The notes under the pieces are model-generated. The model searched no databases. It saw nothing but the letters and a program-made list of their open reading frames with translations, and was not told the origin of the DNA. The position numbers were made by a program, and so were the translations under genes. From Candidatus Baltobacteraceae bacterium (lineage in GTDB: Bacteria; Vulcanimicrobiota; Vulcanimicrobiia; Vulcanimicrobiales; Vulcanimicrobiaceae), in NCBI GenBank assembly GCA_036489885.1, contig DASXEW010000003.1:1054001-1118000 (forward strand): DNA of 64,000 nucleotides, written 5' to 3'. Shown here piece after piece: positions 1 through 64,000 of the stretch (positions are counted from its first letter, which is position 1; the number at the start of each line of letters is the position of its first letter).

Positions 1-1
1 C

Positions 2-175
2 GTTGCTCGCGAGCTGCCGCAAACGTATGACGCTTTCGTCGCGACGCTCGGTCTTGCGCCTTGGCGGCGGGAGCTCATCGTGGAGCCGCTGTGGCGCTTC
101 TTAAGCGGGCGAGTTCCCCTGCGAATCGAGGGCTACGGGGAGGGAGTGCCGCGCACCATCGTCGGCGAACCCTGA
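2..175 (+). CDS. 3' end of an unidentified protein (partial)
   Basis: An open frame enters from the left edge and stops with TGA at 173-175, leaving 57 C-terminal residues rich in Leu, Arg and Glu (ending RTIVGEP). It is followed 7 nt later by the aconitase ATG in the same direction, so it may be the previous gene of the same transcript. I recognise no family from this fragment. It is called coding because it runs open to the edge, ends just before acnA and has sense-strand composition like its neighbours. Confidence 0.5.
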
Positions 176-182
176 GCGCCCT

Positions 183-2864
183 ATGCCGAAAATCGACTCA
201 TTCAAAGCCGCTGACACGCTTCGAGTCGGAAACCGTTCGTACCGATACGTTCGCCTCGATGCACTAGAGCGCGCAGGCGTTGCGCGACTCGCAGAGCTTC
301 CCTACTCGATAAAAGTTCTGCTCGAGAATCTGCTGCGTTACGAAGACGGCAACACCGTCAAACGCGACGACATCGAAGCGCTTGCGAAGTACAGACCGGG
401 CGGCGAGCAACGCGAGATCGCATTTCGACCGGCCCGTGTGTTGCTGCAAGATTTCACCGGCGTCCCCGCCGTCGTCGATCTCGCCGTCATGCGGGACGCA
501 ATTGCGAAGATGGGTGGCGATCCGAAGAAGATCAATCCGCTGCAGCCCGTCGAGCTGGTCATCGATCACTCGGTGCAAGTCGACGCGTTTGGTTCGGCCG
601 GCGCCTTCGCGCGCAACGGGGAGCTCGAATTCGAACGCAACCGCGAACGCTATCTCTTTTTGAAATGGGGGCAAGGCGCGTTTTCGAATTTCCGCGCCGT
701 TCCGCCCGACACGGGTATCGTCCATCAGGTCAACATCGAGTTCCTAGCGCGCGTCGTCTTCGGCGCGGGCGGTGCAGGCTCGCCGGCACCCGCGGGTGAG
801 ACCGACGCGTATCCGGACACGGTCGTCGGCACCGATTCGCACACGACCATGGTGAACGGACTCGGCGTCGTAGCTTGGGGCGTCGGAGGTATCGAAGCCG
901 AAGCCGCAATGCTGGGTCAGCCGATCACGATGTTGATTCCGGAAGTCATCGGCTTCAGGCTGACCGGCAATTTGAAGGAAGGCGTCACGGCAACCGACTT
1001 GGTGCTGACCGTCACCGAGATGCTTCGCAAGAAGGGCGTGGTCGGTAAGTTCGTCGAGTTTTACGGCAAGGGACTTTCGAATCTCGCGGTCGCCGATCGC
1101 ACGACGCTCGGTAACATGTCGCCGGAATACGGTTCGACGATCGCCGTCTTTCCGGTCGATCATCGCACGCTCGAATATTTGCGGCTCACAGGACGTTCCG
1201 ACGATCAAGTCGCGCTCGTCGAAGCCTACGCCAAGGCGCAAGGTTTGTACCGGACCGACGAAACGCCGGACGCAACCTACGCGGATACGCTCTCGCTCGA
1301 TCTCGGTGAGGTCGTTCCGAATCTCGCCGGACCGCGCCGTCCGCAAGATCGCGTCGCGCTCAGCAATGTGAAGTCGTCGTTTTCCTCGGCGCTTGCCGAA
1401 TGGCAAAAAGCCCGCGGTGGAAACGGTAAGCCCACGAACGGCGCGCTGGGTGACGGCGCTGTCGTCATCGCGGCGATCACGAGCTGCACGAACACCTCGA
1501 ATCCATCGGTTATGATCGGCGCCGGGCTCGTCGCAAAGAAAGCCGTCGAACGCGGAATCAAACCAAAACCGTGGGTGAAGACGAGCCTTGCACCCGGCTC
1601 GCAAGTCGTCACCGATTATTTGGAACGCGCGGGCTTGTGGCCGTATCTCAACGAGATGGGGTTCAATCTAGTCGCTTACGGCTGCACGACCTGCATTGGA
1701 AATTCCGGTCCGCTGCCCGACGAGGTCGCAAAGAAAGTCTCCGACGAAGATTTGATCGTAGCTGCGGTGCTTTCGGGAAATCGCAATTTCGAAGGCCGTA
1801 TCCATCCCCAAGTGCGCGCGAATTATCTCGCGTCGCCGATGCTCGTCGTCGCGTATGCGCTCGCGGGCCGGATGGACGTCGATCTTACGACCGAACCGCT
1901 CGGCACGGACAAGAACGGCAAGCCCGTGTTTCTGCGCGAGATCTGGCCGTCGAACGAAGAGATTGGAAAAGCGGTTGCCGACGCCGTGCAATCCGCGATG
2001 TTCAAGAAACGTTACGGCGACGTCTACACCGGTGACGATCGCTGGCGTGGAATGGCTGCCCCGACGGGCGAGCGCTACGCTTGGGACGCGAAGAGCGAGT
2101 ACGTCAAACCCGCACCCTACTTCGACGGCATGCCGGCGAAACCGGAGGCCAAGCCGGATATCGTCGATGCACGCGTGCTCGCGGTACTCGGGGACAGCGT
2201 CACGACCGACCACATTTCTCCGGCCGGAAGCATCGCGAAATCGAGCCCTGCCGCAAAGTACTTGGTCGAACACGGCGTCGAGCAGCGTGACTTCAATTCT
2301 TACGGCGCGCGCCGCGGCAATCACGAAGTGATGATGCGCGGCACGTTTGCGAACACGCGCTTGAAGAATATGCTCGTCCCCGGCGTCGAAGGCGGCGTAA
2401 CGCGCTATCTTCCAACCGGCGAGCAGATGTCGATCTATGACGCGGCGATGCGTTATAAAACCGATAAGACGCCGCTGATCATCCTGGCCGGAAAAGAATA
2501 CGGCAGCGGTTCATCGCGCGATTGGGCTGCAAAAGGTCCGATGCTGCTCGGCATCACCGCCGTGATCGCGGAGTCGCTGGAGAAGATTCACCGGAGCAAC
2601 CTGATCGGTATGGGCATTCTTCCGCTCGAGTTCGCAAAAGGCGTCACGCGCGAGTCGCTTGGCCTTACCGGCGAAGAGTCGTTCACGATTCGAGGGCTCG
2701 CGACTATCTCGCCGCGTCAGACGCTCAAAGTCGAAGCGAAGTTGCCCGGTGGAAAGACGACGACGTTCGAGACGATGATTCGTATCGACACGCCGGACGA
2801 GATGCAGTATTACCGCCACGGCGGCATCCTGCAGTACGTCTTGCGCCAAATCGCCGCATCATAG
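183..2864 (+). CDS. acnA: aconitate hydratase AcnA (893 aa)
   Basis: Catalyses citrate-isocitrate isomerisation in the cytoplasmic TCA cycle using a [4Fe-4S] cluster. Length matches AcnA/IRP-type aconitases (about 890 aa), not AcnB. The three cluster cysteines are visible: C435 in TSCTNTSNP, and C501 and C504 in [11 protein letters not shown]. The C-terminal swivel domain carries [13 protein letters not shown], which holds active-site Ser/Arg residues. The N-terminal part has the family motif DHSVQVD, and [13 protein letters not shown] follows. The ATG at 183 lies 7 nt after the previous stop and gives the expected N-terminus. Family assignment is secure; AcnA could also act in methylcitrate pathways. 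Confidence 0.97.
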
Positions 2865-2867
2865 GGG

Positions 2868-2914
2868 TGTCATCCCGAGCGTAGCGCCGCAGGCGCGAAG
2901 TCGAGGGACAGCGC
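2868..2914. repeat. dispersed intergenic repeat, copy 1 (single arm)
   Basis: Starts GTGTCATCCCGAGCGTAG and ends TCGAGGGACAGCG, with a variable GC-rich centre between (CGCCGCAGGCGCGAAG). The same flanks recur at 17455-17576, 47655-47707 and 57506-57673. It fills nearly all of the gap between acnA and the next gene, whose TTG start is 3 nt downstream. This copy is one arm only, without the inverted partner seen in copies 2 and 4. Confidence 0.75.
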
Positions 2915-2916
2915 GA

Positions 2917-3876
2917 TTGCCCAATCTCCCGGAAATCAGGCGTGCGGCGAAGGTCGTCCACTCGGTCTTTCCGGGAACTCCGCAATATACGTGGCCACTG
3001 CTTTCGAAGCGCCTCGAAGCCGAAGTGTGGGTCAAGCACGAGAACGAGACTCCGATCGGCGCATTCAAGGTCCGCGGCGGACTTTCGTATCTCGAGGCGC
3101 TAGCCCAAAAACATCCGGTTCGCGGCGTGATCACGGCCACGCGCGGGAATCACGGACAGAGCATCGCGTTCGCGGCCGCGCGGCACGGCGTCAATGCCAC
3201 GATCGTCGTCCCGCACAACAACAGCGTCGAGAAGAATGCGGCGATGCGCGCCTTTGGTGCGGAACTCGTCGTGCATGGCCGCGACTTTCAAGAGGCGGCC
3301 GAATATATGCAGCGGCTCGCGGTCGAGCGCGATCTGCACGAGGTGGCTTCGTTCCATCCATGGCTCGTCCGCGGTGTCGCCACGTATGCGCTCGAGTTCT
3401 TTGATGCCGTCCGCGATCTGGATGTCGTATACGTGCCGATCGGTATGGGATCGGGAATCTGCGGGACGATCGCAGTGCGCGATGCGCTCGGTCTCGCGAC
3501 CCAAATCGTTGGCGTCGTCTCAGATGCCGCGGATGCCTACGCCCAATCGTTCGAAGCCGGCCACATCATAACGACCGAGAGCGCCGACACGTTTGCCGAC
3601 GGCGTAGCATGCCGTGTGCCCAATCCGGACGCGTTCGCGATGATTCGTCGCGGTGCGACTCGCGTGATTCGCGTCAACGATGCTGAGGTCAAAGCCGCGA
3701 TGCGTGCCTATTTCACCGACATCCACAGAGTCGTCGAGGGTGCGGGAGCAGTGCCGCTCGCCGCTGCCATGCGCGAACGCGAATACCTACGCGGGAAAAA
3801 GATCGGGCTCGTAATTTCTGGGGGGAACATCGACCGGGATCTCTTTGCGGGGATCCTCGCGGCGCATACCGGGTGA
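2917..3876 (+). CDS. threonine/serine dehydratase-like PLP enzyme (319 aa)
   Basis: Fold-type II PLP enzyme that would deaminate threonine, serine or a related 3-hydroxy amino acid to a 2-oxo acid and ammonia. The PLP lysine is K51 in GAFKVRGG. The TRGNHGQS loop (about 75-82) and the phosphate-binding SGGNID near the C-terminus are present. At 319 aa it lacks the regulatory ACT domain of IlvA, so it is of the catabolic or EutB-like short type. The start is TTG, directly after repeat copy 1, with no strong Shine-Dalgarno. The GTG of the next gene overlaps its TGA, so the two are probably coupled. Substrate is not resolved; serine/threonine racemase is an alternative. Confidence 0.85.
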   Translation: MPNLPEIRRAAKVVHSVFPGTPQYTWPLLSKRLEAEVWVKHENETPIGAFKVRGGLSYLEALAQKHPVRGVITATRGNHGQSIAFAAARHGVNATIVVPHNNSVEKNAAMRAFGAELVVHGRDFQEAAEYMQRLAVERDLHEVASFHPWLVRGVATYALEFFDAVRDLDVVYVPIGMGSGICGTIAVRDALGLATQIVGVVSDAADAYAQSFEAGHIITTESADTFADGVACRVPNPDAFAMIRRGATRVIRVNDAEVKAAMRAYFTDIHRVVEGAGAVPLAAAMREREYLRGKKIGLVISGGNIDRDLFAGILAAHTG

Positions 3877-4628
3877 CGCGTTCCGAACTGCTCGCGAAGG
3901 TTGCGGGCATCGAAGGCTATCTGAGCGACGATGAGGCCTGGCTGCTCTACCTCGCCGCGCGCAGCTTGGCGGCAGAAGCTCCGCGCATCGTCGAGATCGG
4001 CTCGTACAAAGGGCGCTCGACGATCGCCATCGGTATTGCGCTCGTCGAACGACGCGCGGGCAGTCTGGTGGCAATCGACCCGCATGGTCCAACCGGCAAA
4101 ACCAGCTACACGCTGGAGCATGGCGACGCCGACACGTTCGTTGCGTACGAGGCCAATCTCGCGCGCGCGGGCGTCTCCGCGTATGTAACATCTCTGCGTG
4201 CGACGTCAACGCAGGCGCGTCCGACCTACGACCTGCGGCCGATCGACATGCTCTTTATCGACGGCTCGCACGACTATGAAGACGTTCTGGCCGACATCGA
4301 TGCGTGGGCGCCGCTCCTAGGCTCGGGGTCCATCGTCGCCTTCAACGATCCGTACGTTCCCGGTGTGAATCGTGCGATTCGTGAGCGCATCGCATCCGGA
4401 ATGCTGACCCTCGCATCGTTCCGCCACGTCAACAACACGCTGTTCGCACGCAAGGTCGAAGCTGCCCCGAACCACCGCGGAATGCCGCTGCCATTGGCGC
4501 TGTATTTCAATGTGGAGCAGCTGCGTTTCAGGCTGCTCAAGCTTGCGCTTCGTGGTACTCTCGAAGCGCTCGGCATTGTTTACGTACGTCCGTCGGACGT
4601 GCGACTACCGGATTGGCGCCTCTTCTAA
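3873..4628 (+). CDS. class I SAM-dependent methyltransferase (251 aa)
   Basis: Resembles the family-24 type of methyltransferase. Motif I region is VEIGSYKGRSTIAI, followed by an acidic strand end AIDPHG and then FIDGSHDYEDVLADI, where Asp/His typically contribute to metal or substrate binding. AFNDPYVPGVNRAI follows. The GTG start overlaps the previous stop (GTGA). Its 3' end overlaps the convergent RND permease gene by 24 nt. The substrate cannot be read from sequence; such enzymes modify sugars, lipids or small acids. The C-terminal 60 residues are hydrophobic and basic and show no recognisable domain. Confidence 0.75.
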   Translation: MTRSELLAKVAGIEGYLSDDEAWLLYLAARSLAAEAPRIVEIGSYKGRSTIAIGIALVERRAGSLVAIDPHGPTGKTSYTLEHGDADTFVAYEANLARAGVSAYVTSLRATSTQARPTYDLRPIDMLFIDGSHDYEDVLADIDAWAPLLGSGSIVAFNDPYVPGVNRAIRERIASGMLTLASFRHVNNTLFARKVEAAPNHRGMPLPLALYFNVEQLRFRLLKLALRGTLEALGIVYVRPSDVRLPDWRLF

Positions 4629-7600
4629 GCCGCCTTTTTTGCCGGCCAGGATCTGCTCGAGCGATTCGGGTTCGCGCGGCGGCGGCGAGAATTTCAGGTA
4701 AACGATCGGGACGAGCAGCAACGTCAGGAGCAGCGAGCTCGTAAGACCGCCGATGACGACGGTTCCGAGCGAACGTTCGGCTTGCGAGCCCGGATCGAGC
4801 GCGAGCGCTAGCGGCAGCATGCCGGCAATCATCGCGCACGTGGTCATGATGATCGGACGGAACCGTTCCATCGCGCTTTCGCGTACGGCCTCGATCTCAT
4901 CGAGCCCCGAATGGCGCAGACGATTCGCAAAATCGACAAGCAAGATGCCGTTCTTCGTGACGAGACCGATCAGCAAGACGGCGCCGATGAACGAAAAGAG
5001 GTTCAGCGTTTCGTGCGCGAGCGCGAGCGAGCCCAAGGCGCCGACGACTGCAACGGGTACGGAAAACATGATGACGAACGGCGTGCGATAGCTGTCGTAA
5101 AGCGCGACCATCAACAGATAGACGAGCGCGATCGAGAGCAGGAGCGAAACGCTCATCCCGACCACCGTGTCGTGCACCGATTGCTGGTTGCCGCCGGTAA
5201 TCGGCTGAACGTGCACGGTCGGGGGCAAGTGCAATTGACGTACGCGCGCGTCGAAGGCGCGTTGAACGTTGGAAAGTTCGGCGCCCGGCGCGATGTTGGC
5301 GCCGATGTAAACGACGCTTTGACGATCGATGCGCGCGATCAGTGGCGGCGCGGGTGCGTATTGCAAGTGTGCAATATCGCCGACGTGGACGATCTGACCG
5401 CTGTTCGAGCGGACGGGGATTGCCGCGATAGCTGCGAGGTTCGTTTGATCGCGCTGCGGATAGATGACTTGAACGTCCTTGAGCCCATCGACGCCCGTGA
5501 ACTGTGTCGCAATGACACCGCCGAACGCTGCGCGGATCGCCGTCGATGCGGTTCCGATCGACGTGTTGAGCGTACGGGCGCGGTCGCGATCGAATTGAAC
5601 CTCGACCTGCGGCGAATCATCGGTTCCGGTCGTCGTGACGTCGACCGCACCTTTTGAATTCAGGAGTGCTTGATAGACCTGCACCGCATATGGCGCCGGA
5701 TCGACGTCGCCGGTCGCGCTGACGACCTCGTCGATCGGTTGCTGGATTCCACCTTGAATGTCAGTCGCAGGGATCACGACGATTTTCGCGCCGGAGGCGA
5801 TGCGCTGTGCGCGAGCCTGAATGCGTGTCGTCCACGTGGCTGTCGACTGCGAACGATTAGGCCGCAGAAATAAGTGCAGCTGCCCGATCGCGCCGTTGTT
5901 GATGTAGCCCGAAAGGTTCCCAACGTATGCGCCGGCGAGCGCCGTCTCCGCGGACACGTCCGGAATCGTATCGATGTAGCGCTCGACAGCGAGGACGCCT
6001 TGGCGCGTCGTCTCGAGCGGCGTTCCGGTCGGATACGTCAGCGTAACGTAGATTTCACCGCGATCGACCTGCGGAACGAATTCGAACCCGACGATACCGA
6101 GAGGGATTAGCAGCAACGCGAGTGCGAGCGAGCCGAATGAGATGATGACGACGGCGAGCCGTTTTTCCAGCGCCCACTCGAGTGCGCGTGTTACGTACCA
6201 TCCGCGCAGCGAATCGAACCCGGCAGCGAACGAATCGATTATGCGCCACGGACGCCACTTCGAGAGCAGCGACCAGCGGCCGGCAAGGGCCGGCGTTACC
6301 GTGAAGGAGACGAACAGCGACGTGAGCGTCGCCACCGTGACGACGAGTCCGAATTCGCGCAAGAACAACCCGACCGAACCCGGCAAGAACGAGATCGGTA
6401 AGAAGACGACCACGTCGACGAGCGTGATGACGATGGCGGCGACGCCGATCTCCATTCGGCCGCTGACCGCAGCATTGCGCGGATCCTCGCCGTTTTCGTG
6501 ATGGCGCTCGATGTTTTCCAATACGACGATCGAGTCGTCGACCAAAATGCCGATGATCAGCGTCATCGCGAGCAGCGATACCGTGTCGATCGTGAAGTTG
6601 GCCATCCGCATCGCCGCGAGCGTGACGAGCAGCGACGTCGGGATCGCGAGCATGACCACAACCGCATTGCGCCACGAATGCAAGAAGAAGAGCATCACGA
6701 TTCCGGTAAAGATGATCGCTTCGATCAGCGTGCGGATAACACCGGAAAGCTGCTCTCTGGTGTAGGTAGCTTGAACGTTGAGAACGTCAAAGTGAATGTT
6801 CGGATACGCGCGCTCGAGCCCGGGCAGAGCGCGCAGCACAGATTCCGATGCCTGGACTTCGCTCGTGTTGCTGGCTTTTTGCACGTCGAGCGCGATGCTT
6901 TGCGAGCCGTGCGTGTATGCATAGACTCGCTGAGGCTCGAACGTATCCGTAACGCTTGCAATGTCGCCGATGCGGAAGAGCCGTGCGGACGAACCGAACG
7001 CATTTGTTCCGGACGGCGTCGACGTCGATCCGCCGCTGACCAGCAAATCGGCAACCGAAGGCGGCGTGGTGACATCACCGCGAATGTCGATATTGGTCTC
7101 GCGATTCGGCGCGTATGCGATTCCGCCGGGCGCGCGGACGTTGTTGTTCGCGATCGTGTTGGTGACGTCCGTGAGCGTCAACCCCGAAGCGAGCAGTTGA
7201 TTCGGATGGACGTTCACCTGGATCGACGGATTCACTGCCCCGTTTTCGACCACGTACGAAACGCCCGGGATTTGCTCGAGCGAAGGGACGACGCGATTCG
7301 TAACGACCGAAGAGAGCTCGCCGGGCTGTAGCGAGTTGGAGCTCGCGACCAACGAGACGACGACTGCTTCGCTCGGATCGTAGATTGAGACTTGCGGCGT
7401 CGTTAGGTCGTTCGGCAATTGGCGTTGCGCGTTTTGGACGCGGCCCTGGACTTGAACGAGATCGGTGTTTACGTCCGAGGAAAGCATGAAGTGCGCGACG
7501 ATCGTCGCCTGTCCCGACTCGATCGACGTTTCGATCGTGTCGAGGTTGGGCGCGCCCGCAATCTGATCTTCGAGCGGCCGAACGATTGCATCGCGCAGCT

Positions 7601-7772
7601 CGCTGGTCGACGCGCCCGGATACGTGATGAGTACTTGAATCGTCGGAACGTCGTAGTTGGGGAACTGCTGTTTGACCAGGACGACGGCTGCAATGCCGCC
7701 CGCCAACATGGTCAAGAGAACGAAGACCGTTACCAGTGTCGGACGTTGAACGAAAAGACGTGTGATCTGCAT
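4605..7772 (-). CDS. RND efflux permease, HAE1 family, second of tandem pair (1055 aa)
   Basis: Inner-membrane proton-driven multidrug exporter subunit. It begins MQITRLFVQRPTLVTVF, the usual first transmembrane helix. The TM4 proton-relay pair is visible in GILVDDSIVVLENI, followed by EIGVAAIVITLVDVVVFLPI. The second half repeats the topology, with GLVTKNGILLVDFAN and RFRPIIMTTCAMIAG. Length is typical (1020-1060 aa). Its ATG overlaps the stop of the upstream permease as TAATG, so the two are translationally coupled. The order adaptor-permease-permease matches MdtABC-like systems in which two permeases form one hetero-trimer. No outer-membrane factor gene is nearby. Confidence 0.93.
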   Translation of the reverse strand: MQITRLFVQRPTLVTVFVLLTMLAGGIAAVVLVKQQFPNYDVPTIQVLITYPGASTSELRDAIVRPLEDQIAGAPNLDTIETSIESGQATIVAHFMLSSDVNTDLVQVQGRVQNAQRQLPNDLTTPQVSIYDPSEAVVVSLVASSNSLQPGELSSVVTNRVVPSLEQIPGVSYVVENGAVNPSIQVNVHPNQLLASGLTLTDVTNTIANNNVRAPGGIAYAPNRETNIDIRGDVTTPPSVADLLVSGGSTSTPSGTNAFGSSARLFRIGDIASVTDTFEPQRVYAYTHGSQSIALDVQKASNTSEVQASESVLRALPGLERAYPNIHFDVLNVQATYTREQLSGVIRTLIEAIIFTGIVMLFFLHSWRNAVVVMLAIPTSLLVTLAAMRMANFTIDTVSLLAMTLIIGILVDDSIVVLENIERHHENGEDPRNAAVSGRMEIGVAAIVITLVDVVVFLPISFLPGSVGLFLREFGLVVTVATLTSLFVSFTVTPALAGRWSLLSKWRPWRIIDSFAAGFDSLRGWYVTRALEWALEKRLAVVIISFGSLALALLLIPLGIVGFEFVPQVDRGEIYVTLTYPTGTPLETTRQGVLAVERYIDTIPDVSAETALAGAYVGNLSGYINNGAIGQLHLFLRPNRSQSTATWTTRIQARAQRIASGAKIVVIPATDIQGGIQQPIDEVVSATGDVDPAPYAVQVYQALLNSKGAVDVTTTGTDDSPQVEVQFDRDRARTLNTSIGTASTAIRAAFGGVIATQFTGVDGLKDVQVIYPQRDQTNLAAIAAIPVRSNSGQIVHVGDIAHLQYAPAPPLIARIDRQSVVYIGANIAPGAELSNVQRAFDARVRQLHLPPTVHVQPITGGNQQSVHDTVVGMSVSLLLSIALVYLLMVALYDSYRTPFVIMFSVPVAVVGALGSLALAHETLNLFSFIGAVLLIGLVTKNGILLVDFANRLRHSGLDEIEAVRESAMERFRPIIMTTCAMIAGMLPLALALDPGSQAERSLGTVVIGGLTSSLLLTLLLVPIVYLKFSPPPREPESLEQILAGKKGGLEEAPIR

Positions 7773-10700
7773 TAGGTGCTACCCGCCCCCACGGGCGTGC
7801 GCGGCGCAGGCTCGAGGTTCGAGGGCGGCTCGTGCGATTGGAAATGGCGCGGGGCCAGCCACACGAAGGCGACAGGGACGAGCACGAGCGTGAGCAGCAG
7901 CGAGCTGGTGAGCCCGCCGATCACAACGATACCGAGCGAGCGGCGTACTTCGGAGCCTGGTTCGAGCGCGATGGCAATCGGCAGCATGCCGGCAATCATC
8001 GAGGCCGTCGTCATGACGATCGGACGGAATCGCTCTTGAGCGCTTTCGCGAATCGCGGTGTAGCGGTCGACTCCGGCGCGAATATGATGATTCGCGAAAT
8101 CAACGAGCAGAATGCCGTTCTTCGAGACGAGACCGATCAACATAACCGTGCCGATCAGCGAGAAGAGGTTTAGCGTCTGGTTCGCAATTGCAAGCGAGCC
8201 GAGTGCGCCGACGGATGCAACCGGAATCGCAAACATGATGATGACCGGCAAGACGTAGCTGTCGTAGAGTGCGACCATCAACAAGTACACGAGCGTAAAC
8301 GAGAGGATCAGCGCCCAGCCGAGACCGCTGACGGTCTCCGCCAGATTCTGCTGTTGACCCCGCGCGTTCGGAATCACGTGGACGGTGTTCGGCAGATGAA
8401 GCGCGGCGACGCGTTGCAAGAACGCGCGCTGCACGTTTGAGAGGGCAATCCCCGGCGTCGTGTTTGCGCTCACGTGCACGACGGTTTGGCGATTCGTGCG
8501 TGTGATCAGCGGCGTGTTCGGATCTTGCACGAGCTTCGAGACGTCACCCGCGTACGTTACTTGCCCCGTCTTGGTGCGCACGGGAATCCGATTGATCTCG
8601 TCGACGGACGATTGCGCGCTTTGCGGATACGTCACCTGAACGTACTTGACGCCCAGGTTGGTGAAGAATTGAGCCGCGGTTGCGCCGCCGAACGCGGCGC
8701 GAATTCCGTTAGCCGCCGAAGCGATGTCGACGTCGAGCGCGCGAGCGCGTTCCCGGTCGAAAACGACGTCGACCTGGGGAGCAAGGATCGAGGCATTGCT
8801 TACCGCGTGAACGATCCCCGGCGTCGATTCCAAGACGGCGAGGATCCTGGCTGCATACGGATTGGGGTCGTCATTATCAGAGGTGATATTGTAATCAATC
8901 GGTTGTGCGTTGCCGCCGCCGGTTCCGGTGGCGGGGATAGCGACCGGATTTCCGCGCGCATATTTCTTGCGAGCCATTTGCGTCAGCGCCGTCGCCCAAA
9001 AGGTCGTTGAGTGTTTGCGCTTATCTTTGAGGAAGACGTGAATCTGGCCGACCGAGCCTTGCGTCACGCCGCCGCCGAAGCCGGCTTGATAGGATCCGGC
9101 CGTTCCCGTCTGCTTCTCGACATCGGGGATTTTTGCGATCTGTTGCGTGAGATCGGCGATCGCAGCATTTGTCGTCGCGAGCGGCGTCCCCGTCGGGAAG
9201 GTGAGCTGCATGAATATTTCGCCGCGATCGATCGGCGGAATGAAATCGAAGCCGATCACGTGCAGCGGAATGAGGCTGATCGCTCCGATGACGGAGAGCA
9301 CGCACGCGATCATCACGCTGCGCGGGTGACGTAAGCCCCACTCGAGGACGTGCGTCAGATACCATGTGCGCACCGCTTCAAAGCCGCGCGTGAAGGCTTC
9401 AACGACGCGCGGTGCTTTATGCGCTGAGAGCAGCGACCAGTTTCCGGCCAGCGCCGGCGTGACCGAGAACGAAACCGCGAGCGACGTCAATGTCGCGACG
9501 ACGACGACGAGCCCGAACTCGGAGAGGAAACGGCCAGTGACGCCGGGCAGGAACGAGATGGGCAAGAAGACGACGACGTCAACGAGCGTGATGACGATGG
9601 CGGCCGCGCCCATCTCGGTACGGGCCAGCAGCGCGGCCGTCTTGGGAGCCTCGCCGCCTTCGAAGTGCCGCTTGGCGTTCTCGAGGACGACGATCGAATC
9701 GTCGACCAGGATTCCGATGCAGAGCGTCATCGCGAGCAGCGAGATCGTATCGATCGTAAAATTCGCAAGGCGCATCACGAAGAGCGTCGTCAGCAAGGAC
9801 GTCGGAATCGCGATCATCACGACGATCGCGTTGCGCCACGAGCGCAGAAAGAACAACATCACGATCCCGGTGAAGATGATCCCTTCGGCGATCGTGTGAT
9901 AGACGGCGCTGAGCTGCTGTTGCGTGTACGTCGCTTGGTTGTTCAGGACGTCGAAACTGATGTTCGGATATTCTGCCCGCAGGCGGGGCAGGGCGCTCGT
10001 GACATTTTCTGCCGACGCGATCTCGCTCGCGCCGGTCGCTTTCTGAACGCCGAGCGAAATTGCAACCGTCGGCCCGACGTACGAATATGTACGTTGCACT
10101 TCCGAAGCATCGATGACGCTCGCGACGTCGCCGATTGCTACCGTACGTTGCGAGACACTCCATGGGTTGAGCGTCGAGGTTGAGGCGGATTGCGCGATCG
10201 AAAGCGGCGAGGTCGTTCCGGCCAGCGCCGATGATGTTGCCGCCGTCGAGCTTCCAACCGGCGCACCTTGGCCGACGCCGCGCAAACCAGTTCCACCCTG
10301 GGGGCCGGTGAGTGACGCCGCGCCGGTCGAACCGGCCGACGCCGCATATAAGGGAAGCTTGACGACGGACGCGACGTCGGTGACGTCACCACGAACGTCG
10401 ATCGACGTCTCACGATCGGCTCCATACGCGAGACCGCCCGGCGCGCGCAAGTTGTTGTTCGAGATGGCTTGCACGACGTCGCCGATGACGAATCCCGACG
10501 ACGAGAGCGTCTTCGGATCAACATAAACTTCAATCGCCGGAGCCACCGTCCCGTTCGCATTGACGTTTGAAACGCCGTCGATCTGCTCGATCTCGGGGAC
10601 GAGATTGTTAGTGACGATCGCGGAGAGGGCTGCGCGCGTGAGCGTTCGTGATGAAATGGATAGCGTCACGACCGTCGCCTGCCCCGGATCGAACGTCCGA

Positions 10701-11083
10701 ATCGACGGTGGCGATAGATCGTTCGGCAAGACGGAGCGCGTTGATTCGACACGCCGCTGGACTTCAACCAGATCCGTCGTCTGGTTCGAGTCGAGCGAGA
10801 AGGTCGCCGCGATCGAGCCCTGACCGTTTTGGATCGAGCTGTTCATGTGATCCAGGTTGGGCGCACCGGCGATCGCGTTTTCGATCGGCCGCACGATCGC
10901 ATCGCGAAATTCGGTTGGCGATGCGCCGGGATACGACAAGCTCACGAAGACGGAGGGGAAGTCGATGTTTGGAAAGTTCTGTTGCACGAGCGTCGCCGTA
11001 GCAACCGTTCCGGCTAGCGCGACGAGCGCGCATACGACGACGACGAGAGAAGGTCTGCGGACGAAGAGTTGCGTCAAGCGCAT
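7772..11083 (-). CDS. RND efflux permease, HAE1 family, first of tandem pair (1103 aa)
   Basis: Same family as its downstream neighbour: MRLTQLFVRRPSLVVVV at the N-terminus, the TM4 proton relay GILVDDSIVVLENA, and GLVSKNGILLVDFAN in the second half. I start it at the ATG at 11083, 13 nt after the adaptor stop. A longer frame to 11242 would overlap the adaptor and add basic low-complexity residues not seen in the family. It is longer than usual because of a Gly/Ser/Thr/Ala-rich insertion at about residues 247-310 in the periplasmic porter region (coded at about 10154-10345). Together with the 4605-7772 product it probably forms a hetero-oligomeric pump. Confidence 0.92.
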   Translation of the reverse strand: MRLTQLFVRRPSLVVVVCALVALAGTVATATLVQQNFPNIDFPSVFVSLSYPGASPTEFRDAIVRPIENAIAGAPNLDHMNSSIQNGQGSIAATFSLDSNQTTDLVEVQRRVESTRSVLPNDLSPPSIRTFDPGQATVVTLSISSRTLTRAALSAIVTNNLVPEIEQIDGVSNVNANGTVAPAIEVYVDPKTLSSSGFVIGDVVQAISNNNLRAPGGLAYGADRETSIDVRGDVTDVASVVKLPLYAASAGSTGAASLTGPQGGTGLRGVGQGAPVGSSTAATSSALAGTTSPLSIAQSASTSTLNPWSVSQRTVAIGDVASVIDASEVQRTYSYVGPTVAISLGVQKATGASEIASAENVTSALPRLRAEYPNISFDVLNNQATYTQQQLSAVYHTIAEGIIFTGIVMLFFLRSWRNAIVVMIAIPTSLLTTLFVMRLANFTIDTISLLAMTLCIGILVDDSIVVLENAKRHFEGGEAPKTAALLARTEMGAAAIVITLVDVVVFLPISFLPGVTGRFLSEFGLVVVVATLTSLAVSFSVTPALAGNWSLLSAHKAPRVVEAFTRGFEAVRTWYLTHVLEWGLRHPRSVMIACVLSVIGAISLIPLHVIGFDFIPPIDRGEIFMQLTFPTGTPLATTNAAIADLTQQIAKIPDVEKQTGTAGSYQAGFGGGVTQGSVGQIHVFLKDKRKHSTTFWATALTQMARKKYARGNPVAIPATGTGGGNAQPIDYNITSDNDDPNPYAARILAVLESTPGIVHAVSNASILAPQVDVVFDRERARALDVDIASAANGIRAAFGGATAAQFFTNLGVKYVQVTYPQSAQSSVDEINRIPVRTKTGQVTYAGDVSKLVQDPNTPLITRTNRQTVVHVSANTTPGIALSNVQRAFLQRVAALHLPNTVHVIPNARGQQQNLAETVSGLGWALILSFTLVYLLMVALYDSYVLPVIIMFAIPVASVGALGSLAIANQTLNLFSLIGTVMLIGLVSKNGILLVDFANHHIRAGVDRYTAIRESAQERFRPIVMTTASMIAGMLPIAIALEPGSEVRRSLGIVVIGGLTSSLLLTLVLVPVAFVWLAPRHFQSHEPPSNLEPAPRTPVGAGST

Positions 11084-11096
11084 GGCGAGGTGTGCC

Positions 11097-12419
11097 TTAC
11101 TGCGTTTGGTTGCGACCGCGGCGGCCGCGACCCGTGCTCGCGCCGAGCGGTTGACCGTCGGTAAGGCCGAGCTGTCCGTCGGCGATGACGCGTGTACCGC
11201 TCGTAACGCCGGTGACGATCGATGTCGTGCCATCGTTCGCAAGCTCGCGCACGTGCGTCAACTTTGCGACGCCCTTTTGTGCGATCATGACCGTCGAGCG
11301 CGTGTCGTCGAGAAACGCCGTCAGCGGAATTCCGGTGCCGCTCGTTGAGGGAAGATCGATCGTCCCGGTAACTGGAACGCCGGCTTGCAGAACGTCACCG
11401 GGGTTTTCGACCAGCGCTTTCACGGTAAAGTTCGTCGAGCCCGGGGCGACTTGTCCAAGCACCGCGACGACTTTGCCCGTGTATGCGCGTCCGGTCTGAT
11501 CGCCGCCAGCGTGCAGGGCAACCTGCGCGCCGCCTTTGATGCGGAAGATGTCGGTGCTCGAGGCGTTGAGCTCGGCGTAGACGTGCGAAAGTTCTTGAAT
11601 CGTGAAGAGCGTGCGCCCATTCGGATACTCGCCGGGATTGAGATTACGGTTGATCACGACGCCGTCGACGGGCGAGGCGATCGTAGCGCGCGAAATCTCG
11701 GCGCGAATTTGATTGGCAGTCGCGCGCGCCGAGGCTGCATCGGCGGCAGCGGACGCGATATTCGCCGCTTGTAAGCCTTTGCCGGGAACTCCGTTGACTT
11801 GCTGATTCGTGATCGCCGAGTTGAGTGCGGCTTGTGCTGAGCGGACACCGGCTTGATCGTTCGAAACGGTCGTGCGCTGCTGATCGTACGTCTGCTGCTG
11901 CAAGTAACCTTGCGAGACGAGCTGCTCGTCGCGCTGCAGCGTCAACGTATCGAGCGCAAGCGTGTGCTGCGCTTGCATGAGCGATTGACGCGCCTGCTGC
12001 ACTTGTTCGGGGTTTTGCCCGTAGTTGAGCTGCGCCGTGTAGCGTGCTTGCGAAACCTTCGCCTCGTCGGAGGCCGCCGTGCGCAATTGCGATTCGAGCT
12101 GCGCCTGCAGATCGGCGGTGTCGAAAACGGCGATGACCTGTCCCGCACGGACCCGATCGCCTTCGTTCACGCTGACGGTGTCGGCAGGTTCGGAAAGCGT
12201 GCTCGAGATCGCAACGTTTTGCAGCGGCGCGATGATGCCGGCGATGACCAGCGTCGGATGAACGGAGGCCTGGTGCGCAACAGCCGTCGGTATCGGCGCC
12301 GGCGATGCCGGTCCGCCGAAGCCACCCCGCATCCGGTTCGAGCCGCGGCCGCAACCGGCCAACAGGACGATTACGAGCAGTGCAACGGCGGCGGTCAGCC
12401 GCAAAGAATACGCCTTCAT
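11097..12419 (-). CDS. efflux adaptor (membrane fusion) lipoprotein, HlyD/AcrA family (440 aa)
   Basis: Periplasmic adaptor linking the RND permeases to an outer-membrane channel. The N-terminus is a lipoprotein signal (VALLVIVLLAGCGRG, lipobox LAGC), so it would be anchored in a membrane by lipid. It then has a split barrel-sandwich half (VNEGDRVRAGQVIAVFD), a long Gln/Ala-rich coiled-coil hairpin (about residues 105-215), the second lipoyl half (ASPVDGVVINRNLNPGEYP) and beta-barrel segments. The C-terminus is basic, with GRGRRGRNQ. First gene of the efflux operon, 13 nt ahead of the first permease. Confidence 0.92.
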   Translation of the reverse strand: MKAYSLRLTAAVALLVIVLLAGCGRGSNRMRGGFGGPASPAPIPTAVAHQASVHPTLVIAGIIAPLQNVAISSTLSEPADTVSVNEGDRVRAGQVIAVFDTADLQAQLESQLRTAASDEAKVSQARYTAQLNYGQNPEQVQQARQSLMQAQHTLALDTLTLQRDEQLVSQGYLQQQTYDQQRTTVSNDQAGVRSAQAALNSAITNQQVNGVPGKGLQAANIASAAADAASARATANQIRAEISRATIASPVDGVVINRNLNPGEYPNGRTLFTIQELSHVYAELNASSTDIFRIKGGAQVALHAGGDQTGRAYTGKVVAVLGQVAPGSTNFTVKALVENPGDVLQAGVPVTGTIDLPSTSGTGIPLTAFLDDTRSTVMIAQKGVAKLTHVRELANDGTTSIVTGVTSGTRVIADGQLGLTDGQPLGASTGRGRRGRNQTQ

Positions 12420-12437
12420 ATATACGCCCCGTCCACG

Positions 12438-13358
12438 CTAGGGGAGAATGCTGAAATACCCCTGAGACTCCTGGGCTAGTCTCTTTTGGGTAGCCTGGCT
12501 GCGAATGGCTAGTGCGATCGCCACGAAGAGCAAGACGGCCCCGGCGAGCATCGCTCCTGCGAGCGCCTCGCGGAAAATCACGGCGGCCAGTACTGCCGCA
12601 ATGACGGGTTCGAGGAGCGTCGCGAATCCGACCGTCGTCGGCGTAAACCAGCGCAGCGAAACATTTATCGCCGTGTGTCCGAGCAGTTGCGAGATCAGCG
12701 CCATCGCAATGATGCCGAACCAGGCGGTGTGATTGGTAAGTGCTGGGGGATTCTCGTGAATGGCTAGAGCGAGCACCGCCAGGACGATTGCCGCCCACGA
12801 ATAGGTTCGGGCGATGATGGCGAGCGTATCGAGATCGCTGCGCACCGAGCGCACGACGGTAAGGTAGACGCTCATCGCGATCGCGCCAAGCGTTGCGAGA
12901 AACGCGCCGAGCAGTACGTGGCCTGCGATCGGAGCCGGCTCCGAATGCTGCATTACGACGAGTGTGAGACCTGCGGCGCCGCACACGATTGCGAGAATAA
13001 AGGAAAGGCTCGGCTTGCGGCGCGCAACGAGCGCCTCAAAGGCTCCGGTGAAAATGGGTGATGTGCACACGAGCAGCGTCGAGATTGCAATCGACGTGAA
13101 CTCGAGCGATGCGATCCATCCGGCAAAGTGAACGGCGAGAGCGACGCCCGCAATTGCGAGCAGCGCTTCGCGACGCGGGTCGAGCCATTTGCGTGACGTG
13201 CTCCGCGTGGCCGCGAGTGCGACGACGATTAACGCGGCAATGCCCAGACGCAGGTAGGAGACCGCCACCGGTCCGGCGCCGCCGAGCGCAAATCGCGCAA
13301 AGATCGCGGCTGCGCCGACGAATAGCTGAGCGCCCGCGAGGGTCGCGTACCTGATCAC
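12438..13358 (-). CDS. DMT-superfamily EamA transporter (306 aa)
   Basis: Ten hydrophobic helices in two EamA repeats, the layout of drug/metabolite exporters. Typical pieces are GPVAVSYLRLGIAALIV in the first repeat and GFATLLEPVIAAVLAAVIFREAL in the second, the latter being the common LEPV...FGE-like signature. The GTG start at 13358 gives a full-length protein (family usually 280-310 aa). It is the first minus-strand gene ahead of the efflux operon (18 nt gap), so it may share its transcript. The substrate is unknown; amino acids or metabolites are typical. Confidence 0.88.
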   Translation of the reverse strand: MIRYATLAGAQLFVGAAAIFARFALGGAGPVAVSYLRLGIAALIVVALAATRSTSRKWLDPRREALLAIAGVALAVHFAGWIASLEFTSIAISTLLVCTSPIFTGAFEALVARRKPSLSFILAIVCGAAGLTLVVMQHSEPAPIAGHVLLGAFLATLGAIAMSVYLTVVRSVRSDLDTLAIIARTYSWAAIVLAVLALAIHENPPALTNHTAWFGIIAMALISQLLGHTAINVSLRWFTPTTVGFATLLEPVIAAVLAAVIFREALAGAMLAGAVLLFVAIALAIRSQATQKRLAQESQGYFSILP

Positions 13359-13414
13359 GCCCTGCGCAGGACCTCCGGCCCGGCGCTGCGCAAGGGGGTT
13401 ATAGGAGGAAGATC

Positions 13415-14599
13415 ATGTTTCGCAGCGGGCAGCATTTCGTTCAAATCCCCGGGCCAACGAACGTCCCGGAGCGCGTATTGCGCGCGATGGACCGTCAGAT
13501 CGTCGACCATCGCGGTCCCGATTTTGCGGAATGTACGCTCGAGATTTTGCCCGCGATGCAAAAGCTCGTCAAAACAAAAGATGCAAACGTAGTCCTCTAT
13601 CCCTCGTCCGGAACGGGCGCGTGGGAAGCAGCCATCACGAACGTGCTTTCGCCCGGCGACCGCGTTCTTGTCATCGAGACCGGGCAATTCTCGAATCTTT
13701 GGGCGGATCTCGCGCGACGCTTGGGCATCGACGTCGAGCTGATTCCGGGAGATTGGCGCCACGGTGCCGATCCCGATGAGATCTCGCGCCGGCTCAGCGA
13801 AGATCGCGAGAAGCGCATCGCCGCCGTCATGGTCGTGCACAACGAAACCTCGACCGGCGTTACGTCGCGCCTTGCGGATGTGCGCGCTGCCATCGATCGT
13901 GCGAGTCACCCGGCGCTGCTATTGGTCGACACGGTTTCGTCGCTTGCGTCCATCGATTATCGCCACGACGAGTGGGGCGTTGACGTCATGGTCTGCGGTT
14001 CGCAGAAGGGCTTGATGCTCCCGCCGGGGATCGGCATCAACGTCGTCTCGCGCAAAGCGCTCGAGGCATCAAAGCGTTCGCGTTTTCCGAAAGCGTATTT
14101 CGATTGGACGCCGATCATCGAAGCGAATGTGCAAGGCTTCTATCCGTATACGTCGCCGACGCTGATGTTCTTCGGGCTGCGCGAAGCGTTGCGAATGCTG
14201 CATGAAGAGGGCTTGAAGACGACGTTCGAACGGCATGCGCGTCTGGCGGAAGCAACGCGCCGCGCTGTCGGAGGTTGGGGTCTCGAGATTCTGGCGCGCG
14301 ATCCGCGCGAGTACTCGAACACCTTGACGGCAGTACTCGTTCCGGAAGGCGTCGATGTCGACAAAGTGCGCCTGAAGATATTGGAGCGCTTCGATGTTTC
14401 GCTCGGAGTCGGTCTCGGCAAAGTCAAAGGCAAGATCTTCCGGATCGGTCATCTGGGCAGCATCAACGACGTGATGCTGGCCGGCGTGCTGTGTGCGGTG
14501 CAAATGGGCCTGCGGCTTTCGGGCGTCGATATCGAAGACGGCATCGCACCCGCTCTCGAGTATTTGGCCGAACCGGCACGCGCACCGGCGCTCGCATAG
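13415..14599 (+). CDS. class V aminotransferase, alanine/serine-glyoxylate type (394 aa)
   Basis: PLP enzyme that would transfer an amino group from alanine or serine to glyoxylate, giving glycine. The N-terminal IPGPTNVPERVLRAM and DHRGPDF are characteristic of AGXT/SgaA enzymes. The PLP-binding pattern is SSGTGAWEA (about 64-72), D172 in VDTVSS, and Lys198 in GSQKGLMLPPG. A strong Shine-Dalgarno (AGGAGGA) lies just upstream. The next gene, a GlcD/GlcF-like oxidase that could make glyoxylate, starts 4 nt downstream, which supports a glycolate-glyoxylate-glycine role. PhnW-type (2-aminoethylphosphonate) transaminases are related, but the N-terminal motif fits AGXT better. Confidence 0.88.
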   Translation: MFRSGQHFVQIPGPTNVPERVLRAMDRQIVDHRGPDFAECTLEILPAMQKLVKTKDANVVLYPSSGTGAWEAAITNVLSPGDRVLVIETGQFSNLWADLARRLGIDVELIPGDWRHGADPDEISRRLSEDREKRIAAVMVVHNETSTGVTSRLADVRAAIDRASHPALLLVDTVSSLASIDYRHDEWGVDVMVCGSQKGLMLPPGIGINVVSRKALEASKRSRFPKAYFDWTPIIEANVQGFYPYTSPTLMFFGLREALRMLHEEGLKTTFERHARLAEATRRAVGGWGLEILARDPREYSNTLTAVLVPEGVDVDKVRLKILERFDVSLGVGLGKVKGKIFRIGHLGSINDVMLAGVLCAVQMGLRLSGVDIEDGIAPALEYLAEPARAPALA

Positions 14600-14603
14600 C
14601 GTA

Positions 14604-17465
14604 TTGAACGCGCTCGAGGAGCGCTTACGTAAGGAAGTCCAAGGCGACGTCGCCTTTGATGCGGTTACGCGCGCACTGTACGCGACCGACGCGTCGATCT
14701 ATCAGATCGAGCCGCGCGGCGTCGTCATTCCGAAAACCATCGACGACATCGCGGCGGTTATCGGCGTGTGCCGCGAAGCTGGTGTGCCGGTCTTGCCGCG
14801 CGGCGCCGGGACGTCGCAATGCGGACAAACCGTCGGGAACGCCGTCGTCGTCGACACCAGCAAGCATCTGCGCGCCATCGAGGATCTCGACGCGTCGTCG
14901 CGCCGTGTTCGCGTGCAGCCCGGACTCGTTCTCGATCACCTCAACGCGCGGCTGAAGCGCGAAGGGCTTTTTTTCCCCATCGATCCGTCGACCGCCAGTC
15001 GCGCAACGCTCGGGGGCATGACGGCGAACAATTCCTCAGGCGCGCGCTCGATCCGCTACGGCATGATGGTGCACAACGTTCTCGGCGTCGATGCAATCCT
15101 CGCCGACGGTACGCGTGCTGCCTTCGACGACGGTGCGCCAAACGGTGTCGCGCCATTGATCGAACGTCTGCGCGCGATCGCTTCGAGCGAGGCCGACGAG
15201 ATCGCAAAGCGATTCCCGCATGTCATGCGCCGCGTGGGCGGCTACAATCTCGACGCAATCAAGACCGGGCCGTTCAACACGGCGAAGATTCTCGTTGGGT
15301 CTGAAGGGACGCTCGCATTCTTCACGTCGATCGAGCTGATGTTGCAGCCGCTGCCGCGCGAACGCGTGCTTGGGATTTGCCATTTTCCGCGCTTTCACGA
15401 TGCCATGGTCTCGACGAAAGATCTGGTGAAATTCGATCCGGTCGCGGTCGAGCTCGTCGACCGCACGATGCTCGAGCTCTCGCGTACGAACCCGGCCTTC
15501 GCGCCGACGATCGAGCGTTATGTCAAAGGGCGTCCTGATGCGATCTTGCTGGTCGAGTTCACGGGTGACGATGCAACATTGTTGCGTCCGAAGCTCGACG
15601 AGCTGGACGAGTGCATGGCGGCGCTCGGCTTTCCGAATGCGGTCGTGAAAGTCACCGACGCCGCCGCACAGAGTGAGATTTGGTCGGTCCGCTCGGCGGG
15701 CCTGAACATCATGACCTCGATGAAAGGCGATGCAAAGCCGGTTTCGATCATCGAAGATTGTGCCGTCGATCTCGAGCATCTCGCCGATTACACGGCGCGC
15801 CTGACCGAGATCTTCGAAAAGTACGGAACGTACGGCACATGGTATGCGCATGCGTCGGTTGGCTGTCTGCACGTGCGCCCGGTGCTCAACGTCAAGCATG
15901 ACGAAGACGTCGGCAAGCTCCGCGCGATCGCGGAAGAAGCCTTCGCACTGGTGCGTGAGTATGGCGGCTCGCACTCCGGGGAGCACGGCGACGGCATCGT
16001 GCGCTCCGAGTTCCACCGCGAGATGTTCGGCGAGCGCATCGTGCGTGCGTTCGAAGACGTCAAGGATGCCTTCGATCCGAAGGGGCTGTTCAATCCCGGC
16101 AAGATCGTTCGCCCGCCGCTGATGGACGATCGTTCGCTCTTTCGATATCCGCCGGGCTACGAGCCGATCAACCTGGATACCGCACTCGATTGGTCGGAGT
16201 GGGGCGGATTCTCGAGCGCCGTCGAGATGTGCAACAACAACGGCGCCTGCCGCAAGAATTCGGACGTCATGTGCCCGTCGTACATGGTGACGCAAGACGA
16301 GGAGCACGTCACGCGCGGGCGCGCCAACGCGCTGCGGCACGTCTTAACCGGACAACTCGGACGCGATGCGCTCACCTCGGAACGGATGTACGACGTGCTC
16401 GATTTGTGCGTGAGCTGCAAAGGCTGTCGTCGCGAGTGTCCGACCGGCGTCGACATGGCGCGCATGAAGATCGAGTTTCTGCATCACTATCGCAAACGGC
16501 ACGGGTGGCGCACGAAGGACCGGATCGTTGCGAGCTTGCCGCGCTATGCGCCGTTCATGAAGTACGCAAACGCGCCGACACGCTTGCGGAATGCGCTTGC
16601 GCCACTCGCACGCGGAACCGAAAAGCTGAGCGGATTTTCGGCAAAGCGCTCGGTTCCGGTGCCGTCCGCGCGCCCGTTTCTGGACGATTCGCTGCGACGT
16701 CAAAACGGGCCGCCGCCTGTCGGCGAGGTCGTGCTCTTCGTCGACACGTTCAATCGCTATTTCGAGCCGCAGAATGCGCGCGCGGCGCTGCGCGTCCTCG
16801 AAGCGGCGAAATACGACGTCATTTTCCCGACGCTGCGCGACCGTGGGCGGCCGCTCTGCTGCGGACGTACCTATTTAGGTGCGGGGATGGTCGATGAGGC
16901 GCGGCGTGAGATGCAGCGGGTCATCGCCGCTCTTGAAGAACCTGCACGGCGCGGAATTCCGATCGTCGGCCTCGAGCCGTCGTGCTTGCTGACGTTACGC
17001 GACGAGTTGCTCGCCGTCGTGCCGGGCGAGGCTGCGAAGACGATTGCATCGCAGGCGTTGCTGTTCGAAGAATTTCTGGTGCGCGAGAAATGCGAAGGGC
17101 GCTTGAATCTCAACCTGCATCCGCTTGCGGAGCAGAAGGCCTACGTGCACGGACACTGCCATCAAAAAGCATTCGGCGCGTTCGCCCCGGTGTTGGAAAC
17201 GCTGCGCATGATTCCGTCGCTCGAGGTCGTGCCGATCGATTCGAGCTGCTGCGGCATGGCCGGCAGCTTCGGTTATGAGATCGAGCACTACGAGATCTCG
17301 AAGAAGATGGCGGAGCGTTCGCTGCTTCCCGCTGTGCGGTCTGCCGGCGAACGCGACCTGATTGTCACCGACGGAACGAGTTGCCGCCACCAAATCGCCG
17401 ATCTTTCCGATCGCAAAGCGCTTCACGTCGCGCAGGTCCTCGACCGCGCCCTCCTGTCATCCTGA
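14604..17465 (+). CDS. fused FAD-linked oxidase and 4Fe-4S/CCG-domain protein (GlcD-GlcF-like, 953 aa)
   Basis: Single chain combining the two halves of glycolate or D-lactate dehydrogenases. The FAD-binding_4 domain is at about residues 30-210 (PRGAGTSQCG), then an FAD-oxidase C-terminal domain with ASVGCLHVRP and GEHGDGIVRSE. Two Fe-S motifs follow at about 540-610 (CNNNGACRK..CP and CVSCKGCRRECP). The heterodisulfide-reductase-like CCG domain is at about 750-900 (LCCGRTYLG, HGHCHQKAFG, SSCCGMAGSFG). TTG at 14604 is chosen because it follows the aminotransferase stop by 4 nt and precedes the first conserved residues. The final LLSS and stop are encoded by repeat copy 2. Likely membrane-associated electron donor to quinone or ferredoxin; D-2-hydroxyglutarate or D-lactate are alternative substrates. 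Confidence 0.9.
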   Translation: MNALEERLRKEVQGDVAFDAVTRALYATDASIYQIEPRGVVIPKTIDDIAAVIGVCREAGVPVLPRGAGTSQCGQTVGNAVVVDTSKHLRAIEDLDASSRRVRVQPGLVLDHLNARLKREGLFFPIDPSTASRATLGGMTANNSSGARSIRYGMMVHNVLGVDAILADGTRAAFDDGAPNGVAPLIERLRAIASSEADEIAKRFPHVMRRVGGYNLDAIKTGPFNTAKILVGSEGTLAFFTSIELMLQPLPRERVLGICHFPRFHDAMVSTKDLVKFDPVAVELVDRTMLELSRTNPAFAPTIERYVKGRPDAILLVEFTGDDATLLRPKLDELDECMAALGFPNAVVKVTDAAAQSEIWSVRSAGLNIMTSMKGDAKPVSIIEDCAVDLEHLADYTARLTEIFEKYGTYGTWYAHASVGCLHVRPVLNVKHDEDVGKLRAIAEEAFALVREYGGSHSGEHGDGIVRSEFHREMFGERIVRAFEDVKDAFDPKGLFNPGKIVRPPLMDDRSLFRYPPGYEPINLDTALDWSEWGGFSSAVEMCNNNGACRKNSDVMCPSYMVTQDEEHVTRGRANALRHVLTGQLGRDALTSERMYDVLDLCVSCKGCRRECPTGVDMARMKIEFLHHYRKRHGWRTKDRIVASLPRYAPFMKYANAPTRLRNALAPLARGTEKLSGFSAKRSVPVPSARPFLDDSLRRQNGPPPVGEVVLFVDTFNRYFEPQNARAALRVLEAAKYDVIFPTLRDRGRPLCCGRTYLGAGMVDEARREMQRVIAALEEPARRGIPIVGLEPSCLLTLRDELLAVVPGEAAKTIASQALLFEEFLVREKCEGRLNLNLHPLAEQKAYVHGHCHQKAFGAFAPVLETLRMIPSLEVVPIDSSCCGMAGSFGYEIEHYEISKKMAERSLLPAVRSAGERDLIVTDGTSCRHQIADLSDRKALHVAQVLDRALLSS

Positions 17466-17576
17466 GCGTAGCAACGCGAGCGTTGCGTAGTCGAAGGACA
17501 GAGATAATGCAGAAGGTTAAGATTTTCGCTGTCCCTCGACCACGGCGCACGTCGTGCACCTACGCTCGGGATGACA
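17455..17576. repeat. dispersed palindromic repeat, copy 2 (two inverted arms)
   Basis: Left arm 17455-17500 runs TGTCATCCTGAGCGTAG to GTCGAAGGACA. The right arm 17530-17576 is its inverted counterpart (TGTCCCTCGAC to CTACGCTCGGGATGACA). Each arm also has its own small GC palindrome (GCAACGCGAGCGTTGC and GGCGCACGTCGTGC). The arms are separated by an A/T-richer stretch. It sits between two convergent genes and could form a large hairpin acting on both 3' ends. The stop codon of the oxidase gene lies inside the left arm. Confidence 0.8.
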
Positions 17577-17578
17577 TT

Positions 17579-18484
17579 TTAGACCGTTGCGGGTTGGGCA
17601 ATCCAGTCGCCGAGTGCGCTGAACAACTGGCCGCGCTGTTCGATCGTAAGCGGAACGAGCGGCGGCAAGAGACGCTCCCACTTGTCGTTGTGCTCGATGC
17701 GTGATTTGATCGCTTTGATCGCCGGGATCAGCGGCTGCGACTGAATCGTCGTGCGTAGCTCTGCGACATGGGCTTGCTTCGCGGCGAAGTCGGCGTCGCT
17801 CGCCGACCACGCGGCTTGCGCCTCACGTGACGTGACGTTGACGCTCGCGGAGATGCAGCCCGCGCAACCGTCGCGCTTCGCTTCCGCAATGTACCCTTCG
17901 GTTCCGGGGAAGACTGCAAACTTCGGGAGGCGCTTGAGAAGCTCGCGCTGGTAGTCGCGATCGTTCGCACTATCTTTGATGCCCGCTACGATCCCGGGAA
18001 ATTCGGCGACCAGCCGTTCGATCAACGTCACGGAGTACCACAAACCGGTCATTGCCGGAAAATTGTAGAGATAGATCTTGATTCGGCGCGGATCGGAACG
18101 TTCGATCAGGCGCGCTAAAAACGCAAAGATGCCGTCGTCGGTAACGCCTTTGTAGTAGAACGGCGGTAGCACGAGCGCGGCGGAAAAACCGCAGGCTTGT
18201 GCGTGCTTCGTGAGCCGGATTGCATCCTCGACTGCGGGAGCGCCGGTACCGACCATCATGCGATCCATTGGGAGACCGCTCGACGCGACGGCGTCCATGA
18301 GATCGAAACGGTCGGCAAGTCCGATCGAGTTCGCCTCGCCGGTCGTGCCCAAAACATTGATTCCGTCGCAACCGTTCTGCAGAAGCGACTTGCAGTGGGC
18401 GATGTATCGCGCGTGGTGGGGTTGCGCGCGCCGGTCGAACGGCGTGATCGCCGCGGCCATGACGCCACCGAGAACCTTTGCCAT
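17579..18484 (-). CDS. DapA/N-acetylneuraminate-lyase superfamily aldolase or dehydratase (301 aa)
   Basis: TIM-barrel class I aldolase. Present are GTTGE (residues 46-50), Tyr140 in YLYNFPAMTG and the Schiff-base Lys170 in VAGIKDSAND. True dihydrodipicolinate synthases have Arg in YNVPxRTG; here that position is Met145, so lysine biosynthesis is unlikely. A 2-oxo-acid aldolase or dehydratase (4-hydroxy-2-oxoglutarate, KDG or similar) is more likely. The start at 18484 is set by GGAGG 7 nt upstream. It lies 2 nt after the ATPase gene of the ABC importer, so the imported compound may be its substrate. Confidence 0.88.
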   Translation of the reverse strand: MAKVLGGVMAAAITPFDRRAQPHHARYIAHCKSLLQNGCDGINVLGTTGEANSIGLADRFDLMDAVASSGLPMDRMMVGTGAPAVEDAIRLTKHAQACGFSAALVLPPFYYKGVTDDGIFAFLARLIERSDPRRIKIYLYNFPAMTGLWYSVTLIERLVAEFPGIVAGIKDSANDRDYQRELLKRLPKFAVFPGTEGYIAEAKRDGCAGCISASVNVTSREAQAAWSASDADFAAKQAHVAELRTTIQSQPLIPAIKAIKSRIEHNDKWERLLPPLVPLTIEQRGQLFSALGDWIAQPATV

Positions 18485-18486
18485 CT

Positions 18487-19554
18487 TTATGCCTCCACGA
18501 TTCGGCAGCGTTCGATTGGCAGATCGAGCAGTACCTCCGAACCAACCGGATGATCGAGCGCCGGATCCGTGAAGGCGCGCATCTGCTGGCTGCCGGGCAG
18601 CTCGATCAAGTAGTCGCGAATCTCTCCCAGATACGTCTGACGAATGACTCGGCCACGGGCTTGATTCGTTCCGCTCGCGCTCGCCCCGTTCGTGCTGAGC
18701 GTGACGTGATGGGGACGGATGCAGACGACGGCTTTCGAGCCGCGGGCAAGCGCGACGCTGCTCGCCGCGCGAAGCGTCATGGATCCACACCTAACCGTTC
18801 CCTCTTCGCTGAGCGTGCCTTCGAGGACGTTCATGCGGCCGATGAATGCGGCAGCAAATGCCGTGGACGGCGATTCGTAGATTTCGTGCGGTGTCCCGAC
18901 TTGATCGATGCGTCCGTGATTCATGATCGCGATCCGGTCGGCGGTGACCATCGCCTCGGCTTGATCGTGCGTCACGTACACCATCGTGATGCCCGTTTCA
19001 TCGTGCAAGCGGCGAATCTCGAAGCGCATCTGTTCACGCAGGTTGGCATCGAGGTTGGACAGCGGTTCATCGAGCAGAAGGATGTCCGGCTCGACGACGA
19101 CGGCACGCGCGAGAGCGACACGCTGCTGCTGTCCGCCCGAGAGCTCCGAAGGATAGCGAGCGGAAAGGTGGCCCATGTGAACCGTTTCGAGCACGCGCTC
19201 GACGCGGCGCTTGATCTCGTCACGAGAGACGCGCCGGACGCCAAGTCCGTACGCGACGTTTTCGAAGACCGTCATGTGCGGCCAGACGGCGTAGCTTTGG
19301 AAAATCAGCGACATGTTGCGGTGTTCGGGCGGAACGACGTTCCTCGCGCTGGACAGAACGCGATCGCCCGCGCGAATTTCGCCTTCGTCGGGGCTCATGA
19401 ATCCGGCCAAGAGCGAGAGCGTCGTCGTCTTGCCGCAACCCGAAGGTCCGAGCAGCGCCATCACTTCGCCGTTTTCGACGACGAGATTCACGCCGTCGAC
19501 GGCTTGCGCCACGCCGAAGCGTTTGCGCAAGTCGGAGATCGTGATTTGGGCCAT
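18487..19554 (-). CDS. ABC importer ATP-binding protein, FbpC/PotA type (355 aa)
   Basis: Cytoplasmic ATPase of the importer encoded here. Walker A GPSGCGKTT (36-44), Q-loop in IFQSYAVWPH, signature LSGGQQQR (138-145), Walker B ILLLDEP and the switch His in VTHDQAE are all intact. The C-terminal TOBE-like region (about 240-355) fits the iron/spermidine/phosphonate transporter subgroup. The ATG overlaps the permease stop (TAATG). The gene order SBP-permease-ATPase-aldolase suggests one operon. Confidence 0.94.
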   Translation of the reverse strand: MAQITISDLRKRFGVAQAVDGVNLVVENGEVMALLGPSGCGKTTTLSLLAGFMSPDEGEIRAGDRVLSSARNVVPPEHRNMSLIFQSYAVWPHMTVFENVAYGLGVRRVSRDEIKRRVERVLETVHMGHLSARYPSELSGGQQQRVALARAVVVEPDILLLDEPLSNLDANLREQMRFEIRRLHDETGITMVYVTHDQAEAMVTADRIAIMNHGRIDQVGTPHEIYESPSTAFAAAFIGRMNVLEGTLSEEGTVRCGSMTLRAASSVALARGSKAVVCIRPHHVTLSTNGASASGTNQARGRVIRQTYLGEIRDYLIELPGSQQMRAFTDPALDHPVGSEVLLDLPIERCRIVEA

Positions 19555-21262
19555 TACGCTGGTGCCTCCGCTGCCACCAAACTGCGCCCGAGAAACCGGT
19601 ACATCAAGAGTGCGATCGCAAACGTCGCGACCAGAATCAAGACGCCGAGCGTCGAGAGCGCTTCAAAATTTCCGGCGTCGCTGAAATCGAAGATGACTGT
19701 CGACATGACGGCGGTCGCGGGGGTAAAGAGAAAGATCGCGCACGACAGCTCGCGCAGCGCCGGGATGAACGCGAGCAGCCACGCGGAGAGAATGCTCGTG
19801 CGCAGGAGCGGAAACGTCACCGTAAATATCGACCGCAGCCTTCCGGCGCCCAGCGTGCGTGCCGCGAATTCGAGATCGCTCGATAGTGTTTGAAGCGAAG
19901 CCGTGAAGTTTGAGTAGGCGATCGGCAGAAAGCGTGTCGCGAATGCAACGATCAGCATCCAGGCCGTGCCGTAGAGCAAGATCGGTGGACGCGAGAATGC
20001 TGCGTAAAAGCCGATCGCGAGGATGATCCCCGGAATGATGTACGGCGCCATGCAAATGAACGAGAGCACGTTGCCGCCGGGAACCAAGCCGCGTTGAACT
20101 GCAAAACTGATCGTCACCGCAAGTGCGACGGCAATCGTCGCCGCAGCGAAGGCATATATAAATGAATGCGCGATCGCCGCGCGCGTTTCAGGATTGTCGA
20201 AAATCGCCCACCGGTACCAGTAGAACGTAAGGTTACCCGGAACCGGACCTCTTCCCCACGCGCGCGAGAGCGACGTTGCCAGCAACGCCGTGTAAGGCAT
20301 CGCAACCGCAATGAACGGCACCGCAAAGGCCGCGAGCGACAGCGGGATGCGCCATGCACGCAGCGCGACGAGATGCCGCCGGCCGCCCTTGGTTCCGATC
20401 ATTGTGTATTTGCGTCTGCCGATCAGCCGGCGCTGCACGTACAACAACCCGGCGGTTATGAAAAGCAGCGGCATCGCGTAAGCCGCGGCAAGCTCGATTC
20501 GCGCCGGATACTGAAAGAAGAGATAGAGCTGAGTTGTGATGACTTGCGTGCGCGCCGGAATGAGAAGGAAAGCGGGCGCTCCGAATTCGGAGAGCGCCTC
20601 GAGAAACGACATGATGAATCCGGCGATGATCGCGGGCAGCGCCAAAGGAAGAACGATTGTCAGCGTCCGTCGCAACGATCCCGAACCGAGGATCGCCGCT
20701 GCGTCTTCCAACTCGGATGGCATTACCGCGAGCGCACCCGTAACGAACGTGAAGGTGTACGGGATGTTGTACGATGCCATCACAAAGATCGCGCCGGCGA
20801 GCGAGTAGATGTTGAACGGGCCCTGTTGGGCCCCCGTGAGCGTCACGATCGCGCGATTCAGCCAGCCGCTATGCGGTGCGGCGAGCAGCATCCATGCCTG
20901 AGCGCCGAGGAACGGTGGCGTAACGAAGGCAGCGATGATCAGCGCGCGCAGTAACCCGCGCGCCGGGAGATCAGTGCGGGCAACGAGCCATGCGAGCGGC
21001 GTCCCGATCGCGGTCGCAATCGCGGCCACCGACGTCGCCAAAATCAGCGAATTAAAAATTGGCGCAAGATAGATCGACTTTGTGAATGCCTCTACGTAGT
21101 TTGCGAGCCCCAATTTCCCGGCGGCTGGGATTTGCAGGCTCATGTACAGCAGCCACGCGAGCGGCAGAAGCACCATGACAACGACGGCGGCCACGGCAAG
21201 CACGAAGATGATCGCACCTGCGTCGATCTTCCCAAACGGAAGCGTGCGCGTTGCCGGTAAGC

Positions 21263-21287
<25 letters not shown>
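19554..21287 (-). CDS. ABC importer permease, FbpB-type double permease (577 aa)
   Basis: Two fused membrane-spanning halves of about 260 residues, each with a BPD_transp_1 region and EAA-loop-like sequence (EDAAAILGSGSLRRTLTIVLP in the first half, EFAARTLGAGRLRSIFTVTFP in the second). About 12 transmembrane helices are apparent. This fused arrangement is typical of iron(III) and 2-aminoethylphosphonate importers. The start is GTG, with 25 nt overlap into the end of the binding-protein gene, so it is translationally coupled. Confidence 0.93.
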
Positions 21288-24201
<2,914 letters not shown>

Positions 24202-24234
24202 GATTCGGTGGGGCCACTGTCCAAGGTCTCCGTG

Positions 24235-25296
24235 ATGCGCCTGCGCCTCGCGATGGCCGTTCTGGCGCTCGGATGTTGTGCGGTCGCCGCCTGTACCAAT
24301 AGCACAGGTGGCGGCTCCACGATGCCGGGTGGCACACTGCCGCAAGCAATTGCTCCGACAACCCCAACTCCCGCGCCGACGCGGACGCCGAACGTTATGA
24401 CGGGCAATATTCAGGTCATGAGCGACGGCAGCGCGCAGTCGATCCCGGCGCCGGGTGATTTCAAAGTTTCGGCCACGTTCCCCAAGGCAGCAGCGTCGTC
24501 GACCGCTGCGCCGGTGCCGATCACGTTGAACGCGAGCGTTTCCGTTCCGGGCCCAGGTGGGATTCCGGCATACGGTGCTGCTGACAAACCAAAGAACGGT
24601 CTGTTCAGCAAGGCACATCACGGACTGTCACCGGCCCTGCTGTACATCACGTTCGAATCCGACAAAGGCGCGACGCTATCCGGACTGCCGGTAATCGATG
24701 TCATAATTCCGCTCGCCGAACTCGAAGCGTACGGCACCGATCCGACGATCGGCATGGCGATCTACGATCCGGCGAACGAGAACAAGTGGACGCGCAACAT
24801 CGCGCAAGCGATCAACGCGACGCCGACGCCAATTCCGTCCGGTGGCGCCAAAGGAACGTCGTCACCAAGCCCAACGCCGACACCAACGCAAACTCCGACC
24901 CCGACACCGACGCCGAGCGGTACACCGACGCCGCGTCCGCCGGGGGCGCCTGCACCGACACCAACCGTCAGCACGACGCCGGCGGTAGTCGCAACACCGC
25001 GCGGTCCGGTTCCGTCAATGGAAGTCCGTTTCGTTCCGACGGCGCGCCAGATGAAATTGCTCGCGAAGAAATCGCTCTCGTTCGTAGTCTATGCTGAGCC
25101 GGCAGAAACGCCGACGCCGGAACCGACCGGTTCTGCGAAGGCGAAAGCATCGGCACGACCATCGGCATCGGGCACTCCGCAAGCGAGCGCATCGGCAGCC
25201 GCATCACCTGCGGCGTCGGCAAATGCAAGCGCGACTGCAACCGCAACTGCATCGGCAAGCGCAGCGGTGAGCGCTGCGCCGAGCGCGAGTCCCTAG
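24235..25296 (+). CDS. predicted surface lipoprotein with Pro-Thr and Ala-Ser repeats (353 aa)
   Basis: Unknown function. The signal is LAMAVLALGCCAVAACTN, with a lipobox-like VAAC, so it is probably a lipoprotein. Residues about 45-195 form a soluble part without a recognised domain. Then come a (S/T)P-rich segment (about 205-260), a further short conserved-looking piece (SMEVRFVPTARQMKL) and an Ala/Ser/Thr-rich tail of about 60 residues. The ATG at 24235 is preceded by AAGG; a GTG at 24208 is possible. The low-complexity parts look like a wall or envelope spacer. Its stop shares CTAG with the convergent transglycosylase gene. Confidence 0.75.
   Translation: MRLRLAMAVLALGCCAVAACTNSTGGGSTMPGGTLPQAIAPTTPTPAPTRTPNVMTGNIQVMSDGSAQSIPAPGDFKVSATFPKAAASSTAAPVPITLNASVSVPGPGGIPAYGAADKPKNGLFSKAHHGLSPALLYITFESDKGATLSGLPVIDVIIPLAELEAYGTDPTIGMAIYDPANENKWTRNIAQAINATPTPIPSGGAKGTSSPSPTPTPTQTPTPTPTPSGTPTPRPPGAPAPTPTVSTTPAVVATPRGPVPSMEVRFVPTARQMKLLAKKSLSFVVYAEPAETPTPEPTGSAKAKASARPSASGTPQASASAAASPAASANASATATATASASAAVSAAPSASP
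24861..24965 (+). repeat. codon-level tandem repeat encoding (Thr/Ser-Pro)n
   Basis: Repeated ACNCCNAC-type hexamers (ccgacgccgaca and variants) encode alternating Pro and Thr/Ser within the lipoprotein gene. A similar array lies at about 57340-57465 in another secreted protein. Length variation by slippage is plausible. Confidence 0.7.
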
Positions 25297-25973
25297 AACG
25301 CTGTCGAGGTAGCCGATTCGGACGACGACTGCGAATCGCTCTGATCGCCGTCGACCGAAAGAATGTCGTCGTAGGGTTGGACTGACAACACACCGACCAC
25401 GAACTTGTCGGTGGACGGCAAGCGCGCAACGTCACCGACGCGGGCGCGAATCGAATGCCAAAGCGAGATCACGCGGCGGACGTATTCGGGTGTCTCGCCG
25501 TTGTACGGAATTCCGCGCGCACGTAGTACGGCGAGCGGTCCGGCATTGTATGCGGCGATCGCGAGATGCAATCGCTTACCATCCGCGCCGAACGTCCGGA
25601 CCATGCGCCCCAAGTAGGTCGACGCGCCCAAAAGATTTTGTTTTGAATCGCGCGGGTTGACGCCCAAAACGTGCGCCGTATGCGGCATCAGCTGGCCGAG
25701 TCCGCGCGCTCCGGCGCTTGAGATGGCACTTTGACGCCAGCGAGATTCGACGGTTACGAGCGCAATGAGCAGGCGAGCGTCGATGTGCGAGCGTTGCGAA
25801 TCCTTGATGACTTCGAGCGCAAGCCGGTGAGTCTGATGTTGCTGAAGCTTCGGATTGAACTTGTGGATCAGGGCCGCGTATTGCAACGCCGTTTCGGCCG
25901 ATGCCGGGACGCAAAGCGTTGCGCCCATTATTACAGCAAGGGCCACCGTCCAAAGAGGGCGGAAGCATCTCAT
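25293..25973 (-). CDS. secreted lytic transglycosylase, SLT family (226 aa)
   Basis: Cleaves peptidoglycan glycan strands in the periplasm. Signal peptide MRCFRPLWTVALAVIMGATLCVPASA (26 residues). Catalytic Glu76 in ALVTVESRWR, then SSAGARGLGQLMP and AIAAYNAGP, the classical Slt70-type motifs. The Ser/Asp-rich C-terminal tail has no domain. The start at 25973 is chosen because it gives the signal peptide; a longer frame to 26099 adds residues without family similarity and would overlap the divergent acetyltransferase. Confidence 0.92.
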   Translation of the reverse strand: MRCFRPLWTVALAVIMGATLCVPASAETALQYAALIHKFNPKLQQHQTHRLALEVIKDSQRSHIDARLLIALVTVESRWRQSAISSAGARGLGQLMPHTAHVLGVNPRDSKQNLLGASTYLGRMVRTFGADGKRLHLAIAAYNAGPLAVLRARGIPYNGETPEYVRRVISLWHSIRARVGDVARLPSTDKFVVGVLSVQPYDDILSVDGDQSDSQSSSESATSTAF

Positions 25974-26037
25974 GGCGGGCGGCCTTGCTGAAAACCCGCC
26001 GGAGTCCTTCTTACAAATATCGAAAATCTCTCCGGAA

Positions 26038-26535
26038 ATGGTCGAAGCGCTTACAATCCGCCGCGCCGAAGCGGCCGACTTGGAATCGATCCGCCGCATC
26101 TATAACGAAGGAATTGCGGATCGCGTCGCAACGTTGGACGAAGATCCAAAAGATTCTGCGGAAATCTTGGACTGGTGGGCGCGACACGAGGAACGCTATG
26201 CCGTTCTCGTCGCCGAGCGCGACGGAGAAATCGTCGGTTGGGCTTCGCTCAATCCGTATTCGCATCGCTGCGCGTACGCCGGAGTCGCCGATCTTTCAAT
26301 TTATGTGAAGCGCTCGGCGCGCGGATCAGGTGTCGGCAAGCCGTTGCTCGCCGCGCTCGAACAGACGGCGCGCGCAAACGATTTCTACAAGATCGTGCTG
26401 TTCACGTTTCCATTCAATGAAGCCGGACAGCGGCTGTACCGTGGCCTCGGCTACCGTGAAGTCGGGGTCTTCAAAGAACAAGGGCGCCTCGACGGGCGCC
26501 CCATTGATGTGATGGCGATGGAGAAGCTGCTCTAG
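26038..26535 (+). CDS. GNAT acetyltransferase, ArsN1/phosphinothricin-acetyltransferase-like (165 aa)
   Basis: Acetyl-CoA-dependent N-acetyltransferase. IRRAEAADLESIRRIYNEGI at the start and the acetyl-CoA loop region VKRSARGSGVGKPLLAALE are clear. YRGLGYREVGVFKEQGRLDG near the C-terminus is typical of PAT/ArsN1 enzymes that acetylate phosphinothricin or arsinothricin. No arsenic gene is adjacent, so detoxification is inferred from family only. The ATG at 26038 fits the family length; an in-frame ATG at 25972 exists that would overlap the transglycosylase start. Confidence 0.85.
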   Translation: MVEALTIRRAEAADLESIRRIYNEGIADRVATLDEDPKDSAEILDWWARHEERYAVLVAERDGEIVGWASLNPYSHRCAYAGVADLSIYVKRSARGSGVGKPLLAALEQTARANDFYKIVLFTFPFNEAGQRLYRGLGYREVGVFKEQGRLDGRPIDVMAMEKLL

Positions 26536-27035
26536 GTCGAGAACGTCCCGATCGTCACGCCTGGGTAGAAGCTCGAATTGAGATTGTTGAGCGTTGCGGT
26601 GATCGACGTTCCTGGCGGCAGCGGCGTGTTGGCATTTGCGGCATAGCTGAACGTGCTCGTAAAGTAGCTGGGATTCGAGAACGACGGCGTTGCGTTCGGC
26701 GTCGGAATCGCGCTCGGTGCGATCGTTGCGAAATCGCCTCCAAGAGCGTGTCCCGGATACGCGCCGGTCGCAGTGTAATTGAGCTCAACGTCCCAGCCGT
26801 TTCCGCTCATCCAGGTTGGCGGCAGCGTCCCTGAGGTCGCGACCACGACTTGAGCCAGGCTCGTCGGATTTCCGGTCGAGCTCGGAACGGGATAGACGAG
26901 CGAATACTGCATGCCGGCGGGAACGGTGCAAGCTGAGACGTTCGTGGTCGTGCAGTACGTGCACGTACTGCCACAGCCCACGGCCACGACCTCCAAAGCG
27001 GCCAAGGCAACCAAACAACTGAGGATGCGGATCAT
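26532..27035 (-). CDS. small predicted lipoprotein, unknown function (167 aa)
   Basis: Signal LVALAALEVVAVGCGS with lipobox VAVGC, followed by CTYCTTTNVSAC, a Cys-rich start of the mature protein. The rest is Ser/Thr/Pro/Asn-rich with beta-strand character and no family I recognise. The start at 27035 is set by the signal peptide; the frame remains open upstream to 27761 but that part is antisense to the dehydrogenase gene. Stops at CTAG shared with the acetyltransferase gene. Confidence 0.7.
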   Translation of the reverse strand: MIRILSCLVALAALEVVAVGCGSTCTYCTTTNVSACTVPAGMQYSLVYPVPSSTGNPTSLAQVVVATSGTLPPTWMSGNGWDVELNYTATGAYPGHALGGDFATIAPSAIPTPNATPSFSNPSYFTSTFSYAANANTPLPPGTSITATLNNLNSSFYPGVTIGTFST

Positions 27036-27104
27036 GCCGAAATGGTTCCTGAACACGGCAAAAATCCTTGCGCAAATATCTGAAAATAATGTGAGAATAG
27101 ACGC

Positions 27105-28181
27105 ATGAACCAATATCGGATCGCCGTCATCCCGGGTGACAACATCGGCCCGGAGGTTACGAACGAAGGACTTCGCATTCTGCGCGAGCTCGAAAAGGCG
27201 CGCGTGTGCAGCTTTGACTTCGAGACGTTCCCATGGGGTGCGCGGCACGTTTTGGGGACCGGCCGCGCCGCACCCGAGAACATCGTCGAGTTGCTTGCTC
27301 CCTTCGATGCAATCTACATGGGTGCGCACGGCGACCCTGCGAACGTTCCGGACCGATTCAGCTCGCAGCAGATGATGCATCCGATTCGCAAAGGACTCGA
27401 TCTCTACGCGAACGTCCGTCCCGTGAAATGGTGGCCGGGGACGCAGATCCCGCTCAAGCAGACCGATCCGATCGATTTCGTGATGGTCCGCGAGAACACC
27501 GAAGGCGAATATTCTAATACCGGCGGGAGCGTTCACGTTGGAACGCTCGACGAAGTCGCCATGATGACGACGGTCATCACGCGCCGCGGTGCGGAGCGGA
27601 TCATGAACTATGCATTCGAAGTCGCCCGCAAACGCAACCGCAAGAAGTACGTCCACTGCGTCACCAAATCGAATGCGCTCGCACTCGTGATGGTTCTGTG
27701 GGACAACGTATTCGAAGAAGTCTCGGCGCGCTATCCCGACATCCGCACGACAAAGGCTCACGTTGACGCAACCAGCATGTACATGATTACACGCCCGTCA
27801 TCGTATGACGTCGTGGTTGCGACCAATCTGATGGGCGACATTCTCTCGGACGAAGCCTCGGCGGCGACGGGAAGCATTGGCCTGGCTCCGAGCGCGTGCG
27901 TGAATCCCGAGCGCCGCAAACCCGCGATGTTCGAGCCGATCCACGGTTCGGCGCCCGATATCGCAGGCAAGCAGCTCGCGAATCCAACCGCCTCGATTCT
28001 CGCAACCGCGATGATGCTGGATTGGCTGGGCGAGACCGAGTCCGCAAAGGCGATTGAGCGCTCGGTTGGGCGAGTCTTAGAAGAGAAGCGCTCCGTCACG
28101 CCCGATCTGGGCGGAACCGCCAAAACGTCCCAAGTGACCGACGCAATCTTAGCCGATCTCGGCCTCGTTTTGCGGGCCTAG
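27105..28181 (+). CDS. isocitrate/isopropylmalate-family dehydrogenase, tartrate or D-malate type (358 aa)
   Basis: NAD-dependent beta-decarboxylating dehydrogenase. IAVIPGDNIGPEV opens the protein. VRENTEGEYSNTGG is the substrate-loop form found in tartrate/D-malate dehydrogenases (TtuC/DmlA) rather than LeuB. VVATNLMGDILSDEASAATG is the conserved Asp/cofactor loop, and EPIHGSAPDIAG is near the C-terminus. Length fits the family. A short intergenic region separates it from the divergent lipoprotein gene. Substrate is inferred; a 3-isopropylmalate or homoisocitrate role is not excluded. Confidence 0.85.
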   Translation: MNQYRIAVIPGDNIGPEVTNEGLRILRELEKARVCSFDFETFPWGARHVLGTGRAAPENIVELLAPFDAIYMGAHGDPANVPDRFSSQQMMHPIRKGLDLYANVRPVKWWPGTQIPLKQTDPIDFVMVRENTEGEYSNTGGSVHVGTLDEVAMMTTVITRRGAERIMNYAFEVARKRNRKKYVHCVTKSNALALVMVLWDNVFEEVSARYPDIRTTKAHVDATSMYMITRPSSYDVVVATNLMGDILSDEASAATGSIGLAPSACVNPERRKPAMFEPIHGSAPDIAGKQLANPTASILATAMMLDWLGETESAKAIERSVGRVLEEKRSVTPDLGGTAKTSQVTDAILADLGLVLRA

Positions 28182-28208
28182 CCTCCGGATTCGGGGAACA
28201 AGCTAGCC

Positions 28209-28529
28209 ATGGCTCGCCGCTTACTCGCAATCGCGTTTGTCCTCGCAGCATTCGCTCCCGAAGCGTTCGTCAGCGCGCAGCAAAGCTCGCAACAAAAAGC
28301 AACTCATGCAACGACGTCGACGAAGAGTACGGCCGCGTCGCATAACACGAACCGCAACGGGCACAACATGCAGCGTCGCCACGGCAACGTGCCGCCGTGG
28401 TCCAATAGCGTTTACGTCAACGGCGGATCAGCTGCGCAATATCTCGCAACGTCAAAGCCGAAACCACCGCCCGCCAAGAACAAAGTCAACTCCGGGGGCG
28501 GCGAAGTCTTTAAATCGATCAGTAATTAG
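28209..28529 (+). CDS. small secreted basic protein, unknown (106 aa)
   Basis: Signal peptide LLAIAFVLAAFAPEAFVSAQ with likely cleavage after SAQ or nearby. The mature part is Gln/Thr/Ser/Asn/His-rich and basic, with KPKPPPAKNK and a short C-terminal GGGEVFKSIS. No known domain. Starts 27 nt after the dehydrogenase stop and precedes two further secreted proteins in the same direction, so it may belong to an envelope protein run. Confidence 0.65.
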   Translation: MARRLLAIAFVLAAFAPEAFVSAQQSSQQKATHATTSTKSTAASHNTNRNGHNMQRRHGNVPPWSNSVYVNGGSAAQYLATSKPKPPPAKNKVNSGGGEVFKSISN

Positions 28530-28550
28530 ATAACGCGGGGCGGGACCACA

Positions 28551-30287
28551 ATGCACCGTGTCCTCCGGGCTTCCCTAGGCCTTCTTTTGCTCGCTACGAC
28601 GTCGTGCGGCGGAGTGCATGGGAGCGTTCCGGCGTCGATCTACGCATCGACCGCCACGATTCGCGTTAGCGTACCTGCATCCGGCTCATCGACGAACGCG
28701 CGACTGCGAAGAGCGATGGACATCGCGTCGAGCACGATGGGCCTTTCCGTCGATGTCTACGCGCACGGCGATCGAGCGACGATCTTGGCTAGCACGACGG
28801 CCGACATTTCATCATCGTCGCCGCAATGCACCGCAAATTCGGGCGGCGGCCGCAGTTGCACGGTCTCCCTGACCGTCCCCGCCGGAAACGACGATTTCGT
28901 TTTCACGACCTATGACGCGACACCGATCGCGGGGAGCTTCGCCGGTGCGCAGCAGCTCGGCTACGGTCTGGACAGCGTCACCGTCGTATATGGCTCGCCG
29001 GCGACTATCGGCGTCACGCTTTCGAGCGTACTGGCGAGCGTCGCCCTGACGGTCACGCCGGCGGCGCTCCATCTTTTGATTCCGGCGACTGCTACGCTTG
29101 GTGTTGTCGCGCTCGACGCGAACAATAACGTGATCGTATCGAGTGGGTTCGTCGACGCACAAGGCGATCCGATCACCCTGAGCTTTACCGCAAGTCCGAG
29201 CGGCTTTGTTACGTTCTCACCGTCGACGCTTACGGCACCAGCCACAGGCGGCGTGCACGTCGTATTCTCAGGTAACAACGGCGGCGCCGGAAACTTCCCG
29301 ATTACACTAACGGCTTCGTCATCGACGGGGTCCGTCGTCAACGCGACGGCGAACTTGGCGATGCAGGCACCAACTTTTACGTCGATTAGCGATCCGAATC
29401 TGAGTTCGCTCAACCCGTATCACGAGAACATCCTCTTTGACCCGTCGGGCGGCATTTATTACCCTACTTCCGCAAATTTGGGCGGCATTTCGTATTATTC
29501 GGGATTGGGGTCAAGCGTTAGCAGCAATTATGCCGCAACCGCTTCCGAGCCGATCCGCGGAGGCATCGCGTCAGTCGGTCCGGGCGCCCTGTTTGCGATC
29601 GCGGGAAATGAGGAGCTGACCTTCTCCGCGCCACCGTCGAGTACGATCGGCCCGGGTCCAAACTCGAATGCCGCGCCAGTCCCCAATGGAAGCGCGATGG
29701 TTTACGACCAGATTCGCGGCACGCTCGATTACGCGAGCGGAACCGTGCTCGCGCTCTATCCCCTCAATTCTGGTTCGCCGACGACGGCTTCGCTCGGGAC
29801 GAATACGCATGCCGGGATTGCGATCGATACGTCGGGCAATCTTTGGATCGTAGACTATGCCGACGAGCTGCTTCTCGAATGGAACGGCTCGAGCGTTCAG
29901 CAGGTTTACAACAGCAGCGCTCCGTTGTTCGACGTCGTGACAACCTCGAGCGGAATCTTTCTTACGGTCCAAGGCACGAATCCCGCGATCGTCCAGCTCA
30001 ATTCGAGCGGCAGTGTCCTTCAAACGATCGCGATGCCGAGCAATGTAATGCCGTGGTACATGTGTGCGGATCGCGCGCAGCCCGGTGTCGTGTGGTTTGA
30101 CTACATCACCAACGCTCAAATCGGGATCGGACGCGTGGACGCGAGCGTCACCCCCGCGACGGTGTCGACGGTTGCGGATGTGAGCGGACCGAATGGTTCG
30201 CGCGCCGGAGCGATCGGCTGCAACCCGAACGGTCTGATGTACATGCTTTTCGATGGGACAGATTCGGTCGTGCAGGTCCAACCGTGA
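28551..30287 (+). CDS. large secreted protein or lipoprotein with Ig-like and propeller-like regions (578 aa)
   Basis: Signal ASLGLLLLATTSCGG, possibly a lipoprotein (Cys within a relaxed lipobox). Residues about 35-275 are Ser/Thr/Val-rich and look like bacterial Ig-like beta domains (LTASSSTGSVVNATANLAM). About residues 285-578 contain propeller-like short repeats (GIAIDTSGNLWIVDYADELL). No catalytic motif is seen. Its TGA overlaps the GTG of the next gene, a Vgb-like propeller lipoprotein, so both are probably made together and act at the surface. Confidence 0.75.
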   Translation: MHRVLRASLGLLLLATTSCGGVHGSVPASIYASTATIRVSVPASGSSTNARLRRAMDIASSTMGLSVDVYAHGDRATILASTTADISSSSPQCTANSGGGRSCTVSLTVPAGNDDFVFTTYDATPIAGSFAGAQQLGYGLDSVTVVYGSPATIGVTLSSVLASVALTVTPAALHLLIPATATLGVVALDANNNVIVSSGFVDAQGDPITLSFTASPSGFVTFSPSTLTAPATGGVHVVFSGNNGGAGNFPITLTASSSTGSVVNATANLAMQAPTFTSISDPNLSSLNPYHENILFDPSGGIYYPTSANLGGISYYSGLGSSVSSNYAATASEPIRGGIASVGPGALFAIAGNEELTFSAPPSSTIGPGPNSNAAPVPNGSAMVYDQIRGTLDYASGTVLALYPLNSGSPTTASLGTNTHAGIAIDTSGNLWIVDYADELLLEWNGSSVQQVYNSSAPLFDVVTTSSGIFLTVQGTNPAIVQLNSSGSVLQTIAMPSNVMPWYMCADRAQPGVVWFDYITNAQIGIGRVDASVTPATVSTVADVSGPNGSRAGAIGCNPNGLMYMLFDGTDSVVQVQP

Positions 30288-31348
30288 AGACGCGTGCCGT
30301 TGTCGCATTGTTTGCATTTGCGTGCATGGTGACGGCATGCGGCGGAGGCGATGGCTCGAATTCCACGCCAGCACCGGGCACGTCGTCTGCAATCGCAACG
30401 CCGAGCATTTCGGCGACGTCCACGCCGGCGCCGACGACGACGCCGGTGAGTGGCGGCATCAGCATTGTCGGAACATCCATCAGCGAATACGGGACCGTCA
30501 CCGCTGCGTCCGGGCCGTTCGGTATCGCGCAAGGTCCCGACGGAAATATCTGGTTTACCGAGCATGCCGTCGCGAAAGTCGGCAGCATTAGCCCGAGTGG
30601 AACGCTCGGCGCTGAGTATCCCGTCGCGGGTGGAGTGCTCGATGACATCACTGCCGGCTCGGACGGCGCGTTATGGATCGCCGACCAATCGCTGCCTGGC
30701 GTCGATCGCGTTACGACGACCGGCTCGCTCGCAACGTATGCCGTTCTTGCGTCCGCATTCGGGATCACGAGCGATGCAAACGGTCTGCTTTGGATGACGG
30801 TCCCGTCGACGCGCGCCGTTGCCAACATGACGGTGGGCGGTATCGAGACGACGGTGGGTGTGACGTTTTCCGGCACTGCCAAGTCGATCGTCGCAGGCGG
30901 CGACGGCGCTATTTGGTTTACCGAGGGCGGCTATGTCGGGCGCTACAATCCCTCGGACAGCAGCGTAGCGAACGTCACCGTCCCCAATAGCGGTACTGCA
31001 GAATACATCGCGAGCGGGGCCGACGGTGCCATATGGTTCACGGCGCAAGGATCGTCGCCGTTCATCGGGCGCATCGCCTTCAATGGTGACGGTCCTTTCA
31101 CCGTGACTACGTATGCACTCTCCGCCTCCGCGCAGCCGAACGGAATCACCGCGGGAGCGGACAACGCGATGTGGTTCGTCGACGCCGGAACGAATACAAT
31201 CGGCCGGATCTCGACGAGTTCCCATACGATTACCTCCGATGCCATTCCAACGGCGTCATCCGGTGTCCAAGAGATCGTTCGGGGGGCCGACGGTAGCTTT
31301 TGGTTTACCGAAAACAGCCAATCGAAGATTGGCCATGTCTCGTTCTAG
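30284..31348 (+). CDS. virginiamycin B lyase-like beta-propeller lipoprotein (354 aa)
   Basis: Lipoprotein signal VVALFAFACMVTACGGG, a Ser/Thr/Pro-rich linker (about 25-55), then repeated blades bearing DGxxWFT-like motifs: PDGNIWFTE, SDGALWIAD, ANGLLWMT, GDGAIWFTE, ADGAIWFTA, ADNAMWFVD, ADGSFWFTE. Seven such strands match the seven-bladed streptogramin-lyase fold. Vgb enzymes need specific His/Glu residues; I cannot confirm them, and most environmental homologues are of unknown function. GTG start overlapping the previous stop. Confidence 0.85.
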   Translation: MKTRAVVALFAFACMVTACGGGDGSNSTPAPGTSSAIATPSISATSTPAPTTTPVSGGISIVGTSISEYGTVTAASGPFGIAQGPDGNIWFTEHAVAKVGSISPSGTLGAEYPVAGGVLDDITAGSDGALWIADQSLPGVDRVTTTGSLATYAVLASAFGITSDANGLLWMTVPSTRAVANMTVGGIETTVGVTFSGTAKSIVAGGDGAIWFTEGGYVGRYNPSDSSVANVTVPNSGTAEYIASGADGAIWFTAQGSSPFIGRIAFNGDGPFTVTTYALSASAQPNGITAGADNAMWFVDAGTNTIGRISTSSHTITSDAIPTASSGVQEIVRGADGSFWFTENSQSKIGHVSF

Positions 31349-31376
31349 ATATCGTCCTCAGGATGAGCCGAGGCGA

Positions 31377-32240
31377 CTAGCGATACTGGTCTTGGATTGA
31401 GGCGAAGCGGCTCAGGTCGCCATTAAGCGATGCCTTGACAACGGGCGTCGCATCTTTTAGCGCGAGGTCTTCGAGCGTCGCGCGATCTTCGCGATAGAAG
31501 ACGCCGAGCGGCATCTTTCCTTCGTCGATGAGCGTCTTGAACGCGGCGACCTTGTCGGTCGGATCGTACGTTTCATCGAGATAGAACGTATTCTCTTTGA
31601 ACCACGCGTAGGTGTTGATCTTGTTGTAGGTGACGCACGGCGACTCGACTTCGACGATCGAGAAGCCTTTGTGCGCGATCGCCTGTTTGAGCAGTTCGAC
31701 CAGCAGTTTCGGATGCGCGGAGAAACCGCGCGCCAAGAACGTCGCGCCTGCGGCGAGCGCAACGACAAGACCGTTCATCGGCGCTTCGGGATGGCCGTTC
31801 GGGCTCGTGCCCGTGACGTACCCGGTCTGACTCGTCGGCGAGCTTTGGCCTTTGGTGAGGCCGTACGTTTGATTGTCCATCACGATGTATGTGACGTCGG
31901 GATTGCGGCGCACCGCGTGCACGAAATGTCCTGCGCCGATGGCGTAACCGTCGCCGTCACCGCCGGCGGCGATGACCGTGAGCTCCTGGTTCGCAAGCTT
32001 GACCGCCGTTGCGACCGGAAGCGCGCGTCCGTGAACGCCGTGAAATGCATACGAGTGCAAGTATCCGCTGATCTTGCCCGAGCAGCCGATGCCGGAGACG
32101 AACGCAACGTCTTTCGGATTCTTGCCAAGATCGGCGAGTGCAGACTTCAGCGCTGAAAGGACGCCGTAGTCACCGCAGCCGGGACACCACCACGACGGGG
32201 TGGCCGTTGCAAAGTCTTTGGGTGTTAGAACGGCAGTCAC
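31377..32240 (-). CDS. korB: 2-oxoacid:ferredoxin oxidoreductase beta subunit (287 aa)
   Basis: TPP-binding subunit. CPGCGDYGVLSALKSAL at the N-terminus, SGIGCSGKISGYLHSYAFHG, and the TPP motif GGDGDGYAIGAGHFVHAVRR with DNQTYGLTKGQSSPT. Forms a complex with the gene product encoded 2 nt upstream on the same strand. Oxidises 2-oxoglutarate (or a related 2-oxo acid) with ferredoxin to an acyl-CoA; reversible in reductive TCA organisms. No ferredoxin gene is in the window. The 2-oxoglutarate preference is an inference from the two-subunit KorAB layout. Confidence 0.92.
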   Translation of the reverse strand: MTAVLTPKDFATATPSWWCPGCGDYGVLSALKSALADLGKNPKDVAFVSGIGCSGKISGYLHSYAFHGVHGRALPVATAVKLANQELTVIAAGGDGDGYAIGAGHFVHAVRRNPDVTYIVMDNQTYGLTKGQSSPTSQTGYVTGTSPNGHPEAPMNGLVVALAAGATFLARGFSAHPKLLVELLKQAIAHKGFSIVEVESPCVTYNKINTYAWFKENTFYLDETYDPTDKVAAFKTLIDEGKMPLGVFYREDRATLEDLALKDATPVVKASLNGDLSRFASIQDQYR

Positions 32241-32242
32241 GA

Positions 32243-34033
32243 TCAGGTCCTCGCCAGCACGGTAGATGAAAGCGCCCGTTCGATCGGTTCGATGATCTCG
32301 ATCGGACGGAACGCACGGCCGTTGTATTTCCGGACGCTGTGCATATATTCGAGCGGTCCGACGACGACACGAATCAGGCGATCGAGCTGTCCGGTGAAGT
32401 TGTTCTCAACGACGAAGACGTGCTTCGCGCCCTTGATGAAGTCGCGCACTTCGTCTTCCGGGAACGGCCAGAGCGTGCGCATTTGAAGGAAGCGGGTCTT
32501 CGTTCCGGCTGCGGCCAGGCGGTCCAGCGCTTCGACGATCGGTCCGCGATTCGCGCCCCAACCGATAATCGCAACCTCGGCCGAGGGATCGCCAAAGATA
32601 TTTCCTTTCGGAAGATCTTCGCGCATCGACTCGAGCTTACGCATGCGCTTTTCCATCATCTTTGCGCGGTTCTTGACGTTTTCGGTGATGACGCCCGCAT
32701 CGTTGTGCTCGGAGCCCGCAGCCAAGTGCATGCCGCCGTCGACACCGGGAATCACGCGCGGTGAAACGCCGTCTTCCGTGTGCGCGAAGCGTTTGTACTC
32801 GCCGAAGACGACTTTGCCGTTTCCGTTACCGTTCGTATGGCCGTTGTGACCGATTAGCTTGCCGCGATCGATCTCCAGGGCTTCGAACTCGAGCAGCGGC
32901 AGCGTCGCCTTACTTTGACAGAGAGCTTGCTCCGTCAAAAGGAAGATCGGCATCTGATACTTTTCGGCGAGATTGAGGGCGAGCGCCGCGAAATAGAACG
33001 ACTCCTCAACCGTCCCCGGCGAAATTACCGCTTTCGGAATCTCACCGTGTCCGCCGAAGATGATATGGTTGAGGTTGCTTTGTTCGGTCTTCGTCGGCAT
33101 GCCCGTCGACGGACCCGCGCGTGCGCACTCGACGATCACGACGGGAATTTCGAGGACGCCTGCAAGGCCGATCGCTTCCGTCATCAAGGAAAGCCCGGGT
33201 CCCGACGTCGCCGTCATTGCGCGCACGCCCGTGAAGGCAGCGCCAATCGTCATGTTGATAGCGGCGAGCTCGTCTTCGGCTTGAACCGCGACGCCGCCGT
33301 GACGCGGCAGATATTTTGCCATCCATTCGAGGATGTCGGTTGCGGGCGTGATCGGATACCCGGCCATGAAGCGACAGCCGGCGACGAGCGCGCCGTACGC
33401 GATCGCGTCGTTGCCCATCATCAGAAGCCGGTCGCCGTCGACGCTCTTTGTTAGCGAGTAGCCCGAAGGACGGTCGCCAAACTGTTCTTTCACGTAACGT
33501 TCGCCGGCGATAACCGCACCGACGTTCATCTCGACGACTTTGTCGCCTTTGCGCTTCCAGAGCGCGGCAACTTCGCCGTGCATGACCTCGGGATCCATTC
33601 CGATCAGCGCGCCGAGCACGCCGAGTGAGATCGTGTTGCGGACGATTTCGGCTTTGAGCTCCTCTTTCGCAATCTTCGCGAGCGGAACTTCGTACCAATT
33701 GATGTCGGAACGCTTTATCTCGGCGGGAATTTGCTCAGACGTGTTGTCGAAGATGATGAACCCACCCGGACGCATCTCTTCGATGTGCGCTTCGACGGCT
33801 TCGAGATCGAATGCGACGAGGCAATCGACCATGTCCGCCATGCCGTAGTTCTCGCGCTGCTGCGCTCGGATCACGTAATTCGTATGGCCGCCGCGAATGC
33901 GCGATGGAAAGTCTTTGTAGGTGTAGACTTCGAGACCCATCCGCTTGAAAACGCCTGCGATGAGGTCTCCTGTAGTAAGGCTGCCGTCGCCGGCCTGCCC
34001 GCCGAACATGATCTCGATGGAGTTAACGATCAT
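32243..34033 (-). CDS. korA: 2-oxoacid:ferredoxin oxidoreductase gamma-alpha fused subunit (596 aa)
   Basis: Residues about 1-190 are the gamma domain (MFGGQAGDGSLTTGDLI, PSRIRGGHTNY). About 200-596 are the alpha pyrimidine-binding domain (GCRFMAGYPITPATDI, EDELAAINMTIGAAFTGVRAM, TSGPGLSLMTEAIGLAG). This gamma-alpha fusion with a separate beta subunit is the KorA/KorB arrangement. A Gly/Asn/His-rich linker (GHNGHTNGNGNGK) appears around residue 395. First gene of a two-gene operon, 2 nt before korB. Confidence 0.92.
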   Translation of the reverse strand: MIVNSIEIMFGGQAGDGSLTTGDLIAGVFKRMGLEVYTYKDFPSRIRGGHTNYVIRAQQRENYGMADMVDCLVAFDLEAVEAHIEEMRPGGFIIFDNTSEQIPAEIKRSDINWYEVPLAKIAKEELKAEIVRNTISLGVLGALIGMDPEVMHGEVAALWKRKGDKVVEMNVGAVIAGERYVKEQFGDRPSGYSLTKSVDGDRLLMMGNDAIAYGALVAGCRFMAGYPITPATDILEWMAKYLPRHGGVAVQAEDELAAINMTIGAAFTGVRAMTATSGPGLSLMTEAIGLAGVLEIPVVIVECARAGPSTGMPTKTEQSNLNHIIFGGHGEIPKAVISPGTVEESFYFAALALNLAEKYQMPIFLLTEQALCQSKATLPLLEFEALEIDRGKLIGHNGHTNGNGNGKVVFGEYKRFAHTEDGVSPRVIPGVDGGMHLAAGSEHNDAGVITENVKNRAKMMEKRMRKLESMREDLPKGNIFGDPSAEVAIIGWGANRGPIVEALDRLAAAGTKTRFLQMRTLWPFPEDEVRDFIKGAKHVFVVENNFTGQLDRLIRVVVGPLEYMHSVRKYNGRAFRPIEIIEPIERALSSTVLART

Positions 34034-34090
34034 CTCGGCCCTCTTTTCTCTGGGTGGGTGCTAGGAGCCCCCTCGGGGAACCGCCGGGAA

Positions 34091-34498
34091 ATGGTCGACA
34101 TCGACGCCGTCCTGCTCTGCGCTCAGGCTGAATGGATGGATGAAAACCACTACCTTATGAATCTCATCGGCGTCGGCGCAAACGCCGTTGCAGCAGACGG
34201 ACCGTTCCCCTGGGCGCTCAAAGCAAATTGCGGCTTGGTAATCTCGGCCGACGGTACGGATTTCGGGAAGAGTACCGTGATCACGGGTGAACTCGTCGAA
34301 GAAGACGGCAACAGTCTCGGCGTGTTCACGATCAATTGGGACATCACGCGCCCGCTCAATTACGTCCCGGGCTTGCGCTACCGACACGCATTCCCCGCGG
34401 ACCTGAGCGGTTTTCTTGTGCCTGCTAAGGGCCTGTACTCGGTTAACGTCGCGATCGACGGACACGTCCGTCGTGAGATGCCCTTTCTCGTCCACTAA
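34091..34498 (+). CDS. DUF6941-like protein (135 aa)
   Basis: Small cytoplasmic protein of unknown function. The opening DIDAVLLCAQAEWMDENHYLMNL followed by a Gly-rich turn resembles DUF6941-type proteins, which begin with a similar LLCDYA...LYLxGxG pattern. The rest is mostly beta (GVFTINWDITRP, LVPAKGLYSVNVAIDG). The ATG at 34091 gives that start; an in-frame ATG at 34136 would cut it. Two nt before tcuA, so probably first in its operon. Confidence 0.65.
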   Translation: MVDIDAVLLCAQAEWMDENHYLMNLIGVGANAVAADGPFPWALKANCGLVISADGTDFGKSTVITGELVEEDGNSLGVFTINWDITRPLNYVPGLRYRHAFPADLSGFLVPAKGLYSVNVAIDGHVRREMPFLVH

Positions 34499-34500
34499 CA

Positions 34501-35880
34501 TTGGAAGACGTCCTCGTTATCGGCGGCGGCAACGCCGCGCTTTGCGCGGCGATCTCGGCTGCGGAATTGGGCGCGCGTGTTCTGCTGCTCGAGTGTGCAC
34601 CCAAAGATTTCCGCGGCGGTAACAGCCGCCACACCCGAAACATCCGCTGCATGCACGACACGCCGGTCGACGTTCTCACGGACGCATATCCGGAAGACGA
34701 ATACTTCGACGATCTGTTGCGCGTCACGGGTGGTGAGACCGACGAGCATCTCGCGCGGCTGACCATTCGATCCTCGTCCGACGTGCGCGCGTGGATGGCG
34801 GCGCGCGGCGTGCATTTTCAGCGCGCGCTGAGCGGGACGCTGCAGCTCTCGCGCACGAATGCCTTCTTTCTCGGCGGTGGGAAAGCGCTCGTCAACGCAT
34901 ACTATCGCACCGCTGAACGGCTTGGCGTGCGCATCGTCTACGAAGCGGACGTGCGCAAGCTCGAGATGACCGACGGTCGGTTCCTTGCCGCGTCGTACGT
35001 GAAGAACGGCGAAGCGCAGCGTGTTGAAGCGCGTGTCCTCGTTGCTGCTGCCGGCGGCTTTGAATCGAATCTCCGCTGGCTGCGGGAAGCGTGGGGGCCG
35101 GCTGCAGACAATTTTCTCGTGCGCGGCACACCCTACAATATGGGCTGGGTGTTGCGCGAACTGATCGACGGCGGAGCGCAAATGATCGGCGATCCGACCC
35201 AGTGTCATGCCATCGCGATCGACGCGCGCTCGCCGAAGTTTGACGGTGGGATCGTCACACGGCTCGACTCGATAACGCTCGGCATCGTCGTGAACAAGAA
35301 CGGAGACCGCTTCTACGACGAAGGCGAGGACTTGTGGCCGAAGCGCTACGCGATTTGGGGACGGCTTATCGCGCAGCAACCGGATCAGATCGCATATTCG
35401 ATCGTCGATGCAAAAATGCAGCGCCGGTTCATGCCCTCTGTGTATCCGCCGATCGAAGCCAATACGATTCCCGAGCTGGCCCTCGCGCTTGGCCTCGATC
35501 CGCACGCGCTCAAGAAAACAGTAGACGAATATAATCTGGCCGTGGAGGCCGGCACATTCGATCACACGATTCTCGATGATTGCAAGACGCACTACCTGAC
35601 GCCGCCAAAGTCACACTGGGCGCAACATCTCGACACGCCGCCGTATTGGGGTTATCCGCTGCGACCCGGGATCACATTCACGTATCTTGGCGTGAAGGTC
35701 AACGAGCATGCGCGGGTCTTACTGCAGGACGGTGTACCGTCGCCAAACGTCTTTGCCGCCGGTGAGATCATGGCAGGCAACATTCTCGGTAAAGGCTACT
35801 TGGGCGGAATCGGAATGACGATTGGGACGACGTTCGGTCGCATCGCGGGAGAAGGAGCAGCGCGCTATGTCATGGCTTGA
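34501..35880 (+). CDS. tcuA: FAD-dependent tricarballylate dehydrogenase TcuA (459 aa)
   Basis: Flavoprotein of the succinate dehydrogenase/fumarate reductase superfamily. FAD-binding VLVIGGGNAALCAAISAAELG at the N-terminus, GGNSRHTRNIRC (about 40-51), VNKNGDRFYDEGED, and the C-terminal GEIMAGNILGKGYLGG. This matches TcuA, which oxidises tricarballylate to cis-aconitate. The start is TTG at 34501, 2 nt after the upstream stop. Overlap with tcuB confirms the pairing. Aconitase AcnA elsewhere in the window could process its product. Confidence 0.9.
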   Translation: MEDVLVIGGGNAALCAAISAAELGARVLLLECAPKDFRGGNSRHTRNIRCMHDTPVDVLTDAYPEDEYFDDLLRVTGGETDEHLARLTIRSSSDVRAWMAARGVHFQRALSGTLQLSRTNAFFLGGGKALVNAYYRTAERLGVRIVYEADVRKLEMTDGRFLAASYVKNGEAQRVEARVLVAAAGGFESNLRWLREAWGPAADNFLVRGTPYNMGWVLRELIDGGAQMIGDPTQCHAIAIDARSPKFDGGIVTRLDSITLGIVVNKNGDRFYDEGEDLWPKRYAIWGRLIAQQPDQIAYSIVDAKMQRRFMPSVYPPIEANTIPELALALGLDPHALKKTVDEYNLAVEAGTFDHTILDDCKTHYLTPPKSHWAQHLDTPPYWGYPLRPGITFTYLGVKVNEHARVLLQDGVPSPNVFAAGEIMAGNILGKGYLGGIGMTIGTTFGRIAGEGAARYVMA

Positions 35881-36922
35881 GCCGTCGCTCGCAGCCGAGG
35901 GCGCGCGCATCATGACGATTTGCAACGCGTGCCGCTATTGCGAAGGCTACTGCGCCGTTTTTCCGGCAATGGAGCAGCGCGAGCAGTTCGGTCCCGCGGA
36001 TCTCGGTTATCTCGCGAATCTCTGCCACAATTGCGGCGCCTGTTTGCCGGCGTGCCAGTACGCGCCGCCGCACGAGTTCGGCGTCAACGTTCCGCAAACG
36101 CTCTCGCAGATTCGCGTTGCGAGCTATCAGTTGCCGCGCCGGAAAACCGTTCTTATGCTCGGCATCGCGTCGGCCGGACTGCTTTTGCTCGTATTGCTCG
36201 CGGGCACGGCTTGGACGACGCTGTTTGCGCGTCACGACGGTGGAGCGTTCTACGAGGTGATCTCACACGACGAGATGGTACGGCTGTTTCTCTTCGCCGG
36301 TGCATGGGCGCTCGTTGGAATGGGGCTCGTCTTCGCCATACGCCACGGAGTCGTTCGCGGCGTCCGGCGTGCTGATTTTGGCGCGATTCGCCGTGGATGG
36401 TCCGATGCGCTACGTCTCGTGAATCTGGGCGGCGGTGGAGAAGGCTGCATCGAGGAACACGAACGGCCGGCGCAAGTCCGGAGAATTTATCATCACTTCG
36501 TCTTCTACGGATTCTTGTCGTGTTTTTTGGCGACGATCGTTGCCGCGTTCTACGACAACGTCCTCGGCTGGCGCGCGCCTTATCCCTTTGCGAGCTTGCC
36601 GGTGATCTTCGGTACGCTGGGCGGAGTTGCGCTACTGATCGGATGCGCCGGTCTCTTCAGATTGCTGCGCGAGCGTGATGTTGCGCTGAGCGACAAAGGC
36701 GAACGCGGACGCTCGATGATGTTGCTGGTATTTCTCTTCGCGACGGCGGCAACAGGTCTACTCCTGCTCGTATTCCGTGGTACAGCGGCAATGGGCTTCC
36801 TATTGATTTTACATCTCGCCATCGTGTTCGGTCTGTTCGTGACGCTTCCGTACGGCAAATTCATGCATGGGTTTTTCCGTATCGCCGCACTCATTCGCTT
36901 CGCATCGGAACAAGGAGACTGA
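35867..36922 (+). CDS. tcuB: tricarballylate/citrate utilisation protein TcuB (351 aa)
   Basis: Membrane-bound electron carrier that accepts electrons from TcuA. Two Fe-S motifs near the N-terminus (CNACRYCEGYC and CHNCGACLPAC), followed by about six transmembrane segments from residue 100 onward, which likely hold heme or interact with quinone. The ATG at 35867 follows GAAGGAG and overlaps tcuA by 14 nt. Its TGA shares an A with the ATG of the SDR gene. A TcuC-type citrate transporter is not in the window. Confidence 0.9.
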   Translation: MSWLEPSLAAEGARIMTICNACRYCEGYCAVFPAMEQREQFGPADLGYLANLCHNCGACLPACQYAPPHEFGVNVPQTLSQIRVASYQLPRRKTVLMLGIASAGLLLLVLLAGTAWTTLFARHDGGAFYEVISHDEMVRLFLFAGAWALVGMGLVFAIRHGVVRGVRRADFGAIRRGWSDALRLVNLGGGGEGCIEEHERPAQVRRIYHHFVFYGFLSCFLATIVAAFYDNVLGWRAPYPFASLPVIFGTLGGVALLIGCAGLFRLLRERDVALSDKGERGRSMMLLVFLFATAATGLLLLVFRGTAAMGFLLILHLAIVFGLFVTLPYGKFMHGFFRIAALIRFASEQGD

Positions 36923-37674
36923 TGGATCTCGAGCTCGGAAGTCGCACCGCACTCGTGACGGGTGCCAGCACGGGAATCGGTCGCGGGATTGCGCTCGCGC
37001 TCGCAGCAGAGGGTGTCGCGCTGGCGATCGCAGCACGACGCGCGCAGCTCCTGCACGAGCTCGCGGACGAAATCATCGCAGCTGGCGGCAAGCGCCCGCA
37101 TGTCATCGCGTGCGACATTATGGATGAAGACGAGGCCAACAATCTGGCGAAGAACGCGCTCGAACGCCTGGGGCATGTCGAGATTCTCGTGAACTGCGCG
37201 GGCGGAAGCCGCCCGCTGCCGATCGATGCGACCGAAGATAAGTGGGTCGAGGCGATGACGCTCAACTTCACCCGCCAGCGTCAACTCACGACCGCGTTGC
37301 TCTCGCAAATGATCGATCGCGGTTGGGGGCGCATCATCAACATCACCGGCAAATCAGAACCGGAAGGTATCAACGCCGCGTTCGCGGCCAAAGCCGCGAT
37401 GCACGCGTGGGCAAAAGGCCTTTCGCGCGAGGTCGGCAAGTTCGGGATCACCGTCAATTCGATTCCGCCCGGCCGCATCATGAGCGAGCAAATCTTGCGC
37501 AACTACACGCCCGAATACCGTGAGTGGCAATCGAAGCACGAGATCCCGGTCGGTGAATACGGACGTCCCGACGATATCGCAAATCTTGTCTGCTTTTTGG
37601 CGTCGCCTCGCGCGCGCTATATTACCGGCGCCGTAATTCCCGTCGATGGGGGCTTACGGCGCTATTCGTTCTGA
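36922..37674 (+). CDS. SDR-family protein of the tcu operon, catalytic Tyr replaced by Phe (250 aa)
   Basis: Rossmann NAD(P)-binding fold: VTGASTGIGRG at residues about 13-23, NCAGG in place of NNAG, and IINITG. At the usual YxxxK position the sequence is AAFAAKAAMHAW, so the catalytic Tyr is Phe while Lys is kept. C-terminal PVDGGLRRY is the normal SDR ending. Related bacterial SDRs with a non-Tyr residue here exist, so this may be a divergent subgroup with another activity. Coupled to tcuB by a 1-nt overlap. Confidence 0.85.
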   Translation: MDLELGSRTALVTGASTGIGRGIALALAAEGVALAIAARRAQLLHELADEIIAAGGKRPHVIACDIMDEDEANNLAKNALERLGHVEILVNCAGGSRPLPIDATEDKWVEAMTLNFTRQRQLTTALLSQMIDRGWGRIINITGKSEPEGINAAFAAKAAMHAWAKGLSREVGKFGITVNSIPPGRIMSEQILRNYTPEYREWQSKHEIPVGEYGRPDDIANLVCFLASPRARYITGAVIPVDGGLRRYSF

Positions 37675-37683
37675 GTCGCTGTT

Positions 37684-37842
37684 TTAGCTGACTGTCCGTC
37701 GACCGGTAAGCAAGTTGACGATGATCAGTACGAGTGCAATGACGAGTAGAAGATGGATGAGGCCGCCGGCAAAGTGCACGGCGAAGCCGATCAGCCACAG
37801 AACGAAGAGTACGACGATGATGGTCCAGAGTAAGCCTGCCAA
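37684..37842 (-). CDS. lmo0937/DUF5670-like small membrane protein (52 aa)
   Basis: Strongly hydrophobic protein, TTG start, preceded by AGGAGG with 6 nt spacing. It begins MAGLLWTIIVVLFVLWLIGF and continues with two helices (HLLLVIALVLIIVNLL) to a basic end GRRTVS. The LLWTIIVVLFVLWLIGF start is characteristic of the widespread lmo0937-type membrane proteins of unknown, possibly stress-related, function. Sits between convergent SDR and divergent acetate transporter genes. Confidence 0.85.
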   Translation of the reverse strand: MAGLLWTIIVVLFVLWLIGFAVHFAGGLIHLLLVIALVLIIVNLLTGRRTVS

Positions 37843-37893
37843 TGTTGCCTCCTTAGCAATCGCCTAAGACTTGTACCCTGATTCGCGCGAGAA

Positions 37894-37908
37894 AACAACG
37901 TTATTGTT
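37894..37908. promoter_or_regulatory. small AT-rich palindrome upstream of the acetate transporter gene
   Basis: Inverted repeat AACAA-CGTTA-TTGTT, 14 nt before the ATG at 37923, in the divergent region with the small membrane protein gene. Could be an operator or part of the leader; no regulator is identified. Confidence 0.25.
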
Positions 37909-37922
37909 GGGAAGAACTCAGC

Positions 37923-38627
37923 ATGCATCGCTCCGTGAAGCAGAAGTTGGACGAGATTTGGACCAAGGCAGGTCCGGTTGAATCGCCCAGCCTTTCGGCC
38001 GGTGAGCTGCGCAGCATCGAGGAACGGCATCAAGTCCTTATCGCCGACCCGGCTCCGCTCGGACTTTTCGGGTTCGGCCTCGGAACGATCGTGCTCGGCT
38101 TCGTCTTGAGCGGCATTCTGTCGACCGGTTCGTTCATCGCAGCCGTCCCCGCCGTTTTGATCTTCGCGGGCGGCGGTCAGTTCGTTGCCGGACTCTTTGC
38201 ACTCGCCAAGGGCAACACGTTTGCGGCGACCGCCTTCGGGTCGAACGGCGCCAACAACGTGCTGATCGCCGTCTTCATCTGGATGCAGGCGCTTGGCATT
38301 ATACCGCAGGCAAACTCCGACAACGATATCTTGCTTGGCGTCGGACTGTTGTGCATGGGCTACATTTCGATGGTGCTGGGATTTGCCGCCATTCGCATGA
38401 ACCCGACGTATCTCGCACTCGTATGGGCACTCGTCCCGGGCTACGTGCTTCCAGGATTGCAATACATGGGCTTGTCGCCGGCTTTGGGTCACGCAGGCGG
38501 CTACTTTTTATTCTTGGCCGCGCTGATTGCGTTCTATGCAGGGACCGCCGTGGTAATTAATAGTACGCACCAACGGAACCTTATCACCCTTGGAAGTTTC
38601 CCTAAGGATTGGTCCGCGCGGTCGTAG
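37923..38627 (+). CDS. GPR1/FUN34/YaaH-family acetate uptake transporter (234 aa)
   Basis: Six-helix inner-membrane transporter for acetate or succinate-type monocarboxylates. ADPAPLGLFGFGLGTIVLG is the signature NPAPLGL motif of SatP/YaaH proteins, here with Asp for Asn. Further helices include AVPAVLIFAGGGQFVAG and GYFLFLAALIAFYAG. An N-terminal cytoplasmic extension of about 40 residues is somewhat long. The last two codons and stop (CGG TCG TAG) lie inside the tRNA-Arg gene. Confidence 0.88.
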   Translation: MHRSVKQKLDEIWTKAGPVESPSLSAGELRSIEERHQVLIADPAPLGLFGFGLGTIVLGFVLSGILSTGSFIAAVPAVLIFAGGGQFVAGLFALAKGNTFAATAFGSNGANNVLIAVFIWMQALGIIPQANSDNDILLGVGLLCMGYISMVLGFAAIRMNPTYLALVWALVPGYVLPGLQYMGLSPALGHAGGYFLFLAALIAFYAGTAVVINSTHQRNLITLGSFPKDWSARS

Positions 38628-38691
38628 CTCAATTGGATAGAGCACCAGGCTTCGAACCTGTAGGTTGGGGGTTCGAGTCCCTCCGACCGCG
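38618..38691 (+). tRNA. tRNA-Arg (anticodon TCG)
   Basis: Cloverleaf of 74 nt: acceptor GCGGTCG pairs with CGACCGC, the D arm has GCTC..GAGC, anticodon stem CAGG/CCTG with loop CTTCGAA (anticodon TCG), and the T arm is GGGGG TTCGAGT CCCTC with one imperfect pair. Discriminator G; no encoded CCA (ATA follows). Its first 10 nt overlap the end of the acetate transporter gene. Confidence 0.95.
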
Positions 38692-38704
38692 ATAATGTGT
38701 GAAT

Positions 38705-39184
38705 ATGATTGCTGCCTTCATTCTAGCAATGGGCCTGCAGGCCGATTTCTTGCCGAACTCGACCCTGCCGAAGAGGAATGCCTATCCGGGATGCGGCGGC
38801 GCAAATGTCTCGCCGACGTTGCGTTGGTCAGGTGCGCCGCCCAGCACGCTCAGCTTCGTTCTCACCGTCTTCGATCCGGATGCGCCGCACGCGGGTGGCT
38901 GGTGGCACTGGATCGCGTACAACATTCAGTCCGGGGTTCGCGGACTCGTGGCCGGCAGCGGTTCCCCCGGCTCGATGACTGCGGGTACCTTCGGCAAGAA
39001 CGACTTCGGTGATGCCAACTACGACGGGCCGTGTCCGCCGCCGGGAAAACCGCATCGCTACGTCTTCACGGTCTACGCATTGAACGTTGCGCACGTCAGC
39101 ATTCCGAACGGTGCTGCCGTCGAACCGGCACTACGCGGGCACATCATCGCGCGCGCACAAATCACCGGACTCTTCGGGATCTAG
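38705..39184 (+). CDS. PEBP-family (YbhB/YbcL, Raf-kinase-inhibitor-like) protein (159 aa)
   Basis: Phosphatidylethanolamine-binding fold: SPTLRWSGAP, then the ligand-site DPDAPHAGGWWHW and the second signature YDGPCPPPGKPHRY. Bacterial members have no settled function. Its N-terminus is hydrophobic (MIAAFILAMGLQA), so it may be exported. ATG at 38705 or GTG at 38699 are both possible; the leader is only about 13 nt after the tRNA gene, so it is probably cotranscribed with it. Confidence 0.88.
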   Translation: MIAAFILAMGLQADFLPNSTLPKRNAYPGCGGANVSPTLRWSGAPPSTLSFVLTVFDPDAPHAGGWWHWIAYNIQSGVRGLVAGSGSPGSMTAGTFGKNDFGDANYDGPCPPPGKPHRYVFTVYALNVAHVSIPNGAAVEPALRGHIIARAQITGLFGI

Positions 39185-39187
39185 AAT

Positions 39188-39661
39188 CTAGCCGCGCGTA
39201 AAGCGGCGAATCGACGTCTCGTGTTGCGGAAAGCGCGCGATCAGCGCGTCGCGTTTCGGAAGCTCGAATCCGGCGAATTGAAATCCCGGCGCAACGCTGC
39301 AGCCGACGAGTCCGTACCCGGTTTGACGCGTGAGACTTGCGGCAAAGAACGAACCTGCGACGACCGTTGTTTGCCACGGACCGTCAGGACCAAGACGGCG
39401 CTCTTCTAAGACGCCGTCGGCATCGATGATCGAGATCGTTACGTCATTGCCGCGGTAGAAATGCCACGTTTCATCGGCGTCGAGACGATGATATGCGGAA
39501 AACGTCGTTCCATCTAGGAGGAAATACACATTGGTCAAGGCACTGCGCGACGCGCCGTGCGCGTGCACCGTTAGCGCGCTGCGATATGTCTCCGCGTACC
39601 AGCCGCCCTCGGGGTGCGGAATCAAGCCGAGGTCTGCGATGATCTTGGCTGCGTCGTCCAT
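39188..39661 (-). CDS. cupin DUF985/cupin_5 family protein (157 aa)
   Basis: Opening LGLIPHPEGGWYAETYRS is the characteristic start of the DUF985 cupins, followed by NVYFLLDGTTFSAYHRLDADETWHFYRG and GYGLVGCSVAPGFQFAGFEL. His and Glu of the cupin pocket are retained. Function is unknown; some are suggested sugar-binding. Ends 3 nt from the stop of the convergent PEBP gene. Confidence 0.85.
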   Translation of the reverse strand: MDDAAKIIADLGLIPHPEGGWYAETYRSALTVHAHGASRSALTNVYFLLDGTTFSAYHRLDADETWHFYRGNDVTISIIDADGVLEERRLGPDGPWQTTVVAGSFFAASLTRQTGYGLVGCSVAPGFQFAGFELPKRDALIARFPQHETSIRRFTRG

Positions 39662-39694
39662 AGGGCAACCTTCGCGAGCAAAGAAGCACTCCCC

Positions 39695-40441
39695 ATGAAA
39701 AAGCTCGTGGTCTTCGATCTCGATGGTACTCTTGCGCAGAGCAAGTCCGCTCTCGATGACGAGATGGCAAAATTACTGGCCGCGCTGTCCAATGTCGCCA
39801 AAGTCTCGATCATCTCAGGCGGCGATTGGCCGCAGTTCGAAAAGCAAGTCCTCGGGCGTTTACCCTCCAGCGGCAAGCTGGATAATTTCTATTTACTCCC
39901 GACATGTGGGACGAAATTCTTTGAGTACAAGAGCGGGACGTGGGAGAAGCTATACTCGGAAGATCTTTCGCCGGATCAGAAAAAGAAAATCGTTTCCTCG
40001 CTCGAGCAAGCCATTTCGGAAACGGGCTTCCAACCTAAGGAAACGTGGGGCGAGCGGATCGAAGATCGCGGCAGTCAGATTACGTACTCTGCACTCGGGC
40101 AACAAGCCCCGCTGGACGCCAAGAAAACGTGGGATCCCGATTTCGAGAAGCGCAAGAAGATCAAGCTGCTCCTCGACAAGATGATTCCGGAATTTTCGGT
40201 TGCGCTCGGCGGATCGACGTCGATTGACGTGACCTTGCCGGGAATCGACAAAGCCTACGGGATGGGCAAGCTGCGTGACGTGTTGAGCATGCCCTTTAGC
40301 GAGATGCTCTACGTCGGCGACGCGCTCTTCCCGGGCGGCAACGATTATCCGGTGCGCTCGACCGGCACCGATTGCGTGCAAGTCCGAGATCCGGAAGAAA
40401 CGAAGCGCGTGATCGAGACAGTCGTCGACTGCCTGCACTAG
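39695..40441 (+). CDS. HAD-superfamily hydrolase, IIB-like (248 aa)
   Basis: Phosphatase or phosphomutase-like. Catalytic Asp8 and Asp10 are in VVFDLDGTLAQS, motif II is IISGGDW, and the acidic motif IV is LYVGDALFPGGNDYP. The cap-domain position fits class IIB, the group with sucrose-phosphatase and phosphomannomutase-type enzymes. The start at 39695 places the HAD motif at the N-terminus. The stop CTAG is shared with the convergent JmjC-like gene. Confidence 0.85.
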   Translation: MKKLVVFDLDGTLAQSKSALDDEMAKLLAALSNVAKVSIISGGDWPQFEKQVLGRLPSSGKLDNFYLLPTCGTKFFEYKSGTWEKLYSEDLSPDQKKKIVSSLEQAISETGFQPKETWGERIEDRGSQITYSALGQQAPLDAKKTWDPDFEKRKKIKLLLDKMIPEFSVALGGSTSIDVTLPGIDKAYGMGKLRDVLSMPFSEMLYVGDALFPGGNDYPVRSTGTDCVQVRDPEETKRVIETVVDCLH

Positions 40442-41766
40442 ACTTCGCGGATCAAATCCTCACGCTTGAGGTTCGTTAGCAGCAGCTGAACGTCGTTCCA
40501 CGCAAACGACTGGCCGTTGCTGTTCCATCCCAGACAATCGCCGGCGGTGAATTCGCGCTCGGCAAGTATTCGCTGCACGAACCCGACGGAGGGACCGTTC
40601 AGCTCGAGCTCGCCGTTCGCGCCGACCGTTAGAAACAAACGCGTGCCGCCATCGGCCAGCATCGCGTGGACGTTGTTAACGACGCGCAGGCGCTGCGTGG
40701 GTGAAACCGGCGTCGGCGAAACAGTTGGTGGCGCAACGACCATCGCGGCCGGAATTGCGGCGCGCACCATCGATTGCCAAATGCGCACGACGGCAGCGGA
40801 ATCACCGCTGAGTGATTCGAGCGCTTTTGCCGCGCGCGCCAGCTGAGCGGAAAGCGCTGCGAGGCCTTGCGCATCGGGCTCGCCGGGAGTTTCGCCTTGC
40901 AAGAGCGGCATCGGGCTGCGCCACTCGGCGCTTGGCGTGAGCAAGAGATCGAGCACGCTGCTAATCAATGCGGTATGCGAAATCGGCGTGAATGCGAGAT
41001 TGAGCGCGAGCGAACCACCGGTGCCGCCGCAGGCTTCGTGCCAAATGCCTGCGGGCAGAATCAAGAGATCGCCCGGTTCGAGCAGCACTTCGGTCGTGTC
41101 TTTCTCGTCGAACGGCTCGAGGCGTTCCCACGCTTGCGCGGTGACGTTGGGATCCGCGTATTGTGCGACGCCGTCGGCGCGAATGCTGCCGTTGGCGCGC
41201 GGCCACGGCATCGCCGGCCTGTTCGAGTAGCGCCACGTCTTCGTGCCTTCGATTTGCAGCGTGCTCGCAATGCGGCTATCGAAATGCCAATTGTAGCCGG
41301 AGCCCGGCGGTGAGAGATACGCATTGAACGAAACGCGGCACGGATAGCCGAGCTGACGTTTAATTGCCGCAACGAACGGCGCGAGCGAAACGGCGCGCGT
41401 TTCGATCTGCGAGACGCACAGGGTCGCACCCGCGTCGAAGAGCGCGACGGCTTGATCGAGATTTGCGCGAAAGGCGCTCGAGCGATGTTCGGTCGGCGTG
41501 TTCGGCATCGCGGATGTGCCGGCTTCGGTTTTGCGATCGAAGCTGGCTCGCAAGAAGTCGGGCGCAACGGCTCCCGGTGCGGTCAGCGCACGGCTGAACA
41601 TCGCCGCATCAAAGAAGCCTTTGTATTTGTCTTTAGAGCCTTTGACGAACAGCGGCTTCTTGCCCCAATAGTCGTGCACGAATTCTTGCGGCGTCACGGG
41701 CGCAAGCAAAGCCCGCAGCTCGTTCCCGGCCGCTTGGACGAGTGGCACTCGTTCGCTAGAAATCAT
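40438..41766 (-). CDS. JmjC/cupin-type 2-oxoglutarate oxygenase (442 aa)
   Basis: The Fe(II) triad is visible: His161 and Asp163 in NWHFDSR, and His243 in GIWHEACGG. TPQEFVHDYWGKKPLFVKG near the N-terminus is typical of the ribosomal-oxygenase-like (RoxA/MINA) proteins. The C-terminal 120 residues resemble a winged-helix dimerisation domain. Bacterial members hydroxylate ribosomal proteins or small molecules; substrate not shown. Confidence 0.85.
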   Translation of the reverse strand: MISSERVPLVQAAGNELRALLAPVTPQEFVHDYWGKKPLFVKGSKDKYKGFFDAAMFSRALTAPGAVAPDFLRASFDRKTEAGTSAMPNTPTEHRSSAFRANLDQAVALFDAGATLCVSQIETRAVSLAPFVAAIKRQLGYPCRVSFNAYLSPPGSGYNWHFDSRIASTLQIEGTKTWRYSNRPAMPWPRANGSIRADGVAQYADPNVTAQAWERLEPFDEKDTTEVLLEPGDLLILPAGIWHEACGGTGGSLALNLAFTPISHTALISSVLDLLLTPSAEWRSPMPLLQGETPGEPDAQGLAALSAQLARAAKALESLSGDSAAVVRIWQSMVRAAIPAAMVVAPPTVSPTPVSPTQRLRVVNNVHAMLADGGTRLFLTVGANGELELNGPSVGFVQRILAEREFTAGDCLGWNSNGQSFAWNDVQLLLTNLKREDLIREV

Positions 41767-41818
41767 GGGTCATCGAGACTTGGCCTTGTGCGGGGGCCTC
41801 TCCCGTGGCCCGCGCTTC

Positions 41819-42163
41819 TTAGCCCTCGCGCAACCGTAAAGCTTGTGCGATAAGGCTAGCGATATAGCCGCCGAGTGCCCCGCAGGCAACATCGAGGATG
41901 TGCAATCGCCAACCTTCGGGCGAGCCGGTGTAGGATTGCCCGATTTCGATCAGCGCGCTATATGCAGCCATTCCAAGAATCAGGATCAGCGTGACGTGAC
42001 GCCGGCCTGCGAGCCACCATGCCGCGGCGAGTCCGACAACCGCAAATGCGATTACGCTTTCGACCTTACGCAACGCGGTGTGCCAATCGAGATCGGGCGG
42101 TGATGCGAGCACGTACACAAAATCGCTGAGCGCCGCAAGATAAAACGCGACGGCGAGGATCAA
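41819..42163 (-). CDS. VanZ-like membrane protein (114 aa)
   Basis: Three or four helices: FYLAALSDFVYVLAS, ESVIAFAVVGLAAAWWLAG, TLILILGMAAYSALIEIGQ, then the VanZ-type signature EIGQSYTGSPEGWRLHILDVACGALGG. Start TTG at 42163; the frame runs a little further upstream (RFIIFLILAVA) without an obvious start, so the N-terminus is uncertain. Function unknown. Confidence 0.75.
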   Translation of the reverse strand: MILAVAFYLAALSDFVYVLASPPDLDWHTALRKVESVIAFAVVGLAAAWWLAGRRHVTLILILGMAAYSALIEIGQSYTGSPEGWRLHILDVACGALGGYIASLIAQALRLREG

Positions 42164-42189
42164 GAAGATGATGAATCGTGCCGAACTCC

Positions 42190-42657
42190 TCAGTCGCTGA
42201 AGTCCTCGACGTAGATCGTTTCCCGCGGCGCGATGTTGACGGCGGCGACGCCGACCTTTCGCGCATCCTTGCTGAGGATGTTTGCGGCGTGTTCTGGACT
42301 GTTCATCAGACCGATATCGGCGGTAATGGCATCGCGATCGAGCGCAATATTCTCGGCCACAAAATGATATTTGTATTTTGCGTCGTGCACCCGGTCGAGC
42401 AGACCTCGGCCTTCAGGATCGACGTGTCCGAAAAAATGTTGATTCGCCATATGCAGCGCCCAGTCGAGGGCCATTGCACGTAATCGCTCGTCCGTGTGCA
42501 GCGGCGGGAGATGTTGACGCTCGCGGTCGGCATTGACGGCGCGCTCAAGGTCACGCGCTTCTTGCTCGGCGACGATCGGTGCGTGCTCGTCCGGAAATGC
42601 GAGCGGAATCGGCGATGCCGGCACAGGCCAGAGCGTCAGCAAAAAAATGGCAAGCAT
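42190..42657 (-). CDS. secreted CAP (SCP-like) domain protein (155 aa)
   Basis: Short signal MLAIFLLTLWPVPASP, then a CAP domain: ALDWALHMANQHFFGHVDPEGRG (His pocket), VAENIAL, MNSPEHAANIL. Members are extracellular, often with unknown function in bacteria. ATG at 42657 is used (a TTG precedes it in frame). 26 nt before the VanZ-like gene in the same direction. Confidence 0.87.
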   Translation of the reverse strand: MLAIFLLTLWPVPASPIPLAFPDEHAPIVAEQEARDLERAVNADRERQHLPPLHTDERLRAMALDWALHMANQHFFGHVDPEGRGLLDRVHDAKYKYHFVAENIALDRDAITADIGLMNSPEHAANILSKDARKVGVAAVNIAPRETIYVEDFSD

Positions 42658-42681
42658 CAACGTTTGTCAGGCTCTAAAACG

Positions 42682-42757
42682 TGGTGGAGGTGAGGAGACT
42701 CGAACTCCTGACCTCTTACATGCGAAGCAAGCGCTCTACCAGCTGAGCTACACCCCC
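42682..42757 (-). tRNA. tRNA-Ala (anticodon CGC), CCA encoded
   Basis: Reverse-strand cloverleaf: acceptor GGGGGTG with CACCTCC (one G-T pair), D arm GCTC..GAGC, anticodon stem CTTGC/GTAAG with loop TTCGCAT (anticodon CGC), T arm AGGAG TTCGAGT CTCCT, discriminator A and an encoded CCA at 42682-42684. Confidence 0.95.
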
Positions 42758-42809
42758 ACGAGGCCGACGAGGAGGATACCGGTTCTTAGCCTCCCCGTCA
42801 ATGCCTTTT

Positions 42810-43136
42810 TTATTTAACGGCTGAAAACGCCGTCGGTGTGAGGATCATGCTCTCGAGATAGGCGACGATCGGGCCGTTCTTCTCGGTCTCCGCACGCTTC
42901 GCGATCCAATCCGGGTCGCTCATGAATGCGTCCCATTTTTTCTGGCGCTCGGCAAGCGACTCCCATTGCAAGAGATAGTACAAGTCGTGATTCGACGGTC
43001 CGATGTAGGTCGTCCAAAAACCGGCTTGCTTGATGCCGTGCTTTTCCCAAAGCGGCAGCGTGTACGTTTCAAAGCGTTTGACGAGATCGGGAAGACGCAT
43101 TGGTGCGCAGTGGTAGATGCGCAGCTCGTAGAGCAC
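42810..43136 (-). CDS. NIPSNAP family protein (108 aa)
   Basis: ELRIYHCAPMRLPDLVKRFE is the family start, then KHGIKQAGFWTTYIGPSNHDLYYLLQWESLAERQKKWDAF. Function is not established in bacteria. GTG at 43136 with GGAGG upstream; a longer frame to 43310 adds residues without similarity. Divergent from a BKACE enzyme. Confidence 0.88.
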   Translation of the reverse strand: MLYELRIYHCAPMRLPDLVKRFETYTLPLWEKHGIKQAGFWTTYIGPSNHDLYYLLQWESLAERQKKWDAFMSDPDWIAKRAETEKNGPIVAYLESMILTPTAFSAVK

Positions 43137-43235
43137 TTGAAACCTCCAATTGGTGTGCGTGTCCCGCGCCTTTGAGCACTCAGGCAGGAGATGCCTGCGA
43201 TGCTTCGTGATACTGGTTTTCCCGGAGGAACGAAC

Positions 43236-44180
43236 ATGGCAGACGCGCGCAAAGTCATCATCACCTGTGCGGTAACAGGCTCGATTCACACGCCCACGAT
43301 GACGCCGCATCTCCCCATCACGCCCGAGCAGATCGCAAGCGATGCGATTGCTGCATCAGAGGCGGGTGCTGCGATCCTCCACTTGCACGCGCGCGATCCG
43401 CGCGACGGCCGTCCGACTCCGGATCCGGAAGTCTTCAAGCAGTTCGTCCCCAAGATCATGGACGCGACCGACGCCGTCATTAACATTACGACCGGCGGCA
43501 GCCAAACGATGACGCTCGAGGATCGGCTTGCCGGACCGCTCGCGCTCAAGCCAGAGATGTGCTCGTGCAACATGGGCTCGATGAATTTCGGACTCTATCA
43601 TCTGATCCCGAAATACAAGACCTGGAAGTACGAGTGGGAGCCGCAGTATCTCGAAGCCTCGCGCGCGGGAATTTTCAAGAATACGTTCGCCGATATCGAG
43701 CGGCTACTCAAGACGCTCGGCGACGAGCATGGCGTGCGCTTCGAATTTGAATGCTACGACGTCGGTCATCTCTACAATCTCGCGCACTTCGTCGAGCGCG
43801 GTCTCGTCAAGCCACCATTCTTCGTGCAAACGATCTTCGGAATTCTCGGCGGCATCGGCGCCGATCCTGAAAATCTCGTCCACATGCGCCGCATTGCGAA
43901 CAAGCTTTTCGGCAACGATTATCAGTGGTCGATTCTTGCTGCGGGACGCCATCAGATGAACATGGCGACGATGGGCGCGGTAATGGGCGGCAACGTTCGC
44001 GTCGGACTCGAGGACTCGATTTGGCTCGGGCCCGGTCAACTCGCCGAAGGCAATGCCGATCAGGTTCGCAAGATTCGCCGAATTCTCGAAGAGCAATCGC
44101 TTGAAATCGCGACGCCGGATGAAGCACGCAAGATGCTCGGCTTGCGCGGGCGCACGCGCACCGCGGTCGGAGCGCGCTAA
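43236..44180 (+). CDS. BKACE / 3-keto-5-aminohexanoate cleavage-type enzyme (314 aa)
   Basis: Metal-dependent beta-keto acid cleavage enzyme using acetyl-CoA. Opens VIITCAVTGSIHTPTMTPHLPITPEQIA. ILHLHARDPRDGRP holds the His-X-His zinc ligands, ECYDVGHLYNLAHFVERGL follows, and AAGRHQMNMATMGAVMGGNVRVGLEDS is the family signature. ATG at 43236 follows GGAGGA. Lysine fermentation (Kce) or carnitine-type substrates are possible; the family has many specificities. Confidence 0.92.
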   Translation: MADARKVIITCAVTGSIHTPTMTPHLPITPEQIASDAIAASEAGAAILHLHARDPRDGRPTPDPEVFKQFVPKIMDATDAVINITTGGSQTMTLEDRLAGPLALKPEMCSCNMGSMNFGLYHLIPKYKTWKYEWEPQYLEASRAGIFKNTFADIERLLKTLGDEHGVRFEFECYDVGHLYNLAHFVERGLVKPPFFVQTIFGILGGIGADPENLVHMRRIANKLFGNDYQWSILAAGRHQMNMATMGAVMGGNVRVGLEDSIWLGPGQLAEGNADQVRKIRRILEEQSLEIATPDEARKMLGLRGRTRTAVGAR

Positions 44181-45944
44181 CTACTTCAGCGCGTCGTAGG
44201 CTTGCTGCCCGAGCAGCGTGCCGATACCGGTGACCGCGTCGAAGCCGCGTTTGACCTCGCAACCGCGTGGTCCGATGCCGGGACATCCGTAGACGATCGG
44301 TTCCGGCGTCGGAATGATGCCCTTGTATTTGAGCGGCAACGGTTTGGGTGGATTGCGGAGATTGTTGTCTTTAAAGCCACGGTCGTTATCGCGCGTGATG
44401 TCGCGGAACGCCTGCGGGGCCTTCGCGGCAAGCAAGTAGAGATCGGCAGGTACGATCAACTGTTTCTGGCTGATGAGTTTTGCGTTGATGGCTGCGATCT
44501 GCGCGCCCGCGATCGCTACGCTCTCGCTCGTTCCACCGATGCCGCCGCTTCCGTATTTGTGCCAGAACACGCGGATGTGACCGGATGCATCTGCCGAAAT
44601 GTCAGGGACGATACGGTTCTTGACTTCTTGCGGTCCAAGCTCGAATTCGCTTTGCGCGTTCTGCCAAGCAGGACGCGGCTCGGTTGAGACGCCGCCGCCG
44701 CTCGCATGGAGCCCGTCGTTCCAGGGACCCTCATCGATCGGACCGCCCGTGCGCCGTTCACCGATTTGCGTCCCGCCGACGCAAATGACGATCGATAGGA
44801 CGCAGGGATAGGTAACCGCCGGTTGCGTCTGTCCCGGAAGCTTCGTTCCGAATTGACCGTCGTCGCCGGACGGCACGAGAATGGGTACGCCGATTGCGGC
44901 GGCTTCGAGATATGGGATCGGCGTAGGTCCAAAATCGGCAGCAACATTGTCCAACACCGGCGCAATCGCAAATGGGAAGACGATTTCATTCGTCGCCGGA
45001 TCATCGAGCGCGCGCTGCAGTGCGAGTGAACCGTCGTTGCCGGGCGTGCAGAGGTCGTCGTAGCGCACTTCGATGTGAGCCAGCGGCGCGATCGTAAGAA
45101 CCGAGTCAATGTCGAGCGTCGCTTCCTGTCCGCGATCGTCGCGCTCGCAGACCGTATTCTCGGGTCGCTTGTTGACGACAACCGTCGTGTGAATGTTGTC
45201 CATGCTGGCGCCTTTGGGTGCGCCGTGACTCTTCAGAAAAAGCTCAACGTCTGCGGGATCATACCGATCCGCCGCCTCCTCGATCAGTACGAGGTGCGCG
45301 CCCGCGCCGTCCAGCGTATTGTACGCGCCGGCGAAACGATCAGGCTCATACCAGGCTCCGCGGAAATCGCTCGCGGCACCCGTGTTTGCCTGAGCGAGGT
45401 GCGGCGAGAAGCCGGTTACGATGCCGCGCACCATACGGATTCCCCCGACCGGGAGCGTGATCGCCGTCGTCGGCGCGACGGCAATACGTGGGCCATTCTG
45501 GAAGGTTGCGTACGTCGTGTGGAAGGCGCGTTCTGCATTCGCGATGCTCAGCGTTCCGCCGACGACGAGGCGATTCGAGGAAACATAGACGTCCTCGGCG
45601 CCGTTGTCGTTCAAAAATTTCGCGAGCGCGTCAGTCTCCGCGCTCGAGCGGCCGAACCGCAGCGTGAACTCGTTGCGGCTGAGAAAACGATGAAATTCCG
45701 GTGCGGACGGATCGCCGACGGAGACCGCAAAGGTGTCGAGCGAAGAGTCCTTAGGCGTCAGCTCGATTTCGACGTGCAACTTTGCGGCAGCGTCGAGCGT
45801 GGGAAGACGGTGCATCCCGGCAAGGCGGGCGAGCGGAGGCGTATACTGCGTCGGCGCGGCGCCGCCGCGTTGCACGAGGGCAGCCGCCATGAGTACGACG
45901 ATGCTCCAGCGAATGAGAGACGCCCGCGGGGAGAAGCGATGCAA
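44181..45944 (-). CDS. secreted S53-family (sedolisin/kumamolisin-like) peptidase (587 aa)
   Basis: N-terminal signal LIRWSIVVLMAAALVQRGGAA, then a prodomain (ELTPKDSSLDTFAVSVGDPSAPEFHRFLS; Pro-kumamolisin). The catalytic triad is recognisable: Glu and Asp in QEATLDID (near residues 274-278), Ser in GGTSESVAIAG (near 472), and the oxyanion Asp in VPSGDDGQFG. The C-terminal FDAVTGIGTLLG fits the calcium site. TTG at 45944 gives a full signal; the next in-frame start is ATG at 45890. Acid serine peptidase secreted to the outside. Confidence 0.92.
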   Translation of the reverse strand: MHRFSPRASLIRWSIVVLMAAALVQRGGAAPTQYTPPLARLAGMHRLPTLDAAAKLHVEIELTPKDSSLDTFAVSVGDPSAPEFHRFLSRNEFTLRFGRSSAETDALAKFLNDNGAEDVYVSSNRLVVGGTLSIANAERAFHTTYATFQNGPRIAVAPTTAITLPVGGIRMVRGIVTGFSPHLAQANTGAASDFRGAWYEPDRFAGAYNTLDGAGAHLVLIEEAADRYDPADVELFLKSHGAPKGASMDNIHTTVVVNKRPENTVCERDDRGQEATLDIDSVLTIAPLAHIEVRYDDLCTPGNDGSLALQRALDDPATNEIVFPFAIAPVLDNVAADFGPTPIPYLEAAAIGVPILVPSGDDGQFGTKLPGQTQPAVTYPCVLSIVICVGGTQIGERRTGGPIDEGPWNDGLHASGGGVSTEPRPAWQNAQSEFELGPQEVKNRIVPDISADASGHIRVFWHKYGSGGIGGTSESVAIAGAQIAAINAKLISQKQLIVPADLYLLAAKAPQAFRDITRDNDRGFKDNNLRNPPKPLPLKYKGIIPTPEPIVYGCPGIGPRGCEVKRGFDAVTGIGTLLGQQAYDALK

Positions 45945-46733
45945 CGTTCAGCCTTTCTGGGATGCCTCACATGCGCTGTTGCAGCGTCGCAATTAACGAC
46001 GGCGCGGCCGGCCGAGGCATTAGACGAAGCAGAAATCGGTCGAGAAGTTTATGAAGACCTGCGAGATTCGGGTGATCTCCTCTTCGACTCGCCTTACTAC
46101 GAGCATTTAAACGAAATCGGCCAAATCATCGCGGCTACCGTTGGAAAGCGGTATGAGTACCCGCTGCGCTTTTATATCGTAAAAGGCGATTCGCCCAATG
46201 CGTTTTCCGTTCCGGGCGGCATGATCTACGTCAACGAACCACTGCTCCGCTTGGCTTCAAATCGCGATGAGCTCGGCGGCGTGATCGCGCACGAATCCGG
46301 GCACATGATCGAACACCATGTCGCCAAGAACATGGCCAAGCTTCAGACGATGAGCGTCATTGCGACGATTGGGACGATCTTGACGAGCATCATCGTTCCG
46401 GGCATCGGTGGAATTCTGGCTTCGGAAGGAGCCGACTACGCGGGCCAAATGGCCATCGCCGGCGTCGACGCAAACGTTACGCGTCACATTGAGTCGCAAG
46501 CCGACATGGTCGGCTCCGAAATCGAAGCGCAGAGCGGAGTGCTCAATCCGTGGGGTATGGTCTGGTTTTTCGAAAAGATGACCCGCGAGTTTGGGCCGGG
46601 ACAAACGTCCTGGCTACAAAATCATCCGCTCGATGCGACGCGCATCGCCGGTCTCAAAGAGCACTTCAAACAGAATCCGGAACTCTTCGGCAAGTTCAAA
46701 GATACGGAAGCGATCGACGAAGTCTACTGGTAG
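45939..46733 (+). CDS. secreted M48-family metalloprotease (264 aa)
   Basis: Signal-like LGCLTCAVAASQLTTARPAEA. Zinc site VIAHESGHMIEHH (HExxH), with the third ligand Glu in HIESQADMVGSEI. ADYAGQMAIAG and NPWGMVWFFEKM are typical of BepA/YfgC-like proteases, though no TPR domain is present. Acts in the periplasm, perhaps on misfolded outer-membrane proteins. The start overlaps the divergent S53 gene by 6 nt. Confidence 0.88.
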   Translation: MQRSAFLGCLTCAVAASQLTTARPAEALDEAEIGREVYEDLRDSGDLLFDSPYYEHLNEIGQIIAATVGKRYEYPLRFYIVKGDSPNAFSVPGGMIYVNEPLLRLASNRDELGGVIAHESGHMIEHHVAKNMAKLQTMSVIATIGTILTSIIVPGIGGILASEGADYAGQMAIAGVDANVTRHIESQADMVGSEIEAQSGVLNPWGMVWFFEKMTREFGPGQTSWLQNHPLDATRIAGLKEHFKQNPELFGKFKDTEAIDEVYW

Positions 46734-46734
46734 C

Positions 46735-46815
46735 TTAGTGACCGACTCCGAGTAGCCACAGGATGATGATGATGCCGAGTGGCATGCCGAGCAGCCATAA
46801 CAGAATGAGAATCAT
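46735..46815 (-). CDS. tiny hydrophobic membrane protein (26 aa)
   Basis: ATG at 46815 immediately follows the TAG of the upstream gene (TAGATG), with GGAG 10 nt before. The product is one long hydrophobic helix with duplicated halves, LLWLLGMPLGI and ILWLLGVGH. It fills the gap to the M48 stop. No name is known; coding is inferred from start, spacing and clean composition. Confidence 0.6.
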   Translation of the reverse strand: MILILLWLLGMPLGIIIILWLLGVGH

Positions 46816-47367
46816 CTAGACCGGTCTCCGTTCAATCGAAGTGCGAGTGCGATAGTGCGTGAACGTCATCGGTTCGCCGCTTGCAAGCCAGCCGCCGATG
46901 ACCGATCCGATGAGTCCGATCAGAATGCTGGTCAGCGCTGCGAGCGCGCTATTGCGTACGACGTCGGGCGCTGTCGTCGCCGACGTGGCAGCTGCAACCA
47001 GCGGCGATGCACCGATCAAACCGCCGTACCAACCACCGAACGCCTGACCCGCGCCGGCCGCAAGTGCGAGCAGCATTAGCGGCAGCGCGATCAGCCAGCC
47101 GATAGCGGCGTGCAAAATCGATGGTTCGGAATGACTATATCCCGCGATCTTTCCGGCGACCCAGCCGCCGGCGAGAAACGCGAAGAATCCCGCAACGACA
47201 ACGGCGATCAAATCGATGAGCGCGACCTTATGAAACGACGTAAGCGGATGAGCTGCGCTTGCGCCTATAACCGTCGCGACAAGGCCGAGCACGACGGAAA
47301 CGGCAAGAGATGTGAGTGCACCGACCCAAGCGGCACTCCAATTAACGGGCCATGAATTCACTAGCAT
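46816..47367 (-). CDS. hypothetical membrane protein with four or more helices (183 aa)
   Basis: Hydrophobic segments at AWVGALTSLAVSVVLGLVA, LIDLIAVVVAGFFAFLAGG, AIGWLIALPLMLLALAAGA and AALTSILIGLIGSVIGGWL. GGWVAGKIAG and GGWLASGEP recall glycine-zipper-like helices. Function unknown. Start ATG at 47367; a TTG at 47385 is also open. Followed at once by the 26-aa gene. Confidence 0.7.
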   Translation of the reverse strand: MLVNSWPVNWSAAWVGALTSLAVSVVLGLVATVIGASAAHPLTSFHKVALIDLIAVVVAGFFAFLAGGWVAGKIAGYSHSEPSILHAAIGWLIALPLMLLALAAGAGQAFGGWYGGLIGASPLVAAATSATTAPDVVRNSALAALTSILIGLIGSVIGGWLASGEPMTFTHYRTRTSIERRPV

Positions 47368-47397
47368 TGACGACGCTTGTTCCAAGAATCGCCAATA

Positions 47398-48477
47398 TCA
47401 AAACGTAGTCGGCGCCTTTACGGTCCAGGCGTCGTCGCCCGAATGCTCGAGATAACCCGCCACTTCGAGTGCTTGCAAGACCTCGACAGTCAGGGCGCGT
47501 TCGTGTTTGTTCGGCATGCCCGCCCAACGCATCGCGATCTCGCCGGCTTCGAGCTGCGCGCCCGGAACGAGCAGCTCGCGAACGAATTGTATGCGAAGAC
47601 CTGAGCGCTCCATGCGGCGCGCATGTGGTTCGAGTGCCGACTCGAGTGGGTCGCTGTCCCTCGACTCCGCACCCTCGCTCGGCGAGGGTGCTACGCTCGG
47701 GATGACACTAGGGGGCGGGCTCGCTTGCGGAGCGTTCTGTGTGCCGACGAGATGTGCGGTGCGAGACAAGAATGCGTCCGTGACGCGCGGGAAATGCTCG
47801 CCGAGCGCGACTGCGGCAGTCTGCCACGGAACTGCGTTGAGCTCGCGCGGGCGTTTCGCGAGTGCGCTCCAAATCTTGCGCGCTACAACTTCGGGCGAGA
47901 CGCGCATCGGTTTCGGTGCGCCGGCGAGACCTGCGCGTTCCATGAACGGGGTATCGACGACACCGGGATCGACGTACGTCACGGCGACGCCGAAGCGTTG
48001 CAATTCGCGGCGCAGGAGCGAGGTCGCTGAGCGCAGCGCGGCTTTCGCCGGAGAATACGCCCCAAGTCCATCGACGGGGACACGCGCGACACCAGAGCCG
48101 ACCATTACGACGTGACCGCGCGCTGCTTGCAACGCGGGAAGCGCTTCACGCACCAGCGCTATTGGCCCCGTGACATGCGTTGCAAATTGGCGTCTCAGCG
48201 CCTCATCCGTTTGCTCGACGAGCGCTCCGGCCGATGCTTCTCCGGCATTGTTGACGAGCACATCGATTCGTCCGCATTTCTCGAGCGCAAAGGAGACGAT
48301 CCGTTTGGCCGCGCCGGCCTCGCCGACGTCTGCAACCAGCGTAGCGACGCCGGTGAGCTCACCGAGCCGCGTAGCATCGCGACCGACGCCGACCACGCAC
48401 AATCCGGCCCGTACCGCACGCAGCGCAAGGGCACGGCCGATTCCGGAAGATGCCCCTGTTATAAGGATCGTAGTCAC
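47398..48477 (-). CDS. SDR-family oxidoreductase with embedded repeat and C-terminal extension (359 aa)
   Basis: Residues 1-250 are a classical SDR: ITGASSGIGRAL, NNAGEAS, VGSGVARV (Ser), and AYSPAK (YxxxK). Residues about 257-275 (SVIPSVAPSPSEGAESRDS) are encoded by a copy of the dispersed repeat read in frame. Residues about 275-359 form a separate region (GLRIQFVRELLVPGAQLEAGEIAMRW, LTVEVLQALEVAGYLEHSGD) that looks helical with a winged-helix-like end. The repeat may mark an old fusion point. The ATGA overlap with the next gene suggests coupling. Confidence 0.85.
   Translation of the reverse strand: MTTILITGASSGIGRALALRAVRAGLCVVGVGRDATRLGELTGVATLVADVGEAGAAKRIVSFALEKCGRIDVLVNNAGEASAGALVEQTDEALRRQFATHVTGPIALVREALPALQAARGHVVMVGSGVARVPVDGLGAYSPAKAALRSATSLLRRELQRFGVAVTYVDPGVVDTPFMERAGLAGAPKPMRVSPEVVARKIWSALAKRPRELNAVPWQTAAVALGEHFPRVTDAFLSRTAHLVGTQNAPQASPPPSVIPSVAPSPSEGAESRDSDPLESALEPHARRMERSGLRIQFVRELLVPGAQLEAGEIAMRWAGMPNKHERALTVEVLQALEVAGYLEHSGDDAWTVKAPTTF
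47655..47707. repeat. dispersed repeat, copy 3, inside the SDR gene
   Basis: TGTCCCTCGAC ... CTACGCTCGGGATGACA, with an inner palindrome CACCCTCGCTCGGCGAGGGTG. Same flanks as the copies at 2868, 17530 and 57571. It lies wholly inside a coding frame and creates no stop there. Confidence 0.85.
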
Positions 48478-49643
48478 GTCGCACCGACCAATCTCAAGTG
48501 ATTTGCATAGGCCGCCTTCACGTCCATCGGCGGTGCGTAGTAATCCGATTCAATCAGCTCCGGTTGCGGCGCGGAGGCGACGTCGGATTCGGCGCGTGCA
48601 AAACGTGCGAGCGCTTCGACGACGGGCTTCGGCGAGCCGTCCGCACGCCACGCGCCGAAGCGAAATTCGTGCGGCGCTCGATCGAAGGGCGGCGTGTCCC
48701 GTAGCCTTTGGTCGTAATCGGTGTAGCACCACCAATATGCGCCCAGCGCTCCGCGCTTTTGAAGACGTTCGATAACGGCGGTCGCATATGCCGCCATTTC
48801 CGCCTCGTTCAAGCAAGGATGTCCTGAAAGATTCGGTCCCTCGGGACATTCCGGATTTCCGAACTCGCTGACCAACACGCGCTTGTTGCTGAACGACGCC
48901 ATTAGCTCGTAGTAGAACGGCATGACTTCGGGATCGAGGCGGTCACGCGCAAACGTCGCATAGGCCGAGTAGCCGTGCATCGTCGCAAAATCCCATGGCG
49001 CGCACATCGCCGACGGACGAATATTACGATCTTGCTCGACGTCTTCGCCATGGAGTCCGCCGGTCACCGGAAGTGCGGAAGCGCGCCGCAGCTCGTGCGT
49101 CAGCATGTCACTCCAGCTCAAGCCGTCGGCGATCGTCGTAGGCGTCCGAAGGTTGCTGAACTCGTTGCCGAGATCCCAAGCCTCTATCGTTTCGTTTCCG
49201 CGAAAGTGCGCGCCGATTGTGCGAACGGCGAAACGTTGCGCATCCAGCAACGGTCCGCGAGCGTACATGTCGCCGATTCCCCACGGCTCGACTTTGCCGT
49301 TCGCAATTGTGCGAAAACGCACCGACGGGCTCCCACGGTCGAGCGTCCAGCGCGGTAGCCAATTGACGCCGCTCATGTGGCCGCAAAAGAGCGTGGGCAT
49401 CCCACGCAGACGGTGCGCGGCCAGAAGCTCGAGGAGCCGCTCCATCTTGGCGAGCGAGTCGCGATCTATGCGATCTTCGTCGGGTTGGAAGGTCTCCCAC
49501 ATCAAGAAGAAGCGCACGCTCTGTAAACCGGCGGCCGAAATGCGCGAAAAATCCTCTTCGAGCGTATCCGGATCGAAATGCGTCCACATCGACATTGCGG
49601 TGCGAGCCGGCCAATAGTTGATTCCAAGACGAAACGGCGGCAT
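48474..49643 (-). CDS. GH5-like glycoside hydrolase (389 aa)
   Basis: TIM-barrel hydrolase. The acid/base Glu161 is in [10 protein letters not shown] and the nucleophile Glu260 in [25 protein letters not shown] at the start and [11 protein letters not shown] are typical of GH5/GH42-like enzymes. No signal peptide is visible, so it is probably cytoplasmic and acts on small glycosides. Its stop overlaps the ATG of the SDR gene. Confidence 0.82.
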
Positions 49644-49654
49644 ACTCCTGGGGT

Positions 49655-50146
49655 ATGGATTCCCATCGCGATGGTCCTCCGCGCGTCGGCATCATTATGG
49701 GGAGTCGATCCGATTTGGAGACGATGCGCGCTGCAGCGACCACGCTGCAAGAACTCGGCGTCAGCTTCGAAATGAAGGTCGTCTCCGCGCACAGGACGCC
49801 GGACCTCATGTTCGAGTATGCCTCGAGTGCCGCGACGCGCGGGCTGAAGGTCATCATCGCCGGTGCGGGCGGTGCAGCGCACCTTCCGGGGATGGTCGCA
49901 ACCAAGACGATATTACCGGTAATCGGCGTTCCGGTCGAATCGCGCTCGCTCAAAGGACTCGACTCGCTGCTCTCGATCGCACAAATGCCCTCCGGAGTCC
50001 CGGTTGCGACGATGGCAATCGGTGGTGCGGCGAACGCAGCCTTGTACGCTGCCCGAATTCTTGCGCTCGATGATGCCGAGCTTGCGAAGCGTATCGCAGC
50101 GCGTATCGAATCGACAAAGCGCGAAGTCGAAAACACGACGCTGTGA
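49655..50146 (+). CDS. purE: N5-carboxyaminoimidazole ribonucleotide mutase PurE (163 aa)
   Basis: De novo purine synthesis, converting N5-CAIR to [29 protein letters not shown], and [14 protein letters not shown] are the diagnostic active-site loops. The small gene is divergent from the hydrolase gene with only 11 nt between them. Overlaps purK as GTGA. Confidence 0.96.
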
Positions 50147-51297
50147 GCTTCGGAACGATTGGAATTCTCGGTGGCGGCCAGCTCGGCCGCATGCTGACTC
50201 TCGAAGCCAAGCGGATGGGCTATCGCGTGATCACGCTCGAGCCGCTTCCGAATTCACCGTGCGGACAAGTCGCTGACGAGCAGATCGTCGCGGCGTACGA
50301 CGACCTGCGCGCAATCGGCGAGCTCGGTGCGCGATCCGATGTCATCACGTACGAATTCGAGAATATCCCGCGCGAAGCGGTTGAAGCGCTCGAAAACGAT
50401 CGCCGCCTCGTGCGTCCCGATGCAAGCGTATTGCGCGCGACGCAAGATCGTATTTTGGAAAAGACGTTCTTGCGCAAGAACGGTGTCTCGACCGCCGATT
50501 TCGCACCGGTCGCGAACGAGAGCGAGCTTGCCTTCGCCGAAAAGACGATTGGGTATCCGGCAGTTCTCAAGACAACGACCGGCGGCTACGACGGGAAAGG
50601 CCAATGGGTCGCGCGTTCGAGCGAACAAGGCCGCGCCGCGCTCGTTGCTAGCAAGGGCGCGCCGCTGATTTTCGAGCGCATGATTCCCTTCGATCGCGAG
50701 CTGGCGATCATCGCGGCCCGTAACATTCGCGATGAGATCGTCACCTTTCCGGTTACCGAAAACATCCACGATCACGGCGTGCTCTCGACGACGATCGTCC
50801 CGGCACGCGTACCGGCGCGCGATGCCCAGCGCGTCCGTGAGATCGCGATTACGATCGGCCGCGCGCTCGGCATTACCGGCGCCTTTGCCGTTGAATTCTT
50901 TTGGAGCGAGAGCGGTGAGCTGCTCGTCAACGAGATTGCACCGCGCGTGCACAACAGCGGGCACTACTCGCTCGATGCAACGCAAATCTCGCAGCACGAA
51001 GCCCACATCCGCGCGATCTGCGATCTGCCGCTGGTCGAGCCGCACATGTTGGCGCCGGCTGCGGTGATGGTAAATATACTCGGCGCGGGCAGCGGCGATC
51101 AGCTGGACGGAATCGACATCGTCCTGCGCGAACGCGATCTCAAGCTGCATCTTTATGGTAAGGCTCACGCGGCGTTGCGCCGCAAGATGGGCCACTTCAC
51201 GGTCCTCTCTTCCGACGTAGCAGCAGCGCTCGCCGTCGCGGAACGAGCGCGCACGCACTTGCGATGGAGCGATCGCCGTCAAGGGATCGCCGTATGA
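50143..51297 (+). CDS. purK: N5-carboxyaminoimidazole ribonucleotide synthase PurK (384 aa)
   Basis: ATP-grasp enzyme carboxylating AIR, supplying Pur[22 protein letters not shown] at the start, [24 protein letters not shown] for ATP, and [17 protein letters not shown] near the C-terminus. The GTG start overlaps the purE stop. Confidence 0.96.
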
Positions 51298-51370
51298 TCG
51301 ACTGAGCTTCGAGGACGATTACGAACGTCCGGTAATTCGAGCCGCGGCCGGCGACGTACGCGGACTCGAT

Positions 51371-51820
51371 GTGCTCGATCTCGGCCCGGCGGGCAGCGAA
51401 CACGCGCAGTGGCTCGACGAACACGGCGCGCGCATTGTCTCGGTCGATCCGAACGAACACGATCTCCGCGAGCCGCTGCCGCAACAAAAAGAATCCGTCG
51501 ATCTCGTATTCTCGTCGCTCACGCTGCACTACGTGCGCGAGTGGGAGCCGCTCTTCCGTGAATTCCGGCGGGTTACGCGTCCGGGCGGATCGCTCGTGTT
51601 CTCAACGCACCATCCGTGCCGCGGCTTGCACGACGGCCTCGGGGTCGACTACTTCTCAACCGGACTCGTCGTCGATGATTCTCGCCGTTACTGGCGCCGC
51701 CCATTGCAATCGATCGTCCACGCAATCGTCGAGACGGATTGGCGCATCGTCAAAATCGTCGAGCCACGCATCGCCGAAGCGGTCGATCCGTGGTTCGTCG
51801 TCGTGAAAGCGAGCCGCTGA
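51371..51820 (+). CDS. SAM-dependent methyltransferase; true start unclear (149 aa from GTG)
   Basis: Class I fold: VLDLGPAGSEHAQWL (motif I with Pro-Ala instead of Cys-Gly), VSVDPNE, ESVDLVFSSLTLHYVREW, and EFRRVTRPGGSLVFSTHHP. The frame is open upstream to about 51293, where it reads [16 protein letters not shown], a typical N-terminal helix of these enzymes. That part has no ATG, GTG or TTG; only CTG at 51302 is present. Either a rare start is used, or the gene is N-terminally degraded or frameshifted. It follows purK directly. Confidence 0.7.
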   Translation: MLDLGPAGSEHAQWLDEHGARIVSVDPNEHDLREPLPQQKESVDLVFSSLTLHYVREWEPLFREFRRVTRPGGSLVFSTHHPCRGLHDGLGVDYFSTGLVVDDSRRYWRRPLQSIVHAIVETDWRIVKIVEPRIAEAVDPWFVVVKASR

Positions 51821-51824
51821 AGCT

Positions 51825-52181
51825 TTAGGGCGGGCCGAAAATCGAGAGCAGGTGTCCGTCGGGATCCGTGAACGACGTCGTCCACTCTTCGCCGCCTTTG
51901 ACTTCGTGTGGTTCGTCGACGAATTTGACGCCTTGCTTCTTGAGCTTGTCGTACTCGGTTTTAACGCCTTCGACCCCGAAGACGACCTCGGTTGCTCCGA
52001 TCAGCGAGGAGCTGTGTTGCGCGTGCGCGCGACTCAGCGCGAGCGTCGTCCCGCCGGCATCGAAGAACGCGAAATCTGCATTTTGCGACGTGAGCTGTAA
52101 GCCCAACTGGTCTCGGTAGAACGTTATGGATCGGTCCATATCCGATGCGCCGAGCATCACGATCGAAATGCTTAGTAACAT
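51825..52181 (-). CDS. VOC/glyoxalase-like protein (118 aa)
   Basis: MLGASDMDRSITFYRDQLGLQL and EEWTTSFTDPDGHLLSIFG are typical of the vicinal-oxygen-chelate fold, with possible metal ligands near the C-terminus (DPDGH). Substrate unknown; many members are antibiotic or lactoylglutathione related. Last gene of a seven-gene cluster, overlapping the glycosyltransferase stop by 10 nt. Confidence 0.85.
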   Translation of the reverse strand: MLLSISIVMLGASDMDRSITFYRDQLGLQLTSQNADFAFFDAGGTTLALSRAHAQHSSSLIGATEVVFGVEGVKTEYDKLKKQGVKFVDEPHEVKGGEEWTTSFTDPDGHLLSIFGPP

Positions 52182-53311
52182 TGCGTCCGTGGCTTGGGCG
52201 GGATGTCGGTGAAGGCCTGCGGCCGGTCCCACCAGTCATGGCTGCGTGCCGCGAGCTGCTCCGCGGAGGGCTCCGGAGGAGTCCGAAGACGCAGCGCTTC
52301 CTCATAGTAGCCGCAGTAGCGCTCGACCATACGGTCGATCGTGAACATCTCTTCGACGCGCCGGCGGCACGCGTGCCGCGAGAGTCCCGCGAGCTCCGGG
52401 ACACGTGTGACGGCTGCGGGTACGGAATCGCAGAGGTAGCCGGTGACGCCGTCGACGACGATTTCGCGGGTCGATCCCATTCGTGCGCCGAGGACCGGCG
52501 TGCCGCACGCCATCGCTTCAACCATCGTGAGACCGAAGCGTTCGGGTCGCGTCGTCATGTGCACGAGTGCGAGCGCGTCACGCAAAAGCTTGTCGCGCGC
52601 TTCGCGCAGCACCGGGCCGAGATCTTGAATTTGGTCGCCATCGATGTGTGGTGCGATCATTTCTTTGAAGTAGTGCTCGTCTTGTGGAATGGCTGCCATC
52701 TTGAGGCGAACGCCGGCTTTCTTTGCAATCTCGATCGCTAGATGCGCGCCCTTTTCAGGATGCCATCGACCGAGGAAGACGAGATAGTCGCCTGGCTGGG
52801 CGACGAACGTGAACTCCCCCGGATCGATGCCGTTGTAGGCTGTACCCAAATATCCTAAACCCGGATCGCGATCCGAATCACTGATCGAACAGAAAAAGCT
52901 GCGGTGCGCGCAGCGATAGTACGCGCCGAGAATCGGCGGCGACGAGAAGCCGTGAATCGTCGTGAGCATCGGCGGCGACGTCGTTGCAAGCGCGTATGTC
53001 AGCGGCTTCCAATCGAAGTTGTTGTGAATCAGATCGAACTCGCCGGCGCGCTCGAACAATGACGCGATGTGCAGCGAGCTGTAGACCTCACCGTTGAGCG
53101 CGGGATCTTCATTCAATCCAACCGGAACGGTCGAGACCAGCTTTGCACGCGTTTGCGAGTTGCCGGTCGCAAACAACGTGACGTCGAGTCCGCGCGCCAG
53201 CATTCCCTCGGCGATGTTATACGCGATCTGTTCCCACGGACCGTAGCCCGCCGGCGGCGATGGCCACGAGATCGACCCGAGTATTGCGAGTCGAAGACCC
53301 GCCAAGCTCAC
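52172..53311 (-). CDS. GT4 family glycosyltransferase (379 aa)
   Basis: GT-B fold. The N-terminal donor-region Rossmann features include GSISWPSPPAGYGPWEQIAYN. FLGRWHPEKG lies mid-protein, and the C-terminal RPERFGLTMVEAMACGTPV holds the GT4 EX7E pair. Acts in the cytoplasm on a nucleotide sugar; acceptor unknown. Starts 4 nt inside the upstream amidohydrolase gene. Confidence 0.9.
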   Translation of the reverse strand: MSLAGLRLAILGSISWPSPPAGYGPWEQIAYNIAEGMLARGLDVTLFATGNSQTRAKLVSTVPVGLNEDPALNGEVYSSLHIASLFERAGEFDLIHNNFDWKPLTYALATTSPPMLTTIHGFSSPPILGAYYRCAHRSFFCSISDSDRDPGLGYLGTAYNGIDPGEFTFVAQPGDYLVFLGRWHPEKGAHLAIEIAKKAGVRLKMAAIPQDEHYFKEMIAPHIDGDQIQDLGPVLREARDKLLRDALALVHMTTRPERFGLTMVEAMACGTPVLGARMGSTREIVVDGVTGYLCDSVPAAVTRVPELAGLSRHACRRRVEEMFTIDRMVERYCGYYEEALRLRTPPEPSAEQLAARSHDWWDRPQAFTDIPPKPRTQCY

Positions 53312-54477
53312 GCGCGGTGGAAGACGATGTTGCCCGCTTTGATGACGGCTAGCGGGCGTTTGAGTGGAAGAGCGGTGCGCTCCAAATCATCGTCGAGCAG
53401 CAAGAGATCAGCGGGAGCACCGGCTTTGAGGACGCCTTCGCTGATGCCGAGTAAATCGCCCGAGATCTGCGTCGCCGCATTCAGTGCTTCGCGCGGCGTC
53501 ATCTCGAGCATCTGCGTCATCAGCTCGATTTCGCGTCCATAGTCCTCGTGCTTGTTGCACGGCGTTCCGGCATCCGATCCTCCGGCGATGCGCACGCCGC
53601 CTTTGCGTGCACGCAGGATGTTGGCTTGCAGCTGCTCGCCGACCATTTTGGCTTTGTCGATCGCGTACTTCGGTATGTCGAAATCGCTCGCGTTCTCGAT
53701 GATGCCCATGAGGGCGTTCAACGTCGGGACGAGCGTCGTGCCGTGCTGTTTCATCAGCGCGACGCCTTCCTCGTCGATGTAGCTTCCGTGCTCGATCGAC
53801 GTGACACCCGCGCGAATTGCGTTCTTGATGCCGTTCGCGCCGATCGCGTGCGCGGCGACGCGCATGCCGTGTGTTTTCGCTTCCAGAATTCCGGCGCGCA
53901 TCTCTTCCTCGCTGAGCTGGTCGTTGCCGACGACCGCACCGGGCGTCAAGACACCGCCGGTCGCGATCATCTTGATGCAGTCGGCGCCCGATTTGAGTTG
54001 CTCGCGAACGGCCTTGCGCACGTCCCAGGGTCCGTCGGCTTGGCGCGAATCGAACCACCAACCATGGCCGCCCGTCATACAAATCGCTTTGCCGGCGGCG
54101 ACGACGGTCGGACCTTCGATGAGTCCTGCGCGAATGGCGTTGCGCACTTCGACGTTGTTGCGCGCGCTCGAACCGAGATCGCGTAGCGCGGTCACGCCGG
54201 CGCGCAGCGCCTTCTGCGCGCTCGCGACGGCGGAGAGCAGGCGCTGCTCTTCGTTTTTCACGATGAAGACCGTCAGCGTTTGCGGCTCGCCGTTCATTTC
54301 CAAGTGCGCGTGGGCGTTGATCAGCCCCGGGACGATGGCTGCGGCTTCGCGATCGGCTTTCGCACCGTCGCCGGCAGGCTCGATACTTACAACCTTCGCC
54401 TGATCGATCGTAATGATGACGTTGGTTCTCGGCGCGTCCAATGTGCCATCATAGAATTTTCCAGCTTTTATGCGCAT
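53308..54477 (-). CDS. imidazolonepropionase-like amidohydrolase (389 aa)
   Basis: Metal-dependent amidohydrolase: VPGLINAHAHLE (HxH), DCIKMIATGG (Lys), RVAAHAIGANG and SIEHGSYID (His ligands), and GGSDAGTP (Asp). No signal peptide. Close to Xaa-Pro dipeptidase or imidazolonepropionase-like enzymes; substrate unknown. In an operon between the anti-sigma and glycosyltransferase genes. Confidence 0.9.
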   Translation of the reverse strand: MRIKAGKFYDGTLDAPRTNVIITIDQAKVVSIEPAGDGAKADREAAAIVPGLINAHAHLEMNGEPQTLTVFIVKNEEQRLLSAVASAQKALRAGVTALRDLGSSARNNVEVRNAIRAGLIEGPTVVAAGKAICMTGGHGWWFDSRQADGPWDVRKAVREQLKSGADCIKMIATGGVLTPGAVVGNDQLSEEEMRAGILEAKTHGMRVAAHAIGANGIKNAIRAGVTSIEHGSYIDEEGVALMKQHGTTLVPTLNALMGIIENASDFDIPKYAIDKAKMVGEQLQANILRARKGGVRIAGGSDAGTPCNKHEDYGREIELMTQMLEMTPREALNAATQISGDLLGISEGVLKAGAPADLLLLDDDLERTALPLKRPLAVIKAGNIVFHRA

Positions 54478-54495
54478 CGGCGCCAGCGTTCGCGC

Positions 54496-55116
54496 CTAGG
54501 GTAACATTCCCCGCGCGAGAGTGCGATCGTTACTGACGAGGAGCAGCTCGTTGCCGGCCGGTGGACGCTCGACGAACAACGAGGCGGAACCGTCGTGTGC
54601 GACGAGCTCGCCGAGATCTCGCGGTGGAGACGAACCGGCTGCGATATAGAGATGATAGCCCGGGCGGCCGTCATCGGCGATCGCGTACATCCACGAACGG
54701 TCGCGCGCGTAAATCACTTTGACGGCCGGAGCGCCGGTGACAAGCGACGCCAGCTGTATGTGCTCGAAATGTGCATGCGTCATCGCGACTTGCGCGCGCG
54801 CGTCTTGACTGCTCGTCCCCGGCTTGACCGTCAAGAACGGGATTGTCCCGGCTGCAACGAGCAGCCCGACGACAAATGCCGCAGCGATCGCCATGCGCGC
54901 GGCAGGCATCATCCAGAAATTCCCGAGGGTGGTTCGGCGCGGTGCACCGTAGGCCGGGAGCAAGCTCGTCATCTGCGCGAGCGTTTCTTCCGCGTTGGCG
55001 AGAGCGCGAATGCATTCATCGCACGTCGCCAAATGTTGTTCGACGTTCGCGCGTTCTTCCGGTGAGAGGTCGCCGAGCGCGTATAGCTCGAGCTCGTCGC
55101 CGAGATGCGTGCTCAT
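54496..55116 (-). CDS. zinc-finger anti-sigma factor, RskA-like (206 aa)
   Basis: Cytoplasmic N-terminal domain with the HX3CX2C zinc motif (His28, Cys32, Cys35 in EQHLATCDEC), one transmembrane helix at about 72-97 (AIAAAFVVGLLVAAGTI), and a periplasmic RskA-like domain. Would hold the ECF sigma factor encoded just upstream. The ATGA overlap with that gene is the usual arrangement. Confidence 0.92.
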   Translation of the reverse strand: MSTHLGDELELYALGDLSPEERANVEQHLATCDECIRALANAEETLAQMTSLLPAYGAPRRTTLGNFWMMPAARMAIAAAFVVGLLVAAGTIPFLTVKPGTSSQDARAQVAMTHAHFEHIQLASLVTGAPAVKVIYARDRSWMYAIADDGRPGYHLYIAAGSSPPRDLGELVAHDGSASLFVERPPAGNELLLVSNDRTLARGMLP

Positions 55117-55607
55117 GAGGTTGCTCCTTGCTTGGCGCCGAGTTCGCGGGCGAGCTTGCGCAATGCGAGCGCAAGCCGGCTTTTGATTGTGCCGAGCGGT
55201 TCGCCGAGGGCGTCCGCGATCTCGCGGTGCGTCAATCCACCGAAGTATGCGAGCTCGAGCGCTCGTCGTTGTTCCGAGGAAAGCGTGTCGAGCGCGCGGC
55301 GCACACGTGCGCGCTCGACATGATCCGCAACCTCGAACTCCGTCGTCGCCTCGCCGAGAGCTTCACGTGCGTCGATTGCACGGTGACGCGCGTCGGCTCG
55401 GCGCCGCGTCAGCGCTTCATTTCGCACGCAAGCGATGAGAAACGCGCGTAGCGACCCGCGCTCCGGCGAATAGGCGTCGCGATTCTGCCAGACGCGAACG
55501 AAGACGTCGTGCACGCAGTCCTGTGCGTCGTCCGGTGCGCGCAGCAGGTGCATAGCAACGGAGAAACACACGTCGGCGTGCGACCGGTAGATCTCGTCGA
55601 GGTCCAC
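55113..55607 (-). CDS. ECF-type RNA polymerase sigma factor (164 aa)
   Basis: Region 2 is HLLRAPDDAQDCVHDVFVRVWQN and region 4 is LDTLSSEQRRALELAYFGGLTHREIA, followed by LGTIKSRLALALRKL (helix-turn-helix). GTG at 55607 forms TAGTG with the phosphoesterase stop; a longer frame upstream to 55982 is antisense-like and lacks sigma similarity. Resembles SigK/ECF19-like groups with RskA-type anti-sigmas. Target promoters not identified. Confidence 0.92.
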   Translation of the reverse strand: MDLDEIYRSHADVCFSVAMHLLRAPDDAQDCVHDVFVRVWQNRDAYSPERGSLRAFLIACVRNEALTRRRADARHRAIDAREALGEATTEFEVADHVERARVRRALDTLSSEQRRALELAYFGGLTHREIADALGEPLGTIKSRLALALRKLARELGAKQGATS

Positions 55608-56488
55608 TAGCCAAGCATCTTGTCGCTGAGCGCGATCTTCCCCCCGTTGATCGTGACTTGCCGATATGCAAGCGTGGAAAGAAGTTTGTCCGCTGGAAGA
55701 TCGGCAACCGGCCCTGGCGCTGCGGCCTTCCCCGGTGCGGGTTGGGGATACGCGGTTCCCGCCGCAGTACGGAACTGAATCTTCCCTTCGGTGTGCTCGA
55801 GGATCTGGTGAATGTGTCCATTGAGCACGGTGACGTTGTCGAAGCGTTGCAGCATCGAGACGACTTGCGCGCCGTCCTCGGTGAGCCAGCCCCACGGCTG
55901 ATAGACCGTGTAGAGCGGGACGTGACCGAATACGACGATCGGGGTCGACGGCTTTTGCGCAGTCAGATCTTTGCGGACCCAATCGAGCTGGTCGTTACCG
56001 ATCAATCCCATTTTCTCGAAGTTGAAGACGTTTACGAGTGCAACGTAGTGGGCGCCATCCAGGTCGAACGAATACCATCCGCTGGGTGCGTCTTTGCGCG
56101 CGAAGTTTTGGAAATACGTTTTCAGGCCGTCATCGCCGATGACGTCGTGCTCGCCGGGGATCACCATTAGCGGTGCGCGCAGCGTCCCGAGGATTTGCTT
56201 GGCGGAATCGTATTGCGCCGGCTTGGAGAGATGCGTGACGTCACCGGTATGGATGACGAACTTTGGCTGCACCGGTAGCGCGTTGATCGCGTCGACGGCT
56301 ATCTTCAGCGTCGCTTCGGGATTCGTGTTCGGGGCTTGGTGAAAGCCGATGTGACTGTCGCTGATCTGCACGAAGGTCAGCATATCGGCGGCCGAGGCCG
56401 GAGCGGTGACGAGACCGGACGCGCCGATCGTGTAAGCCAGGCCGAGACCCGTCCAGCCGACATGCTCGAGAAAATCGGTGCGCTTCAT
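55607..56488 (-). CDS. exported metallophosphoesterase (293 aa)
   Basis: Signal or anchor region GLGLAYTIGASGLVTAPASAAD. Calcineurin-like metal sites: ISDSHIG, HTGDVTH, VIPGEHDVIG (GEHD instead of GNHD), FGHVPLY and NGHIHQ. The Asn-to-Glu change at the third motif is unusual and seen in some environmental homologues. Placed between a cupredoxin and the ECF sigma gene, all overlapping. Confidence 0.88.
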   Translation of the reverse strand: MKRTDFLEHVGWTGLGLAYTIGASGLVTAPASAADMLTFVQISDSHIGFHQAPNTNPEATLKIAVDAINALPVQPKFVIHTGDVTHLSKPAQYDSAKQILGTLRAPLMVIPGEHDVIGDDGLKTYFQNFARKDAPSGWYSFDLDGAHYVALVNVFNFEKMGLIGNDQLDWVRKDLTAQKPSTPIVVFGHVPLYTVYQPWGWLTEDGAQVVSMLQRFDNVTVLNGHIHQILEHTEGKIQFRTAAGTAYPQPAPGKAAAPGPVADLPADKLLSTLAYRQVTINGGKIALSDKMLG

Positions 56489-56796
56489 TGAACGATGACC
56501 GTTCCTTTCATGTAAGGATGCAGTGCGCAGAAGTATGCAAACGAGCCGGCTTTGGAAAAAACGCGAGTGTACTGCTCGTGCGTATCGAGGCCACCTGAGT
56601 CGAATAGCTTATCGGCCGAGTCGACCGTGTGTGCGTCCGTGTCGTCGTTGACCCACTCGACGGCGTCACCGGATTTGACGTGGATCGTCGCCGGAACGAA
56701 GGCAAAGTTTTTCATGTGGACGACGATCGCGGGCTTGGGGATGGGCGTAGCGGAGCTGGCCTGCGCGATGAGCGCGGCGAGCAAGAATGGCATCAT
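56485..56796 (-). CDS. secreted cupredoxin (plastocyanin/azurin-like, 103 aa)
   Basis: Short signal LLAALIAQASSA, then a small beta-barrel with type-1 copper ligands: His56 (DAHTVDS), Cys90, His93 and Met96 (CALHPYM). Likely electron carrier or copper-binding protein in the periplasm. First gene of the overlapping operon; the shared overlap with the phosphoesterase gene is 4 nt. Confidence 0.9.
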   Translation of the reverse strand: MMPFLLAALIAQASSATPIPKPAIVVHMKNFAFVPATIHVKSGDAVEWVNDDTDAHTVDSADKLFDSGGLDTHEQYTRVFSKAGSFAYFCALHPYMKGTVIVQ

Positions 56797-56853
56797 GTCC
56801 TTACTACGCGCGAGGGGGCGGTAGCGGATGACTTTCTGGGTAAGAGAGTCGCG

Positions 56854-57495
56854 GTGACGTTCTTACGCTCGCTTCTCGTCTGCTTGCTGGTCGTAGCGCC
56901 GATTCTTGGAAACGCAACCGCGAACGCGGTTGTCCCGGCGCCGACGCTTTCACCGGCCGCGAATCCGGCCGCTCCACTGGATCGCTATTTCGGAACGATG
57001 CAGATGAGCCCGATCGGAATTCGCAACGGCGTCGACGCGCTGGCGCGCTACTATACGTGGCGCACCGAAACCGACGCGGATCTCGTGCACGATGCGGAAT
57101 GGATCGAGCAAGCACTCTTTGCGTGGCAGCAGCAATATCCGCGCGACAACTGGCTTCAGCCGACGGCATTTCACTTGATGGAGCTCTACGCGGAAATCCA
57201 GACGCAAGACGCGCGCAACCACGCGATCGACATGCTGCACCACATCGTCACGAATTGGCCGGATTCGAAATACGCGCATCTCGCGCGGCTGCGTATCGAG
57301 CAAGGCTTCCCGCCGTTCCACGAAGAGCCCACGATGCGTCCGACGATCACGCCGTCACCGACGCCGACCCCATTCGGTATGACGCCGTCGCCGAGTCCAA
57401 CACCGGTTCCAACCGCAACGCCGACGGAAACTCCGTCACCTACACCGACGCCGTCTCCAACTCGCCGCCCACCCCATGGGCTCTTCGGGCGCTAG
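56854..57495 (+). CDS. secreted TPR-like protein with Pro-Thr tail (213 aa)
   Basis: Signal TFLRSLLVCLLVVAPILGNATA. The middle (about 45-150) is helical, with YTWRTETDADLVHDAEWIEQALFAWQQQYP and NHAIDMLHHIVTNWPDSKYAHLARLRIEQG, suggestive of TPR-like repeats. The tail is (S/T)P-rich and ends RRPPHGLFGR. Start GTG at 56854. Function unknown, divergent from the cupredoxin gene. Confidence 0.7.
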   Translation: MTFLRSLLVCLLVVAPILGNATANAVVPAPTLSPAANPAAPLDRYFGTMQMSPIGIRNGVDALARYYTWRTETDADLVHDAEWIEQALFAWQQQYPRDNWLQPTAFHLMELYAEIQTQDARNHAIDMLHHIVTNWPDSKYAHLARLRIEQGFPPFHEEPTMRPTITPSPTPTPFGMTPSPSPTPVPTATPTETPSPTPTPSPTRRPPHGLFGR

Positions 57496-57505
57496 TTATC
57501 CCACT

Positions 57506-57673
57506 GTTATCCTGAGCGTAGGCGCGAAGCGCCGTAGTCGAAGGACAGCGACAGAGGTGAAGGACGAGGTTGTCGCTGCCCTTCGACTTCGCTCCCTTCG
57601 GTCGCTACGCTCAGGGTGACACGGAAGCGCCTACACTCAGGGTGACACGGAAGCGCCTACGCTCGGGATGACA
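57506..57673. repeat. dispersed palindromic repeat, copy 4, with 26-bp tandem units
   Basis: Left arm (about 57506-57551) reads ATCCTGAGCGTAGG..GTAGTCGAAGGACAGCGAC. The inverted right arm (57571-57621) follows as TGTCGCTGCCCTTCGACTTC..CTACGCTCAGGGTGACA. Two further 26-bp units follow (57622-57647 and 57648-57673), each CGGAAGCGCCTAC followed by RCTCRGGRTGACA. Located between a plus-strand gene and the convergent MOSC gene. Confidence 0.85.
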
Positions 57674-57680
57674 AGGAGCA

Positions 57681-58328
57681 TTAATCGGGTGGGGCAGTTT
57701 CCGTTTTTACCCAATCGCGCCAGCCGGTCGGCAATTCGGGGACAAGCATCTCGCTCAGGCGTTCATGATCGAAGAAGTAGATGCGCATCATTTCCCGCAG
57801 CGTGAGCTTGTGATCGGGCTTGTAGATGACTTCGACAGCGTCACCGGGGCCGACGTCGCCTTCCTGCACGATGCCGAGATAGGCGCCGGGACGTAACGCG
57901 TCTGCAAAGCGCTTGACAAAGCGTTGATCGTTCATGACGAAGCCAAGTTTGTAGCACGGCACGCGCGGCGACGTCACTTGCACGACGGCGTTGCCGATGT
58001 GCCAGCGCTCGCCGATCAGCGCGCCGCTGATGTCGACGCCGCTGAGCGTGAGGTTCTCGCCGAATTTTCCGTGCGGTATCGTTCGGCCGAGACGGTCTTG
58101 CCACCACAAATAGTCTTCGAGCGCGTACGCGTACGCTGCGCGTTCGGGACCGCCGTGCACGCGACGATCGGCTTGATCGTCGCCCCGCAAATTGACGCCT
58201 TCGAGCCGCAGACGCCCGTCGTACGGCGTTTTGAGAATCGCGGTTCGAATCGGTTTCCCGCGATATTCAATCGTCTTAACTTGCCCGATGTTGATCGAGA
58301 CGACTTGAGGGCTATGCTCGGGAATCAC
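57681..58328 (-). CDS. MOSC-domain protein, YiiM-like (215 aa)
   Basis: HGGPERAAYAYALEDYLWW, FGENLTLSGVDI and SPRVPCYKLG are the MOSC/MOCO-sulfurase C-terminal motifs. MOSC proteins handle sulfur or N-hydroxylated substrates with molybdenum cofactor. The gene overlaps the HMG-CoA lyase gene by 4 nt, so it is in the leucine operon despite no obvious link. Confidence 0.88.
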   Translation of the reverse strand: MIPEHSPQVVSINIGQVKTIEYRGKPIRTAILKTPYDGRLRLEGVNLRGDDQADRRVHGGPERAAYAYALEDYLWWQDRLGRTIPHGKFGENLTLSGVDISGALIGERWHIGNAVVQVTSPRVPCYKLGFVMNDQRFVKRFADALRPGAYLGIVQEGDVGPGDAVEVIYKPDHKLTLREMMRIYFFDHERLSEMLVPELPTGWRDWVKTETAPPD

Positions 58329-59251
58329 CCAGCGGCTGCAGCTTCTAGCGCTTTGTATGTCTTCGAGGTCAGCTCGTGATCGAGTGCGCCGGCGAGCGTG
58401 CGCGACGCCAGCCGCACTTTGTCGAGATCGACGCCCGTTTCGATCCCCATGCCGTGCAGAAGATAGAGCACGTCTTCGGTCGCAACATTACCTGAAGCGC
58501 CCGGTGCGTACGGACATCCACCAAGGCCACCGCTCGATGCATCGAACGTGGCGATCTGCATCTCAAGCGCCGCGACGATATTTGCAAGCGCCGTACCGCG
58601 CGTGTCGTGGAAGTGCATCGCGAGCCGTTCTACCGGCAGGTGTGTCTGCAGCGCGGCGGACAGCTCGACAACTTGATTCGGTGTTGCTACACCGATCGTG
58701 TCGCCGATCGAGATCTCGTCGATTCCCATCTCGGCGAGCGACTCGGCGACGCGCACGACGTTCTCAACCGGCACTTTGCCTTCGTAAGGGCAACCGAAGC
58801 ACGTCGAGATATAACCGCGCACCCACATCCCGGCTTCACGCGCACGCCGGGTGACGGCGCCGAACACGTCGAGAGATTCCTCGATCGACATGTTGATGTT
58901 GCGCTTCGTGAACGTTTCGCTTGCGGCGGTGAAGACCGCAATCGAGCGCACACCGGCATCGATCGCGCGGTTGAGCCCTTTTTCGTTCGGAACGAGCACG
59001 AGATACGTGACGCCGTCGCGCTTCTTGATCGTGCGATAGACTTCGTCGGCGTCCGAGAGCTGTGGAATTGCTTTCGGGCTCACGAACGATGTCGCTTCGA
59101 TGACCGCCAGGCCCGAATCCGTGAGCAGATCGATGTAACGGATCTTGTCGGCCGTCGGAATGTGGGCTTTTTCGTTTTGCAATCCGTCGCGGGGGCCGAC
59201 TTCAACGACCTTGACCCGCGGAGGAAGGTTAGTAAGACTGAGCGCGCTCAT
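58325..59251 (-). CDS. hydroxymethylglutaryl-CoA lyase (308 aa from ATG)
   Basis: Cleaves HMG-CoA to acetyl-CoA and acetoacetate. VEVGPRDGLQNE at the N-terminus, EATSFVSPKAIPQL, MHFHDTRGTALANI and the lyase signature GGLGGCPYAPGASGNVATED (catalytic Cys). ATG at 59251; a GTG 2 codons earlier is possible. Final step of leucine breakdown. Confidence 0.94.
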   Translation of the reverse strand: MSALSLTNLPPRVKVVEVGPRDGLQNEKAHIPTADKIRYIDLLTDSGLAVIEATSFVSPKAIPQLSDADEVYRTIKKRDGVTYLVLVPNEKGLNRAIDAGVRSIAVFTAASETFTKRNINMSIEESLDVFGAVTRRAREAGMWVRGYISTCFGCPYEGKVPVENVVRVAESLAEMGIDEISIGDTIGVATPNQVVELSAALQTHLPVERLAMHFHDTRGTALANIVAALEMQIATFDASSGGLGGCPYAPGASGNVATEDVLYLLHGMGIETGVDLDKVRLASRTLAGALDHELTSKTYKALEAAAAG

Positions 59252-59272
59252 CGGCACCTACAACACCGAACG

Positions 59273-61111
59273 TCAGGTGATAGTGACGAGGCGTTCGCCG
59301 GCGGCGACGAGTGCGCCCGGGGCGACGGCGATCTCACGGACGGTCCCCGCGACCGGCGCCTCAATGCGATGCTCCATCTTCATTGCTTCGAGTACGACCA
59401 GCAGCGCGCGTTCCTCGACTTCTTCGCCCTCTTGCACCGCGACCGCGACGATCTTTCCCGGCATCGGCGCGACGACGGTCCCATCGCCGCCGCCGGTTGC
59501 GTGAACGTCGACATCCGAGCGGGGCGGTGCAGCCAGCGTGTAGCGTGCACTATTCGTATCGCCGAGCGCGACTTCGCCCGAAATGTCGCCCGAAATCTTC
59601 CAGCGATCGCCTTCAATCAAACTGGCGCGCAAACGAACGGTGCGGCCGCCGACGGAAAGATCGAGCGGAATACCCGTCGACCCGACGCGCCAGGATGCGC
59701 CGTCGCGAAGCGCCGCCGCTGCCGCGCCTAGAATATCGTCGTCATCGACGTCCTCGGACGCAGCATCGAAGCCTTCGGGCAAACGTTCGTTCAAGAAATT
59801 CGTGCTGGTCGCGCCTGCGTTGAACGCTTCGTCGCGCAAGATCCATTGCAGAAGCGGAAGATTCGTGCGAACGCCGCTGATCTCGAGCTCGTCGAGCGCG
59901 CACGAAAGCCGGCGAATCGCAGCCTCACGTGAACCACCCCACGCGATGATCTTCGCGAGCATCGGGTCATACCAAACGCCCACCTCGCTTCCCGGTGCGA
60001 TGCCGGAGTCGACACGAATACCCGGACCTTCGGGAGCGATCCAACGCGTCACCGTTCCGCTCGACGGTAAGAACGTCGAAGGATCCTCGGCGTACAAACG
60101 CACCTCGATCGCCCAACCGCGCGGCGAGAGATCGCGCTTGAACTCGGGGCGCATGCCATCTCCGCTCGCAAGCTCGATCTGCGCGCGAATGAGATCGACG
60201 CCGTAGGCAAGCTCCGTGACCGGATGCTCGACTTGAATGCGCGTGTTCATTTCCAGGAAATAAAACTTGCCCTCATCGACGAGAAACTCGACGGTGCCGG
60301 CGTTTTCGTAGCCGACCGAACGGGCTGCCGCGATCGCTGCCTGTCCGAGACGCGTGCGTAACGCATCGTCGATCGCGACCGAGGGCGCCTCTTCCAAAAT
60401 TTTCTGATGGCGCCGCTGAATCGAACATTCGCGCTCGCCCATGTGTACGGTCGCGCCGAATTTGTCCGCGAGGACTTGCACTTCGATGTGCCGCGGCTTG
60501 CGCAGATATTTTTCGAGCAGGACGCGATCGTCGCCGAACGCGCTCTTAGCTTCACGTCGCGCTGCGTCGAGCGCTTCATCGAATTGCGCGATGTCCTCGA
60601 CGATACGCATGCCGCGCCCGCCCCCGCCCGCGCTGGCCTTGATCAAGACCGGCGGCCCAATGCGTTGCGCTTCGGTGCGCAAGCGCGCGCTCGATTGATC
60701 GTCGCCGTCGTAGCCGGGAATCGTCGGAACGCCGTTTTTGCGCACGAGGCGCTTCGACTCGATCTTACTGCCCATTGCAGCGATAGCTTCCGTGGGCGGC
60801 CCAACGAACACGAGTCCGGCGTCGCGCACCGCCGACGCAAATGTCGCGCTTTCGGCGAGAAAACCATATCCCGGATGGACCGAATCCGCGTCCATCGCAC
60901 GCGCCGCATCCAGGATCGCGCCGATGTTGAGATACGACTCGAGCGCGGGTGGCGGCCCGATGCGCGCGCTTTCGTTCATGACGCGACGATGGAATGCGCG
61001 CTCGTCGGCATCCGAATAGACGCCGAGCGGTACAATTTCCATCTCGCGGGCCGCGCGCGCGACGCGAACCGCGATCTCGCCGCGATTCGCGATGAGGAGG
61101 CGTCGAATCAT
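59273..61111 (-). CDS. methylcrotonyl/acetyl-CoA-type carboxylase biotin-containing alpha subunit (612 aa)
   Basis: Biotin carboxylase (IANRGEIAVRVARAAREM, KASAGGGGRGMRIV, ECSIQRRHQKILEEAPS, EMNTRIQVEHPVTE) followed by a C-terminal biotin attachment domain with the EAMKMEH lysine. The neighbourhood of a hydratase and HMG-CoA lyase makes methylcrotonyl-CoA the likely substrate. The beta subunit gene is not in the window. Overlaps the hydratase gene by 4 nt. Confidence 0.92.
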   Translation of the reverse strand: MIRRLLIANRGEIAVRVARAAREMEIVPLGVYSDADERAFHRRVMNESARIGPPPALESYLNIGAILDAARAMDADSVHPGYGFLAESATFASAVRDAGLVFVGPPTEAIAAMGSKIESKRLVRKNGVPTIPGYDGDDQSSARLRTEAQRIGPPVLIKASAGGGGRGMRIVEDIAQFDEALDAARREAKSAFGDDRVLLEKYLRKPRHIEVQVLADKFGATVHMGERECSIQRRHQKILEEAPSVAIDDALRTRLGQAAIAAARSVGYENAGTVEFLVDEGKFYFLEMNTRIQVEHPVTELAYGVDLIRAQIELASGDGMRPEFKRDLSPRGWAIEVRLYAEDPSTFLPSSGTVTRWIAPEGPGIRVDSGIAPGSEVGVWYDPMLAKIIAWGGSREAAIRRLSCALDELEISGVRTNLPLLQWILRDEAFNAGATSTNFLNERLPEGFDAASEDVDDDDILGAAAAALRDGASWRVGSTGIPLDLSVGGRTVRLRASLIEGDRWKISGDISGEVALGDTNSARYTLAAPPRSDVDVHATGGGDGTVVAPMPGKIVAVAVQEGEEVEERALLVVLEAMKMEHRIEAPVAGTVREIAVAPGALVAAGERLVTIT

Positions 61112-61896
61112 TCGGATATCCAGCGCGGCTTGCGGCGTTCCAAAAACGCTCGCAGGCCCTCTTGGCCTTCCTCGCTGACGCGTTGCGCCGCGATTGCGCG
61201 CGCCGAAATCGCGCGCGTGTCATCATACGATGCGTCGCAAATGGCTGCCAGCGCGCGCTTCGCCGCGGTTACTGCCGTCGGACTTGCGGTCATCAATTCA
61301 TCGAGCACGCGCGCAATCGTGTCGTCGAGCTCCGATTCCGGAACGACATGATGCACGAGACCGATGCTCAAAGCACGTTTGGCGTCGAAGCGCTCGCCCG
61401 TCAAGAACAATGCACGAGCCTGCGATAGTCCGATCTTGGCCACCACGAACGGAGCGATCGTTGCGGGAATGATTCCGATCTTCGTCTCGGTGAAGCCGAA
61501 GATCGATCCCTCAGCGGCTACGACGACGTCGGAGACGGCACACAAACCGGATGCGCCGGCGATGGCAGCGCCGTGGACGCGCGTGATAACCATCTTGCTG
61601 CAACGGTCGATCGCGCGATACATATCCGACATTGCCTCGGCATCGCGGCGATTCGCGTCCTCGCTGAGCTCGAGCGATGCGCGCATCCAATTGATATCGG
61701 CGCCGGCGCTGAACATCTTGCCTTCGCCGGATAAGACGACGGCCCGCAACTCCGGCCGGCGGTCGATGTCGGCAAAGGTCCGGCTGAGCTCGGCGATCAG
61801 CTCGGCATTGAATGCGTTCCGCACGTCGGGCCGGTTGAGCGTGACGCGAGCGACCGTGCCATTCCGTTCCACCGAGAGGCGTGCGAGAGGCTCCAT
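61108..61896 (-). CDS. enoyl-CoA hydratase/isomerase family protein, probable methylglutaconyl-CoA hydratase (262 aa)
   Basis: Crotonase fold: VTLNRPDVRNAFNAELIAEL, the oxyanion pieces GKMFSAGADINWMRA and HGAAIAGASGLCAVSDVVVA. Gene context with the carboxylase and HMG-CoA lyase points to hydration of 3-methylglutaconyl-CoA. First gene of the four-gene operon. Confidence 0.9.
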   Translation of the reverse strand: MEPLARLSVERNGTVARVTLNRPDVRNAFNAELIAELSRTFADIDRRPELRAVVLSGEGKMFSAGADINWMRASLELSEDANRRDAEAMSDMYRAIDRCSKMVITRVHGAAIAGASGLCAVSDVVVAAEGSIFGFTETKIGIIPATIAPFVVAKIGLSQARALFLTGERFDAKRALSIGLVHHVVPESELDDTIARVLDELMTASPTAVTAAKRALAAICDASYDDTRAISARAIAAQRVSEEGQEGLRAFLERRKPRWISE

Positions 61897-61970
61897 GGGG
61901 CTGCGGCTTCTGCGCGAAGGTAAGGCGGCCTACCGCGGGCCTACCGCGAATAGCCTATCGTTGGCACTTG

Positions 61971-62786
61971 ATGGAAACGGTTAATAAGCCGGTTTATCGC
62001 CACTCGGTCGCCGCACGTGCAACGCACTGGCTGTGGTTTGTTGCAATTCTCGTCCTTGTGACGAGCGGCTTGCAGATTTTCAACGCCGCGCCGTACCTTG
62101 ACGCCTCCGATAAGAGCAATCCGGCAAGGCGCGTCCTCTCGTTCGATGCGCAGCAAGGTCCGCACGGATCGATCGGGACGACGACGATCTTCGGCCACGA
62201 GTTTCAGACGACGGGCTTGTTCGGCTACACCGATGACGGCGCGGGCGCGCAAGAAGAACGCGCTTTCCCGGGCTGGATCACGCTGCCAAATTATCAAGAT
62301 CTTGCGGACGGACGCCGCTGGCATATCTTCTTTGCATGGGTGCTCGTCGTTGCGTGGTCGTCATACGTGATCTCGGCGGCGATCCGCGGCGATCTCAAAG
62401 ACTTGATAGCACGTCCGTCCGATTTCAAAAAAGCGTTACCGATGCAGCTCTACTATCTCAAGCTGCGTCGCGATCCGCCCGAGCACGGCAAATACAATCC
62501 TTTGCAAAAGATCACGTACACGCTCGTGCTCTTCGTGCTCGTTCCGCTCATCATCCTCACGGGGCTTGCGCTCTCGCCGGGCGTTGATGCGATCGCCCGA
62601 CCGCTTACAGCCGTGTTCGGCGGGCGTCAATTCGCCCGATTGTGGCACTTCACGTTCATGGCGCTGCTGATCATGTATTTCGGCGTGCACATGTTCTTCG
62701 TGATCACGACGCGGCCGATCGAGAATCTCAAGTCGATGATCACGGGTTGGTATCGGCTCGGCAAACACGACGGAGTCGGACCGTGA
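61971..62786 (+). CDS. cytochrome b561/thiosulfate-reductase-type membrane subunit (271 aa)
   Basis: Four or five membrane helices with heme-type histidines: YRHSVAARATHWLWFVAI, DGRRWHIFFAWVLVVAW, FARLWHFTFMALLIMYFGVHMFFV. A hydrophilic insertion sits after the first helix (FDAQQGPHGSIGTTTIFGHEF). The gene overlaps the molybdopterin oxidoreductase as GTGA, so it likely carries electrons between that enzyme and quinone. Start ATG at 61971 is chosen; a longer frame is rejected as antisense. Confidence 0.87.
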   Translation: METVNKPVYRHSVAARATHWLWFVAILVLVTSGLQIFNAAPYLDASDKSNPARRVLSFDAQQGPHGSIGTTTIFGHEFQTTGLFGYTDDGAGAQEERAFPGWITLPNYQDLADGRRWHIFFAWVLVVAWSSYVISAAIRGDLKDLIARPSDFKKALPMQLYYLKLRRDPPEHGKYNPLQKITYTLVLFVLVPLIILTGLALSPGVDAIARPLTAVFGGRQFARLWHFTFMALLIMYFGVHMFFVITTRPIENLKSMITGWYRLGKHDGVGP

Positions 62787-63517
62787 AGCGCGGCTTCTTC
62801 CTCGCATCGCTTGGGCTAACGGGATGCGGCTATCATCTCGGCAACAAGCTCAACGAAACGACGTGGATTCACAACGCGCTCGGCGTCGTTCAGCCGCTCG
62901 ATCACCGCATCATCGGGACGCGCGGAATGGCTCGTCTTTATACGGACGTGGCAGTCGACCGTGATTTTCGCACGAACGGTTTCGATCCGCCGATGACGAC
63001 GGAATATACGCGCTGGGCGACGGACGATTTTCGCGGCTATAAGCTGATCGTCGACGGACTGGTCGATCGGCCGCAAGCGTTCACGCTTGCGGAACTGCGC
63101 GCGATGCCGCAGCTGACGCAAATCACACGCCACGATTGCGTCGAAGGATGGAGTGCGATCGGCAAATGGTCCGGCGTCCGACTCGGCGATGCAATCGCGA
63201 TGGCGATGCCGCAGCACGGCGCGCGCTACGCGGTGTTCCATTGTATGGATACGACCTCCGACATGTCGCTCTACTACGAGAGCCTCGACTTGCACGAAGC
63301 AGCGCATCCGCAGACCGTGCTTGCTCTCAAACTGAACGACGCGTCCCTCGATCCCGCGCACGGCGCACCGGTGCGGTTACGCGTTCCCACGCAACTCGGC
63401 TACAAGAGCGCGAAATGGGTGCGGCGCATCGAGCTCGTTGCGTCATTCTCCGCGATCGGCGAAGGCAAAGGCGGCTATTGGGAAGATAACGGCTACGAGT
63501 GGTACGCTGGAATTTAG
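62783..63517 (+). CDS. molybdopterin-dependent oxidoreductase, sulfite-oxidase/YedY-like, probable lipoprotein (244 aa)
   Basis: Sulfite-oxidase fold catalytic domain: LIVDGLVDRPQAFTLAELRAM, then ITRHDCVEGWSAIGKW with the molybdenum ligand Cys119, then CMDTTSDMSLYYESLDL and RLRVPTQLGYKSAKWVRRIEL. It lacks the C-terminal dimer domain, like MsrP/YedY. The start FFLASLGLTGCGY has a lipobox-like LTGC. Partner of the cytochrome b encoded upstream; reaction unknown (sulfite, sulfoxide or other). Confidence 0.9.
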   Translation: MKRGFFLASLGLTGCGYHLGNKLNETTWIHNALGVVQPLDHRIIGTRGMARLYTDVAVDRDFRTNGFDPPMTTEYTRWATDDFRGYKLIVDGLVDRPQAFTLAELRAMPQLTQITRHDCVEGWSAIGKWSGVRLGDAIAMAMPQHGARYAVFHCMDTTSDMSLYYESLDLHEAAHPQTVLALKLNDASLDPAHGAPVRLRVPTQLGYKSAKWVRRIELVASFSAIGEGKGGYWEDNGYEWYAGI

Positions 63518-64000
63518 GCTCCTAGATTGTGCCGAACGATTGCGCGGCTCGGCGTGGGTCGAGCCACGATTTCGAATCCCGCACGCTTGAACGTCGATAG
63601 CAATCCGACGTACACGGGTTGTCTTGTTACGTAGGGGTATGCTTCGAGCGCGGGTGCTTTTGCGCGCTTAGCTTCCTTGACCGCGGCGGCGATCAATGCC
63701 GACACGATGCCTTTACGACGGTAGCCCTTCCGCACGTAAGAGCACGAGAGTGACCAAACGGGCAAATCGTCAACTCGTGGTGAGACGCGTCGTTGATCGA
63801 GAATTGGGAGGTCGGCGCGCGGCGTCACCTGGCACCAGCCAACCGCGAGCTCACCCTCAAAGGCGAGCAATCCCGGCGGCGGACCGTGCTTGACGATGCG
63901 CCCGAACGCGCGTTTGTTCTCAGAGCGTTCGCGCTTCTTGTACTCTTTGCCGATGCGCCAGTACATGCACCAGCAGCCGTCCGTTGCGCCACGCGGGCCG
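63514..64000 (-). CDS. GNAT N-acetyltransferase, 5' end cut by window edge
   Basis: Acetyl-CoA site VRKGYRRKGIVSALIAAAV. The frame continues through the first ATG (63966) to the edge as DGCWCMYWRI, a typical conserved N-terminal piece of this GNAT group, so the true start is outside the window. C-terminal AGFEIVARPTPSRAIVR is also family-like. The stop TTAG is shared with the convergent oxidoreductase. Confidence 0.85.
   Translation of the reverse strand, partial: GPRGATDGCWCMYWRIGKEYKKRERSENKRAFGRIVKHGPPPGLLAFEGELAVGWCQVTPRADLPILDQRRVSPRVDDLPVWSLSCSYVRKGYRRKGIVSALIAAAVKEAKRAKAPALEAYPYVTRQPVYVGLLSTFKRAGFEIVARPTPSRAIVRHNLGA

Follow-up and report, generated by a model that had tools for sequence, protein, structure and literature searches.

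How does a palindromic repeat come to be read as part of a protein? The question is raised by an SDR-family gene in the window, i.e., the 64,000-nucleotide stretch G000:C3:1054001-1118000 of the source genome G000 (3.48 Mb; phylum Candidatus Eremiobacterota, to judge by the named records in which orthologues lie), whose features are collected in Table 1. An earlier note had placed a repeat copy at about residues 257-275 of this gene, free of stops, and a direct reading of the coding strand bears this out. The 54-nt palindrome at window positions 47654-47707 reads TGTCATCCCGAGCGTAG-CACCCTCGCCGAGCGAGGGTG-CGGAGTCGAGGGACAG on the coding strand, stands there in the context ..CCTAG-TGTCATCCCGAGCGTAGCACCCTCGCCGAGCGAGGGTGCGGAGTCGAGGGACAG-CGA.., and encodes S257-S275 (SVIPSVAPSPSEGAESRDS) in phase and without a stop. 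The copy scores 61.6 bits with a covariance model of the element, and its RNA fold is somewhat better than that of shuffled sequences (z -2.1).

Table 1. Features of the window that bear on the repeat copy and its host gene (positions count from the first letter of the window).
Feature	Position	Strand	Basis and remarks
SDR-family gene holding the repeat	47398..48477	-	ORF, GTG start, 359 aa; Pfam adh_short; family orthologues
SDR catalytic domain, residues 1-245	47743..48477	-	GxxxGxG, S128, Y141, K145 kept
Inter-domain linker, residues 246-276	47650..47742	-	disordered in model, hypervariable among orthologues
REP-like palindrome, in frame, residues 257-275/276	47651..47707	-	arms TGTCATCCCGAGCGTAG, GTCGAGGGACAG(CGA); inner stem GCACCCTCG/CGAGGGTGC
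Conserved C-terminal winged-helix-like domain, residues 277-354	47416..47649	-	without Pfam match
Upstream gene, 389 aa, glycoside-hydrolase-like by eye	48474..49643	-	ORF; conserved neighbour
Element copy	2868..2914	+	covariance model, 69.4 bits
Element copy, half of head-to-head pair with 17526..17576	17455..17504	+	covariance model
Element copy, half of head-to-head pair with 17455..17504	17526..17576	-	covariance model
Element copy, half of head-to-head pair with 57573..57621	57505..57551	+	covariance model
Element copy, half of head-to-head pair with 57505..57551	57573..57621	-	covariance model

The repeat status of the copy, also claimed by the note, is evident from its arms: the 3' arm GTCGARGGACAGCGA has 65 genomic matches at up to one mismatch (reversed control, 0), while exact copies of the 5' half-site TGTCAYCCYGAGC number 176 (control, 0). 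Taken as a whole, the 57-nt SDR copy finds a single genomic match at up to three mismatches, namely itself, because the inner stem varies while the conserved arms are multicopy. Along this line, an alignment of 24 copies reveals two conserved arms flanking a variable, self-complementary inner stem, and the covariance model yields a consensus structure of 14 pairs. A census of fetched stretches, in which this model scored 150 candidates, counted at least 126 copies in G000, a copy number far beyond chance, and close pairs are mostly arranged head to head (28 +- versus 4 ++). The element is a REP-like interspersed palindrome, non-coding and mainly intergenic in G000. A longer element of approximately 190 bp was observed at L255 (G000:C3:49406-49595 and 51227-51416), at L249 (G000:C1:209538-209730) and at about ten more places. 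It consists of two head-to-head REP-like ends about 145 bp apart with a conserved, partly palindromic core (..CGATCGTGCCC..), and is possibly a MITE or a paired-REP unit. In genome G009, at least eight element copies follow one another in tandem at C1:68593-69041, spaced about 59 bp apart, and an inverted array comes next.

The earlier note had suggested that the element spreads into genes. It does so, but rarely: among 125 sites examined in G000, six or seven copies in about five genes (approximately 5%) are intragenic with a coding signal. Bacterial genomes are mostly coding, and the element is therefore strongly depleted from genes. Convincing in-frame hosts are the SDR gene, a GlcE-like FAD oxidase and the tail of a LipB-like protein; further ones are a phosphoesterase and a secreted-looking protein, each with the copy in its N-terminal part. 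The GlcE-like FAD oxidase (L287, G000:C1:364413-365573) carries two in-frame copies, RVTLSIASAASEVEGQR and FGGPSTTGAQGAPYARDDT, both absent from 26 orthologues. In the LipB-like lipoyl transferase (L021, G000:C1:172086-172125), the C-terminal tail is encoded by an element copy (GVIPSEANGVEGER). Eleven further sites in G000 had been considered as intragenic candidates; six of them were dropped, as the ORF was short or one side was without coding signal.

The host protein has a clear domain plan, and the copy lies in the linker between its two domains. A Pfam search of the 359-aa protein matched adh_short at residues 3-181 (E 5.6e-39) and gave no family for the C-terminal domain. The AlphaFold2 model has a mean pLDDT of 91.8, and its segments below 50 are confined to residues 256-273, i.e., to the insert. 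The position between the SDR domain and a C-terminal region, as described in the note, thus holds; the region is, however, not "extra" but a conserved domain, present in 89 of 99 family genomes. It is predicted confidently (pLDDT 93.7) and resembles a winged helix, although Foldseek matches are weak (best E 0.05). Its WAGMPNK motif is invariant, and it is possibly an undescribed Eremiobacterota family. Intact orthologues follow one plan, an SDR domain, a Pro/Ala-rich linker of very variable length and the conserved domain of about 80 residues, and the SDR catalytic residues are invariant in an alignment that includes the carriers of the repeat. The upstream glycoside-hydrolase-like gene overlaps the SDR start by 4 nt, and this gene order is retained at no fewer than 67 of 81 orthologue loci in the fetched flanks.

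For the comparison of linkers, 81 family orthologues with both domains readable were searched for the half-site TGTCA[TC]C[CG][CT]GAGC at up to one mismatch; several of the genomes are incomplete metagenome bins. The half-site was found in 15 linkers (G054 being a weak match), where shuffled linkers lead to an expectation of 0.08. The coding parts that flank the linkers in these genes, 77.5 kb as compared with 10.6 kb of linker searched, contain it nowhere. The remaining 66 linkers are without the half-site. The insert is consequently not an ordinary part of the protein, since most orthologues lack it, and the earlier proposal of a tolerated in-frame insert similar to Rickettsia palindromic elements is supported. 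Orthologues with the same peptide had been named as the finding that would speak against that proposal. Similar peptides do exist, SVILSVA in G009 and LVIPSV in G002, but they stem from separate copies of one repeat family, on separate branches. Within the genus there is no orthologue, G001 (80% complete) giving no match, so that the state before insertion is not directly readable.

The repeats in the linkers are those resident in the respective genomes. Carriers amount to 15 of 54 repeat-rich and none of 27 repeat-poor genomes (Fisher p=0.0016, uncorrected for kinship, with neighbouring species not independent). The inserts belong to several repeat types. The G000 type occurs in the linkers of G000, G002 and G009 and twice in that of G073, while the CTGAGCCTGTCGAAG type occurs in G005, G048, G060 and G074 and, as its reverse complement, in G044. 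This second type is absent from the genomes of G000 and G002 and present in those of G005, G074, G044, G048 and G060; it is the type of several linkers of genus g36. Linkers of G059 and G045 hold tandem or mixed repeat arrays, and those of G046, G050 and G056 hold other types. Frames and orientations of the inserts differ as well, giving peptides such as VILS, CHPE/CHAE and VILRQAQDD, and all carrier linkers are in phase and stop-free. Insertion has recurred independently elsewhere in the family: the distribution on the tree takes 11 Fitch changes, or 12 gains if losses are excluded, and a cautious count with neighbours merged leaves at least six lineages (G000, G002, G005, G074, G009 together with G073, and genus g36). 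Length does not set carrier linkers apart (medians of 108 nt in carriers and 111 nt in the rest, p=0.88). Growth by addition alone, with no loss to offset it, is thus not demonstrated, and turnover by insertion and deletion is likely.

Very probably, then, a REP-like palindrome of a mainly intergenic kind entered an SDR/winged-helix fusion gene at its flexible Pro/Ala linker. It would have been kept because it is in phase and leaves the frame open, the linker presumably tolerating almost any sequence. An improbable alternative is a single insertion in the family ancestor, followed by loss or erosion in most lineages. The orientation and the VI[LP]S frame common to the linkers of G000, G002, G009 and G073 could be read in this sense, and shared flanks in the g36 subclade suggest an inherited insertion there that was later remodelled. 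The shared frame is no proof of common descent, however, because it is largely forced by stop codons: read forward, the G000 consensus has VIPS as its sole stop-free frame, and the CCTGAGC variant has two such frames, this one included. The scatter of carriers on the tree and the differing repeat types argue against the ancestral event, and the G009 linker copy is identical, letter for letter, to several other copies in its own genome. Moreover, a palindrome of about 50 nt would hardly stay intact while the protein diverges to approximately 50% identity.

Marginally less probable still is that the linker is a former intergenic spacer, repeat included, and that adjacent SDR and C-terminal genes were fused by loss of a stop. 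A stop triplet often directly precedes a copy, and the two domains are separate in G041, G051, G052, G058 and g47, as this explanation would have it. The fused form, however, is found in nearly all genera and the split forms are scattered tips, so that fission looks derived; most fused linkers, furthermore, are repeat-free. That the gene is decaying, or that the insert is an assembly error, seems hardly credible. Repeats are, as a matter of general knowledge, common breakpoints of short-read assemblies, but in every carrier both sides form one gene in phase, and the assemblies of G000 and G048 comprise just 4 and 5 contigs, respectively. Conserved catalytic residues, a conserved C-terminal domain and dN/dS values below 1 speak against decay.

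These values, obtained for the C-terminal domain from pairs of carriers, are about 0.06 (G009/G073), 0.14 (G060/G044) and 0.31 (G059/G045), and indicate that the domain downstream of the insert is under purifying selection in the pairs tested. A full-length protein is probably made from the carrier gene, and the insert would presumably be neutral for it. In genus g47 (L164, L166, L170), the SDR part is missing at this place and the C-terminal domain forms a standalone 96-aa ORF, directly after the conserved upstream glycoside-hydrolase-like gene. In G051 (L153), G058 (L147), G052 (L173) and G041 (L192), the SDR part and the C-terminal domain lie in different frames; these four splits are apparently recent fissions. 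As the domains are separate in all of these, the tether between them is dispensable, which would explain why the linker sequence hardly matters.

Tolerance is the simplest reason why this linker captures repeats. A second factor is likely, namely a preference for pyrimidines at the TGTCA end, which the CCN proline codons of the coding strand would satisfy. Two observations hint at such targeting. Genome-wide, pyrimidines make up 66% of the 8 bases before the TGTCA end against a background of 49%, with C at 39% against 31% (p=0.009). In linkers, C makes up 54% of the sequence before the copies, compared with 40% in repeat-free linkers, and proline (CCN) accounts for 22% of linker codons. Of 19 half-sites, 17 lie on the coding strand (p=0.0007, uncorrected for kinship), an orientation that stop codons alone would not favour. 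One may go further and regard the SDR linker as a true hotspot, in which repeats target the pyrimidine-rich DNA that proline codons supply on the coding strand beside the TGTCA end. New linker sequence would then arise chiefly through cycles in which repeats insert, decay and are deleted again while the length stays roughly the same. We put this forward tentatively and with some doubt; if it is true, resident palindromes are a standing supply of protein linker material. The manner in which the element moves we infer rather than observe. A search with PF01797 for a RAYT/Y1 transposase gave no match in the 95.9% complete genome, where controls were positive, and a comparison of flank identity with shuffled pairs showed no clear excess that would indicate target-site duplication at the offsets and lengths compared (z at most 2.2 among 24 tests).

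Among known systems, the GTAG/CGTC REPs are short, high-copy, mostly intergenic palindromes that form head-to-head dimers and lie inside ORFs in a minority of cases (PMC3733652). Such intragenic REPs are known in many bacteria, different REPs occur at about the same place of recB in two Xanthomonas species, and insertions in flexible linkers or loops were proposed to be possibly neutral (PMC3733652). The G000 element is likewise a short palindromic stem-loop of high copy number, mainly intergenic and arranged in head-to-head pairs. It differs in that a single linker has taken up different repeat types in at least six lineages of one family, in that its hosts are Eremiobacterota and, from GTAG REPs in particular, in that its genome is without RAYT. 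REPs of these super-families have an unpaired GTAG or CGTC tag at one end. In G000, the inner stem has an almost invariable GTAG at its foot, but this is internal to the conserved arms, and in G073 it is GNAG.

Rickettsia palindromic elements (RPEs) are described as about 150 bp long, with nearly half of them inserted in ORFs; they are read in frame within unstructured segments of genes that are not related to one another (PMC10969869, PMC2996958). The likeness lies in in-frame palindromes within genes (here SDR and GlcE-like) whose orthologues are insert-free, and the difference in an element of about 50 nt, with about 5% of copies in genes, read in several frames and both orientations. PARCEL are palindromic coding repeats that encode protein segments, spread, and form dedicated coding tandem domains (PMC2996958); the present element is likewise palindromic, spreads and contributes segments to proteins, but is mainly non-coding and read in several frames. 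Prokaryotic MITEs are small and non-autonomous, with inverted-repeat ends, and are mostly intergenic with occasional ORF fusions (PMC10969869). Size, inverted-repeat ends, intergenic location and occasional ORF fusions are found here as well; unlike in MITEs, target-site duplication was not detected at the copies compared. With no RAYT and an unclear tag, the element is not classed here with the GTAG REPs, nor is it classed with RPEs or MITEs.

That palindromic repeats are read in frame inside genes is known already, from RPEs and from REPs (PMC3733652). Our literature search found no account of a single linker that, throughout a whole family, has captured different resident repeats time and again in independent events. 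Nor did it find a paper that treats this repeat in Eremiobacterota, sequence searches giving papers unrelated by their titles. Here insertions have landed in one linker again and again and keep rewriting its sequence, and this recurrence appears to be new. It constitutes a replicated natural experiment, in which a single linker, followed through dozens of species, has received several repeat types in many separate events. One can thus ask directly by what route a non-coding repeat turns into protein, in which frames and orientations it survives, and whether tolerance alone or actual targeting is at work in the linker. For annotators it is a warning that REP-like peptides, e.g., VILSLSKD or CHPELVEG, can be genuine parts of conserved proteins and not false ORFs.

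Elsewhere in the window, positions 4703-9842 contain long direct repeats that share 76-78% identity at a distance of about 3.16 kb, suggestive of a block of genes duplicated in tandem.
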